Part shown: positions 1 through 64,000 of the stretch, piece by piece
Layout: every line of letters starts with the position of its first letter
How positions within the stretch are numbered: position 1 is the stretch's first letter
Origin: Lepiota brunneoincarnata
Taxonomy: Eukaryota; Basidiomycota; Agaricomycetes; Agaricales; Agaricaceae
Length of the DNA: 64,000 bases
Direction: 5' to 3'
Assembly: GCA_023014365.1 (NCBI GenBank)
Contig: JAEBUN010000011.1
Coordinates: 1,221,076 to 1,285,075 of the forward strand
Program-made: the position numbers and the translations under genes
Notes under the pieces: model-generated
Databases searched by the model: none
What the model was told of the DNA's origin: nothing
Seen by the model: the letters and a program-made list of their open reading frames with translations, nothing else

Positions 1-51
1 ATCTCTGTTGTCCCTACTGTCATTATTATTTGAGTTCATTGATGGCCTTAG

Positions 52-325
52 TTCGCGAGACGTTAACTGAAGATCTGACTGAGCGCCTCATTGTCGACAT
101 ACTGGAAATCACAGAGAATCTCAAAGGTGGGTCGCTACTCATTTGCAGACGAACGTGTTCTTATGATTATCTCGTTGCGTATCAGATGCGGAGGGTAACA
201 TGATGGTTTCCAATAAAGCAGTCTCGCACCAGCCTGACCACGAGCATGGTCGACCTGATAAGACCAATTTCGGTGATGGTGGCACGCCAGGTCAACAACA
301 AGTCGGCTTCTCCAGTCAGTGTTAA
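52..325 (+). CDS. Glutamate decarboxylase, 3' end only (left copy)
   Basis: These are the last two coding exons (52-126 and 186-325) of a glutamate decarboxylase, recognised by near identity to the complete gene at 57984-60299. The intron 127-185 still has a GT donor, and its acceptor has shifted to a CAG. The predicted tail ends in a Cys codon followed by TAA at 323-325, as in the full copy, with a few amino-acid changes. The window begins in the preceding intron, so it cannot be seen whether this paralogue is complete upstream. The enzyme converts glutamate to GABA using pyridoxal phosphate; this part is only the C-terminal segment and carries no catalytic residues. Confidence 0.8.
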
Positions 326-595
326 TTGCCGTCATCAATGCATTTACCTCGAGAAAGCGTTGGAAATCCCGGCGCGCGAAAAGGTTGTACCTTGATTAAT
401 TTTAAAGCTCATATCCCACTGTCCAAAATATGTATCCTGTTGAAGCGAATATATCTTGCTTATTTAAGTTGAACCAAGTTAAGGGGACACGTTTGTAATC
501 ACAAGATCTGTGCGTGTTTTGTGTGGTTAGTATATCAGGGAAGGGGCCGGAGGAACTGATATTTGTTTCGGACACCGAAGAAATCGCGCCAGATG

Positions 596-2617
596 TTACA
601 ACTGCCCCCTAGCTTCCTCTGCTCTGTTCAACCCCATCTTCAGAGAAACCAAAGGCATCATCATATGCCCGCGATCATCTGCACATAGAGACAGTCAGTC
701 TGGACTGTGAGGCAAGCAGACAGAAGCAGACAGCCTTACCTTCACCGTTAACCTCCCCAAGCCACCTTCTCAATGGGCTCAGCAGATTCTTTTCCACGCT
801 ATCCAACATATCCTGGTCTCTGATCCCAGTCTACAGCTATTCGGCATGCGTCCCTTGAACAAACAAAATAAAATCTTACCATGTTATCCTTATCCCTCAT
901 GAGAATCACATAGTACAATGATAACACCTCGACGATTTTCTTCGACTCCGGCCCCTCCAGAAATTCTTCAAGGTCCACATTTGTCCCAACATCTAATAAA
1001 TCTGGGGGACTTGGGCGGAACAGGATAGGTCCAAAGACCTTCATGAAGATCGGTGTCCCAAACAAATTCTGTGAGTGCGAAGGCGTTGGCTTTGAGAGAG
1101 CTAAAGCTTCAAGCACCGCATCCTTCACCAAGCCAACAGCTGCCACTCGCATCTGAGGGAATTCGCAGTTGGCCACGAGATCTGCGAGGAGATGTAGGCG
1201 AAGTTGCGATGGTCCAGAAGCGGCAAGGAGAGAGAGAATGCGAAAAGCTTGATGGCGTGTCTGGGGTACGGGATGTGTACTCGAAAGTGCGACAAGAGGT
1301 GGGGCGAGAGTACTGATGATGCCGGGTGAAAGCTCAGTTTTGGTCGTGACTTTGTTTCCGTGCAGCACGAGCATGAGGAAAGCGAGGGCGTCGTCTTGCA
1401 AAGTGGATTGTGGGTGGAGCATCGTTAAGACGCTTGGTGTGAATGAGGGTAGGAGTTGCACCTGGGTCGGCAAAGGCGGGCTCAACCAAGAGTGCACGAG
1501 AAGGACGATCGAAGACAAGGAAGGAAGATTTGTGAGTTCATTTAACTCGTATCCGAGATCTGCATATATCAGCTAGGGGGATAGTGAGTTGAAGCGCCAA
1601 CGGGTGACGATATCCCAACTCACTACATATGTGTCAATGAGTTTCCATCCCTCGTTGTCCAGTGGTTGAGCTTGTTCTGTTACCCTCAGTCTTGGGAAGC
1701 AAATCTCAAATGCCTTGTGAGCCACGCGGTCGCCAATCGCGTGCCTGAACAAGGACAGCGCGGCATCCAGGAATGACTTCAGCAACGACTATGGGGAAAC
1801 CAATGATCAGTATTGAAACCCGTGTTCCACTACCACGACCTACCTGACATTTCGTAACCTTCTTCGCTGGTCCCAGGTGACTCTCTTGCCCACTTCAATA
1901 CTTGGCGAGTCATATTGCCAGCTGTTCCAACAGCTGATCTCGCCTCCGATGGACTCGCGCGATCAGATACCGCCTCCATCGCGAGGCGCAAGCCCAGTAA
2001 CAGAGGACCCAACACCTCGGACGCTGTTTTCTTCCTTAATGGCATTCGTGGGATTGCTGCAAATCCATTTCTGTCTAAGGTTTCCGATTGCCGAAGTGAA
2101 AGGAAAAACGTACGAACCAGCTTGATAAAGCATAACAAGCACGCCCAACTGTTCCGACCAACTGCTCTTCGTCTCGCTCCCATCGTCACCAGCAGGATCA
2201 TCCTCGTCTTGAGCACGCTCAGCAGATCTTTTCGGCTGCTTCCTTGAGTTGCCATGACCACCTCCTTCGCTGAACAGTGCTCTCCCATGAGTGCAATAAG
2301 GTCTCTCGCACCGGGATCTTTGCATGGCAAAAGTACCGAGAGAAGATTCAAGGCATCCTATCCCACCCTCGATTTCCACATCTCTCACCGAGTAAATGAT
2401 CTCGAACGCACGAGTGAAGAAGCGATGCCAGCTTCTGAGGCCAAGGCGTATAACTCCGCAAGTTTGGGCTGGGTTGCTGAGTTTTCAACCTGCGCAGATG
2501 CGGTGGAAGCAAGAGCAGCTCCTATAATGGCACTGTTAATTTCATACTTGCAATAAATTGAGCACGAGTGATGAACACGAAAAAGATACGCACCTCGCCT
2601 GAAAGGGCGGCACTCAT
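596..2617 (-). pseudogene. Glomulin/YAP1-binding-like gene, left copy, frame-broken
   Basis: This is the paralogue of the intact 8-exon gene at 61405-63417, with the same exon order, start (2615-2617) and TAA stop (596-598). Two one-base insertions relative to the right copy, near 2223 and near 2245, put the third exon out of frame. A two-base deletion near 1862 affects the end of the fourth exon, and a pair of compensating indels lies near 1926-1935. The large HEAT/ARM-like helical exon (about 880-1568) stays open and almost identical. Splicing could hide some damage, but as it stands the copy cannot make the same protein. Assembly error is possible but would need several independent indels. 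Confidence 0.75.
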
Positions 2618-2870
2618 TTCGTGTTTTTGGAAATCAGTTGTCTAACTTGTCTTCGAGCTGGAGAAGCATGTGTTTAGTTTTGTTTATCATACCTCCCACA
2701 GCTCGAGATCGCCCCTTCTTCAATACTATTCCATGCACCATCCAGAGAAGTCTAAAATAATGTATTGTTCATATTCATGCAACACCAGCCAGTTTCTACC
2801 CAATGTACTAATACCATGCTGTCCAATCATCGACGGCAACCCGCCCGGGATTCCTTATTCCAGCTTTTCT

Positions 2871-4220
2871 CTAACACATCAACCGGCTGTCAGGATCCGA
2901 CCATCGATAGGCAGCTTGGATTCCCCTCTTCTCCAGTCCTGGGAAACGTTTGGGAGACAGTACAGTCTGAGGCGAAAAATCTTTAATGCCGTGCCCATAC
3001 AGGTCAATTCGAAAATTGACAAACTCGAGCCCTAAGAATGGAGTGTCAATGTTGGAAGAAATCACGTCCAAGATAACTGTTGTGTTGCTAGTTGGTATGG
3101 CAGTAATATTAGGGTGCATTACGCTGGTGTGGAGATGATATTGGAATTCAATGTTGAGTTCTCTAAGCAGATGTGGCGAGGGAAGCTGAACAAGAATCGG
3201 CAGTAGCCAGTTGTTCACGATGGTTAGGGTGTCCAAGTCCTCAATGATGATGTCGTGGAGACCAAGGACAGTTGTGAGGCAAGAAAGGCTGTTGAGACTT
3301 TGCAAGTTGGCACCTGCTATCGCGCCTACATTGTCCAGGTCAGCTGGAAGATAAAGTATGAGTGTTTCGATTTAAACCAAAGGGACACCCTGCGACTCAC
3401 CGAATATATCATATTGTAAACGGAGCCGCCCCACGGGTGTCCCAAATGCATCCAGAAACTTTCCTACGATTTCATCTCCACTAGGATCAGAATCGTCAAA
3501 TCCAATATATTGGATGTCGAGTTCGTGGAGTCGGGCGAAAGAAAGAGCTCCTGCCATAGCGTGATTCGAGACAAATTCTTGAATTAGGCGAACATTATCA
3601 TTCCCTTCAAGGGATAATGAGCCCAAGTATATTGGGCTCGCCGGGATTGTCGGCTCTAGGCCGGCAGGCTGTTCTAGGGTCGTGTCGGCAGCGATTATCT
3701 CCAGCTGCTTGAGGCTGGCGCACTCTACGAGGAATGGGAGAGGAAACACGCCTCGAGAATATATCTTGATGGTAGCCAAGGTGCGCAGGGAAAAAACATG
3801 GGTAAATGCCAAAATGTTACTCTGGGAGAGCTTATTCCAATGGAACGCAGGCCTAGCAAAACTGAGCGTCTCCAAAAGTGCCAACTGACGGAGGAAATCG
3901 GCAAAACCAGGGTGGAGATCGTTCCACTCAATCCCAGTGAGGGTCAGTTCTTTGACATAGTGCGAGAGATGAGAGGGTTGCGGGTGATATAGACCGTGTT
4001 CCTTGGTGGGGTCCATGTCGATGTGAGCGAACAGTTTGCGTTGGCTAATCCAGGCGCCATCGTGAGCATACAAGTGCTGTTTGGGATAGAGTGTGTTTGT
4101 CGAGCAAGCCGAGTATCTCGTCGAGTACTTCAACAGGAATTCTAGTTTGTAAAATCGGCCAGCAAACCATTGGTGGAAGAGGAGTGTTGAATTTTTAGGC
4201 GCCAAGCGCGAACGAGGCAA
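2871..4220 (-). CDS. Leucine-rich-repeat protein of the F-box/LRR type
   Basis: Two exons (3401-4220 and 2871-3343) joined by a GTGAGT-CAG intron (3344-3400) read as one frame of about 430 codons ending in TAG. The protein is rich in spaced leucines in the pattern of ribonuclease-inhibitor-like LRRs (for example LALLETLSF, ASLKQLEII, LHELDIQYIG), as in the large fungal families of F-box-associated LRR proteins. No F-box is visible and the first codon of the open frame is not ATG, so an upstream exon is missing or the gene is 5'-truncated. It lies next to the divergent F-box gene at 4391. A diverged copy is split between 6736-7528 and 15672-16040. The partner bound by the LRR surface cannot be told. 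Confidence 0.65.
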
Positions 4221-4390
4221 AAACGTGACATTTAGCGCGCAGGTTACAATTACTTATACTTGGGTTACATTTGGCTTCGATTTCGCGATGGACACGATCG
4301 ATAATAGATGAATCGATCAACTGAGCCTAATCAGAACACCGATTCGACTTAGGAAAAAGCAGCTCTTTGTAAATACTATCAAAGCTGGCA

Positions 4391-5792
4391 ATGACACTCA
4401 CCCTGCTCAACGACCTACCAAATGAAATTCTATTGAATATCGTGAGAGTGAGTGGCACGTCGTAAATCCTGCTAGGCAGCTGATGGTCACCGGACTAGTA
4501 TCTTATGCGAGGAAACATGGTGCCGAGGAACATCAGACCTTTACATAACCTTCGCCTCGTATCCAAGCGCTTCAATCACCTTGTCTCCCCAGTCTTATTT
4601 TCGACTTTCTCTATTATCCCATCGTGCCTTCCTCGTAGGCAACACCTCAAAGAGATAGAGGATGACTTAGTTTCTGGAAGGACCGCTGTTTTCACTCATA
4701 CCATTGCACTAGAAATCAGAACACACCACTACTCGAAAAGGGTTGACCCAGATTCATCGTGGTTGAATTTGATGACGCTCACTATACCAAGGCTACCGCA
4801 GTTACGACAGATCAAGTAGGTTGTGGCTATACTCCCACACATTTGACTCACTAATACTGATTAGATGGACCCATCACCCCCGTGCCCTGTATTCACCAGA
4901 AGAGATCAACAATCTATTAAGCTTGTTCGGCTCTGTTCCAACCCTGACCAGCCTCTCCATGTCCTCTAACTCCCGCACATCTCCTCAACTTTCCTTCAAG
5001 CCAATCTCCAACCTTTGCCAATTCTCGTTGATCTGGAGAAGCCCCTGCGGACCCCAAGCAGCCTTGATTTCCGAGATCTCCAACTTGCTTAGCCGTTGTC
5101 CGGGACTTGAATATCTTTCGTTCAAGGTTCTGGAACAATTTTACAAGGAGCGAGAGTTTGGGCCGCCCGTAGAGTTCAGGAGTGTCCTCGAGGCGCTCTC
5201 CTTGACAGACTTCGATATCCGACTGAAGTATCTCAGGGTCCGAGCGGTGCTCTTCACATCCGAAGATTTTCAGAATCACCTGCGACACTTTCGGCATCTG
5301 CAGGTGCTCAGAATCGAGTTCGACGATACCACGCCCTCTTCAGCGACCCACATTGGTGAGATATGCGCCATCCTCCAGCACGAAGACATTCACCTCAGGG
5401 TGCTCACGGCGGACGCTCTCAATCATCCATCACTCTTTGACTACTTATCATCGTACTCGGGTCTGGAGCGGTTGACTCTCAGACCCAAACATCCGCTTGA
5501 TAATTTACCAGGGCTGGTAGATCGGTTCTTTCGCTGTGCGCTTCCGAACCATGCGCAGTCATTGCGGTTACTCGAGCTGGGGATGGATAAGCCATCGGCC
5601 TGGACAGTGACCCTGGAGGGATGTCAGCTGGAAGAAGTGAAAAGATGTCAGCAGCTGGAGGAGTTGGCTTGTTGGGTAACCATAACATTGGATGATGTGG
5701 CTAACAAAAATGAAGATGTGTTGGTTGGTTTATGTTCCATGTTCCATGCTGCTTTTTTTCTGACTGCGCGGCTGGCAGATTTCGTGGCTTGA
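4391..5792 (+). CDS. F-box/LRR protein
   Basis: Three exons (4391-4441, 4499-4815, 4865-5792) with GT-AG introns add to exactly 432 codons including the stop. The N-terminus starts with ATG and reads LNDLPNEILLNI, followed by LRLVSKRFNHLVSPVLF, the two halves of a fungal F-box. The first intron falls inside the F-box. The rest is leucine-rich (for example LEYLSFKVL, LRVLTADAL, LERLTLRP), consistent with a substrate-binding repeat array. F-box proteins of this kind act as substrate adaptors of SCF ubiquitin ligases; the substrate is unknown. It is divergently placed to the LRR gene at 2871-4220, with only about 170 bases between the two reading frames. Confidence 0.75.
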
Positions 5793-5902
5793 AGTGGCAT
5801 CGGCTCTTCCCCGGCTGGCCACGTTTACATCACGGCCCACGACTGGTAGACCGCATGATCGGGATAAATTGTTCATGATTGCGGGACAGGCATTGTTACA
5901 AC

Positions 5903-6320
5903 CTAGATGACGATAAACTGACCCCTGTAGTCAGGCCTTTTGTTCTGGGCATGGTAAAGAGATTCAAGCGCACTCATAAACCTCATTACGAACACATCTT
6001 CTGAACTTCGATAGAAATGTTTTGCCCGATATCCGTTAATATACCGACACCGAATATGCAGCTGCTCAGGATTCGGAAGATGACTGCCGAGCTTGGGCCC
6101 CGTGATTCGGAGTGCATTGTTCCCTTTGGCCACACGAAGCAGTTCGGACGGCGCGCAACGGTGCATGCGGGCTTGTGAGGTTCCTCTTCATCTTCTCAAG
6201 TCTGTATTTTCTGGTTCGTAAAACTAGCCAGAAACCATTGATGAAAGAGGAGTGTTGAAAGTATAGGCGTCAAGTGCAAACGAGGCAAAACACTCAATCA
6301 ACTGAGCTCAAATTTCAATC
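5903..6320 (-). pseudogene. LRR gene N-terminal fragment
   Basis: The stretch 6210-6336 is related to 4150-4350, the N-terminal part and upstream region of the LRR gene at 2871-4220 (shared words such as gaggagtgttgaa and cgaacgaggcaaaa-like runs). Towards lower coordinates an 87-codon minus-strand frame (5903-6166) is open but not recognised. This marks another broken copy of the locus, so the LRR/glomulin-like unit was tandemly repeated here before the transposons arrived. Confidence 0.45.
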
Positions 6321-6335
6321 AGAACGTCGATTTAA

Positions 6336-6685
6336 CTCTGCAAGTTTGGGCTGGGTTGCTGAGTTTTCGACCTGCGCAGATGCGGTGGAAGCGAGAGCGG
6401 CTCCTATAATGGCACTGTTAATTTCATACTTGCAATAAATTGAGCACGAGTGATGAACACGAAAAGATACGAACCTCGCCTGAAAGAGTGGCACTCATTT
6501 CGTGTTTTTGGAAATCGGTTGTCTAACTTGTCTTCGAGCTGGAGAAGCATGTGTTTGGTTTTGTTTACCTCCCACCGCTCCTTCGCCCGAGATCAGTTGC
6601 CCCTTCTTCCATACTATTCCATGTACCATCCAGAGAAGTCTAATGTAATGTATTGTTCATATTCATGCAACACCAGCTAGTTTCT
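6336..6685 (-). pseudogene. 5' fragment of the glomulin-like gene, third copy
   Basis: This segment is closely similar to 2450-2800. It holds the promoter side, the first short exon (start codon at 6496-6498), the first intron and part of the second exon of the glomulin-like gene, then stops abruptly at 6336 where LRR-locus sequence begins. Without the rest of the gene it cannot be functional. It is followed by the LRR copy at 6736, the same order as in the first unit, showing tandem duplication of a unit that includes both genes. Confidence 0.7.
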
Positions 6686-6735
6686 ACTCGAGACGCCTGC
6701 ACCAACCCAAGCCTGTATCTCACGCTCTTTATTCC

Positions 6736-7528
6736 GACTTTTCTGTAATAACACATCAACCGGCTGTTAGAACCTGAATTGGTAGGTAGTTTGGACGCCC
6801 TCTCCTCCGATCCCGGGAAACATTTGGGAGACAGTACAGTCCGACGCGAAGGATTTCTAATACTCTCCTGGTACAAGTCAATTTGAAAATTGACAAACTT
6901 GAGCCCCGAGAATGACGTGTCAATTTTGGAAGAACCTGTGTCCAAGATTTTGTTTATGTCCTCGGCTGGTCCGTCATCGATGTCGAGTTCCATTTGGCTG
7001 GCATAGAAATGGAATTGACATTCGATATTGAGCTCTATAAGCAAATGTAGTGAGGGGAGATGAGCGAGAATTGGGAGTAGCCAGCTGTGCACGGAGGCTT
7101 GGATGTCCAAGTCCTCAATAGTGAATCCTGGCACGTCGCTAATCGTGATGTCATAGAGACTGAAAACAGTCGTGAGGCACAAGCCAGCACCTGGTATCGT
7201 GCCTACGGTGTCCAGGTCAGCTGGAAAATATAGCATGAGTGGTCCCCTAGAAATCAAAAAGGACTCTCTCCTATGGCGCACCCGATGTGTCAAATTGTAA
7301 TTCTAATAATATTATTATTAATATAGTGTAAACGGAGCCGCTCCACGGATGCCCAGAATGTACCCAGAAACCTTCCTACAACTTCATCCCCACTAGTGTG
7401 ATCATATCCAATATACAGGATATCAAGTTCGGGGAGACAAGTGAGAGAAATACGAGTTCTTGCTGTAGGATGACTCGAGAGAAATTCTTGGATCTTGCAA
7501 ATGTTATTGTTCCCTTCGAGGAACGAGG
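6736..7528 (-). pseudogene. LRR gene copy 2, C-terminal part
   Basis: Translations of 7290-7528 and 6736-7235 follow the C-terminal half of the LRR protein at 2871-4220 (shared SGDE(I/V)VG(K/R)FL, HLLxELNIE and WLLPILxxLPS motifs). The intron is still recognisable. An AT-rich insertion of repeated TAA/TTA lies at about 7301-7328, and the original TAG stop is mutated. At 7528 homology ends exactly where the Helitron-type hairpin begins; the matching N-terminal half reappears at 15672. Confidence 0.75.
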
Positions 7529-7535
7529 GTAAGAA

Positions 7536-7554
7536 CCCGTGCCGTTGGCACGGG
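7536..7554 (-). repeat. Helitron 3' terminal hairpin
   Basis: CCCGTGCC and GGCACGGG form a perfect 8-base-pair stem around a 3-base loop. On the element strand it sits just before the end of the element, where Helitrons carry their terminator-like palindrome. Confidence 0.7.
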
Positions 7555-7727
7555 GCGTGATTATGCTTCAATTCTAAGTCACACGTAAATCCGAGTTTGT
7601 AATCCTGAGTACAATTCCAGTTCTATGTACATTACAAATGACTGAACAAACCTAAATTAAATGTTCCATGAAAAAGAAAAAGATGAATGTTCCATAAGAG
7701 AAGAAAGATAAATGTTTCATGTTCTAA

Positions 7728-10700
7728 CTACAAATCCAGTCCATTGAAAACTTCCTTGTATACTACATTGGTGGTTCTTTTGGTAATATTTTCTTCAGGA
7801 AATACTACTTTAATCCTGTTTGCAGATGTACATCTAGATAGTGCTACATACAATTGGCCATGTGAAAAAACTGGTGTCTGCAGATTAATTCCAACATGCT
7901 TTACTGACTGTCCCTGTGACTTGTTAATAGTCATTGTAAATGTAAGTTGTACTGGAAATTGCCTGCGTTGGAGTGGGATTGGAAGTGTTTCATCATTTGG
8001 CTTTAGTATAATTCTTGGAATTAATACTATTGTCCCTGCATATTTGGCATCTCCAGTTATAACTTTGCACTGTATTACCCTTCTCCTAATAGCTATTACA
8101 ACCATTCTTGTCCCATTGCAAAGTCCTTTTGATGCATCCAGGTTTCTTATAAGCATCACAGGAGACCCAACCTTCAGAGCTAACCTTGCAAGTGGTAGTC
8201 CACTTGCTTGAAGTGATTGAAGGTACTCTGCTGGATATGGTTGGTAGTCATTCAAGGTTGGGTTTTCCAGTTGTACTGAGTCTGCACTCATGAGTATATG
8301 AGTCTCTCCTGGAAATTTATCAAGAATGGTTTCATTGATATCATCCACCTCATCATTCCTTGAAGACAGAATTGTTCTGTCTAAGAAGTACTGGTCAGGC
8401 TTGTTGCCCTGTCCAATTTGAGGATAAGTGGAATCAATAAGGCTTTCTATAGAGTTCTCAGGGCAACACATTTCAGCAGGGATTTCAACAGTCTCAGCAT
8501 TATCCAGGGTGTTTCCTGCACCTATCCTGAGCAGCCATGCAGCATGTTGCTCTCTTTCTGGAGTGTTGTCTAATCTCATGTTCTGCTGCAAGTAATATAT
8601 TGTGACATTATTCCAGAGTGGACTACGAATGATAGAAGCACCAATAATTTCTTGCCTCAAGCCTTGTGGAACTACTGGCAATGTCTGACGGAAGTTACCA
8701 CCAAAGACAACTGTAATTCCACCAAAGGGTAAGTTTGTCCGGAATAAGTCTTGTAAGCAGCAATCAAGAGCATGAATTCCATGGCTATGTTGCATTGGAA
8801 CTTCATCCCAGATAATGATCTTTGTCTGCTGCAATACTGGGAACATATGAGATGTACGTGTAATTGGAGATACAGAAGTTTCATCTGCAGGTATTGGAAT
8901 TTTAAACCTGGAATGAGCAGTTCTGCCTCCCTCAAGTAATAGAGCAGCAATTCCAGAAGATGCAACACATAGTGCAATATGACCCCTAGATCTGACTGCA
9001 GCAGCAAGAGTATTACATACAAATGTTTTTCCACATCCACCTGCACTGTGAATAAAAAATATTTGTCCCAGGTTGTTATCCACAGATTGAATAGCAGCAT
9101 TATAGACATTGGCTTGTTCTTGATTAAAGAGCTGGGTGTTCCTTACAACCATAGCTTCCAGCTCAGCACGATTGTAGTTGAGTTGTTCAGCTAAGATAAA
9201 GTTGATAGGAATATCATCCCAAATTTCACCAGCTCCAGGACCCTGTGATAGGGGCATAGGTGGGAAGTCTTTAAGAGTTTTCCCTGAGCTCATCAGGATT
9301 TTATCAAGAAGATGTAAACCATAGTCATATCTTTGCTCAGGTGTAAATACCCAACCCTGGTAATGGGGAATCTGTTCTAGCCTCCTTGCAAGATCATCAC
9401 ATATAGAGTGCTTGAACCGATCCCAGAGTGCCTCTGGTGAAGATGGATTGCAGTTTTGTAAAATAACTGCAAACAATGCACGCAATGCAGATCCAGTCTG
9501 CATATGACTGGCCTCATCCAAGCACTGGATCCACTCTCTATCATTTTCTAGAAGTCCTCTTGCCAAACATGCCTCTCTAAATGTATTATAGACAACTCCA
9601 TCAAAGGTGCGTAAATATTCAAATGATGTTGCACCTGGGACAGAAGTCAACAGAAGTCTGAGGTAAAATCTTTCACCCTGTGCTGGAGATGCAAAATACA
9701 TCCTTCCAATTGCAGGATCACCCCGTTGCCTTGGAGACCACTGTTTATTTCCCTTTTTGTATACCCAAGCTCTTGGAAAGTCCTGATATAGTGTGTTATG
9801 TGCATCAGGATAATTCCGATTGGCTTCAAACCAAGCTGTGAGTATAGTTTTGTCCAGGTTGTCTCTAGCAAGAACTGCTTCTACATGATCATCCTCATTA
9901 TAGTAGATCAACTGTTGATTAGGCAAGTGGACTGGCAAGCGATAGACTGTTGGTGATTCTGCATGCATAGAGAATTCAAATATATGCCAACATGCTTCAA
10001 TTGGAGAAATATAGCGAGCATCAAGATACTCTTTGATTTCATCCCGCTGCTGATCCTGATTGGTTGAAAGCTCTAGAGTAGCTCGATCATGACCTTTGTA
10101 GATATATTTGTGAATGTACTTGACAGCCTCAACTAAAGCACAGATCTCTACATTAATGTGGCATTGATACTTTGAGCTAAGATATGCATTATAAGGTACA
10201 ACCCATCGGTTATCATATGTAAAACCACCTTTAACAAAAGTACAGCCATTATCAGGTCTAGCATACTTGGGATAGCCATCTTTCCCATATAGTGTGGCAG
10301 GATTGAACTCTTTTGGATACTTCTTGCTACATCTCCCATTTACCATACACTTGGCATTTGGGTGGTCATTTCCACAGGGACCATGTAACATCATGGTAGT
10401 AACTACATTGTATAGCTCAGGTTCATTAACTGGATCTGGCATCACAGCAGACACAATAGAATCAACATGTGCAGCATCCCGGATCTTGTCAGCAGGATCC
10501 AGGAATATTAACAGGTGCATGTGTGGTAATCCTCTCTTCTGGAACTCTATGGTATGGACCATTGCAACTGCTTTTCCAAAGAGACCTTGTTTAATTTCCT
10601 TCAGAAGAGCTTCTTTCTTCTGTTCAAAAACTCTAGCAACAATATCAGGTCGGTCTGTTACTGTCTGAGGCTTCTGATTATCACCTGAGTCTGCTTCCTG

Positions 10701-13107
10701 AATTTCAGGCCAGTTTGGATTAGCAGTCATAGTCAAGAAGATATCAGGCTTCCGAAAAGTTCTGCAAATAGCCATAGAATCCTGGAACAACTGATTCATA
10801 TGACGATCACTTCCAATATGTGTTGAAGGTAAGATTATTCTTCTGCCATGATTTTGGAGATTTAGGTTTTCATCTCAGTCACCAATAGCAATATCTCGAA
10901 GGCCTTGATAAACATCAGCTCTAATTTGTTTCTGATGAGTTCTAACCCAATTGAGATTACTCTGTTCAACTAAGGCCCAAGCATCAACAACATATTGTTG
11001 GAAGAGTTTACCACCCCAAAATAGTGGAGGCTGAGGATCAGATCATACATGAAATCGATAGGCATAATATGATCGTTGAGTCACAAATTTTGATCTGGTA
11101 TTGCCTGTTAGTCCAGGATGTGATCTAATTGCAGTATGCCATCCATCTTCACCATGTGGAAAGAGTAACACATAATGTAAGGAAGAGCAGGAAGGATGGA
11201 GGTGACTGATTCTCCAAAGTCCACCACCACTCAGACGTAATATAATATCTCTATGATCAGAGTGTTCCTCCAATCCACTGCCAGGAATTACTGCTGCAAT
11301 ATCATCACCTGCAGGAAGATTGTATCTTCTTTGGTCCCGTGATCTATCAGCATGTAGCTTGACAAATACTACTGGTTGCTTATTCTCAGGTTGTTGCTGC
11401 ATAATATCAAATGCACTTTTATACAGATTGATATAGGGATGTACTTGAGACAACATATCTCCAAGCTCAGCAAGTACAGCACAATCACAAAACCCTTGAT
11501 TATTTTGGGCTCTGATATCTGCTTGTTGTTGAGAATCATAAATGTAGATCTGTGCATATACTGGAGATTGGCCTTCAGCTGGCAAGAGAGCACCTGAGAG
11601 GTGGTGAAGTTCACCACTTATTTTAAAGCAGTAAGGACCTGAAGCTCGTGTAATTGATTCATCAATCTTAGTTCCAAGTGATGTAAATGCAAAGGCAGCA
11701 TTATATCGTCTGATGTTCCCTCTGAATGAATCAGATTGGGGACTAATACCACACATGTGTCGTCTCAGAGCAGGATGCATTTCCCTGTATGCAGGTAATT
11801 GGACTTGTCCTTGAAGGCAACAAACACCAAACTTGATGTTATCTCTGGTTGATGCTGTAAGTTTTTCAGAGTCAAAGTGAAGAGCTTGACAATATGAACA
11901 TTGAATGTTCATATGACCCAAGAAATGTGGTTCAATGGGTTCTTGATATGGACGGCGTCCTAGAGGAATAGGATTCCGATCCTGAGCATGATTTCTATGA
12001 TTTCTACGATTTCTATGGCCCTGAGCAGGATTTCTGTGCTCTGCATTATTCTCAGCCCTATTCTCAGCCCTAATATTTTGAGGTTCATTAATTAGAACCT
12101 CATGATCATTTCCCCACTCTTGGACTTGAAATTGCTCAAGATTTATCCTAGCCTGGTTATCAAGCTCATCAACTTCATTCTGAATGCCCAGATTATCCTC
12201 CTGCTGAAGTTCAGCTTGTTGCTCATCTCTCAGCTCTTGGAGAAATCTATCCAAAATAATCCCCTGCATTTCTGCATCCCTATCTGCCTGATCCTGTATA
12301 TCCTGTTCCACCCTTTGTGTAAGTACTTGCTCTAGTTGAGCAAGTCTTTGCTCTTGCTCCAGTTTAGCATGTCTCTGTTCCTGCTCCAACTGAGCAATCC
12401 TCTGCTCTCTTGCTCTTTGAGCAACCCTTTGTTCTTCTTCTAGTTGAGCAACCCTTTGCTGTTGTATTCTTTCTCTTCCCCTCAGTTCCTGCTCAAGCTG
12501 TGCTATACTTGGCCTATCCTGATCATGGGTTATATGTGCTATATGCCCCCTGTGCAAATTATTGAAAGCAGGATTAGCCTGAACACCTGAGATATTATGC
12601 TGTGGTCTCAGTGGTTGTGCAGCTCTACTGCTTCCTCTTCCTCTTCCCCTTCCTCTACCTCTACCCCTTGTATGTGAAGGTATAGGAGGTACATTTCTGG
12701 GAATAGGATGCATCACAGGTTGATCATACCCCTCTGGCATAGGAGTTTCAGGTATGGCAGATAATTGAACATGAGCATTAGATGGGCCAGCAGTAGATGT
12801 TGAAGGCCCTGCAATATTGGAAGGACCTGCTACCATAGATGGTGCTACTCTACTACCTCTACCCATATCTGCATTCATTACAAATGCTGATTGTAGAGTC
12901 TGAACAGATGCTGGATGCTCATCAGATACACCAACAGGTACAGGAACTGTATCCCCAAAATTGGGTTGGGAAGGAACAGCAAATAACCCTCGATTTCAGT
13001 TACAGCGCTCATCAGGATCTGTCATTTCCAACTGTCCTAACCGGTCTGCTGACTGGGTTGATTGGCGTAATTGTTCAGGAGTAGTGGGTGGTGAAAGAGG
13101 ATTCCTA
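7728..13107 (-). pseudogene. Helitron Rep-helicase, interrupted by three TGA codons
   Basis: One reading frame runs from about 13107 to the TAG at 7728 and is broken only by in-frame TGA codons at 12996-12998, 11043-11045 and 10875-10877. In order it shows an RG-rich, low-complexity N-terminus, a long Gln/Glu coiled coil (about 12200-12500), a CxxC/CC cysteine patch (about 11820-11920), and the HUH nuclease motif GLPHMHLLIFLD with a downstream YIHKYIYKGHD tyrosine motif. A Pif1-type helicase follows, with Walker A GGCGKT, Walker B WDE and a C-terminal TINKSQGQS motif. This is the protein that nicks and unwinds DNA in rolling-circle transposition. All three breaks could be former CGA arginine codons; otherwise the gene is well preserved, so the copy is recent but dead. 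Confidence 0.9.
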
Positions 13108-13309
13108 TAAATCACATCAAGTCAAAAACTAAAACAATAGATATGCTAGCATATGACTAACATGTTTGTTAATCAACTCTTTAGTTTTAGAGTTTGACAA
13201 ATGCACTCCAAAATCACACTGTTTTTTTCATTAGCTAACCATATAGTCACAATGATGAAAGTCCAACTCACAGTATGAGTATGGGCTTTAGCAAGTTGGT
13301 ATATCACAC

Positions 13310-13755
13310 TTTGGTAGTAGTAGTATGATGTATATCCCCCAGTTGTGGGTCAATCACTGATTCAGTGATATATCACAGTTGTGATGTTTGTTATGGCCCC
13401 AGTAATACCCAATAGTGATATATATGACTCAAGAGTAAGCCAATCACTAATGAATCACCACTATACTAATGTTTGTGACTGGGTAGTGAGTCAATCACAA
13501 CAGTAGTGATGTTTGTGATGGGATAATGAGTCAATCACAACAGTAGTGATGTTTGTGATGGAATAATGAGTCAATCACAACAGTAGTGATGTTTGTGACT
13601 GGATAGTAAGTCAATCACAACAGTAATGATGTTAGTGATCCCGTCGCAAGCCAACCACCACAGTATCACAATAATAATGATGCCCCTGACCCTTGTAGTG
13701 AGCCAATCACAAAAGTAATGATGTATCACTGATGTATCACAATATAGCAATGACC
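13310..13755. repeat. 40-base minisatellite in the Helitron 5' region
   Basis: Four well-kept 40-base units (13475-13634) contain GTGA, GAGTCAATCACAACAGTA and GTGATGTTT. Degenerate half units extend on both sides to about 13310 and 13755. The array lies upstream of the Rep-helicase frame. A short run of about four 10-base units (CTGACTAATT type) follows at 13976-14015. Confidence 0.85.
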
Positions 13756-14063
13756 CTGTGAGTTCGAGTTTCACTCTCCCTCACATGTAAGGAATTTCGG
13801 CTTCTTTGGGTCTATTATGTCATTTTGGATGTGAGGCGTGAAAGTTGGTGTCCACTAATTGACATCCCCTAGGGAAGGGTGTACATCACGACACTTTTGG
13901 AAGATTATCTAATTTTTGATGTACCATTGCTGTGGTTCGGCCAATGAGAAATGCTGACATAATTATAGGAAGCTGACCAATTCTGACTAATCCTGACTAA
14001 TTCTGACTAAGCTTACAAATCGTACAAATGGGCTCCACTTAAGGCGGCCTGCCATTCTTTATA

Positions 14064-14273
14064 CAGTGACCCACAAAACCGTTCCAATGTTTTGTACTTT
14101 TGACTTAAAGTAGTAATAGCTCAGTAAATAAAATAGCTAGATTTGTGAATATATTTATAAACATAGCCAAATATGTCATATCTGACCCTGCAAAGTCGCG
14201 TTATGTAATACTTCTAAATGAGGCAATTATGAATTTTGTAATCATTTTAAGTCATTGGAACGGTTTTGTCAAT
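14064..14273 (+). repeat. Left terminal inverted repeat of the Tc1 element
   Basis: This 210-base repeat carries the 17-mer ACAAAACCGTTCCAATG near its outer end (14073-14089) and the exact reverse complement near its inner end (14253-14269). The right repeat at 15460-15669 mirrors it, so the element has four copies of the presumed transposase-binding site. Confidence 0.9.
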
Positions 14274-14412
14274 AGTAATTTTTAATACTAATCCAAGCAA
14301 TCACATGACTCCGTTGATTGTGAATCAACAAGATCATGTGACCACGTGTCTTTGACATATAAATAGATGTGCTGACAGCCATGTCCCATCATTCTCAACC
14401 CCCCTACCTACC

Positions 14413-15429
14413 ATGAAGCCATTATCTTCTACTCTAAAGCAAACCATCCTCTCTTTGCTAAATTCTCATCATTCCTATACTAAAATTGAGGCAATTACTG
14501 GTGTTGGGCGCAGTACCATATCCAGGCTAGCCTCTAAAAATTGTTCCAGCCTTACTAAATCACTTGGAGGACGTCCTTCAAAACTCTCTACCACTAATAT
14601 TCGGCATGCTATCCATCTTATCTCTGCTGGCAAGGCTGAAACTGCTGTAGATATAGCCAAATCTCTTGCTCCCATCATTGGGACATCAGTCTCTTCACAG
14701 ACTGTAGCAAGGCATCTCAAACAGGCAGGAATGAAGGCTGTAGTCAAGCAAAAAAAGCCTTTACTCTCTGACAAGCATAGGAGGGCTAGGCTGGATTTTG
14801 CTCTGACACACCAGCATTGGACTATGGAGGACTGGAAGCTGGTTGTATGGTCTGATGAGACCAAAATTAATTGTTTGGGGTCAGATGGGAGGAAGTGGGG
14901 ATGGAAAAAGAAGGGAGAGGGGCTTAGTGAAAGATTGGTCAAGGGAACTCTGAAGTATGGAGGAGGATCAGTGATGGTTTGGGGCTGTATGCTGTGGGAT
15001 GGCCCAGGCTATGCAGTGAGGATTGATGGAAGGATGGATGCAGAGTTGTTTGTGCAAATTTTGGAGGAAGATTTGAAGAAGAGTCTCCAGTGGTACAAGC
15101 TTAAACCCTGAGATATTATCTTTCAGCAAGATAATGACCCCAAACACAAGAGTACACTGGCCAAAGAATGGTTTCAAAAAAATCATTTTAGGCTCCTAAC
15201 CTGGCCAGCACAGTCACCTGACCTCAATCGCATTGAACACTTATGGGAATATGTGAAGAGAAAGTTGGGAGAGTATGAATCTCCTCCCAAGGGTATGGAG
15301 GAGTTGTGGCAGAGGGTAGAAAAGGAGTGGGATGCTATTCCAGCTTCTGAGTGTCAGAAGTTAATTGAAAGTATGCCTAGAAGAGTAGCAGCTGTACTCA
15401 AAGCCAGGGGGGGCTACTCTAAGTACTAG
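14413..15429 (+). pseudogene. Tc1-family transposase with one premature TGA
   Basis: The frame of 339 codons starts at ATG 14413 and ends with TAG at 15427-15429. It is interrupted once, by TGA at 15109-15111. N-terminal helix-turn-helix regions (YTKIEAITGVGRSTISRL; Arg-rich linker LGGRPSKLS) precede the catalytic DDE domain: VVWSDETKI gives the first Asp, FQQDNDPKHKS the second, and WPAQSPDLNRIEHLWE the Glu with the spacing of the DD34E group. Transposases of this family cut and paste the element into TA. Restoring an Arg codon at the TGA is the simplest reading, so this copy appears to have been inactivated by a single nonsense change. The 210-base repeats remain good substrates for a relative. 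Confidence 0.9.
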
Positions 15430-15671
15430 AAATAATAGGATAGCCTAGTATAATATGTCATTGACAAAACCGTTCCAATGACTTAAAATGATTACAAAAT
15501 TCATAATTGCCTCATTTAGAAGTATTACATAACGCAAATTTGCAGGGTCAGATATGACATATTTGGCTATGTTTATAAATATATTCACAAATTTAGCTAT
15601 TTTATTTACTGAGCTATTACTACTTTAAGTCAAAAGTACAAAACATTGGAACGGTTTTGTGGGTCACTGTA

Positions 15672-16040
15672 GATGGCAAGTTCAAATACACAGGGGCTCC
15701 CAGACTTGCCAACTTTAGGCAAACAGGCTGCTCTGGTGCGTATCGGTGGCAATTATCTCCAGCTGTTTGAGGCCTAGACACCCCAAGAGGAACAGAAGAG
15801 GGAATATGCCTTGGGAGTATTTTTTGATGGTGGCCAAGGTGGAGAGGGAAAAAACATGGGCAAATGCCAGAATGTTGCTCCAGGAGAGCCTGCCCCAATG
15901 GAACCCAGGCCTGGTGAAACTTATTGTCTCCAACCTTGCCAAGTGATGGAGGAAGTGGTTGAAGCCAGGATGGAGATCCTTTCATTCATTCCCAATGAGG
16001 ATCATGTTGCTGTTAGGGAAGTCAGAATGAGAAAAGTAGG
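15672..16040 (-). pseudogene. LRR gene copy 2, N-terminal part
   Basis: Minus-strand translation follows the LRR protein at 2871-4220 residue by residue (for example LARLETISF, NILAFAHVFSL, GLKQLEIIATDT, and upstream DLHPGFNHFL). It is the missing half of the copy at 6736-7528. The two halves are separated by the Helitron and Tc1 insertions, about 8.1 kb of foreign DNA. Confidence 0.8.
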
Positions 16041-17340
16041 GACCTGTTGCAAACGTGTGGGGGTTTGTCTCTGTTTGTACCTATTATATACACCTGGTAA
16101 TAATAAGACTCTAAAAATTGTTGGAATTGGGAATTCCAGCAAACTGATGGAATGCCAATGTCTAGGTCACCTGATTGCCTTGTGACAGCCACATTGTAGA
16201 AAGGATATACACATGTAGCATACTAGTAGGTAACTTGTCCATTTACTCCTCACCCCATTGTTGTCTTGCTCTCATGAATGCACTCTGTTGTCATATTTCA
16301 CCCTCTTGAGTATATTTCAACAAAAATGAAATAAAACAATAAAAGCAATTGGAAACAGGAATGAAAATGGAATAATAACTGAGGATCTGAGCCAGCAGAG
16401 TGCTCAATATTCCAACAGATCATTTCCTTGATGTAGGGTGAAAGGTGGGAGAATTAGGGGTGCCAAAGTTCAGTTCAGTTCAGTTTGGCACCCCCTCAGC
16501 CTGAACCTGAACCTGAACCTATTCCAATTTACTGAACTTGAACTTTTTTGTACTACATCATAAATAGTGTTTATATTGGCAATAAACTAATCAAAGTTCC
16601 ATTCCTTGAGCTCCCATTCCTTTGCTTCTGCTCCCCCATCTAGAATCTCAGTTTTGTACCCATCTTTTCCATACACATATATTTGCCCCTCCAAAAAAAG
16701 AAAAAAACATAGGTACAAATAACCAAAGAAGGGTAGGAAGGGTGAATAAGAGTTAAATGTTAGAATATGAGTGATCATTAGCCTCAGAAACTCATATATG
16801 CAAGAACTGATGTATTCTATACATACCTGTTAGAAGACAAGTAACTGTTCTACAGACAACATAAGTAATAGTCATGTGAGGAAAGTGATAAAGACTACTC
16901 ACAGCCTCAGAAACTTGTATGTATGACTCTGTGAGAATTGAGACTGCAGGGGATTCTTGCTATGGTATTTAAGGTAAAGCCAGAGCAATAGAAGGAGTAG
17001 ATAACTATCCTGGCATACTGGCTACCTTTTATATAGAGGGTGAGAGAAATAAAATGCTCAGGAGCCAAATGTAAGGCTGCTATGAATTCTCGGGGGTAAA
17101 AGACATGTATTCAGTAACTATGTGGCATGTATTTTATAGACTCTACATGTCCATGTTTCTATGAAAATTGGGAGTAAAAGGAGTGCTATGGTATGTAAAT
17201 GAGAGATTGAGAGCATAAAATGAGCAAGTTTTCTACATAAAATGAGTGTGAGTTTGTAAGGAATTATGTGTAAGATAAAGAAGAGATAAGGAGAGATAAA
17301 GAGCAAGCTGAATTACCAATATACACTAGATAATTGTGAT
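16041..17340. other. AT-rich intergenic DNA, no gene seen
   Basis: Open frames are short and lack recognisable protein features. The stretch holds the hairpin at 16456-16496, a following (CCTGAA) triplicate near 16500-16520, and poly-purine runs. The right part, from about 17000, may be the remains of the LTR of the gypsy fragment that starts at 17341, since the bases before 17370 (ctacacctcctctgag) resemble the LTR/polypurine junction of the element at 45709. Confidence 0.5.
16456..16496. repeat. Inverted repeat with GTTCA loop
   Basis: GGGGTGCCAAA (16457-16467) pairs with TTTGGCACCCC (16484-16494) around a 16-base loop made of repeated GTTCA. It is immediately followed by repeated CCTGAA/CTGAAC words of the same composition. 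The role is unknown. Confidence 0.6.
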
Positions 17341-17935
17341 GTCCTCACATAGCTGAGAGGGCATCCCTACACCTCCTCTGAGCTTTCTGAAAACAACTCT
17401 TGTGAGTTGTTTTCACTTGTCTTCAACACCTGTGAGGTCCTCAGGGTCAATGAACTCCATGACATGGATATGATATGGTGAGTGAGTGTGGTAAGGAATA
17501 AGTCAAAAGGCTGCAAATCTGAGCCTTGAAACAGTGCCATTTGCTTCAGTGAGTGTATAGGCACTGTTCTGGAGTTGCTTGACAACCACCATGGGCCCTA
17601 AGTACTGTGGTTTGCACTTGCACCTGACTTTGGGCTTGATTTTCTTGTTGAGGACCAGCATGAGGGAGCCCAGAGTGAAGTGGTAGTTATGAACTCAGCT
17701 ACCCATTCACTTTTTGAAGTCTCAGATGGAGGCAAAATGCACTGCTAAGACTCACTCATGTATTTCAGCTAGATCACTATCGCATTTTTTGAGGGCTTGG
17801 GCTTGGATGGAGAGAAGCTGGGAGGTGGTGAGTTTTTGGGTGGGGAATGGGAGTAAAAAGGTGGCCTCAGTGATGTCAAATGGAAGTAGGGGTTTGACCC
17901 CATGGACAGCATAGTACAGTGTGTGTTATGAACAG
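17341..17935 (-). pseudogene. Gypsy pol C-terminal remnant, related to the element at 45709
   Basis: The minus strand follows the last about 200 residues of the pol protein of the element at 45709-52367. The plus-strand text runs in parallel with 46112-46650, including the polypurine tract next to the LTR, the line for SNSGAYILAEV-type residues and the FKPGSLVLVLNK region, but with numerous substitutions and stops. It is an old relative of that element reduced to its 3' end. Its LTR would lie to the left of 17370 but is too worn to delimit. Confidence 0.65.
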
Positions 17936-18146
17936 TCTGGACAGAGAAGAGCTGGAACAAATATTCAATTATACAAGATGGGTACAGGAAACCATGGACC
18001 AATTATGAGCACAGGAACATGAAGACAAAGAGGAGGAATATTACAATGCCATACAGGACTTGGCAAGAGATGCAGGAATGGAGATAACCTTGGAGGATAT
18101 TCTGGAATACCCTGAGGAGGGAAGAGACAGTTATGGATTGACTAGT
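17928..18146 (+). pseudogene. Acidic ORF, 5' half, cut by RT1
   Basis: From ATG 17928 a Glu/Asp-rich frame runs to the RT1 insertion point at 18146, with one in-frame TGA (MDQL-stop-AQEHED). After the element it resumes in frame at 27982 and closes with TAA at 28141-28143. The composition and the continuity across the insertion support former coding. No family is recognised; a gag or other transposon protein is as likely as a host gene. Confidence 0.5.
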
Positions 18147-18499
18147 TGTTACCATTTTCCCTTTCACGTGCGCACCTGTTTATTTCTGCTTATCACATGT
18201 CATCGCCCATTGTCTGCACCTGTATATATTTAGCTATCACATGCCACTGCCCATCTATAGTTAGCCTCTCTTTGACTTGTGATTCTCACCTGTTCGCATG
18301 TGATTCTTTCTTTTATCACATGCCAGTCATCCCAGTAGTATATAGAGACCTAGGTATTACTTGTAATCCCTAGCTTTGTCTTGTTATACACCGTATTTGT
18401 TCTTGTTCATTGGCATTGCCCTTGACTTGCTTGCACTACTCAACAGTCAACTTGTTGTTGATTCGCATTGAGCCTTGCAGATGCCTAACCAGCATAACA
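18147..18499 (+). repeat. RT1 5' LTR
   Basis: Starts TGTTACCATTTTCCC and ends TAACA. It differs from the 3' LTR at about 14 positions plus one indel, and most differences are CG against TG or CA. Confidence 0.95.
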
Positions 18500-18790
18500 A
18501 AAGACAAAGCTACTCATTGCCTCCCTTCTCTCTTCTTGCTCTCCTTGGTTTGCACAGTACCATTAACTGTGAGGTCTAGACAGAACCGTAATCTGTTGAG
18601 GATCATTGCTTGTCTATTTGAGCATCTGACATGGTCCTCACCCCAAAGAACTCCGGCTGTTGTTCTTCTGAACCTTTGCACCCCAGCGTCTATATAGGTT
18701 CTTGGATTCCTCGTTCGTCTTGTCGAACATCTTAGTGGATCTTAAATTCTCATTGGTTTCTCTTTACCAGAAAAGACATTGTTGCCCATC

Positions 18791-19098
18791 ATGGGTAGTT
18801 ACTTCAAAACCAGGACAGACCATCCTAACCCCAGAATTTCACAGTCTGGTTCTGGATCTCCAGGACCTTCTCAACCATCTGTTACCCCACGTGCCGCTCC
18901 ATCAACTCCTTGTCCTACTCCTTCTTTTCGTGTTCCTTCGTCTTCTCCTGAGTCTGACCAACCCGTATATGCAACCCCGCCCGAACCAGTGGATACTACC
19001 ATTTTTGTAGCCACTCAAATCACTGAACCATCTCCTGTCGAACCACCTCGCTGAAAAGCGGATTACTTTACGAGATCGAAAATGAAGTTCGTTAACAG
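18791..19098 (+). pseudogene. RT1 gag, N-terminal part
   Basis: ATG at 18791 opens a Pro/Ser-rich frame (GSYFKTRTDHPNPRISQSG) that is stopped by TGA at 19052-19054 but continues in frame with basic residues (KADYFTRSKMKFVNR) until the solo LTR at 19104. The capsid part resumes near 21230. The TGA can be read as a former CGA. Confidence 0.6.
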
Positions 19099-19103
19099 GT
19101 TTG

Positions 19104-19414
19104 TGTTAGGGGAAGTAAGAGCACCGGAACCAAGTTGATATTTGGGTGGCGAATACAATCGACACCCACACTACTTATATACATAGAGGCCTGCGCACAG
19201 ACCGGGTAGCCAAACACTACGTAGCTACTAGAACATAACGTACGCAAGCAATATACAAACAACGTCAGTCGCACGTGGGTTAGACTCGGGGATGGGGGTG
19301 GCCGAAGGCCGAGGCCGGGCTTAGGCATCGGGCATCGGCTAGAGAGGCTGAGCACGGATACCCAACCACAGACCCCTAGACGTACCTTGCGTAAGGGGAT
19401 ATAGTCCCCTTACA
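19104..19414. mobile_element. Solo LTR inside RT1
   Basis: A 311-base TGTTAGGGG...CCCCTTACA unit is flanked by perfect 5-base duplications GTTTG (19099-19103 and 19415-19419). It is related to the solo LTR at 41875-42202 over its whole length, with shared runs such as TGCACAGACCGGGTA-like and GTACCTTGCGTAAGGGG. A single LTR with a clean target duplication indicates LTR-LTR recombination of a former full element. Confidence 0.9.
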
Positions 19415-19419
19415 GTTTG

Positions 19420-21225
19420 CTAATTCCGACTTTATAAGTTTGTGGGGGAGAGGTTGTCACAGATCTCCAGAAATATATTCAATTCTAGTGTTTTTAGGGT
19501 CTTGGTAAGTTATTCTCTTAGTCTCCAACTAGACAGACAGTTGTCCTATCTGAATACAATGGGAACTTTGACGGTCGTTACTATATAATATGTTAACTAA
19601 TATCTTCACGATTCGATAAGTCAGGCAAAATGCAAGCTTTTGCAATCAGTGAACCTCCGTAGACCTAGCAGACAACGTGTTCTAACGGGCCCTAGCGTAC
19701 TACGTCCTTTTCTCTTGACAATACTATAAATTTACACTACCCAGCGAGACAGGCTTTTGACAAGCTCCTGCAGTAAGTGTCTTTAAGCTAGTAGGCCTAG
19801 CGGACAGCATTATCTAACGGGCCCTAGTGCACTACAGCTTCTGAACAATGCAATAAAACTTTATACTACTCAGTGAGACAGGCTTCTAGCAAGCTCCTGC
19901 AGTAAGTATCTTTAAACTAGATAGACCTAGTGGACAGCATTTTCAATGGGCCCTAGCATACTATGTTCGCTTCTCAATTAAACAGCTCTACAATTCAATG
20001 GTATACTTCTGAGACAAGGCCTCTAAGAGGAACCCAAAGAAACGGAGGTTAGTGAACTTTCTACTTAAGAACAGAAGAGTTGTAGCAACTCATATTCAGT
20101 TCTCAAGTCAAGCAGAAGGGTCTGTCAATATCTCAATCGTTTCAAAGGGTCTGGTTTTAAAGAGTATAACTCTTTAAGTCTCTGGTGGTCTATGACCGAA
20201 GAAAATCGCGTAAAATTGCTTTATATTCCTATCCTAATCGACCATACAATCAGGGGGGAAAATAGGCAAGCAGTTTCTTGCCTCCCATGTAATTTACAGA
20301 CGAGTTTTTATAACAATATACAATTGACTTATGGGTATACCTGAAACAAGCCTTCAGCTTCATCATTTTATTGTCTCCTCATCATTTAGGAGCATCATTC
20401 TAGGAGTTCCGATATCAGCGACATAATTCGCTCTCAGAAACTTGCTCCCTAAGTGCCTGGTTATTTATATCACAGCCAGTTGGGTTAGCAAGTTTACTTG
20501 CTAACTCTTATCTAAGGGTTTTTATCTTTTTCTTGGATTCTCCACACTCGGGTTCTCAACCCTAATGTCCTAAAAGTTCACTTCCATAGCCTTCAGGCAG
20601 TAAACTAATAGTAGAATTTAATTAGCTTGTTTCATTCTTATCAATCTTTATTTTCTAGTCCATCATTTCTGGTCTCTTTTGTTACTATGAGGGAGCATCT
20701 GTCCCTGAGTACCCTCTTGGATACCCCCATCCGATCTTTTATCTTTCAATACCATCAGAGCTGTTCCAAGGGGACATTCTTGTCAGGGCATTAGCTAATC
20801 CCTACATTCTTTTGTCAAGATTCACTCCTGGACCTGTTATTATGACTAGGTACCATCCGGATGACATAGGTGTTGCGACTCGTCTGCTTTCTAGGACAGA
20901 GGCAAGGAAATGGGTCTTTTGTGCAGTCATGAGTATCTTAACTAATATCCTAGTTAACACGGTATTGGATACAATGCTCGGGTACATTCATACCAGAGTC
21001 ATTCTTCCATAGCCTTATCACTAATAAGTTAGTTAACATCACTTTTACTTGTCTGGGTGTTCTGGTTCTGTTTCTGAGATGTCTGCCTTCACATATTTTA
21101 GATAGTATTCTAAATCTCTCGCACCCAGTGTCTGACCATGGCCATATACTGATATTATTCGGTAACGGAGAGTTAGTTACTTTATTAGCTAGTGATTTCA
21201 CAAATGAAATGATTTTGCGGTGCAA
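19420..21225. other. Unidentified insert inside RT1 gag
   Basis: About 1.8 kb with no coding capacity separates the two parts of the RT1 gag. It carries a 2.5-copy tandem repeat of about 131 bases (19662-19990). I see no terminal repeats or target duplication that fix its ends, and no transposase or reverse transcriptase. It may be a non-autonomous element, or several. Confidence 0.55.
19662..19990. repeat. 131-base tandem repeat, 2.5 copies
   Basis: Units start at 19662, 19794 and 19924. Each opens GACCTAG(C/T)(A/G)GACA and contains GGGCCCTAG, and the two complete units also contain CAAGCTCCTGCAGTAAGT and GAGACAGGCTT. Units differ by substitutions at many CG/TG/CA positions. Confidence 0.9.
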
Positions 21226-21229
21226 CAAC

Positions 21230-22435
21230 ACACCACCCCTCGGCCCACCAGGACCACCTGGAGGACTACCAGGACCAACTGGAACCCCTTTCGGCCTACG
21301 AGGCCCATCCCGTCCACCATCACCACCACCACAACAACCACAGCATAATGGCTACAAAGAGCTATCATTCGAGAAACCGACACCATTCGACAGCAATTGC
21401 AAGAACTTCCAGGAGTTCATTAATTCTGTAGCGCTCTACCTCTATGGTAACGCCAACATCTATTACAACGACAATAAGAAGATTGTATTCTTCTTGTCCC
21501 TGCTTAAAACCGGAGAAGCCAGCAACTGGAAGAACCAGTACTTTCAGTCCAAACAGACTTGGGGTTTATTCACCCCTGGATCATACGAAGAACTCATTGA
21601 AGAGTTCACTGAAGCATTTTCGCCCTTCAACGTCCCCTCCCAAGCATTCCACGATCTCAATACCCTCCAACAAGGATCCTGCAACATCGAAGACATCATT
21701 GCAGAGTTCAAGACTCTCGCCCACCATTCAGGACTCATGGAAGATTGCACCCTCATAGAAAATTCCAGAACGTTATCAACCAGAACCTCACCTATAAAAT
21801 TCTCACCGATCCAAACCCCTGAATACCATAAATGAATGGTACCACCACGCTATTCAGATCAATCATAACTGGCACACCGCCTCCACAATCCTTGGGCCAT
21901 GCCCAGGATTCCGTCCCCATCCTACTCCTGCTAATAACTACCACTGTCAACAGCAACCATATCACCGACTGCAACAACAATTGTCCTACACTGGACCAAA
22001 CCACCATTACCAATTCCGCCCATTGCGTGATCCAAATGCCATGGAGATTGACAACATGTACCTTAATGAAGGTCCTGAATATTACCCTTCTTTTAATATC
22101 CCTGGTGATCCGCAACCCGAGTATGAAGAAGCCAAAGAAGATCAACCAGATCATTTCCCCCATAATGATGACATTGACATCAACGCCGTTTTTACACCCA
22201 AAGAAAAACGTGCCTACGAGAAAGGCCTATGTTTCCGTTGTTTCAAACCTGGTCACATTTCCTGCATGTGCCCCAACGTCGCTAAACCACAACCAAAGAT
22301 CGATAAGGCAACCAACATACGAAATGCGTCCCTTAAAATTCGTTCCATCATTGAATCTATTCCCAAAACCGAAGCCGTTGAAGTCTACGAGACTTGGTCC
22401 AAAGACCCGACTATGCAGCCATTCGCAAATTTTTG
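21230..22435 (+). pseudogene. RT1 gag, capsid and zinc knuckle, frameshifted
   Basis: A collagen-like Pro/Gly stretch leads into a retrotransposon capsid domain (FNVPSQAFHDLNTLQQGSC region). The frame shifts near 21760, and a second frame carries the rest to a CCHC zinc knuckle, CFRCFKPGHISCMC, at about 22230-22272. Gag forms the virus-like particle and binds the RNA. The frameshift separates capsid from nucleocapsid, so no complete Gag can be made. Confidence 0.8.
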
Positions 22436-25400
22436 ATTCGGAGGTTCTGTTCAATGCCAGCCCCTCCCAGCTTCCCTCTCTCTTGTAATGTTGTAACTCT
22501 CGCATCTACCTCAAACAATAAATCCATATATCTTCCTTTAAAGGTGCAGAGCCTGAGAGAACAGAAAGATGTCCCACTTATCGCCCTCCTTGACTCTGGA
22601 GCTCAAGGAAATTTCATATCAGAAGACTTTGTCACCGAACACCATCTATGGAAACAAGCACTTCCCCAAGCAATCAACATGCATAATTTCAATGGATCAA
22701 ACAACCTGAACGGAATGATTACACATTATTCCACCTTCCGCACAATAATTGATGGTCGATTAACTCCCATCACTGCCTATGTTGCAGCAACTGGATCGAA
22801 ACCAATGGTCCTTGGTTTCCCATGGCTTAATGAAGTCAACCCGAAGATTGATTGGAAGCGCCATACGTTCCAATGGAGAAAAGAGAAGAAGCACAACCAC
22901 CACCCCGATGACGTACAACAACCATCCGATTGATATCGCTACCCTCGCTATGGACCAATTAAATGCATTTGACCCCAAAGGAAAGTTTTCCTATACCCCG
23001 CACAAACTGATCTATGAACCTCTCCTCAATGAGGACTACAAAGAGTTCTCTCTAGAGTCTGAGATGTGTCAGATCATTAGTATGCCTGCAGAACTTGCTC
23101 ATGTCAAGCTCGAGATCAACCGAACCAGTCAGGCTACAGAACTTGCAATTAAACACGGAGATAAAAAGGTTGATGACCCTGCTGTTAAAGTTCCCCGCCA
23201 ATTCCACTGATGGTTGAGTCGTTTCAGCAAAAAGGCTGCTGAACAATTCCCTCCCCAGCGATCTTACGACCACGCTATCAAACTAAAACCTGAATTCAAA
23301 CCTGTTGCAATGAAAGCTTACAAGCTTTCCCCGAACCAGGACAACTCTTTGAAAGAGTTCATCTCCAACAACCTTTGTAAAGGTTACATCTGCCTGTCAA
23401 AATCCCCGATGGCCTCCCCATTTTTTTTTGTCGACAAAAAGGATGGTTCACTCCACCCCTGTCAAGACTACTGCTATATCAATAAACATACGGTCAAAAA
23501 CGCATACCGACTCCCGATGGTTACCGAGATTATGGATAAACTCAAAGGAGCCCATATATTTTCCAAACTCAACGTCCGTGCCGGATACAACAACATTTGT
23601 ATCAAGGAAGGAGACAAATGGAAAGGTGCATTCAACACCCCACTTGGACTTTTCAAACCGACCGTCATGTTCTTCGGAATGTGCAACTCCCCCGTGACTT
23701 TCCAAGCATTCATGGATGACATCTTAGCATTCCCGATCCATAAAGGAGGAATCATCATTTATATGGACGATATACTTATCTTTGCCTGTGATCAGGAAGA
23801 ACACAACTGCATTATGGAAGAAGTTCTCAAGTGTTTGGCCTTGAACGACATTTATCTCAAGACTGAGAAATGCAAATTCTACCATGACCGTATGGAATAC
23901 CTTGGTATGATTATCACGCCTGACAAAATCGAGATGGACCCTGTCAAACTAGCCGGAATCACCCAATGGCCTGTCCTGAAGTGTACCAAAGATGTCCACA
24001 AGTTTATCAGATTCTGTAACTTCTACCGGAAGTTTATCCACAGCTATTCCGCTATTGCCCGACCCCTTAATGCCCTCATGTTGACCAAGCGACTATTCGA
24101 GTGGACCAACAAGTGCCAAGACTCGTTTGATGCTCTAAAACTTCAGTTTTCAAAGCAACCCGTGCTTACAATGCCCAACCAATCAAAACCATTCGAAATC
24201 AAATGCGACGCTTCAAAATACGCTACCGGAGCCATACTTTATCAAACTGATATTAATAATCAACGTCATCCTGTGGCTTTCCTATTGAAAACCCTTATGC
24301 CCGCTGAACAAAACTATGATATTCATGACTGTGAACTGCTTGCCATTATCCATGCCCTAGGCAAATGGGGTCATTATCTGGAAGGAGGACCCTTCCCTGT
24401 TAAAGTTTGCACCAATCACCAGAATCTTACTTACTGGAAGAAACTGCAGGATATAAACCGATGCCAGGCCCACTGGCACCAATTCCTCTCCCGCTTTAAT
24501 CTCCAAATCGAGCATGTACCTGGTACAAAAATACCCACCGCCGACACTCTCTCCCGCTGTCCTGATCATATTCCTGATGAAGATGAGGACAATAAATCCA
24601 TAACAATGTTACCCGAATCTGTGTTTGTCAATACCGTTGATCAAGAAACCCGTGACGATATACTTTGCCACAATAACTATGACCCGTATACCGCTGAGCA
24701 AATCACTGCCCTCATGACCGCTCCGTATATTCCTATGGATTCTCGATACTCTGTAATGCGAACCCCAAAAGGTCTAATTGTTACCTATGATAGTAGAACC
24801 GTTCCACCGGAAGACCTCGAACTCTGCCGCCGTATCATATGGAAGTACCATAATTCTCCCACCGCAGGTCACCCCGGTATCAATACGACCCTTCACGCAC
24901 TGGAGCATGATTTCTACTGGCCTGGTATGGCCAGTTTCACATGTGATTATGTCAAGGGATGCGCCGACTGTCAACAGTTTAAAATTAACCAACACCCTGC
25001 CAAGCCTGCCTTTACCCCTATCCCGGCACCCAAATTGAACCGCCCATTTGCTCAAATTGCGATGGATCTCATCACCGACCTCCCTCCCTCTGCTGGCTTT
25101 GACTCAATTCTGTCCATTGTGGACCATGAACTCTCGAAGGGGGTAATTCTCACCACTACCAACAAAACCGCAACCGCCGACGACATCGCCAATGTCATTC
25201 TCAACAAGGTTTACCTGCACTATGGCCTACCCAAATGCATCATATCCGACCGTGATCCACACTTTACTGCACATTCGTTCCAGAAACTGTTGGAACAACT
25301 CAAAATAACCCCTGCAATGACCACAGCCTACCACCCCAAAGCAGATGGAGCAACCAAACGTTCCCATCAGGAAACCCAGGCATATCTTTCTATTTTCTGC

Positions 25401-26165
25401 TCACATCACCCAGAAAATTGGTCACTGGCTCTCCCTATCCTCAAATTCGTGTACAACAGCCGACCGCATGCCCTACAAAAGCAAACACCATTCGAAATCA
25501 TTATGGGAATACAACCGAAAGCACTTCCCACCATCCTCCTTGAAACTGAGTCTCCCACTGTCAATAACCGAATGGAACTCATCGACTTATACTGCCGAAA
25601 CGCTAAATCCGCACACAAGACCGCCATGAAACACATGGAAAACCGACGTCAATCAAAGTTCACCCCGTTTCACGAAAATCAAATGGTTTGGCTCGATGCC
25701 CGGAACTTAAATACCCCATATGTCATGCGTAAAATGGCCCCCAAATGTCTCGGACCATTCCGTATCCTCAACATTCTATCCCCCATTTCATATCGACTTG
25801 AACTTCCCAAACATTGGAAAATCCACCCCGTATTCCATGCCCAACTCCTCATGCCGTACACCGAAACTGAAATGTATGGCCCCAACTACGTCCGACCCCC
25901 ACCTCAAATTGTTGAAGGCGAAGAAGTATACAAAATTGAAGCTATACTGAACCACCAAAAACGACGAAACCGCCTCAAATACCTTGTCAAATGGCTTGGA
26001 TGGCCTGAGTCAGAAAACACCTGGGAACCTGAATCCCACTTTAAATCAGTACCTGATGAAATCAGACCCGAAACTACGGATGGAACCATCATCCCCAAAA
26101 TGCACGATGAAGGAGATGCAGTAGCATTCCTATTGGAATACAAGCGGCTCAAAGGACTCAATTGA
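22394..26165 (+). pseudogene. RT1 pol (PR-RT-RH-INT-chromodomain), inactivated
   Basis: The order is protease (ALLDSGAQGNFIS, about 22585), reverse transcriptase, RNase H (about 24200-24520), integrase with an HHCC finger (about 24860-24990), and a C-terminal chromodomain (EEVYKIEAILNH...YLVKWLGWPESENTWEP, about 25920-26040). Defects: a frameshift near 22920, TGA at 23208-23210, Asn instead of the catalytic Asp in RT motif A (FSKLNVRAGYNN, codon 23571-23573), and Lys instead of the catalytic Glu of the integrase DDE triad (codon 25356-25358). YMDD in RT motif C is kept. The element can no longer move by itself. Confidence 0.9.
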
Positions 26166-26275
26166 GACGATGAAAACACACCTGTTGTCCGTTCCCTTAA
26201 AACCATGAAGAAACCACGACGTTCTCACCACCACCCCTACCGAAAATAAATTGTACCACCTCATTTAACAGCACA

Positions 26276-27311
26276 ATGCCTTCCTCTGTCCACTCACTCC
26301 CTTCTGAATCCACTCTTATTTCTACCCCACCTACTTTAGATGGGACTACCAGATCTTTGTCCGCCCAACCCGACTCCAACCACATCCTCTACCAATTCCT
26401 CGTCGAGAGTGCCCTTAATACCACTGAAAACACACCACTCCAACATCACGTACCACAACAGACCACTCCCCCCCATCCCATTCCACCCACCACCAAAACA
26501 CCAACCACCGTCCCCACTCCCCCACTCGTCGCTACCATTAGCGACTATCTTAACAAAGTCAACAGTGCCTCTACCCTCGTCTTTTCGCTTTTTATCACAC
26601 CAATGCCAGCAGTACCAACAGAAGTTCGTGATGACTTCTTCCAACTCCGTGAAAACCTCCTCTGTCTACAAGGTCTCAAACAAAGTGTCGAAAGAGTTAA
26701 GGAGGCCAACCAAAACACGTTCAACCAACTGTGGTCCAATCCCACTTTCCACAGAATATTTGCCAAGCATTGCAGCTCCTCAACCAGTATACGGATTACG
26801 CCCACAATCCCTAGTTTGCTTCAACCCACGCCGCCCGACCAACCATCCTGACGAATGCCTGTTCACTCCACTCACTGATGAGTTCGACCTGAACAACCTC
26901 CAAGCCCTGCTACCCCGCCTGTTGTCATACCCCCCCACCTCCGCACCACCACCCAGAACTCGAAGACAAACAGTGGACAAATTCACCCGCCGAATGGAAG
27001 CCCATCAACAGCAGGAAACCCACCCCCTACCCCAAAGACCTCCCCAACATCGTGCCAACCCTGCCCCCACACCCCAAACCGCAACAACCCACTCATATGA
27101 TGTTGGAAGAAATTGCTGCTTCGAATGCCACCAGGATGGCCACTGGGCACACAGCTGCCCCCTCCACACCTTGGCACCACATGCACCGCATCCACACCAA
27201 AAACCCGCAAGCCCATTGAAGATGCGCACTTATGTTACTGCCCGAACAAGTGATATTCAGGTCTACAATCCCACCCACGCTATAAACACTAGTGGCCGCA
27301 ACAACCGGTAA
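26276..27311 (+). pseudogene. RT1 extra 3' ORF with CCHC zinc knuckle
   Basis: Downstream of pol and before the 3' LTR an ATG at 26276 starts a Pro/Thr-rich, then helical frame to about 26780. A one-base shift moves the continuation to the other frame, which ends at 27309-27311. That part holds CFECHQDGHWAHSC (about 27117-27160), a CX2CX4HX4C zinc knuckle. The position is that of env in retroviruses, but no signal peptide or membrane segment is seen. A duplicated or captured gag-like nucleic-acid-binding protein fits better. The function is unknown. Confidence 0.6.
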
Positions 27312-27616
27312 CCAGACTTAGCTAAGAAACGTGCAACAAAACGCAACATAATAAAGTCGCCCCACCTCTGGGGGTGGCCAACGAGACATGCATACTAGGC
27401 CAGCCCATGTCCAACCACAGGTCCCTAGAAGTCTTGCGTAAGGGGGGCCAATGCAAGCCACTACGACCATACGCCTTACATTATCCACCACCTTTGGACG
27501 GCGAATCATGGCAATGGCCAACGACTAGATACACGTACTTACTCGACTTCCGGCTAACGACCGCACCCCATGCCCATACCCCATCACCTATTGACTTTGA
27601 AACAGAGTTTGAAGAT

Positions 27617-27629
27617 TAGAAGGGGGTAA
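27617..27629 (+). promoter_or_regulatory. RT1 polypurine tract
   Basis: AGAAGGGGG lies just before the TGTT of the 3' LTR, the usual plus-strand primer position. Confidence 0.7.
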
Positions 27630-27981
27630 TGTTACCATTTTCCCTTTCATGTGCGCACCTGTTTATTTCTGCTTATCACATGTCATCGCCCATTGTCTGC
27701 GCTCGTATATATTTAGCTATCACATGCCACCGCCCGTCTATAGTTAGCCTCTCTTTGACTTGTGATTCTCACCCGTTCGCATGTGATTCTTTCTTTTATC
27801 ACATGCCAGTCATCCCAGTAGTATATAGAGACCTAGGTATTACTTGTAATCCCTAGCTTTGTCTTGTTATCCACCATATTTGTTCTTGTTCATTGGCATT
27901 GCCCTTGACTTGCTTGCACTACTCAACGGTCAACTTGTCGTTGATCGCATTGAGCCTTGCAGACACCTAACCAGCGTAACA
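27630..27981 (+). repeat. RT1 3' LTR
   Basis: 352 bases, TGTTACC to GTAACA. It retains CG at most positions where the 5' LTR has TG or CA. Confidence 0.95.
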
Positions 27982-28143
27982 CTAATCCAACCTCTGGCAT
28001 GGATGGAAGCACCAAGAGAGTGGAGAGCAAGAATGAAGAAGAAGCCATGGAGATAGGATTGGGAGAAGAGGATTATGAGTCAGAGGAAAGCAATGGAACA
28101 TTGCACAGCAGTGGAATGGAGAATGAGGACAGTGACTTATTGT
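27982..28143 (+). pseudogene. Acidic ORF, 3' half
   Basis: Continues the frame of 17928-18146 after RT1: a Glu/Ser-rich tail ending in TAA at 28141-28143. See the 5' half. Confidence 0.45.
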
Positions 28144-30533
28144 AAGATATGAATAGTAGCAGGATGCCATCAGCTAGGATGTGCATCAGATATCAAATAC
28201 CAATGTTGGGTAACAACCTAATGACACCCACAGCCACCACCCCCTTGCCTACTGACTAGTCTCCTACACTGGATTCTACAAATGCTGTGCCTGGGTAGTG
28301 CTAAAACATTGTGCTACCTCCTGAGGAGCAGTGTGTTGGTTCACCTTCTAGTCTGCTAGTATGGGCAAAGGCATTGCCACCAGGTCACTGCACTGAACTT
28401 GCAGAAGCCCTGGGCCAGGAACCCAATCAAGGTCTAAGCACTTAACATTTGCAAGGGCATGGGACCATCCAAGCTCTAGATCATAGAACACTTTGGCAAA
28501 GAAATCACAGTACAAGAGGCTAGCAACATGAACAAAAAACAAAAACCCAGCAAGTCATACTGAACTGCCATCAGCCCAACATGCATCTAGACAATGAGGA
28601 TCACTCAATCCATGGCTCGAAGCCTCAATACCACTATTGATGACATACACATTGTCATGGAGGAGGATGGCACATATCACCTCACTGTACATTCCTTGAC
28701 AGGACAGGGAATACTGGTCAAATGGTTCTATCCAGAGGATTTGATCTGGCAATGAAGGGTTTGGAACAGAGGGAAGAAGGTCACTGAGATTGCCAGTGGT
28801 TGTGGTTTGGGGATCATGGGTGGTGTGTTGCCTCCCGACAGCATCTCTGATAGTACACTGTCGATGATTCCCTTGCCCGGGGTAGTGAAAAGGGTGCAGC
28901 CTACATCACCAGGGAGCGGTATAGAGGATGCAAATCAGGAGGGGGCCAGCGAATGGGGGAAATACCTTGGATCTGATGCAACAGAGTTGGTAGACAAAGT
29001 GGCACAGCAAGAGGAGTTGAGGCAATGGCACGAATTGCAACAAGAGCAGCTGCCTGACTTGCCCTTTGATCATATAATGAAGAGGATATCACAAGAGCCA
29101 ACCTTAATGTTGGATGATATTTGATAGAGGCACCAAGGATACCTGTTGATTTGTTCCACAATTAGATAAGGTCATATCTTGATTCGACACCCTTTAATAA
29201 CACTTGACAGTACATGTTCACTTACCCAAGTCATTATTATTTTGTCAGATTGTTATTAAGGCACAGCTAGGAGAGTAGCAACTTTAAGTGTGCACCTGCC
29301 TCCAGCCCACATATCCAAAGTAACTGGAGAATTTACCACCAAAAGCTCCAGCATTAGCTCCATCTGTGTCTCTGGCCCATTAGTTGCACTACCAGCAACC
29401 CTATATGATGATATAATTAGTTCCAATCACTGGGGCTGCCTAGTCTTTATTCGCTTACAGTTGCAAAGGTGCATTGAATCCTCCATCATGACCTGGGATA
29501 TATCAAATGGTGGTGGTGCGTACATCACACAGTATGAGTCCTAGTTGCAAAGGGTAAGCAGGGTGGCTGGGGGCAATGTGCAAACCATGCAGCACATCTA
29601 GGGCCCATTCTCTTGCCCTGACCCCAGATAATTTATCTTTAATATCACCCTGGACCTTCCTGCTGTTGAGCTAGCAAGCTCATGTTGAGTTTTCCACAAT
29701 GTATCCCATTTAGGGATTCTTTTGTTTGTGCTTTGTTTACAGACACTGGGCATGTTTTTGCCCATTTATGGTCATCTGTTGGTAGTGTATATACCTACCA
29801 GCCTGCTGTTAGACACCTCAGTACTCACATTGCAAGCTACTGAGGTGAGTAAACCTTTTTCTTATGTTCTCTGCTATGATACTTATGCCTATGGTAGACA
29901 TAGATATTCTACACCTGTGCCTCATGAAAGTTCAAACATTATTCAAAAATGCACTTTACTCCTCCCCATTATTGCATGGTGCATTTGCGAGCATGACAAA
30001 ACCCATCCACTCCAAGACATCACACCAGGTGATTTAAACTGGTGTCATTGATCCAATGCCACTCTTGTCCACTTTCAGTTCAAGATGTACCAGGTCCCAG
30101 GCCCTAAAGCCCCCAGGAATGAAAGACAATACAAAGGAACAAAAGATGCAGACATGTGAAAGTGAGTGGGTGATAATGCAAATGTGCCAATGAACAGAAA
30201 GCAGATACTGGAAAACAAAGCAGTTATTCCCATAGCATGTAAGAAGGAATAAGAGGCTGCAGGGATGCATAAAAGCTAGTCTGGGAAGGTGAGCACCTCA
30301 TTCTGTCCTTATCTGATTTGGCTTGCACTATCATGGCTGACCAGCTTTGTCTCTTTCATATAAGGACTTGGCAGTTTTCCCTGGGGGTCTCATTGTATCC
30401 TTTCTTCACTCTATACTCTCCATTTAATCATGGGATCACCTCAAATTATCAATCTGTGCCCCTATTTTGGGCTGTTTCCTCTGCCTGCTTCAAACCTCCT
30501 TGTGCTTCTGACACCACTCATGATATCTTGCTA
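28144..30533. other. Decayed coding-like DNA, no intact gene
   Basis: Several plus-strand stretches look formerly coding but are broken by stops: 28594-28755, and 28807-29124, an open frame of 105 codons with an acidic C-terminal half. Neither has a recognisable motif. The remainder to 30533 has only short frames. This may be the body of an old transposon or a dead gene connected to the acidic ORF upstream. Confidence 0.4.
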
Positions 30534-30760
30534 CAGTGGGTCAAAAAACTGTCCCAATGTTTTCACCATTTGGAAAGATCAGCTAATAGTGGACCAAGGT
30601 GATTATGTAAATACTTGAGAAAATAGACAATGATAATATAGCATATTGAAATCCTGAATCCGTTTAAATCACGTGATTTGTCCGAGAACTAATGGATTAA
30701 TTAATCATTTAAAATATTAACTCATTGGGACAGTTTTTTGACCCTCTGTCATTATCCTAA

Positions 30761-31080
30761 TTAGTACTTTCTATAGCCTCCTTTTACCTTGATAACTACC
30801 TTGAGCCTTCTGGTCATGCTTTCTATAAGTTTTTAATACCTTTCTGCAGCAATCCTATTCCACTTTACCACCAACCTGTCACATAATTCATGTACTCCCT
30901 CAGGTGGGTTCCCATATCCCTTCAACCAGTCCTTCAGGTATATCCAGAGGTGTTCAATGGAATTGGGGTCAGGGGATTGTGTAGGTCATAGTAGAACTTG
31001 CATATTGTTATCTTCAAACCACTCTACTGCCCTTTTAGACTTGTATTTTGGGTCATTGTCCTGCTGGAATACCTACTCCT
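30761..31080 (-). pseudogene. Tc1-like transposase, C-terminal part
   Basis: Ends GGYRKY-stop (TAA at 30761-30763), the same C-terminus as the Tc1 transposase at 14413. It contains QSPDPNSIEHLW with the catalytic Glu. A TGA at the conserved Trp before PTQSPD shows TGG to TGA decay. Confidence 0.8.
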
Positions 31081-31743
31081 TGTTAGAGCCGGTGCGGGTT
31101 GGGACCGAAGCGGAGGGTCGGGGTGGTATCCTTGGTATAAGGTAACCAGGGGACAGGGCGAAGTCAGTACGTAGACTTCGGGACCGAGGCGGAGTACGTT
31201 GGGCGGGGGGTTGGACTTGCGGCCTCAGCTTATGTGCTGTGCCCTCCTACTGTCCTAGTCCGTATTTCAGGAAGTCGGAGCCGAAGCGGAGCGAGGCAGA
31301 AGAGAGGAGAGGATATGGAACAGGGAGCTGGTCCGCTGCTCGATTCGATTATCAGACTGAGGAGTACAAGCCAAGTGCCTACGGTATATATACTACTAGC
31401 TCGACGAATGATGACTCGTACTGACTACGTGCGGAGCGAAGCGGAGACCCATATGGTTACAAGCGGATTACGAATAATTTCCAATGGAATGGAGACCGGT
31501 ACGGGTATGGAGACTGGTAACGTATTCTGATTACGGACGGAGAATGGAGAACTGGACAATGGGAGCACTGAGGGTCAGGTGGTCGTGGCACGTGTAGAGG
31601 TAGGTCGCGTGATCGGGGCGAAGGGTTGCGGTCGGAGCCAGTCGGGGCCGAGTCGGAGGGCATAGGATTGTCGTGTGGAGCACACGTGGAGTCGAGAAGC
31701 CGAAGCCTAATGGTTAAGCTCTAGGTTTGGTGTGGATATGACA
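31081..31743 (-). repeat. RT2 3' LTR
   Basis: 663 bases. Differs from the partner at 38287-38949 by seven transitions, six of them at CG dinucleotides. Confidence 0.95.
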
Positions 31744-31758
31744 GTGCCCCCCCTTTAG
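31744..31758 (-). promoter_or_regulatory. RT2 polypurine tract
   Basis: On the element strand AAAGGGGGGCAC directly precedes the 3' LTR, the expected plus-strand primer. Confidence 0.75.
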
Positions 31759-31877
31759 GGCCGAGCCTCAAGGCCCAAGGCGGTCTAGACCGGGGCCCAC
31801 CGGAAAATTCCACGAGGGTATAAAAAAAAGGTGAACTGATTCGAATTTGAGAGGACACAACTTGACCTCCTACCCCC

Positions 31878-32963
31878 ATGAGCAGACAACCATCCCGTCA
31901 ACCGACCGCTACGGAGCGCAAGGCGCGATTACTGAGAGAGAAGGCGGAGCGAGAGGAACGAGAGCGGCTCGAAATCAAGAGGCTAGAAGAAGAGGAACGG
32001 CGAGAGGAGGAGGAGCGGCGGCTGGCAATAGAACGCCAAGAGGAGGAGCGACGGCGGCTCATAGAGCTGCGCCAGCGACAAGCGGAAGAGCGCGCGAAGG
32101 AGCGATATGCGGAGGAGATCAGGAGGCAGCAAGAGGAAACCGCCGAGGCAGAGCGTCGGGCGATTCGGGCCCGACTCGTTGCGACGACCACAGGGGCCTC
32201 GTCGAGCCGTCTGTCGGAAGACCCAATGCAAGTAGATACGGAGGAGTCGGATTCCGAATATACGGATAGGGATGAGGCGAGGGACGAGGAGGAAGAGGGG
32301 GAGGAGGACTCCGGGGATTCAGGGGGTAAGGGTAAGGGGAAGGCAAAGGCGAGGGCGGCCCCGCGACGGGGCCATGCGCACGTATTCGGGGGCGAGAATC
32401 CCTGCTGGAGGTGCCAGCGAGACAGGGCCCCATGTGAGGTGGCCGGCGGGTAAGTCATTTTGGAGGATTTCCGGACTACATACTGATAGTTTCTTAGTAA
32501 CACCAGGAGTTGCCGTTGGTGCAGCAAAATGAAAAAACGGTGTGGGGGTCAAGAGGAGACAGAGCCGAGCGGGGCCGGTGGTTTGTCAGGCCAGCAATTC
32601 GAAGGTGAGTAAGGAATCCTGTATTATGATGGATGCCAATTGATGGACCTTGTAGAGTTGAAACGGCTCATCGAAGAAAGGCACCAGGAGACCGTCAAGA
32701 AAATCTACACCCTGGAGGTGCGAATTGAGCGGTCCATCGCTCGGTTGGGGGAAAAGGTCGACAAGATGGGGTCGCTTGCTGGCCGCTACGAGCAACTACG
32801 GCGTTGGGAGGCTCAGGTGGACGGAAATTGGTCAAGTGGAAATTTTTCGGAGACGGAGGGTTCGGAGGGGAGTGTCGGGCCCGCTTCGGAGGAGGAGGTG
32901 CAGGATTTGATGGAAGAAGTGAATGGGTCGCCCGGGCTCTCTGGAGATGACACCGATAGGTAG
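31878..32963 (+). CDS. Coiled-coil Zn2Cys6-like protein carried antisense by RT2
   Basis: Three exons (31878-32449, 32507-32604, 32656-32963) with GTAAGT/CAG and GTGAGT/TAG introns add to exactly 326 codons, ATG to TAG. Residues about 10-95 form a very charged Glu/Arg coiled coil. An acidic stretch and a Gly/Lys/Arg basic patch (GKGKGKAKAR) follow, then the cysteine cluster. After splicing, CWRCQRDRAPC joins CRWCSKMKKRC to give CX2CX6CX6CX2CX6C, the spacing of fungal Zn2Cys6 DNA-binding domains; without splicing a TAA follows at once. The C-terminus has a second helical segment and an acidic tail. The gene is tail-to-tail with pol (69 bases apart) and lies inside the LTRs, so it moves with the element. 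A sequence-specific DNA-binding role is inferred from the cluster only. Confidence 0.8.
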
Positions 32964-33032
32964 TTGTACGGGGTTGTTTTTTTGGTTTGTTTAATACATG
33001 GTTGTTTCTTGGTGCGATGTGTGGTCAGTAAC

Positions 33033-36000
33033 TCAAAGTGAGTGAAGAGGACCAGGCTTTGCAGGGTAAGAGGAATGAAAAGCCTCTACGAGATCTATAG
33101 CATGTTCAAGCTCGGTGGCTGGCAACCACGAGGACTCTTCTTCAGTGTCTTCGTAACCTAACCAGATGACTTTATAGAGGAGCTTGCACGCGTGGCGCCG
33201 ATCGATCTTAGAGTCGACGATGCGGGCAATCTCGTATTCTGGTTCACCGTCAATGGAAACCGGCGCGGGCGGCGGATCCGATCGGGCGGGTATGGTGTTA
33301 GGTGTGGCTGGTTCGAGCATGGAAACATGGAAGACTGGGTGTACTCCACGCATGGAGTCGGGAAGTTGGAGTGTAAGGGAGTGAGTACCTGCTTGTGCAA
33401 TGATCTCATAAGGCCCAAGGTACTTTTCGGAGAGTTTTTTGGAGGGACGGGTGGTGCGGAAGAATTGGGCTTTCACGAATACCTTTTGTCCAACCTTGAA
33501 GTCCGGGGCGGGGAGTCGGCGGGCGTCGGCGGAGGTCTGATAACGTTGCTGGGCTAGCGCTATTTCGGACTTCAGGGTGGTATGTAGGTTGTCGAGATCA
33601 ACAGCAAAATGGCGGGCCCGGGCGGAGGCAAGATCATGTTCAGGATGAACTGTGATGTTCGGATGGTATCCTTTATTAGCGAAGAATGGGGAGATACCGG
33701 TGGTGGCACTAGGAGCGTTGTTGTAAGCAAACTCAGCTAGGGGTAGTAATTCGGACCAATTGTCCTGTTGGTAGTTACAATAGACCCGAAGGTATTGTTC
33801 GAGGGTCTGGTTGGTGCGTTCCGTTTGTCCGTCGCCTTCTGGATGGTAGCCCGAGGTGAAATGTAGCTTCATGTCAAGGGCTTGTCCCAATGAGCGGAAG
33901 AAGTGGGAGACGAATTCGGAGCCGCGGTCGGAGGTAACATGTTCGGGTACGCCGTGCTTGGAGAAGACGTGGAGGACGAATAGGCGGGCGAGGTCGGAGG
34001 AGGTGACGGTATCATAAGTCGGGATGAAGAGGGATTGCTTGGTGAGTCTGTCAACGATTACCAGGATGGCGTCATAGCCGGAGGAGGCGGGAAGTTTTTC
34101 GATGAAGTCCATGGAGATTGAATTCCAAGGGCGTTCGGGGATGGGGAGTTGCTTAAGGAGACCGTAGGGGCGATGGCGCTGGGGTTTAGACCTCATACAG
34201 GTGACACAAGACTTACAGAAATCCTTGACGAAGGTGCGGACGCTAGGCCAGGTGTATTCGCGCCGGATGAGTTCCAGCGTTTTATTCTGACCGAAGTGGC
34301 CGGCTAGGACGTGATCATGCTTGTACTGGAGGACCCGAAGTCGGAGATTGTCGGTGTCAGGGACGTAGATTCTGTCGTCTAAGAGGAGGAAACCTTTATC
34401 ATTAACTGACCAACGGCCTTCTGGGCTGGCAAGATGGGTGGAAGCGGTCGGATCCGCTGGTAGGGCGGCGAGAATATCGCGGTGTAGCTGATCGAGGTCC
34501 ATGACTACAGCTGCGCGAAGGGAAGGGGCGTAAAGAGTGGTGGCACGGACGGAGGCCGCGAGCTGTTCGTGAGTGAACACAGGCCGGAAGTTGTGCGGGT
34601 TGACTGATGCATAGTCGCTATTCCCCCCTTTAGGGTAGACGTCCCATCGTCTAGTTAGGGCGTCAGGCTTGGTGCCGAGGCGGCCGGGTCGGAAACGGAT
34701 GACGAGGTGGAATTGGGATAGGAACTCGGACCAACGAGCTTGGCGGCGAGTCAGGATCTTGGTGGTGCAGAAGTATTCGAGGTTCTTGTGGTCAGTGACC
34801 ACATCAATAGCAAGGGGGGCACCTTCGAGATAGTGCCGCCAGATGCGAAAGGCTTCGAATATCACCAGGAGTTCCTTGTTGTGAGTGTCATAGTTGAGTT
34901 CGGCCGTGTTAAAGGTGCGGGAATGGAATGCAACGGGATGGACCTCCCCATCGTCGGTGACGATAGAGAGGATTGCCGCAAGGGCGTAGTCGGAGGCATC
35001 GGTCTCGACAATGATCTGAGCGTCGGGGACCCAAGGAGTGAGGACGGGGGCGGAGATAAATGCTTCCTTCAGGGAGTTAAAGGCCTCGCGACAATCATCA
35101 GTAAAATTCCACTTCACGTCTTTGCGGGTGAGGCAAGTGAGCGGAACGACGATGTCGGAGTATCCGTGAATGAAGCGACGGTAGAAATTGGCGAAGCCTA
35201 GGAAGGACTGGATGTCCTTGACTTTCTTAGGCTTAGGCCACTCCTGGATGGTCTTGACCTTAGATTGGTCCATTCGGAGGCCGTCGGGGGAGAGAATGTA
35301 GCCGAGATATTCCACTGTGTCAGAGTGGAACTGGCATTTGTCAGGGCGGGCGTATAGACCGTGTTGGCGGAGCCGCTTGAGGACCTCCTTGACTTGGTCA
35401 CGATGGATACTATGGTTGTCGGAGTATATCAGAATGTCGTCAAGGTAGATAGTAACGCAGACGTCGAGCATGTCCTTGAATATATCGTTCATGAACCGCT
35501 GGAAGGTGGCGGGGGCATTGGTGAGGCCGAAAGGCATAACCATCCATTCGAAGGAGCCGTAGCGGGTCCGAAAGGCGGTCTTCCATTCGTCGCCGTCAGC
35601 AACGCGGACAAGATGGTAGGCGTGGCGGAGGTCGATCTTGGTATATACGCAAGCTTTGCGAGGGGAGTCTAAGAGGTCGGAGATGAGTGGAAGGGGATAG
35701 CGGTCCTTCTTGGTGATACGGTTGAGACCTCTAAAATCAACGCATAAGCGGAGGGAGCCGTCCTTTTTCTTGACGAAGAGGACCGGGGCTCCATGAGGGG
35801 AAGTGGAGGGGCGGATGAAACCAATAGATAAATGTTCGTCAATAAAATCACGTAGAGCTCCAAGCTCTGATTGTGAAAGGGAGTAAATGGTACCGACCGG
35901 AGGCTGACCGCCATCCTCTAGGTTAATCTGGAGGTCGTAAGGGCGGTGTGGAGCAAGTGTGTCAGCACGCGATTTACTGAAAACGTCAGCGAACTCGTGG

Positions 36001-36842
36001 TATTCCTCGGGGATAGACGAGAGGTCAGGCGGTTCCTCGGAGACAGAAGAGGACGCGGCCGATGCGGAGGCGGCGGAAAGATTTATTCGGAATTGTTGGG
36101 AGCCAGGGAGCTTGGCAGCGCGGATAAAGGCAGGAGCGTTTATCAAGGAGATGTGCGGTTTCGCAAGGGGGACAGATTGGGACGAGGTCCCGGACAGGGG
36201 TGGTGAACCTAGGTCAGGAGAGTCAGGGGCGGCCATAGGCGGAGCCGATGCGGGTGCGACGCAGGTAGAGACGGAAGCAGGATTCTCGAGTAGGGATGGC
36301 CGGAAAGTAATACTGCCCAAAGCCCAGTCAATCAACGGATTGTAGCGGGTGAGCCAGTTGTGTCCTAAGACCACAGAACAGGAAGAGTCGAGCCGGGTGA
36401 CATAAGTGTCCAAAATGATAGATTCACCGGAGGGGAAAGATACAGGCAGTTGCGCAAGCTCCGTAATGTAGGCATTTGAGGTCCCATCAAATAACCGAAG
36501 TTCAATAGCCGGAATGGACGAGGTTGGAATACTATGAGAACGAACAAAAGATGAGTCCACAAAACAGTGAGTAGAACCACTATCAACAAGGGCTTTGAAA
36601 GGAGAAAGAGAAGAGAAATCAGAACTAACTACATTGTCCGTTGTAGAAATCGGGTCCGAAGCGGAGAGTACGGAAGCGGAGACAGAAGATACAGAAGTAA
36701 TTAAAGGAGAAGTTAATGTGATATGAAAGGAGTTCGGGTCGGAAAGAGCGGACGCATTGAGACGGAAACTCTCTGGAGCACAGCAGAGTTCAATGCGATC
36801 CTCAGTCTGTGCAGAGGCCTGAGGACCGCCGACTATTTTTTC
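33033..36842 (-). CDS. pol: RT2 pol polyprotein (PR-RT-RH-INT-chromodomain)
   Basis: This open frame without stops runs from the gag overlap at 36842 to TGA at 33033-33035, about 1269 codons. It has no ATG of its own near the start and lies in the -1 frame of gag. Order: aspartic protease (LVDSGSTHCFVDSSF, about 36560-36595), reverse transcriptase (YTKIDLRHAYH; TIYLDDILIYS with YLDD), RNase H (VETDASDYALAAILS), and integrase with an H-H-C-C finger. The DDE triad is all present (MDFIEKLP, TSDRGSEFV, GDGQTERTNQ). A C-terminal chromodomain (YEIARIVDSKIDRR...YKVIWLGYEDTEEESSW) marks it as a chromovirus; chromodomains of this group steer integration to marked chromatin. All catalytic residues I can check are intact, so it may be active. 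Confidence 0.95.
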   Translation of the reverse strand, partial: EKIVGGPQASAQTEDRIELCCAPESFRLNASALSDPNSFHITLTSPLITSVSSVSASVLSASDPISTTDNVVSSDFSSLSPFKALVDSGSTHCFVDSSFVRSHSIPTSSIPAIELRLFDGTSNAYITELAQLPVSFPSGESIILDTYVTRLDSSCSVVLGHNWLTRYNPLIDWALGSITFRPSLLENPASVSTCVAPASAPPMAAPDSPDLGSPPLSGTSSQSVPLAKPHISLINAPAFIRAAKLPGSQQFRINLSAASASAASSSVSEEPPDLSSIPEEYHEFADVFSKSRADTLAPHRPYDLQINLEDGGQPPVGTIYSLSQSELGALRDFIDEHLSIGFIRPSTSPHGAPVLFVKKKDGSLRLCVDFRGLNRITKKDRYPLPLISDLLDSPRKACVYTKIDLRHAYHLVRVADGDEWKTAFRTRYGSFEWMVMPFGLTNAPATFQRFMNDIFKDMLDVCVTIYLDDILIYSDNHSIHRDQVKEVLKRLRQHGLYARPDKCQFHSDTVEYLGYILSPDGLRMDQSKVKTIQEWPKPKKVKDIQSFLGFANFYRRFIHGYSDIVVPLTCLTRKDVKWNFTDDCREAFNSLKEAFISAPVLTPWVPDAQIIVETDASDYALAAILSIVTDDGEVHPVAFHSRTFNTAELNYDTHNKELLVIFEAFRIWRHYLEGAPLAIDVVTDHKNLEYFCTTKILTRRQARWSEFLSQFHLVIRFRPGRLGTKPDALTRRWDVYPKGGNSDYASVNPHNFRPVFTHEQLAASVRATTLYAPSLRAAVVMDLDQLHRDILAALPADPTASTHLASPEGRWSVNDKGFLLLDDRIYVPDTDNLRLRVLQYKHDHVLAGHFGQNKTLELIRREYTWPSVRTFVKDFCKSCVTCMRSKPQRHRPYGLLKQLPIPERPWNSISMDFIEKLPASSGYDAILVIVDRLTKQSLFIPTYDTVTSSDLARLFVLHVFSKHGVPEHVTSDRGSEFVSHFFRSLGQALDMKLHFTSGYHPEGDGQTERTNQTLEQYLRVYCNYQQDNWSELLPLAEFAYNNAPSATTGISPFFANKGYHPNITVHPEHDLASARARHFAVDLDNLHTTLKSEIALAQQRYQTSADARRLPAPDFKVGQKVFVKAQFFRTTRPSKKLSEKYLGPYEIIAQAGTHSLTLQLPDSMRGVHPVFHVSMLEPATPNTIPARSDPPPAPVSIDGEPEYEIARIVDSKIDRRHACKLLYKVIWLGYEDTEEESSWLPATELEHAIDLVEAFHSSYPAKPGPLHSL

Positions 36843-38233
36843 AAGCTCGGGAGAGCCGGCGCGTCTGTCTCGGGGAGCTGAGCCTGTCGGCCTTTAGCCT
36901 TGGCATCAGGGAATTTTTTCTTGTCGCAGTTAGCAGCCCTGTGATTGGGATCTGTGCAGACAAGGCAGAGGTTATTGTCGAAACGTCGTTGACGTTCCTC
37001 GGGGGTTAATTTACCGTCCTTACCAAGTTTACTAGTAAGGTCGGATTTGGGCGGGGCCGATTTCTGACCGGCGGACGGGTTGGGCGGATTGCCCTTGAGG
37101 CTGGTGTTGGGCGTGCTGCCTCTGTTATTATTGGCAGGCTTGGCGGCAGGTTGCGGGTTGGTCGAGGTGGAAGGGGATGGGTTACCTCCAGGTTTCCTAG
37201 AGGCGGTCGGGTCCGAAACGGATTTGGCGCGGGCCTTCTCGTGTTGGCGTTCCCAGTAGCGAGCGTCGATCTTCATCGCTGCTGCTCGCATTTCGATGAA
37301 GGTGTCGGGCTTGCCGTCGGGCCGATTGGACAGAATGTCCTGGATGCGGTCGGGGAGGCCTTTGTAGTAGCGGTGACAGAATACTTCGTCACCCCAGCGG
37401 AGTTGGCCAGCTAGACGGAGGAAATCGACGTTGTAGACGGCGATCTTCTCGTCGTAGCGCATTCGGAGGGAGTCAAGCTGCTCAGCAGCTTCTCCGGTCG
37501 GATCCGCGGGACCGAAATTGGTCTGCAGTTCCAGGGTGAACTGGTCCCAGTCCTCGATCCAGTTGTGTATTATTCCGTGGTTGTCGGCCTCATCGAGGCC
37601 GATTTCGAAGTGTTGCTGTGCCACGCCTGTGAGGTATGTCAACGCGAAGTTGACCTTGGTGGCGGGGATAGCGAACTGGGCCGGGTTAGTACGGAAATAG
37701 AGCCGACATTGGAAGAGGAAGGGTTTGAGTTTGGCGGGGTCGGAACCTGTAAAGATGTCAGGTTCGCGAGCTTTGGTACGGGGAGATCGAGGAGGCTGTG
37801 GGGCTTGAGAGTTCCCACGGCCGTCCATTTGGTCGGCTATGCGTTGGAAAACTCGGAGTATGAGTCTATCATGGTCGTCTCGGGTGTTGCCAGGTGGGAT
37901 GTTGTTGTTGTTGTCGCCGTTGTCTGATGGTTCGTCATCGCCCGGGGGCCCGTCCCCATTGTCAGGGTAGTCGTCGGGATCACCAGGGTCGCTGGGATCA
38001 GGATTGGGGTCGGGGCCGTCGTCGGGGCCATCGGGAGTCCGGAATACTGAAGGTTGTATATCTTCAGAGAAACGGTCTGGGGTCGAGGGTGCGATCGATT
38101 GTTGGTGAGAGCGAGAAGCCCTCGGGGAGTCGGGTTGCAGTTCCTCGGAAGGAGGTTGTCGAGTGATGCGTTTGCTACGGCGAGCGGCTGGAGTTACCAG
38201 AGTGTGAGTACGGGTAACTGTTCGAGAGACCAT
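36833..38233 (-). CDS. gag: RT2 Gag
   Basis: 466 codons from ATG 38233 to TAG at 36833-36835. The N-terminus is basic, followed by an Asp/Pro/Gly-rich region and the gypsy capsid domain (about residues 160-330, including FALTYLTGVAQQHFE and LRWGDEVFCHRYYKGL). The C-terminus has a zinc knuckle CLVCTDPNHRAANC (CX2CX4HX4C). It ends in Lys-Lys on a run of six A directly before TAG, and pol continues in the -1 frame from that point. Gag is the structural protein of the particle and binds the element RNA. Confidence 0.95.
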   Translation of the reverse strand: MVSRTVTRTHTLVTPAARRSKRITRQPPSEELQPDSPRASRSHQQSIAPSTPDRFSEDIQPSVFRTPDGPDDGPDPNPDPSDPGDPDDYPDNGDGPPGDDEPSDNGDNNNNIPPGNTRDDHDRLILRVFQRIADQMDGRGNSQAPQPPRSPRTKAREPDIFTGSDPAKLKPFLFQCRLYFRTNPAQFAIPATKVNFALTYLTGVAQQHFEIGLDEADNHGIIHNWIEDWDQFTLELQTNFGPADPTGEAAEQLDSLRMRYDEKIAVYNVDFLRLAGQLRWGDEVFCHRYYKGLPDRIQDILSNRPDGKPDTFIEMRAAAMKIDARYWERQHEKARAKSVSDPTASRKPGGNPSPSTSTNPQPAAKPANNNRGSTPNTSLKGNPPNPSAGQKSAPPKSDLTSKLGKDGKLTPEERQRRFDNNLCLVCTDPNHRAANCDKKKFPDAKAKGRQAQLPETDAPALPSLKK

Positions 38234-38286
38234 GGTTAGAAAAATTCAGAGTGTGGTGGACAGGAGGAGTTTGAGTCTGATAATAC

Positions 38287-38949
38287 TGTTAGAGCCGGTG
38301 CGGGTCGGGACCGAAGCGGAGGGTCGGGGTGGTATCCTTGGTATAAGGTAACCGGGGGACAGGGCGAAGTCAGTACGTAGACTTCGGGACCGAGGCGGAG
38401 TACGTCGGGCGGGGGGTTGGACTTGCGGCCTCAGCTTATGTGCTGTGCCCTCCTACTGTCCTAGTCCGTATTTCAGGAAGTCGGAGCCGAAGCGGAGCGA
38501 GGCAGAAGAGAGGAGAGGATATGGAACAGGGAGCTGGTCCGCTGCTCGATTCGATTATCAGACTGAGGAGTACAAGCCAAGTGCCTACGGTATATATACT
38601 ACTAGCTCGACAAATGATGACTCGTACTGACTACGTGCGGAGCGAAGCGGAGACCCATATGGTTACAAGCGGATTACGAATAATTTCCAATGGAATGGAG
38701 ACCGGTACGGGTATGGAGACTGGTAACGTATTCTGATTACGGACGGAGAATGGAGAACTGGACAATGGGAGCACCGAGGGTCAGGTGGTCGTGGCACGTG
38801 TAGAGGTAGGTCGCGTGATCGGGGCGAAGGGTTGCGGTCGGAGCCAGTCGGGGCCAAGTCGGAGGGCATAGGGTTGTCGTGTGGAGCACACGTGGAGTCG
38901 AGAAGCCGAAGCCTAATGGTTAAGCTCTAGGTTTGGTGTGGATATGACA
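38287..38949 (-). repeat. RT2 5' LTR
   Basis: 663 bases, carrying the presumed promoter of the element, which is transcribed leftwards. Gag starts 53 bases downstream. Confidence 0.95.
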
Positions 38950-38954
38950 CTCCT

Positions 38955-39328
38955 CCTCCTTCATCTCCAAAGTTTCAAAGTTGTCCACCATCACATACTC
39001 CAAAATCTCACAGTACTGCTCTACATCTATAATCCCCTTAACCTCCACTAGCATTCCTATTCCTTTCCACCTCATAGCCTGCCATACCATAATGTTATGA
39101 CCACCTTCATGCTTAACAGTAGGAATAATAGTCTTGTCTGAGAGTCCTTCCCCCTTATACATCTTCTCATATGACCCAAGCTTGTTGATTTTTGTTTCAT
39201 CTGTCTATAATATCCATTTTCAATCTTCCACTGTCCAATTCTTGTGCTTGTGGGCAATTTGAAGTGAGTAATTCAATATTGCTTCTTAAGAAGAGGTCAT
39301 TTGGGTAAAGTCTTAGTTCAAGCTTTTA
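38955..39328 (-). pseudogene. Tc1-like transposase, middle part
   Basis: Reads WTVED-stop-KWIL-stop-TDETKINKLGS, then NIMVWQAMRWKGIG, with the first catalytic Asp in TDET. The two stops replace Trp codons (TGG to TGA and TAG). A frameshift follows upstream. It is the continuation of 30761-31080 beyond RT2 and ends at the TA where the Fot1-like element sits. Confidence 0.75.
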
Positions 39329-40626
39329 CAGTGTTGGACCATCAATCAACACTCCAGATTAAAATCATTTTTTGTACTTCCACATTGCTCCAAATCCCAA
39401 CAAAAATTAGATAGTTGTATGCTAAATGATATTCTACATCACATGAAATGGTATTATAGAGAGCCATAGTGCATGATTATTTGTTATGTTTTTTCCAACT
39501 ATTGGCACCAAAAAGCAGAGAAGACCATCAATTGACACACTGTGACCAATCTGTGACAAAGCCTTATCAATCCATCACCTTGTTATCTTCCTCTCCTTCT
39601 CCACCCTCCCCATCATGATAACCCATCTCCTGCTCCTCTGAGCATCAACAATGTGAGTCTTGACAAGCCCAAACCAAGCTTGTACACTCTCAGAATTGAG
39701 TGCATGTGCTCATTGAGTGTCTAGTGGTTTACTCCACTGAGCCTGAAGAACTTTGTAATGCTTTTGTTTAAATCCTTTAAACCAATAGTCTCCCAGTAGT
39801 GTATAATCCTCTCCCTCTGTTTTTTGTACAATTGTGTTTGCATAAACCATGATCTGGGCTTGCTTCAAGGGTAGCCCATGGTCAGCTGACTGGAGAATGA
39901 AGTTGAGGAGAACTTGTTCCTTCACTGGGCTGAGTCATTGTAATGTTGCCAAATATTCTTCCTGAGTTTTCTCCCCATTTATGTGACATTGTAAGCTCTT
40001 CAATGCAACTCCAAACTGCTTTGCAAATATCCTGAGGCCTTGAGGCTTTGCCATAGTCTGTTTTTCCAGGTTATAAGCTTCTGCAGCACTGTCAAGGTTC
40101 CTGTCAATTATATTGTGAGCCTTCTGTTTTTTGACAGCCTCTGAGTCTGCATGAGCAACCATAGGAACTAGTTACAGGCTTTCCAAGTAGCAGGAGAGAA
40201 GATTTGGGAGGGGGAGAATTTTTTGCTTTTTGGGTACCTCTTCCTTTATCCTAAATGTCACACTCCCAAAGAATCAATATTGCTCTACAATTCTGATAGC
40301 TATACTTCTGAAATGTCTTGGAGGGGTACATAATATGTATATCAACAAAACTAGCTCCAAAGCAAGCCAAGATATACAGTATTAACCATTCAAACTTGAA
40401 CTGACCCTGTGATCAAAGTTGTTTGGTCCCATTTTGATAGATTTCAGGGAAAGAATCACTTATATCTCTATGTATCTTGCCTCAGTGGTTGCAATATTCA
40501 ATCCTGTTATAGCTACATACAAGACATATTTACTCTGAATTTATCAGAATATATGCACTAACTGACAAAGCTGAAAAGCCAAGTGTGTCAATTGATGGTC
40601 CTGTGTCAATTAATGGTCCAACACTG
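39329..40626 (-). mobile_element. Fot1/pogo-like DNA transposon, decayed
   Basis: TA-flanked (39327-39328, 40627-40628). Both ends read CAGTGTTGGACCAT inward, and the right end repeats the GACCATCAATTGACAC word. The internal minus-strand reading shows a pogo-type helix-turn-helix with a CENP-B-like domain but no complete transposase. Confidence 0.75.
39630..40162 (-). pseudogene. Pogo/Fot1 transposase N-terminal remnant
   Basis: From 40162 the frame shows a psq-like helix-turn-helix (LRIFAKQFGVALKSLQCHI) followed, after a stop, by a CENP-B/Tc5-type domain (EQVLLNFILQSADHGLPLK, LLGDYWFKGFKQKH). This is the DNA-binding N-terminus of fungal Fot1 and pogo transposases. The DDD catalytic domain is missing or unrecognisable. 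Confidence 0.7.
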
Positions 40627-41874
40627 TATATTTCAGTGTGTTTATGACTATGACCCCAGAAACACAGACATCTATTGCTGAACCTTATGGATACCAATAA
40701 ATATTGATGCACTTCTTTGAATTGTGTGAGAGTTGAAGGGCTCACCAGAGCTTGGAGCAGATTAAGTTTGGCCACAGAGAAGTTCAAATTCCCACCCTGC
40801 ATTGCAGCTCTGAACGACAATGGGGTAAGTACTGGCAAAGTGCTTTGTGTCTGTTTCCCTCTCTGTTGAGCTATTCGAATTGTTGCTAAATCTACTTGCT
40901 CCACTACTAGCTTCATACATATCTTGCTTCAGCAACTCCCCTAGCTTCAATGTGAGTGTTCCTTTGCCACTATGCTTACACCCTTGCTGCTTCAACAGGT
41001 GTTCACTCAGCCAGAGAAGTGTAAAGAACTTTGTTCTGGATGGTGAAAGACATGTGAGAGGAGTGTTGAGAATACAAAGAGAAGATGCACAAAATCCAGG
41101 GTGGTTGCAGTTGCTATTGTCTGCAGAGTGAAATGGAGAGCAGAAGGAGATCTACAAGTGATGGGTGTCTGGATTAAACACCTGGTCAAAAGTCATAGCA
41201 TGGCAAAAGCTAGGTGTTGGATAAAACCAAAATCCTAATCAGTGATCAGCCCTTTATGGCCGACCCAACCTCACTGGTCCTAGCTAACTTCCACTGTTCC
41301 TCTCTACTGCTGGGCTCTTATCTGGACTCAGAATACCTGAACAGTTTCATTCTCTGCAGTCTTTTAAGCACCAATGATTGCACCAGCACTTGATAGGTGT
41401 GTGGCATGATGTCCACTACAGCACCATGCAACCCATCCAGTCCTATTCTATGTCAGTTCTGCAGGTACAGTGATGACATGCTCTTTACTGTGACTAATCA
41501 CAGAACAAAGGCCTCTGATGCATGCCACCAATTAGGAGCTGCTTCAGACAAATACAACCAAATTCCAGTCTGTTCAGAACACTAAAGGTGCAGACCTGGT
41601 GAGTCCATATTGCTCTTCAGGGTTGTAGGGAAGGAACACATGCCTGTGTGCCTTTTTGGAGACCCAAGGCTTCCTACCTCTGCTATTTTACAATCTGTGT
41701 TCATTGGGGCTCTAGGTAACAGTGCATAGATACCAGCACCCCTTCTGTTTGTCTTAGGAATGGGATAGTGTTGACAGTGTCAATAGGCCATCACTGCTCA
41801 AGCAATGCCCTCTTAGTTGGGTTTGAAATGGCCCTGCTCAACAGGCTTCCTCCCTCTGACATAATGCTGCATAT
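40627..41874. other. No gene recognised
   Basis: Minus-strand frames of 75-130 codons around 40530-40995 overlap each other and carry no known motif; one has a Leu-rich segment (VAKLNLLQALVSPSTL). I cannot support a gene here. Confidence 0.4.
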
Positions 41875-42202
41875 TGTCAGGGGAATATAGATGGCCAGAA
41901 CCAAGTTAATATTCGAGTGCTGATAATAATTGGTATGGGTGCTACTTATATACAAATAGTGGTCTGTGCACAGACCGGGTAACCAAACACTACATAGCTA
42001 CCAGAATATAACATGCACAAACAACATACAATGGTAGTAATTACAACCATGCGTGGATCGGACTTGGGGATAGGGGTGACTGAAGGCTGAGGCTGGGCTC
42101 GGGCATTAGGTATTGGCTAGGAAGGCCGAACCCAGACACCTTACCACAGACCTCTAGATGTACCTTGCATAAGGGGGGTGCTATGGCACTAATCCCCTTA
42201 CA
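41875..42202. mobile_element. Solo LTR
   Basis: A 328-base TGTCAGGGG...CCCCTTACA unit with perfect CATAT duplications (41870-41874 and 42203-42207). It belongs to the same family as 19104-19414 but is more diverged, with TG/CA where the other has CG (for example CATGCGTGG against CGCACGTGG). Confidence 0.9.
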
Positions 42203-44159
42203 CATATGCCCCATCAATAAGTCTTTGTTCTCCTGAAATAGAATGCCTGCTTCATGATACCAAGAAATATGTCTGCAAGTAAGCCCAGAATGGAGCATGA
42301 ACTACAGGCCTGCATGTGCCAGCACCTTGGGTTAGTGACCATGATTCTAATTGTATCTTGGTGATTGTCCTTCACAGCATCATCAGGTGGATACTGGGTG
42401 ACCAATGGATACCTATTGGCAATGTTGCACCACTCAGAAGTAATGCAGATGGCATTGATATGCTGATTTCACGCTTATACATGAAACCTGTGCTCAGGAA
42501 TGATTCTCTACATAGAATCATTGGCTATGTCATTAAGGAACTCTATAGAGGATTGGTACTATGTCCTGTAGTAGCCAGTTCAACTGAATTGAGAATATTC
42601 AAGCCTCAGAAGTGTTCAAACTAGTTCATTATCACTAAGCTTAGTGAACCAAGCTACTGGAACACTCTCTGGAGGGATTCAGGACTCTACATAGCCTATC
42701 AAATATACTCCAGTTGCATCAAGAGACCTTATGAGCAGTTTTCTGATGAACTCAGAGGCTGTAGTAGGCATATGATGCCAACAACAAGTCCAATAATGAT
42801 GACCAGGACCATGGAATGGAATGTCCAACATTTGGGAGGCAACAACTGAAGCCCAGTGCCCTATAAACATCAAAGACTTCATAAGTAATGAGTGCTTTGT
42901 GGGTCCCAGCACCTTGGCATACTGCCTAGTTGAGATTAAGTACACTAGATCAAGGGAATATCCATTTGCTATACATCCAATCATAATTGATCCAGAGACC
43001 TGACATGCTCATGTGGACACAGAATAATGCAGCCACACACAGAACATGTCTGGCTGGATTGCCATTCATCAATCAGAGAAAAGCCTATAACCCAGGGCAA
43101 GGCAGAAATGCTGCTGAACCTTCTAAAATATTCTACAGTGCCTGTAACAATTAAGCTTATTGTTTTCTATTTTCTATTTACTATTCTTGTATGTATCTCA
43201 ACAATATAAAAACAGTCACACTTGTCCATGGAGAAGCAAAAGAGGTCTCACCCCCACTTCCACATGCAAGTCTGTGAGCCATGATCAAAGATGGTTTCAG
43301 AGGGCTATTTAGTGTGCATTGTTAAGTGCAAATTCTATGGTTATCAACCAACCCAGAGACAGAGAAACAGAGAACAGAGTTTTCAGAGTATTCCAGAGCC
43401 AGAGACAGAGATCAGAGTTTAGAGTACTAGAGACCAGAGACCCCACACCTTGACTTGACAGGGATTGTCACTTCATTGCTGCACCTGTACAGCTAAGATA
43501 ACTTCAACAGCTGTTTGTTAACCTCTATAAACTATACTCTCCTGAATTTTGCTGTCAGAACATGCCCCCAGAACACCCCAAAAGATGAAACCATTCATTA
43601 TCTCTTCTATACACCTTGTATTAGCTTAAGCTTATCAAAATCCGACTAAGCTTAGTGAAAACAAGTGGCCTATACATATTTTAAACTACCGAACATTTCA
43701 ACCTTTTCAGCATGGTCCAAAATTAAATTTTGTCCACCACACTGCATGATCAGAACCCAAGAGTTGCTAGTGATCTAACACAGCAGAGGATTCCTTTGAC
43801 AGTGGAAGATGCATGATGGATACTTGACTCCCCACAGCCTGTGTGCAGTGACCAAGTGGGTGATATGGGTTGTCTAAGAGTGGTTCTTGATGTTAGCTTT
43901 GGACAGGCTGCACTGCTTAGATGTGGCTGTTGCAAGCAGATGAAGGGTTGGGGCAGCTTGGTCTGGGGGTGAGTTGGTTTGTTCCCTGACTTCAGCAACT
44001 GCAAAAGATGTGTCTGCATCTAAGTGTCATGTGCCTCATGGTCCCAGTGTGAATTTGCATGTCCAACAGGGGCTAAGATACAAGGTAGTTACAAGACATA
44101 TAATTGTGAACAACAATTGTACATAACCCTCATACCCATACTGCCTATTCACACATTGG
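42203..44159. other. Intergenic DNA without a supported gene
   Basis: Short frames only; 42316-42624 (plus) is open for about 100 codons without motifs. A purine-rich CAGAGA tract (43353-43441) stands out, and the palindrome CACTAAGCTTAGTG occurs near 42633. The left neighbour is the solo LTR; the right neighbour is the end of the NTPase pseudogene. Confidence 0.4.
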
Positions 44160-45708
44160 TTACTCCCCTCTTTTTGCCCAGCAGGAATAGTGACCCTCTT
44201 TTTGTGCTGCACCTGGAGTGGCAGATCTTCACAGATTACTTATCACTGATGAGGTGGTCTTATACATCTGTTCCCAACCTTTTGAAGCCTGAAGCAATGA
44301 CTTCCAAACATCTTTTTGTTGATCTCCAATTGGTCCTAGGATAGCTGGGGAAATGCCAGCACACCAAATCTCATAGACAATAGTGTTGTAGCCTGGTATT
44401 GGATCATGGTGCACAACATGTAGAGAAGGTGTTCTTGAAGCTAGGGCAAAAACAATTTTGACCAATGGAACAGCAGCATTACCCTCCCTGAGAACATTGG
44501 GATAAGGGGTCATTCCATCAAAGAGTCATTGCTGAGAATTCTCAGAATAGCTTGGATCATTCTTGATTTGGTAAAGAATGAGCCCAACATTATCCTTGGC
44601 CAATTTTTTTCCATCCTTCAAAAAGACATTGATAGCATCAATTCCTGGTTGGCCATTTCCACATAGGACTGCTGCTCCTTGACCCTTGAGTAGTAACAAT
44701 GAGGTGATGTCAATGGCTTTATGTTGGTGAATCTTCACAAAATGATTGAAATAGAGCCAAGCACATGGGAAATCCTCCTGGAGTCTATCCAGTATGTGAA
44801 TTGTGTTATCATCCACAAATGCTGAGCTCTTGGGTTGTAACCAGAAAACCTTGCCATATAAGAAGTCTGCCATCCCAACATGGCATTCCCCGCATGGATG
44901 GCTGCTCCCACCAGGGGCACCAACAACTGCATCCTGTGCAAGAATCAACAGCAAGAGCACCAAGAACTCCCCACAGTCACCCTTTGATATTCCAAAACCT
45001 TGCATCACCTCTTTTAATGCCCTTGGTGCATTGAATGACTTGCTCTGCATGATAGAATAGGCAGCCTCAGAGAGAACTAGCTCAGAGAAAAATATTGTAA
45101 TCATGGTCTCGAAAGCAGCATCAATTTTGAGGCAAACTCACATATGCCCTTCAACCTGCTTCCTCTCCCCCTGCTGGGCAATATAGTTGGTCAAGTTGAA
45201 TTCAATTGGGATTCTTTGGGACAGGCATGCTAGCTTTTGATCAGGAGTGAATTCTGATGGGATATGGTTCATATTGAGGAGTTTCACAGCAGCGAACATA
45301 AAAATATCATCCTTGATAATACCCGAACCTTTCCAGTACCAGGTTCCAAATCTACCATCACCTTGTGAATAATGAAGAATAAGCCACAATAGGGGTACAT
45401 ACGAGGGATGGCCAAAACTGCAGATCTGAACATCCTCAGTTAACTGCTCCAGAGTCCATGAGCTGTCTGCAGCAATGATATGAGCAAGGGGGTCAAAGCC
45501 CAGGTCTGTGTAAGGTTCAATAATAGTCAATCCACCCTTGACCACCCTCATTGAAAGGTCTTCCTTGGCAGCAGATGCAAACTGGGAAATTCTACCAGTT
45601 GTCAATAGGAAGAGTGAGAACAATGGATATTGCTTTAGGCTCCATAGGATATGGTGAAGTCCATTGAACATAGACCATTCTACATTGCCCATCTCTTGTC
45701 ACTTGCTT
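44160..45708 (-). pseudogene. P-loop NTPase / nuclease-like gene, C-terminal half
   Basis: A single frame from the RT3 insertion to TAA at 44160-44162 is interrupted only by TGA codons (45699-45701, 45138-45140, 44526-44528, 44229-44231). It contains the region after Walker B, then a C-terminal domain with GID...LILYQIKND, an Asp-(Gln)xLys arrangement compatible with the PD-(D/E)XK nuclease fold. I recall this architecture from a widespread Agaricomycete family that resembles Crinkler-RHS-type NTPase-nuclease effectors; that assignment is from memory of the family and not proven here. The first half lies at 52372-54150. The gene is dead: RT3 splits it and several stops interrupt it. Confidence 0.6.
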
Positions 45709-46111
45709 TGTGGGGTGAAGGGTGTGAGTTCGAAGGGGTAGTAGTCAACAATGGGAGATTTGAATATGAGTTTTTTTTTTAGTGAGCGAACTTTGAGATG
45801 AACAAAGGGTAAATTCGATGGTTAACTACGCGAGTACAAGCCGATTATATAGCTATGAGAGGCGCCTAAGCACCGGACGAGCGAGAAATAACGAAAGACC
45901 TATTCTACGGTCTAAGCTAAGTCCAATCTGTGAGACCCGTCAAGGCGGCGGTCTTATTGACTGGGTCTGTGTCTAAGCAAGATGAAAGGAATAACTAACT
46001 ACGAGTCCGAGAGCGTGTTTTATAAGTCCAAGCATGCGTTCCGTGCTGCCACGTCACCGTCGCCAAGTCACTGTGGGTCCATGCTCAGGTAGCCACGGTG
46101 CTACCCCCACA
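45709..46111 (-). repeat. RT3 3' LTR
   Basis: 403 bases, TG...CA ends, containing a run of ten T (45771-45780 region). Confidence 0.95.
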
Positions 46112-46126
46112 CCTCCCCCTTACTTT
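46112..46126 (-). promoter_or_regulatory. RT3 polypurine tract
   Basis: AAGTAAGGGGGAGG on the element strand abuts the 3' LTR. Confidence 0.75.
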
Positions 46127-46142
46127 CTGAACGCAACTGTCC

Positions 46143-49100
46143 TCAGTTGTCGTCCAATTCCTTCAACTCTTCCATCCTGATGTCCTCCTCGTCCACAACC
46201 TTCTCCAACTCCTCCGGATCAATGAACTCTGTAACCAGCAAGCGATTGCGAGATCGAGGGAAATAAGGGATGAGACGGAACGCTGCAAATTTGAGCTTTG
46301 AGACCGCACCGTTCACCTCGGCTAGTATGTAGGCACCACTGTTGAGACGTTTGACCACCAGCATAGGACCAAAATAACGCGGCTTGCACTTGTGACCGAG
46401 CTCCGGTTCAATGCGTTTATTAAGAACCAGCACGAGGGATCCGGGCTTGAAGTCGTAGTCCACAATCCTACCCTCGTTTTGCCTAGCGAAGTCGTGCGTG
46501 GACTGATAACGTGCCGCCAAGACCCGATCTTCGAGTTCCTTAAAGTCGCCATCTCGTTTCTCGAGGGTCCGAGCACGTATTGCGAGGAGCTGCAAGTCAG
46601 AGAGCTTGTGGGTGATGTGAGGGGTAAGGAATGTAGCTTCAGTGATGTCGAAGGGGAGAAGGGGTTCAATTCCATGGGTTGCGTAGTAAGGAGTCATGCC
46701 AGTAGCCTTGCGAGTGGTAACACGATCAGCCCAAAAGACGTAGGGGGCATGTTCATACCATTTCCGAGCATCGCCATCGCAGGCCTTGACTAGAGCATCC
46801 CGAATTGTCCTCTGAGTCGTTTCTACCACGCCATTGGATTGGGAGTTGTAAGCAGAGATTCGAATATGGCGGATATGGTACTTAGCAGCCAGCCAGTCGA
46901 GTGCGGCTACAAAAGGTGCTCCATTGTCCGTAACAATCTCGTCCAGCCCTCCCCAACGGCACAAGACTTCCTCAAAGATGAACGATCCAAGTGTGCGGCT
47001 GGTTTCTCGAGTCAGGGCACGCCATTCTGGCCATCCAGTGAGGCTACAGCAAGCTTGGACAATATACTTGAAGCCGTGAGAGGGGGGCATATGCATGGTG
47101 TCAACATAGGCTTTCCGGAAGAGTGCTGCTGGGTGTTGTACAGTAGGGGGGATGACAACTCGCTGCGTGGATCGAATCTGGCATTGGTGGCACGATTGGA
47201 GGTACCATCGTAAGTCTTGGTCCAGGTTCGGCCAGTAAAATCGGTCACCCAGGGTTCGTCGCATCGTGTAAAAGCCCTTGTGACCTAAGCGATCATGTGT
47301 CTCGATCAACAATCGATAACGGTTGGATGCCCCCATGATGACCTGGCGATGTCGTCCGCTGTACTCCTTCCTCCACAACTTGTTCCCACTGACGAAAAAC
47401 TTGCCTGCGTGACGAAGAAAAGCCTTTTTGGCCTTGTCGGTGAGTCCCTGTGGCATTTTCATCATCTCCAGAAAGGTTTTGACTTTCCCCAGCTCTTCAT
47501 CCCGGTCCCTAGTTTGATTGTCATACCGCTCCAGATACCCACCCAGTCCGTCCTCCTCCCCAGTTCTTCTGCCAATGGCGTCCTCGTCATCCCCCTGCTC
47601 CATCATCATGACCCCCACTGTCCCACCCCTACCAACTGATCCCGCCACCCAAATTCCACAACCCAGCACCTCATCCACCCAGTCCTCTGCCTCCTCAATC
47701 CCCTCTCCTTCCTCCTCGCCCTCGTCTTCTGCTGCTCTCCTTCTGGACAACCCATCCGGACCCTTATGCTTGGCCCCCGGAACATGAACCAACTTGAAGT
47801 CAAACATCAAGATCGCCGAGATCCATCGATTCATCGCTGCATTGGGGTGAATATCTGGCTTGTTGAGCATCCCCTTGATATACTGTGCGTCCACTTCAAC
47901 CACCAGGTTCTGGGCACCGATAATCCAGAGCTTTGTCGCATTTAGGGCGCGAAACAGTCCATAGAGCTTGAGTTTTGCCTGTGAGTACCGCGAGATCCGG
48001 TCATTCCATGCAATTGATCCAAAATGTGCAGGTCTCCGTCGTCCCTCCACATTGAGCTGTGCCAAGATGAAACCGACTGCAATAATAGAAGTGTCAACGG
48101 ACAGAATAATGTTGAAGGGGAGGGAATGATCAATCGGCCGTATCGCTTCACACCTTGCAACCCTCTCCTTCACTTCCTCCATAGCCTTTCTCTGCTCGTC
48201 TTCCCACTGAAACTCCCCCTTTGTCACCCTCGTCAACTTTGTCAATGGGTTGCATACTTCCGCAAAGTTTTGAATCCAGTTCCGCACCGTCCCAGCCATA
48301 CCCAGAAAGCCTCGCACTTCTGAGACGTTCCTACACTCGGGCCACTTCAAGACCTTCCCCACCGTGGTTGCATCCGGCTCCTGTCCTCTGTACGTGCACA
48401 ACCTCCCAACCACCACTATTTCTGGCAAGCAAAGTTGAAGCTTCTTCGCCGATACTGTAGCGCCTGCATGTTTGAGCCGGTGGAGTACTCTATTGAGATC
48501 CGTCACATGCTCCCAGACAAAACGTCGAATCCCTGAATTTGCTGGGATTGTCTCGTAAGTGCCGTCTGTATGTTCATAGCGTGTCTTCGGCCCTAACAAG
48601 GTGACATCATCCAGAAAGTTTGGTGCCTTATCTGTCTCATCTTGCAGGATGAATGCAACATCATTGTGAAAAATCCCGACAGAACCTGTCCATCCCTGCG
48701 GAAGTACCGTAAGTCGCATGGTCCCAAGTGGAGTATCAAATGTTGTGTAATCACGAGACCCTTCAGCTAGCGTGCAGTGGTCATAGCCCACAAAGAGGTC
48801 AAGTCCAGAATAAATCGCCCGCGCTGAGCACTGTTCGGCATAGAGATACACAAGAGGTGGTTCCTGCGAGTCGCGAATGGTGATAGCATTGAGGGGAGTA
48901 AGATTGTGGACGATGTGCACATTGCCATCCTTTTTGGCCACTGTGAACCACTGGTGTCGGTAGGAACTGTAGGATGATTCATATACTCCTGTTTCAACTT
49001 TCTGTTTGATGAGGCTGATGACCTTGTCACGAATACCAGAGGAATTGGCAGTGATTTTCGGGTCCAAGGAACATGCTCAATGACTGGAATCTTCACAGGT

Positions 49101-50560
49101 GCGAAATAATCCTCTCGAAATCGTCCTTTCTCCACCTCATCCCAAGCCAACCCAGTTTCATTCTTCACCAACACATCTGCCACCAGTTTTTGTTCCTCCA
49201 GCCACAAGAACTCATTTGAGAACAATCCAATTGCGTCCATCCGCTCCTGAGTCAACCGTTCACCTGGGGAAAATAGTGGTGGGAAAGGGGATAACCCAGG
49301 CAGGGACATCAGTGGGTCCTCGGGAAATTGTCGCAAGATCCTGACGTCGCTCGGCATGGTTCCCGGTACTGGGCGGACCTTGTTGGCAACCTTCTTGTAG
49401 GCAAGACAGTGAGCATTGGGATCCCAGGTGAATGACGATTCTAGCACCGCATTGGTAAGTGAATCCTGCCCCCCTCTCATCTCCATCCCCTCTTTCCCTT
49501 GTCCTTCCTCTCCAAACACCACCAACCCCCTTTTTACCCTTTCCTCCACCCGTTCCCTTGTAGGCACCCTCACCCTTTGTTCCCCATCTGCCGGATCTGT
49601 CACCTCTACTTCTACACCCCCATCCACTCATTCTACCTTCCCCAGCCTTACACTCCGCTGCCATGGCCTTCCCAACAATAGTCGATATGGTGCTGACTTC
49701 ACCACAAATGCGTGCGCAAAGGTCTTGATACCCCCCACCTCAATCTCCAGCCACTCGATACAGCCCTCCAAGTCCTCCTTCCCTCCGTTTGCTGTCTGCA
49801 TGGTCATCCTTCGACCCCGGTTAACCTCTATTCCCAGTTCTTCCCACAAGTCCTTTCGAACCACTACAATTTCCGACCCCTCATCCAGCAACCCCATCTC
49901 CTGCACCTTCCCCATCAGCGTGACCTTGACTTCCCGAAGTGGTGTTGAGAATTCCAACGGGATCACTGGTGCAGTTGACAGAGCTGCCCCCACTGTCGGT
50001 ATCTTCTGTGCACATGTGTTTTCCACCAGTATCTTGCGAAGATCGCCACTGATAGTCAATAGATCCTTCATCGATAGTTTTGGGGCTTCCATATCAAGAA
50101 CCTGCTGGTAGACCCGCTGCGCTGCCTGGGGGTCCGCCATTTTGCACTCGAAGCGATAAGCCTGTTGCTGGTAAGTGTTTGGCACCTTCTCCTCCTTTCT
50201 TCCACCTGTCTCACTCCCTTCTCCACTTTTCCTCCCTGACCCCCTCCTTTCCTGTGCTCTCGTGGTCACCAATCCATCTGCCTCTCCTTCCGCTATCTCC
50301 TCCAGTTCTGCCACAGCACCCCACACAAACCCCTCCTCGTCACCCTCCTGCGCTGAGATGTAGGAACTAAATGCTGTTGGAGCCATGAGGTGTGGTGGCA
50401 GCTCTCGCTGTACTGGTCTAGTTGGTGTAGTTGTCGGTGCCATCCTTGAGGTAAGGGGTCCACCATACTTCTCGTCAATTGCCCCCTTAAAGCCTCCAGG
50501 GTGTCGTAGAATACGTGAGCCGTCCGCGTGAACATGGTACCCACTGGGGAGGACAACTAG
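46143..50560 (-). pseudogene. pol: RT3 pol, nearly intact but frameshifted
   Basis: The frame continues directly from gag after TGA 50561-50563. A degenerate protease motif LLDEGSEIVVV (about 49880) is followed by TGA at 49628-49630, then a one-base shift near 49065 moves into the frame of 46143-49067. That frame carries reverse transcriptase (YSGLDLFVGYDH; FLDDV as the catalytic motif C), RNase H, and an HHCC finger (HDRLGHKGF...CHQCQ). The integrase Asp-Asp-Glu are all present (YVDTMHMP, VTDNGAPFVA, NSQSNGVVETTQ), followed by a GPF-type tail. No chromodomain follows. The stop is TGA at 46143-46145. The two TGA codons could be former CGA, and the frameshift is the main obstacle to activity. 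Confidence 0.9.
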
Positions 50561-51885
50561 TCATCCAGCACGCATGTACTCTGGAACAATTGGACACATG
50601 CGAATGCGATGATCTCCTTTGCACATGAGGCATGAAGTATCAGGGATGGTTGGAGTAGAGGGAAGAGCTGGGCCGAATGTGGATCGTGGAGTACTGACAG
50701 CAGCTTGTTGATAGGTGCCTGCTGTTCCTGGAGTTGTCCAGTGAGCTGGAGGAGGAATGCGTTCGGCAACCATTGGAGCTACCATGATGAGTCGAACATA
50801 AGCATGCATGTAGGCGTTGTCCCGGACGTTGAGATCTCGTAATTTGGCTGTGAGTTCCTCTACTTCTCCCATCTCCTTCGGCTTCTCCTCTTCAAACCTC
50901 ACCCTCCTCGTCCTCACTTCCTCTCTCTCCTTTCCCCTCCCTTTACGTACTCGTGGCCTCTCGTCTTCATCCTCACTCGATCCTTCTGTCATTCCACCCT
51001 CATCTTCACTGCTCTCTCCCCTTCTTGCCTTCCGTCCTCCAACCTTTTGCCTCCTCTTTTTCAATGCATAATCCACCTCGTCCCCATCTTCATCTTCATC
51101 CACAGTTCCTCTTGCATACACCAATCGTCCTGCTGCCAAGGCTTTGTTCATTTTTGGGATCTTTGACCGGTCCATTGTACGATCATCAACCAGGAGTTGA
51201 CTGCGGATAGTTATACAAGCCTTTGAAGGTAAGCCTTTCCAAAAGTACCTGTCACGTTCTCCTTCATTGAGTTTCTTTTTGTCAAGTAGGTGTGCTGCGA
51301 TTGGTCGGAACTTTCGGTAATATGTGTTGAGATCCTCCACATCCCTAATGTAGCCATCTGCTGAGGCATCGATGAGTTTGAGAAGCTGACTGATAGAATA
51401 TTTCTCATCAGGGGATGTCATGGCGTACGACTCGAGGATCTCTTTCTTCATCACATCCCAATCCTGCTCATACCCTTCCAAACTCCTCCAATATTCCTTT
51501 GTCTCCAGCATCTGTGTACCGCACCACCATCTGTGTCTTCTCCGCCTTATCCAATCCACATGCTGCCGCCTGCACCTCAAACTCCTTCAAAAACTCCTGC
51601 AGTTCCTCTGGGTACCTCGAATCAAAGTCTGGAGCTCGTCTACTTCCTGGAGCTGGCATCCCTGCCATCCCCTTTATTACTGGTGTCGTCATATTCGGTG
51701 CGATATAATGGCTGAGTAACTCTCTTCGTGAATGTCTGCGTAATATCTCGTCGTCTATGGTGGCGTTGCGTTGCTCTCGTTCTATCGATGCGTTCGTCGT
51801 TATGCCTGCTAGCCTGGGTATTCTCGACAGGAGGTGGCTGACTCCTCGAATAGGTGTTCGCTCGGGTTGTAAGGACGTCGTCCAT
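50561..51885 (-). pseudogene. gag: RT3 gag, frameshifted
   Basis: Three frames cover the gene. 51885-51640 is a basic N-terminus. 51692-51468 contains FDSRYPEELQEFLKEFE. The long frame from about 51525 to 50561 holds the capsid region (KEYWRSLEGYEQDWD), an acidic/basic hinge and a zinc knuckle CLMCKGDHRIRMC. One-base differences near 51520 and possibly 51690 separate them. Gag ends at TGA 50561-50563 and pol follows in the same frame, so this family probably makes one Gag-Pol protein. Confidence 0.8.
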
Positions 51886-51942
51886 TATGATGAAGTAGGA
51901 AAGAGTTCAGGCTGAAGAGTTGAGAGTCAGAATGACCACAAC

Positions 51943-51961
51943 CCCTCGCGGTGGGCTCCAA
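51943..51961 (-). promoter_or_regulatory. RT3 primer-binding site
   Basis: Three bases inside the 5' LTR the element strand reads TGGAGCCCACCGCGAGGG, starting with TGG as required to pair with the CCA end of a tRNA. The tRNA species was not determined. Confidence 0.7.
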
Positions 51962-51964
51962 TTA

Positions 51965-52367
51965 TGTGGGGTGAAGGGTGTGAGTTCGAAGGGGTAGTAG
52001 TCAACAATGGGAGATTTGAATATGAGTTTTTTTTTTAGTGAGCGAACTTTGAGATGAACAAAGGGTAAATTCGATGGTTAACTATGCGAGTACAAGCCGA
52101 TTATATAGCTATGAGAGGCGCCTAAGCACCGGACGAGCGAGAAATAACGAAAGACCTATTCTACGGTCTAAGCTAAGTCCAATCTGTGAGACCCGTCAAG
52201 GCGGCGGTCTTATTGACTGGGTCTGTGTCTAAGCAAGATGAAAGGAATAACTAACTACAAGTCCGAGAGCGTGTTTTATAAGTCCAAGCACGCGTTCCGT
52301 GCTGCCACGTCACCATCGCCAAGTCACTGTGGGTCCATGCTCAGGTAGCCACGGTGCTACCCCCACA
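51965..52367 (-). repeat. RT3 5' LTR
   Basis: 403 bases, matching 45709-46111 except at four CpG-type positions. Confidence 0.95.
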
Positions 52368-52466
52368 GCTTAATGTATGCACTTTATCAAATGCTAAGAT
52401 GACAAGAGGGAAACTGTAAGGGGAACTCTGGGTCATTACTCACAACCTCAAATTCGGAATTCTGAT

Positions 52467-52646
52467 CCCCAGACTCCCTGCATTCGGAAATGCGATCCCC
52501 AGCCCCTCTGCATTCAGAAATCTGATTCCCAGCCTCCCTATGCTTGGAAATCCAACTTTCAGCCCTCCTGCATCCAGAATTCTGATTTACAGCCTCCCTG
52601 GGCCTGGAAATCTGTCCCCCAGCACCCTAGTACTTGGAATTCCCTC
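52467..52646. repeat. 30-base minisatellite
   Basis: Six 30-base units in exact register, each of the type CCCCAGNCTCCCTGCATTCG then GAAATCTGAT, with a partial unit before (52442-52466). Substitutions between units are frequent. It lies in what would be an intron or spacer of the split NTPase pseudogene. Confidence 0.85.
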
Positions 52647-52818
52647 CTACACTCCTCTGCTGCAGATGCGAACTCTCACTGGTGTGCATGACCCTATCCC
52701 AAGCCCATCCCCAACTATACTTGCTTTAGGCATCCCTGACACCTCACAGCCATTTATGTAGAGTAGATTACTCAACTTGGACATTATGGCAGGTAGTATA
52801 AGTAGTGTAAGCAAGCTT

Positions 52819-52912
52819 GGAGAAACCTTACTCGATTCTCTAAGGTTTCTCCCTGCTCAGGTATGTACTTGGTAGAAGTCCAGAAATGATACTAAGGTTT
52901 CTCCCTGCTCAG
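52819..52912. repeat. Hairpin plus direct repeat
   Basis: GGAGAAACCTTA (52819-52830) and TAAGGTTTCTCC (52841-52852) form a 12-base-pair stem with a 10-base loop. The right arm plus CTGCTCAG is repeated directly at 52893-52912. Confidence 0.8.
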
Positions 52913-54237
52913 CCGACGCAACATGGTGACCAGGTCACCCTTACAGAAACTATGGCTGTGTCCTTCCAAAGCCTTCTGTTTTTGTGCTCCTACTACAGGC
53001 AGCCGTGATTCAAGGAATCATACAAGTGCTTGGAATGTAGTCCAAGGGGGGGAGCCTCGAATCCCAGGGGACTGATACCAGCCTTATCAGGTTGATGCTC
53101 CTGCAACTGAATCACCTCATTAACAACCTTGTCATAAAAACCTCACTGAAATTTGTTATGCCCTGCCATTGTCTGGCCCTCAGTCATGAGTTTTCTGAAT
53201 TCTTTTGCTAATCCAACATAATCGAGTGATTGGTTGAGATGGCAGAGTTCTTGAGCTGTGTGCTCAAACAAAACCTCAAGGAAGTCACAAGCACAATTGA
53301 AGGCAGTAGTTGAATCAGAAGCAGCAAAATAATCTCAAACACAGTTGTCTGGAGGAGGGTATCCTGAAAGAAAAATGAATGTGAGGTTGAAGTACAAATA
53401 CCCCAGTCAGGACCACCCATACAGTAGACCCTGCTTGCCAAAGATTTAAAGGTATGATCAAGTAACTCTTAGCTAGCTCATCTACGGTTCTTGATTTTCC
53501 CATGCCAAAGACTGGATAATGGCAGAATACTGAGCATAGAGATTCTGGTTGTTACACTGGTGGTGCATCTGAATGTGCTCCCATAAGCCTCTTGCAGCAT
53601 CACCTTGAAATGGGGATTGCTAAGATCTCTTGGTGGCTGGATGGCAGAGTAAGCATGAGTGGGCATTTGATTTGGTTCCTGATGACATACCCTCTTCTTG
53701 GGGTTTGGAATGAGTAGTATATTGGGTAGGCCTCACAGCAGGAGGATTAGCCCAGAGTAAAGCTGCATGGAATTGCATTGGCTTGTGGTGCATGGCGACT
53801 GATGGGAAACATACATACAGCACTGAAATAGCTTGCTCCAATCATCTCTCACCACACCACTCTCTATCACATCCCCCAGCTCTTCGCCACAACTGTCCAC
53901 CATACCACCAGCAACCTGGTAGGTCATACTCCCAATGACTTTTTCCCTGAATTCTATCTCTGCCAATGTATCCCTAAAGCATGCCAAAACATCCGAGAAC
54001 AGCAAACGCCGGATATTCCCCTTATCTTTTGCCTGCTCAAAATGGGATTGCCATGCACGATCATCCGAGAGCTGTTTCATAGGTTTGGTCAGGACAGATA
54101 TATCGATATTGACTCCTCGGGTATTCGGCAACTTGAGGAAGATGAGGATTCCATCTCGATGTCAATCATGGTGGTTCGGAGCCAGGAGCAGGTTTCAGAT
54201 TCTGCGGGTCAGCTCACGTAACCAGAAGTTGACGATG

Positions 54238-55419
54238 TTTGTACCTATTCATCTTTCACAACCTGGGTATCCACCTCCGCACAACCCACAGTCATGACTG
54301 ACGCCCACCACGACCCGTCCTCGTCGTCGACGGCGCCCAGTACATCCTCAACGCTCGTCTCGGGCTCTCCAACATCAACATGGCATGCAATCAGGCCCTG
54401 GACACCCCCACTCACCCTTTTAATTAGAGAAATCACTTCAGTGTCCGCTACCTTCGTCCTCTCGGCTACTATCATCCAGTCCCCCGACCTCATCCTTGAT
54501 CTTGATCCCGGAAACGACCTCGAAAACAATCAACAAGCCTAGCAGGTCTATCATATCCTATGCGCCCACCAAAGGCCTATCCGTCAATGTCAATGGCTCT
54601 CCTTCGCAGCGCGTTTTCATTCGAATTGATGATCCCTCAGACGAGGCTGTCATCATTATCTATGGGTTCGTGCCAGGTAGGCAAGCAGCAGAGGCGCGTG
54701 CCAAACAGAAAATTTTGGCCCTCCAAGAAGCCGTCAAGCGGGCCCAGGCGGGGGCCCGTACATCGGAAGAGCAACTCGCCGAAATCAAGGGCGCTTTGCC
54801 TATGCTGTTGAAGGAAAAAGAACAGAAAGGAGCGGAACGAGCAAGGAGCGAGAGGAAGTTAGCGGACGAGAGGGACAGGAAACATTTGGACAAATTGCGT
54901 ACGGAGCTTGCGACGCTGAGGCACAAACTCGAGAAGCTCAATGGAAAGCAGGAAAGGGCGGAGGGGCATGCTGTGCCCGATCTCGAAGAGCAGCTCAAAC
55001 AAACAACAAAGGAGTTGGAGAGCCCAGAGAAGGAGGAGGCGGCATTGGCAGTAGAGCAGCTTACAAGCGTAAGCGGGCTAGGCGTTGCTGGTCAGGACTC
55101 CCATTTGCAAGGATTTGCTCGAAGGCGAGCGAATACAGGGGGCGCAACACCCAACCCTGGTCCCGTTAGCAGATCTCAGAGGGTTTCCGACGTGCCGTTT
55201 AACCCAACCTTGCTTCCACAACACAAGAGCCAACACGTTCAACGTGTGCCAACGCATCCTCAGCACAGGCGGAACTCGCTGATCTCAAACAACGGATACC
55301 CCAACCCTCCGGGGCCCGGTCCCCTTAACCATACAGAACAGTTTCAGATGATGGTGCCTTCCTCGCCGTCATCATCCTCTTCAGGTTCTCCCGTCGGCCC
55401 ACAACCCCCTGGCTTATAA
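54238..55419 (+). pseudogene. Hypothetical coiled-coil protein, 5' end broken
   Basis: The 3' part is a good open frame (about 54545-55419). It has a beta-rich stretch (KGLSVNVNGSPSQRVFIRID then EAVIIIYGFVPGR), a long Glu/Lys/Arg/Leu coiled coil (about 54680-55050), and a Pro/Ser-rich tail ending in TAA. Upstream, other frames between 54238 and 54545 look coding (for example VLVVDGAQYILNARLGLS near 54310) but need a frameshift or unrecognised introns to join. ATGTTTGTACCTATTCA at 54238 recurs near 56797 in reverse, suggesting a shared start region. The function is unknown. An intact gene with extra introns is possible. Confidence 0.45.
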
Positions 55420-57983
55420 AAGCCGCTTCATCTACCCTACCTTCACGTGCGCCGTTCTCGAGCCGCCAAGGAATGCACCATACGTGGCTCCCATACAACG
55501 ACCTAGCGGGGCGACAGTAACAAGATCCAAGTCTGGAGCATCAACACAATCACGACATGCATAAACGAAGACTCACTGCTGCTTCATCCCTCCCTAGCTT
55601 TCCTGTTGGTATTTGACACGCGCACACACATCGAAACTTTACGCTCTCTACAAAGCGTGTTTCTATAGTACTTTTCAGGCTTTTGGAGAACATAGCGTGT
55701 TGCTGTGGCTAACAGGTACCTGAACTTGATAGGCATTTAGGGCGACTTTCCGTAAAGTAAGTGTCACCCGTTCATGTTTGGTATACAGGTGCATAGATAT
55801 TTTCAGAGCTTATAGGTCTTCTCAAGAATATATACATCAATAGAGGTTTATTCCTGAGTTCTAAATAGAGCGTTCAACAATCAGAATGCTAGTGATGAAC
55901 AATAATAGCCCTTACTCCCTTCCTTCAAGGCAACACTCAGTCCAACGATGAACAGTTGATACGTCGGACTTGGGATAGGACTTATGGTGTGTCCAACATT
56001 TATTCACAACTGATCGTCGTGGCACCACAGCAGTCGCATCTAGCTCCTGGGAGCTCTCCCGGCTGGCTCCTTAACATTTCGACCTGTCGCATTAACCTAC
56101 TCGGCTCGCAAACCGTTACAACGGAACACCCTGCTAAAAACAAGAACGTGATCAAGTTGCGGACCAGGGGCCGACCCGGAGGTATGTGTCGTCGGTACAA
56201 GTACACGGTTGCCTCAAGATCATCGACATCGATCCGTCCTGGAACTGGCAGGGGAGAGGGATATGAATAGCAAGGTCACCCAAGAAGAGGGATGTCATGG
56301 CCGTCACGATTTTACTTGACTCGACGAAAAATATTGTAGCAACCTGTCAATAACACCAAGTCAAATTGGCATGAGTACCCCCAATAAATAAGACATACCA
56401 TAGGCACCAAATTGTTCACCGTGGGCGACAAATGATCTCCCAGGCAATTTGGGCGCTGGAGCTTCCCTTGCCTCTTAGCCATTCATTCTCCCGATCCTTT
56501 GTCCTCACAACCGCGGCCTCACTCATGCCAAGCGGCTTGACAGTCTCCGCACGGCGCCCAGAACAAACATGCCAAATCTCATTCGGATCCATGAACACTC
56601 GCTTGCTCGGTTTGCTTATGAGTTCCATGTCGGCTCTGTGTTTGAGGTCTGCACAGAGACGTTTTTTGTGCTTCGGAGATATATTGGGACAGGGGAAGAG
56701 AGGGTGCCATATTTGAGGGAGGAGAGGAAGTCTGTGCGGAGGAGGATGGAGAGAATACCGAGATTGTGAAAAGGTGAATAGGTACAAACATCGTCAACTT
56801 CTGGTTACCTGCTCAGCTCAGTGCTCACTAGCACTCACTGTTCGCCTCTGCATCCCTTTCTCGTTCTTCTTCTTTCACAATCCATGCTCGTTCTCACTCT
56901 CATAGCCCACATTTGAGCGGTAGATATGCTGGCTATGATGTACATGAGTGCAACTGTACCCTGGAGGAGGCGGACAATAGCAGAGGATCATTTGATGCAG
57001 AGTCGCTCGTGTTTCGGGAGCTAGGGAATGTTCTAGGGAAGCTCGAAAACACACACCCCTCTGATGCCGAGCGAGTCCCTCTGCAGAGGCACTCGAATAC
57101 TTCTTTGTGGTCAGCAAAATTTGTTCCTTTGAGTGTATCAGTACCTTGTAATAGCACTTTCTTTCGATAGTTGGGCCTATTGGACAGACTGACTGTGTTC
57201 CCATTCCAGTTTCTTGACCTGACCATTAGATATCATATTACGACCCTTCCTTCACGCCGGTGGCTAATCGACGCCTACGATCACTGGCCTGTCCCATTTT
57301 TAAGTCTCCTGACATCAGTTGACCTGGGGTCAATTTGTTTTTGCATTCTTGGATACCAACGCAAGGGCCCAATCGCCCCCTTGGTTCTATTCAGAGGATT
57401 CGATGTGGCGAGGAAGGAACCGCCCAATCGCCGTGAATGAACCCTGTGGTGTTTCCCATCTGTGTTTATAGTAGTACTACACGAGGTGATGGTGAAGAGG
57501 TCACAACCTACGTCAGGGGAGGGGAGTGATGGAGAATAAGGGGTCAACGAGTGGTTCCGATGGATATGAGTTGGTCGACCGTTAAGTAGCATAGGCAGAG
57601 GAGCTAAGGTGGTGGCGAAATTGTCACAAGGCCAGTTCGACCTACGAGGGTATTGAAAAAGGGTCGGCAGTTCCGAATACTCGGATACCTGATTTGTTCT
57701 AAATTTTAAACGGGATTATCTCAATCGAGTCGCGCAGTCTCAATAACAATTGGCAGTGCTCAGTAGTCATTAATCAGGCCTCGAGCCCATCTCGTCCCGG
57801 GTCGCGGTCAGACTACGGGGAGCAAAATATATATACATCAGCACAGAGTCGTGTACTCCACAGTCCTAAAATAGGACGGACGTCAGTGTATCTGGACTTC
57901 ACTGTCATAATCCCGCGGCATGACGATACATCGAGGGGGTACAAATAAGGCTCCTGTCCCTCACCCCCCTCAAACATACAGCC
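55420..57983. other. Intergenic region, weak coding signals only
   Basis: Between the coiled-coil ORF and the decarboxylase I see only short frames. The minus-strand frame 56579-56797 starts with the same sequence as 54238 and may be a degenerate relative of that gene's first exon. The decarboxylase promoter should lie just before 57984. Confidence 0.4.
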
Positions 57984-60299
57984 ATGTCCCTCTCAAGGCA
58001 CAGTACGTCCTGCAAAGAGAACCTTCTGAAACTTACTCAAGGCTCTTCTTCCAGTCGACCCAGAGGAAGTCATCAGAAAGTCGAAGGAACACCCACAGAG
58101 GAAACATGTTCACCATGATAGACACTTCGGGCCAGCAAAAATCTCTTCCTACAGCAGAGAAAAAGATGGAGCCTCAGCCCCAAAATATACGATGCCGCGG
58201 CACGGTATTCCCTCTCAATCAGCCTACCAGCTCCTCCATGATGAAACCGCTCTCGATGGGAACCCTCTTTTGAATCTGGCATCGTAAGCAGATGAACCAA
58301 TTACGATAGGTGCTCGTAGGATCACGGTCTGACTGGATCCTCTCCTAGGTTTGTCCACACTTGGATGCCTGCAGAAGCGGACAAGTTGATCGTGGAAAAC
58401 CTCAACAAGAATATTGTTGATCAGGAGGAATATCCCGCAGCATCAATCATTCATAACCGCTGTGTTTCTATGAGTAAGTGCAATCAAACGCATAGTTGGA
58501 GTTATTGACATAATCGGTTCAACTCAGTCGCCGATCTCTGGAAGGCACCAAAGAAAGGCAACGCCATCGGAACAGCAACTGCTGGATCATCAGAAGGGAT
58601 CATGTTGGGCGGTTTAGCTATGAAGAAGCGCTGGCAGGAAGCTAGGAAAGCTGCTGGAAAGGATTACTTCCATCCAAACATTGTACTTGGAGCCGATGCC
58701 CAGGTCGCGCTCGAGAAATTCGCGAGGTAAATGGCTTTCCGTGCTGTTACAGTTGCAAAGCGCAGTGTGGCTGACAACTGAATAGGTACTTCGACGTTGA
58801 GTGTCGCCTCGTTCCGGTCAAGGTCGACAACGGCTTTATCATGGACCCAAATGACGCCTTGCAATATATCGATAAAAACACGATCGGAGTTATGGTCATT
58901 CTTGGAAGCACCTACACGGGCCATTTTGAAAACGTCCAATTGATGAGCGATCTCTGTAGGGTTCTCTCTAATTCTGCTCCTGGCGGTGGTAACTGAAATC
59001 ACCTTGGGATTTCTAGTGGATGACCTCCAGAAACGAACTGGATTAGACATTCCTATTCACGTTGACGCTGCGTCCGGTGGTTTTGTCGCGCCCTTCGTTT
59101 ATCCCAAGCTCAAGTGGTCCTTTGATGTCAAACGGGTGGTTTCTATTAACGCCTCTGGTCATAAATTCGGTCTTGTGTATGTCGGGCTTGGTTGGATCAT
59201 CTGGCGGGACGAGAGTTTGTTGCATAAGGATCTAGTGTTTGAGCTGCGTGAGTCTACAGCGCCCAATCCAAAGTCGATTCCGGTCTCATTCGTTGTTTCC
59301 CAAGACTACCTCGGGAACACCGAATATTCATACACGCTGTGTGTACACCTATCGGCCCCCACCGTGAACCACACGAAACACTAACCAACTCGCAGTAACT
59401 TCTCCAAACCCGCGGCGCCCGTCGTCGCCCAAATGTTCAATTTCCTAAACCTGGGCTTCGAGGGCTACAAGCAGATCATGGTTAAAAACTTACGAAATGC
59501 TCGCATACTCTCCCGTGCGCTGGAAAACACCTACTTCACGGTATGATACTCATGCCCTCCACATAATCATATTGGTGGTGATTTGTGATTATTTAGGTCT
59601 TGAGTATAATCCATCATCCTGTGGCCCCATTGGAGAACCATGGCAAAGGAGCACCCGGACAAGGAACCGATAATCCCGAGCTTTACGAGCCTGGTTTACC
59701 TGTTGTCTCCTTCAGGCTGTCGGACGAGTTCCGAAAGGAGTACCCGCGCTTTGAACAGCGCTGGATCCAGGTAAGTCTGGATTGTTGACTCTGCGGAGAA
59801 ATCCGCTGACCCCCCCCCCTCCTTCCCGTTCAGGTGATGCTGCGGACCAAGGGCTGGATCGTTCCCAACTACAATGTACGTGGTCTAGATATACAGCATG
59901 GATCCAATCTCTCACTAATGGGTAGGCACCCATGGGCGCCGAGGACGTAGAAATATTGCGTGTAGTTGGTGAGAATCTCTGTTGTCCCTACTGTCATTAT
60001 TATTTGAGTTCATTGATGGCCTTAGTTCGCGAGACGTTAACTGAAGATCTGACTGAGCGCCTCATTGTCGACATACTGGAAATCACAGAGAATCTCAAAG
60101 GTGGGTCGCTACTCATTTGCAGACGAATGTGTTCTCATGATTATCTCGTTGCGCATTAGGTGCGGAGGGTAACATGATGGTTTCCAATAAAGCAGTCCTG
60201 CACCAGCCTGACCACGAGCATGGTCGACCTGATAAGACCAATTTCGGCGATGGTGGCACGCCAGGTCAAAAACAAGGTGGCTTCTCCAGGCAGTGTTAA
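57984..60299 (+). CDS. Glutamate decarboxylase
   Basis: Thirteen exons (57984-58002, 58055-58283, 58349-58473, 58528-58726, 58786-58955, 59017-59247, 59305-59338, 59396-59540, 59597-59770, 59834-59875, 59926-59968, 60026-60100, 60160-60299) sum to exactly 542 codons with GT-AG introns. The protein follows fungal glutamate decarboxylases throughout: [49 protein letters not shown] and [17 protein letters not shown], where the Lys in SGHK binds pyridoxal phosphate. A YEP-type C-terminal domain follows and the chain ends in Gln-Cys. It makes GABA from glutamate with release of CO2, in the cytosol, feeding the GABA shunt. The last exon was chosen because it gives a typical tail and an intron of normal length (60101-60159). 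A second copy of the gene's 3' end begins the window. Confidence 0.93.
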
Positions 60300-60362
60300 T
60301 TGGTGTCATCAATGCATTTGCCTCGAGAAAGCGTTGGAAATCCCGCATGCGAAAAGGTTGTA

Positions 60363-61198
60363 CAGTGATTCCCCACAACTTGAGATGCCATGACAACTTG
60401 AGACAAACACAAATATCTCTTGATTGGGTGAGTGAAAATGTTTCGGAAAAATAGGAAAAATAGTAGTACCCAATACCAATAATATACTCAGTTTTTGTGT
60501 GAATTGAGCCAGTGGTGGAAGAGAAATCTGTGCATCAGTCTAGGATTTTTGGCAGTTTCAACACCTTAGCATTGGTTCAAGTGCAATTATTGGGGGACAA
60601 TGTGCCATGCTGGACTTACTTCACCTCCAGCATATGGGGGGTGGCCCTAGCCATCATTACTAGCCCAGAAGTTGCACTGGTTTCAACAGAATCTGACTAG
60701 CTTTGAATGTAGCTATGTTTTGGTATGATGTGTGACAAAGGGGTGATGTCACACCTGATCTAGTGATAGAGGCCCTTCTTGACTGCCTGGAAGGAGGAGA
60801 CCCAATGACTGGCCATTGAAAAAGTTCCTAAGATTAAATGGCCTTCCAAGCCTAAGAAACCTCAAAAACCAGCCTTATCTGCCTTCTTGACCTCTAATAC
60901 TGGTGGAGGAGATGAAGACAATGAGATGGATGAACCCACATGATACCCAATTTGGATGTGACATGTCCCAAAAATGGAAGTGTCATGCATCTCAACTTGT
61001 CCGGAATCATGGAAATTGACACCCCTTGAATCAAAACACAATTTCTACTGATATATATTTCCAATAATGCTCACTAATTTTTAATGGGTAGAGGAGACAT
61101 TCTTGCATATGTGACTATAATTTTTTTATTGTTTAATATGCCTAATACTTGTTAATTCTGGTCAACAAAAAGTCATCTCAAGTTGTGGGGAATCACTG
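60363..61198. mobile_element. Non-autonomous TA-flanked transposon, copy 1
   Basis: 836 bases starting CAGTGATTCCCCACAACTTG and ending with the reverse complement, flanked by TA (60361-60362, 61199-61200). The left copy of the duplication shows the empty site ggttgTAccttg at 388-389. The interior retains a piece related to the acidic C-terminus of a transposase (about 60770-60945, EKVPKIKWPSKPKKPQKPA-like) but no catalytic domain. Confidence 0.9.
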
Positions 61199-61404
61199 TA
61201 CCTTGATTAATTTTAAAGCTCGTATCCTTGTCGAACATATATTTCCTATTGAAGCGAATATATTTTGCTTATTCAAGTTGAACCAAGTTAAGGAGACACG
61301 TTTGTAATCACAAGGTCTGTGCGTGTTTTGTGTGGTTAGTGTATCAGGGAAGGGGCCGGAGGAACTGATATTTATTCGGGACACCGAAGAAATTGCCCCA
61401 GATG

Positions 61405-63417
61405 TTATAACTGCCCCCTAGCTTCCTCTGCTCTGTTCAAACCCATCTTCAGAGAAACCAAAGGCATCATCATATGCCCGCGATCATCTGCACATAGATA
61501 CAGTCAGTCTGGTCTGTGAGACAAGCAGACAGCCTTACCTTCACCGTTGACCTCTCCAAGCCACCTTCTCAATGGGCTCAGCAGACTCTTTTCCAAGCTA
61601 TCCAACATATCCTGGTCTCTGATCCCAGTCTACAGCTGTTCGGCATGCGTCCCTTGAACAAACAAAATAAAATCTTACCATGTTATCCTTATCCCTCATG
61701 AGAATCACATAGTACAATGATAACACCTCGACGATTTTTTTCGACTCCGGCCCCTCCAGAAATTCTTCAAGGTCCACATTTGTCCCAACATCAAATAAAT
61801 CTGGGGGACTTGGGCGGAACAGGATAGGTCCAAAGACCTTCATGAAGATCGGTGTCCCAAACAAATTCTGTGAGTGCGAAGGCGTTGGCTTTGAGAGAGC
61901 TAAAGCTTCAAGCACCGCATCCTTCACCAAGCCAACAGCTGCCACTCGCATCTGAGGGAATTCGCAGTTGGCCACGAGATCTGCGAGGAGATGTAGGCGA
62001 AGTTGCGATGGTCCAGAAGCGGCAAGGAGAGAGAGGATGCGGAAAGCTTGATGGCGTGTCTGAGGTGCGGGATGTGTACTCGAAAGTGCGACAAGAGGTG
62101 GGACGAGAGTACTGATGATGTCGGGTGAAAGCTCAGTTTTGGTGGCGACTTTGTTTCCGTGCAGCACGAGCATAAGGAAAGCGAGGGCGTCGCCTTGCAA
62201 AGTGGATTGTGGGTGGAGCATCGTTAAGACGCTTGGTGTGAATGAGGGTAGGAGTTGCACCTGGGTCGGCAAAGGCGGGCTCAACCAAGAGTGCACGAGA
62301 AGGACGATCGAAGACAAGGAAGGAAGATTTGTGAGTTCATTTAACTCATATCCGAGATCTGCATATATCAGCTAGGGGGATAATGAGTTGAAGCGCCAAC
62401 TGGTGACGATATCCCAACTCACTACATATGTGTCAATAAGTTTCCCTCCCTCGTTGTCCAATGATTGAGGTTGTTCTGTTACCCTCAGTCTTGGGAAGTA
62501 AATCTCAAATGCCTTGTGAGCTACGCGGTCGCCAATCGCGTGCCTGAACAAGGACAGCGCGGCATCCAGGAATGACTTCAGCAACGACTATGGGGAAACC
62601 AATGATCAGTATTGAAACCCTTGTTCCACCACCACGACCTACCTGACATTTCGTAACCTCTTCTTCGCTGGTCCCGGGTGACTCTCTTGCCCACTTCAAT
62701 ACTTGACGAGTCATATTGCCAGCTGTCTCCAACAGCGATCTCGCTTCCGATGGACTCGCGCGATCAGATACCGCCTCCATCGCGAGGCGCAAGCCCACTA
62801 ACAGAGGACCCAACACCTCGGACGCTGTTTTCTTCCTTAATGGCATTCGTGGGATTGCTGCAAATCCATTTCTGTCTAAGATTTCCGATTGCCGATGTGG
62901 GGAAGAAAAACGTACGAACCAGCTTGATAAAGCGTAACAAGCACGCCCAACTGTTCAGACCAACTGCCCTTCAGCTCGCTCCTATCGTCACCAGCAGGAT
63001 CATATTCGTCTTGAGCACGCTCAGCGATCTTTTCGGCTGCTTCCTGAGTTGCCATGACCACCTCCTTCGCTGAACAGTGCTCTCCCATGAGTGCAATAAG
63101 GTCTCTCGCACCGGGATCTTTGCATGGCAAAAGTACCGAGAGAAGATTCAAGGCATCCTATCCCACCCTCGATTTCCACATCTCTCACCGAGTAAATGAT
63201 CTCGAACGCACGAGTGAAGAAGCGATGCCCGCTTCTGAGGCCAAGGCGTATAACTCTGCAAGTTTGGGCTGGGTTGCTGAGTTTTCAACCTGCGCAGATG
63301 CGATGGAAGCGAGAGCGGCTCCTATAATGGCACTGTTAATTTCATACTTGCAATAAATTGAGCACGAGTGATGAACACGAAAAAGATACGCACCTCGTCT
63401 GAAAGGGCGGCACTCAT
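61405..63417 (-). CDS. Glomulin/ALF4/YAP1-binding-like protein
   Basis: Eight exons (63394-63417, 63212-63346, 62920-63157, 62643-62875, 62423-62587, 61679-62371, 61539-61629, 61405-61487) joined by GT-AG introns of 44-55 bases give exactly 554 codons, ATG to TAA. The protein is all-helical with HEAT/ARM-like runs (SVLTMLHPQSTLQGDALAFL, HQAFRILSLLAASGPSQLRL, FPQMRVAAVGLVKDAVLEAL). Its size and pattern fit the family of glomulin, plant ALF4 and the fungal YAP1-binding/Ybp2 proteins; glomulin binds the cullin-RING subunit Rbx1, and Ybp proteins act in oxidative-stress signalling or at kinetochores. The family call is from pattern only. The gene converges on the decarboxylase; a 5' fragment and a frame-broken copy exist elsewhere in the window. 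Confidence 0.65.
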
Positions 63418-63541
63418 TTCGTGTTTTTGGAAATCAGTTGTCTAACTTGTCTTCGAGCTGGAGACGCATGTGTTTGGTTTTGTTTATCATACCTCCCACC
63501 GCTCGAGATCAGTTGCCACTTCTTCAATACTATTCCATGTA

Positions 63542-64000
63542 CAGTGATTCCCCACAACTTGAGATGACTTTTTGTTGACCAGAATTAACAAGTATTAGGC
63601 ATATTAAACAATAAAAAAATTATAGTCACATATGCAAGAATGTCTCCTCTACCCATTAAAAATTAGTGAGCATTACTGGAAATATATATCAGTAGAAATC
63701 GTGTTTTGATTCAAGGGGTGTCAATTTCCATGATTCCGGACAAGTTGAGATGCACGTGACACTTCCATTTTTGGGCCATGTCACATCCAAATTGGGTATC
63801 ACGCAGGTTCATCCATCTCATCGTCTTCATCTCCTCCACCAGTATTAGAGGTCAAGAAGTCGAATAAGGCCGGTTTTTGAGGTTTCTTAGGCTTGGAAGG
63901 CCATTTAATCTTAGGAACTTTTTCAATGGCCAGTCATTGGGTCTCCTCCTTCCAGGCAGTCAAGAAGGGCCTCTATCACTAGATCAGGTGTGACATCACC
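63542..64000. mobile_element. Non-autonomous TA-flanked transposon, copy 2 (cut by window end)
   Basis: It begins CAGTGATTCCCCACAACTTG after TA and is the reverse complement of the right part of copy 1, so it is inserted in the opposite orientation. It keeps several CG dinucleotides where copy 1 has TG or CA. The remaining end lies outside the window. Confidence 0.9.

Follow-up and report, generated by a model that had tools for sequence, protein, structure and literature searches.

An intron-containing antisense gene kept in a clade of chromodomain Ty3/gypsy retrotransposons of Lepiota brunneoincarnata: a candidate DNA-binding regulator

The window, which is the whole stretch of 64,000 nucleotides analysed from Lepiota brunneoincarnata, contains on its minus strand RT2, a chromodomain Ty3/gypsy element (31081-38949) whose features are collected in the table. 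RT2 has the organisation of a Ty3/gypsy chromovirus, with gag followed by protease, reverse transcriptase, RNase H and integrase in that order and by a chromodomain (29.5 bits against a Pfam cut-off of 25.1), the whole being enclosed by long terminal repeats (LTR). The exact junction pattern between the LTR and the polypurine tract (PPT) of RT2 was matched 165 times in the genome and never in the reversed control. The gag and pol frames, assigned by hand, overlap by 61 nt (36833-36893, minus strand) in a -1 relation, which suggests -1 frameshifting. The window also includes a Helitron (7728-12995, minus strand) with an ORF of 1048 codons encoding Helitron_like_N and a PIF1 helicase, upstream of which lies a 650-codon ORF having no Pfam match.

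Between pol and the 3' LTR, and tail to tail with pol, a plus-strand gene extends from an ATG at 31878 to a stop codon ending at 32963. A first-pass annotation had placed a three-exon plus-strand gene at this position of a minus-strand gypsy element, and the sequence, Pfam and the LTR alignment confirmed it, the details of the model being corrected as follows. Several acceptors of intron 1 keep the frame when the RT2 copy alone is considered, and the one chosen initially, at about 32507, was wrong; diverged copies with other intron bodies (ending in TTAG in one type and in CCAG in another) place the acceptor at 32497. The spliced protein is therefore 328 residues long and not 325, and the central spacing of its cysteine cluster is CX9 and not CX6, giving CX2CX6CX9CX2CX6C. 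Intron 1 parts Cys 1-3 from Cys 4-6, so that the cluster exists only after splicing, as had been proposed; if the intron is retained, a stop is reached within two codons past the end of exon 1 (five copies checked).

Features of the RT2 element and of its antisense gene (positions in the window)
Feature	Position	Strand	Evidence or remark
3' LTR	31081..31743	-	663 bp; gapless alignment to 38287-38949, 7 mismatches
5' LTR	38287..38949	-	alignment to 3' LTR
Target duplication, 5 bp CTCCT	31076-31080 and 38950-38954		flanks both LTRs
Polypurine tract adjoining 3' LTR	31744..31760	-	sequence
gag, overlapping pol	36833..38245	-	Pfam Retrotrans_gag 2.6e-09
pol	33033..36893	-	Pfam: protease, RT, RNase H, integrase, SH3_Tf2-1, chromodomain
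Putative TATA box of antisense gene, inside the element and outside the LTR	31819..31824	+	TATAAA
Exon 1	31878..32449	+	Glu/Arg-rich stretch, acidic and Gly-Lys stretch, Cys 1-3
Intron 1	32450..32497	+	48 nt, phase 2, GTAAGT...TTAG, branch-like CTGAT
Exon 2, Cys 4-6 and linker	32498..32604	+	dN/dS median 0.089 among intact copies
Intron 2	32605..32655	+	51 nt, GTGAGT...GTAG
Exon 3, long helix (exon residues 2-60), acidic tail, stop	32656..32963	+	dN/dS, AlphaFold2 model
Six-cysteine cluster CX2CX6CX9CX2CX6C, split by intron 1	32403..32543	+	kept in 30/31 intact copies

The spliced protein comprises, in this order, a Glu/Arg-rich stretch, an acidic and Gly-Lys stretch, the cysteine cluster, a short linker, a long helix and an acidic tail. 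The Glu/Arg-rich stretch (approximately residues 12-100, with 29 E and 25 R among 89 residues) makes up more than a quarter of the protein and is likely to form a charged helix. Among the 31 intact copies described below, for which an intact frame was a condition of inclusion, its length varies in whole codons only, and exon 1 of copy L010 (1520-2155) shows an in-frame expansion relative to RT2 by ERQEEERRQLI repeat units. The helix of exon 3 is predicted by a single-sequence AlphaFold2 model of that exon alone (mean pLDDT 80.7, pTM 0.40), in which pLDDT reaches 92-98 in the first five blocks of ten.

The spacing allowed in a Zn2Cys6 cluster (PF00172) is CX2CX6CX5-12CX2CX6-8C, and that of the RT2 protein falls within this range. 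The proposal of a Zn2Cys6 transcription factor held as far as the six cysteines and their spacing are concerned and was weakened in other respects. The Pfam profile Zn_clus scored the whole protein at 11.4 bits and its zinc-helix piece at 14.8 bits, below the gathering cut-off of 21 bits (best E-value among six family members 0.0035), and the basic stretch is located in the second half of the cluster, whereas typical Zn2Cys6 proteins have it in the first half. Ten matches were obtained in the PDB; 6e33 (E 0.8) and 6o19 (E 1.6), which we take to be fungal Zn2Cys6 proteins, are weak and span the whole cysteine cluster, and the remaining eight, several of which have better E-values, belong to helical proteins of no evident relation. 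Pfam scans of the antisense protein at E up to 10 gave no bZIP family. A search of 5.8 billion proteins returned no homologue except one sequence identical to RT2's own exon 3; phage records contained no match to window positions 31500-33200, and the viral contigs searched with pol contained no relative of RT2 pol.

Throughout the 55.6 Mb of genome searched, the DNA of the antisense gene has at least 40 matches of 97-100% identity (199 candidates), and the zinc exon at least 150 matches (191 candidates) of 58-100% identity, the weakest among the matches listed having E 6.4e-26. Counted by hand among the 150 listed, 126 zinc-exon matches are free of stops in the 86-residue segment. The frame is thus carried by other copies of the LTR family, as the listed zinc-exon and DNA matches attest. 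A gene match is paired with 123 of the 150 pol 3' ends listed (949 candidates), always on the opposite strand, and among the matches listed (150 pol ends against 150 gene matches) none is found on the same strand within 3 kb of a pol end; 27 of the 150 listed gene matches have no listed pol end. Ten of the 27 listed pol ends lacking a paired gene adjoin other exon pieces, and for one (C23:454556) a listed gene match lies at a distance of 2.7 kb; the other 16, some of them shortened, may contain a third gene type or no gene.

For comparison 48 copies were studied, namely 40 fetched for diversity, mostly with a long open exon 1, and eight loci from the DNA matches, including that of RT2 itself. 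In 47 of them the best pol piece is opposite to the antisense gene, the exception being L039, where it lies on the same strand and exons 2 and 3 are missing. The motif TATAAA occurs 52-65 bp 5' of the ATG in 46 copies; L032 is without one base of it and in L034 that stretch is deleted. Older copies of the clade (e.g. L041-L045) are broken mostly by TGA stops and show changes of Arg to Gln, Trp or stop, a pattern of decay that looks like a CpG or RIP-type process.

Both introns are retained in the copies, each with GT-AG borders in 45 of the 48; a splice site or its region was lost in L016, L027, L039 and L041. The interior of intron 1 diverges by up to about 50% while its GT-AG sites stay, and from this conservation of splice sites splicing by the host can be inferred. 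With up to 3 mismatches allowed, no genomic site matches the spliced exon 1-2 junction; the exon 2-3 junction has a single match, with 3 mismatches. The start of exon 2 has 170 matches with at most one mismatch, the reversed control giving 5. The absence of the spliced exon 1-2 junction indicates that the reverse-transcribed sense RNA does not lose the introns, and this bears out the suggestion that an intron-containing antisense gene has been moved in many copies. Such retention fits a passage through sense RNA: the introns would be read as introns in the antisense RNA only, so that the sense genomic RNA would carry them unspliced through reverse transcription and new copies would keep them.

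A copy was considered intact when the frame was kept, exon 2 measured 107 nt and no stop preceded residue 300. There were 31 such copies among the 48, a share biased upwards because copies were picked mostly for a long open exon 1; L016 has an intact frame and has lost a splice donor, so that 30 of the 31 would make the full mRNA. The six cysteines are kept in 30 of the intact copies (29 with the same length of cluster, one a residue shorter), one copy having lost a cysteine. Over the 445 of 465 pairs with dS > 0.02, the median dN/dS of the whole protein is 0.187 and the fraction of pairs with a ratio under 1 is given as 1.00, far from the neutral ratio by which the first-pass annotation had proposed to recognise a chance open frame. 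The medians are 0.123 for the Glu/Arg helix, 0.203 for the acidic part with Cys 1-3 and 0.262 for exon 3, exon 2 with Cys 4-6 being the most constrained part (its 107-nt length is among the conditions for intactness). Differences at third codon positions are 2.3 to 2.5 times as frequent as those at the first and second. In exon 1 the median dN/dS is 0.164 in frame, compared with 1.47 in the other two plus-strand frames and 1.50 and 1.71 in two minus-strand frames, and the seven closest copies gave a pooled pN/pS of 0.33. The substitution pattern indicates that the antisense frame is under purifying selection; with pol at 0.117 in the same copies, where covered, it is slightly less constrained than pol.

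The remaining minus-strand frame also has a low median dN/dS in exon 1 (0.267), and the true gene could accordingly be sought in a 216-aa ORF on that strand (31898-32548), an env-like or extra sense gene of which the plus frame would be the shadow. The low value is explained by the coincidence of its third positions with those of the plus frame; it is higher than the 0.164 of the plus frame, a Pfam search of the ORF at E up to 10 gave no match, and of the 31 copies with an intact plus frame 22 have the ORF interrupted, for which reason it was rejected as the coding frame and its probability is considered negligible.

The antisense RNA itself might instead be what matters, by forming double-stranded RNA with the sense transcript and so acting in copy-number control or silencing, the protein being secondary. 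Any sense transcript that terminates in the 3' LTR has to run through the antisense gene in full, and control by antisense RNA is discussed in the available portions of PMC7264820 for plant elements and of PMC10648671 for mildew elements. An RNA role would, however, not keep codon structure or splice sites, and the dN/dS of 0.19 together with the whole-codon length differences among intact copies demands a protein, which makes this explanation improbable.

The exact-PPT list is complete for contigs C1-C31, on which 91 of the 150 listed pol ends are situated: 67 have the full spacing from pol to PPT, 11 a shortened one, varied in length (45-921 bp), and 13 no exact PPT. Long pol frames (at least 1278 codons) are present in 33 of the 67, 5 of the 11 and 1 of the 13. 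Two of the five shortened ends with a long pol keep parts of the gene, exons 2 and 3 at C1:3285383 and part of exon 3 at C14:2868900. The gene has thus been lost by deletion more than once, sometimes beside an open pol. This argues against its being absolutely needed in cis and would agree with a protein that acts in trans.

In two other chromovirus families of this genome (RT1 and L049, one copy each) no antisense gene was seen. Both have a sense ORF 3' of pol with retroviral-type zinc knuckles CX2CX4HX4C (window 26340-27311, plus strand, and L049 144-1352, plus strand), as if the nucleocapsid part had moved there. Likewise, no antisense gene was seen in L050 (1-5313), a distant chromovirus found in a search of genome contigs, with a pol 44% identical to that of RT2. 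This sequence, in which an LTR-like stretch stands directly behind pol and is followed by gag, is filed in a Bacteroidetes metagenome bin, of which it looks like a eukaryotic contaminant. A host gene transduced once would look alike in a single copy, and the lack of the gene in these three elements would suit a one-off capture or a chance open frame; the occurrence of many diverged copies at the same place and under selection makes either highly improbable, even though the ultimate origin of the gene may be a host gene. When both strands of the window were scanned for pairs of CX2CX6C half-motifs, in any frames and separated by 30-130 nt, the antisense-gene site alone came up, and this, with the many copies and the selection, rules out a chance motif or chance open frame.

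Distances between copies, which as pairwise values are not independent and are given descriptively, without a significance test, divide the gene into blocks. Those of the promoter, exon 1 and intron 1 correlate with one another at 0.76-0.91 and those of intron 2 and exon 3 at 0.94, while there is little correlation between the two groups (0.12-0.26); exon 2 is intermediate (0.50-0.83) and exon 3 partly tracks the end of pol (0.62). The mean difference is 0.10 for the LTR, lower than for exon 1 (0.17) and intron 1 (0.31), and the correlation of the LTR with exon 1 is weak (0.30); the LTR was therefore not just carried along with the block. The median dS of pol is 0.212, against 0.834 in exon 1 and 0.692 in exon 3, and in 264 of 465 pairs the dS of exon 1 exceeds twice that of pol. 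Copies L001 and L036, for example, differ by a dS of 0.027 in pol and 0.044 in exon 3 and by 1.24 in exon 1. Judged from these distances, almost identical elements have exchanged two blocks, one made up of promoter, exon 1 and intron 1 and the other of exon 3. The route was presumably template switching when RNAs from related elements were packaged together, which gives no reason why the deepest variation sits here.

It is tempting to speculate, although we consider it rather unlikely, that the gene encodes a regulator which recognises its own kind. Its specificity would lie in the half formed by its own promoter, exon 1 with Cys 1-3 and intron 1, and this half would exist in several deeply diverged types and be swapped as a cassette between near-identical elements. 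Sub-families could thereby escape or exclude one another's control, which would amount to a system of immunity groups inside an LTR retrotransposon.

Antisense genes at this place were already known in LTR elements, and the spliced zinc-cluster version appears to be new here, as far as titles and abstract openings disclose: a literature search at that level, with most subscription papers beyond its reach, gave no report of such a gene in a basidiomycete LTR element. The word 'antisense' is absent from the main text of 'LTR Retrotransposons in Fungi' and of the Tcn1 chromovirus paper. The closest fungal case is Boty / BcGypsy1 of Botrytis cinerea, which, according to Zhao et al. 2011 as cited in PMC7264820 and PMC8365987, has an additional antisense gene, brtn; Boty and RT2 are both fungal gypsy LTR elements with an antisense gene in the interval from pol to the 3' LTR, the former being taken here from the citing papers only. 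By its position the RT2 gene would count as an aORF-3R, the class of additional antisense ORFs so placed. Plant elements contain antisense ORFs as well, including Retand TRP28, Grande gene23, RIRE2 and PvRetro13, whose function is left open in the accessible parts of PMC11963269 and PMC7264820 and in whose main texts the word 'intron' does not occur. The product of Grande gene23 is described there as nuclear and its promoter as upstream (PMC7264820); Retand differs from RT2 in that it is not a chromovirus and encodes another domain, TRP28 (PMC11963269).

Among viruses, HTLV-1 HBZ and the APH genes of HTLV-2/3/4 are, on the available account in PMC10186651, antisense, spliced and located at the 3' end of the provirus, and HBZ is a nuclear regulator. 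The RT2 gene resembles them in its antisense position at the 3' end, and its conserved introns would give it a spliced mRNA as well. HBZ is unlike it in having its promoter inside the 3' LTR and a bZIP in place of a zinc cluster, and in belonging to an unrelated virus; moreover, splicing alters the N terminus of HBZ, whereas in RT2 it would make the putative DNA-binding domain itself (PMC10186651, in part). By this analogy the best reading would be that the RT2 gene works like HBZ, as a selected nuclear DNA-binding regulator.

A second comparison can be made with the fungal Gal4-type Zn2Cys6 factors. In Gal4 the zinc cluster is followed by a linker and a helix, and the RT2 protein likewise has six cysteines in the allowed spacing, then a linker and a helix; it departs from these factors in its score below the Pfam cut-off, in having its basic residues in the cluster's second half and in the Glu/Arg-rich stretch before the cluster. 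The weak Zn2Cys6 match and that stretch leave considerable room, if less than for a regulator, for a selected protein which is no DNA-binding regulator and has another task, for example in assisting RNA or the nucleocapsid, in tethering integration, in counteracting silencing or in telling self from non-self between element families. The exchange of exon blocks between near-identical elements would fit a recognition role as well as regulation, and a nucleocapsid helper would suit the finding that a Pfam scan of RT2 gag at E up to 10 gave no zinc knuckle. On the other hand, an own promoter and an antisense placement would be odd for a particle protein, and it is exon 2, with Cys 4-6, that is most constrained.

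On balance we lean towards an accessory antisense gene of a chromodomain Ty3/gypsy clade, from whose host-spliced mRNA a predicted nuclear DNA-binding regulator of the element's own transcription or integration would be made. This preference derives from the gene's own TATA box, the constrained second half of the zinc cluster, the helix after the cluster and the analogues HBZ, Grande gene23 and Retand TRP28, as far as the available sources describe them. The TATA box, just inward of the 3' LTR, would drive an antisense mRNA to be spliced by the host; the product would be nuclear and combine a charged helix with a zinc cluster of six cysteines and, at the C terminus, a helix for dimerisation. 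Such a protein might bind element DNA, in the LTR or promoter region, and could thereby tune how the element is transcribed or integrated, acting in trans on related copies.

The case shows how antisense placement can allow a gene with introns to survive retrotransposition. With well over a hundred copies in one genome, a zinc domain that requires splicing, purifying selection and exchangeable types, it provides a natural system, and it opens two testable questions: whether antisense proteins of this kind act on their own LTRs, and why a regulator would shuffle faster than the polymerase.
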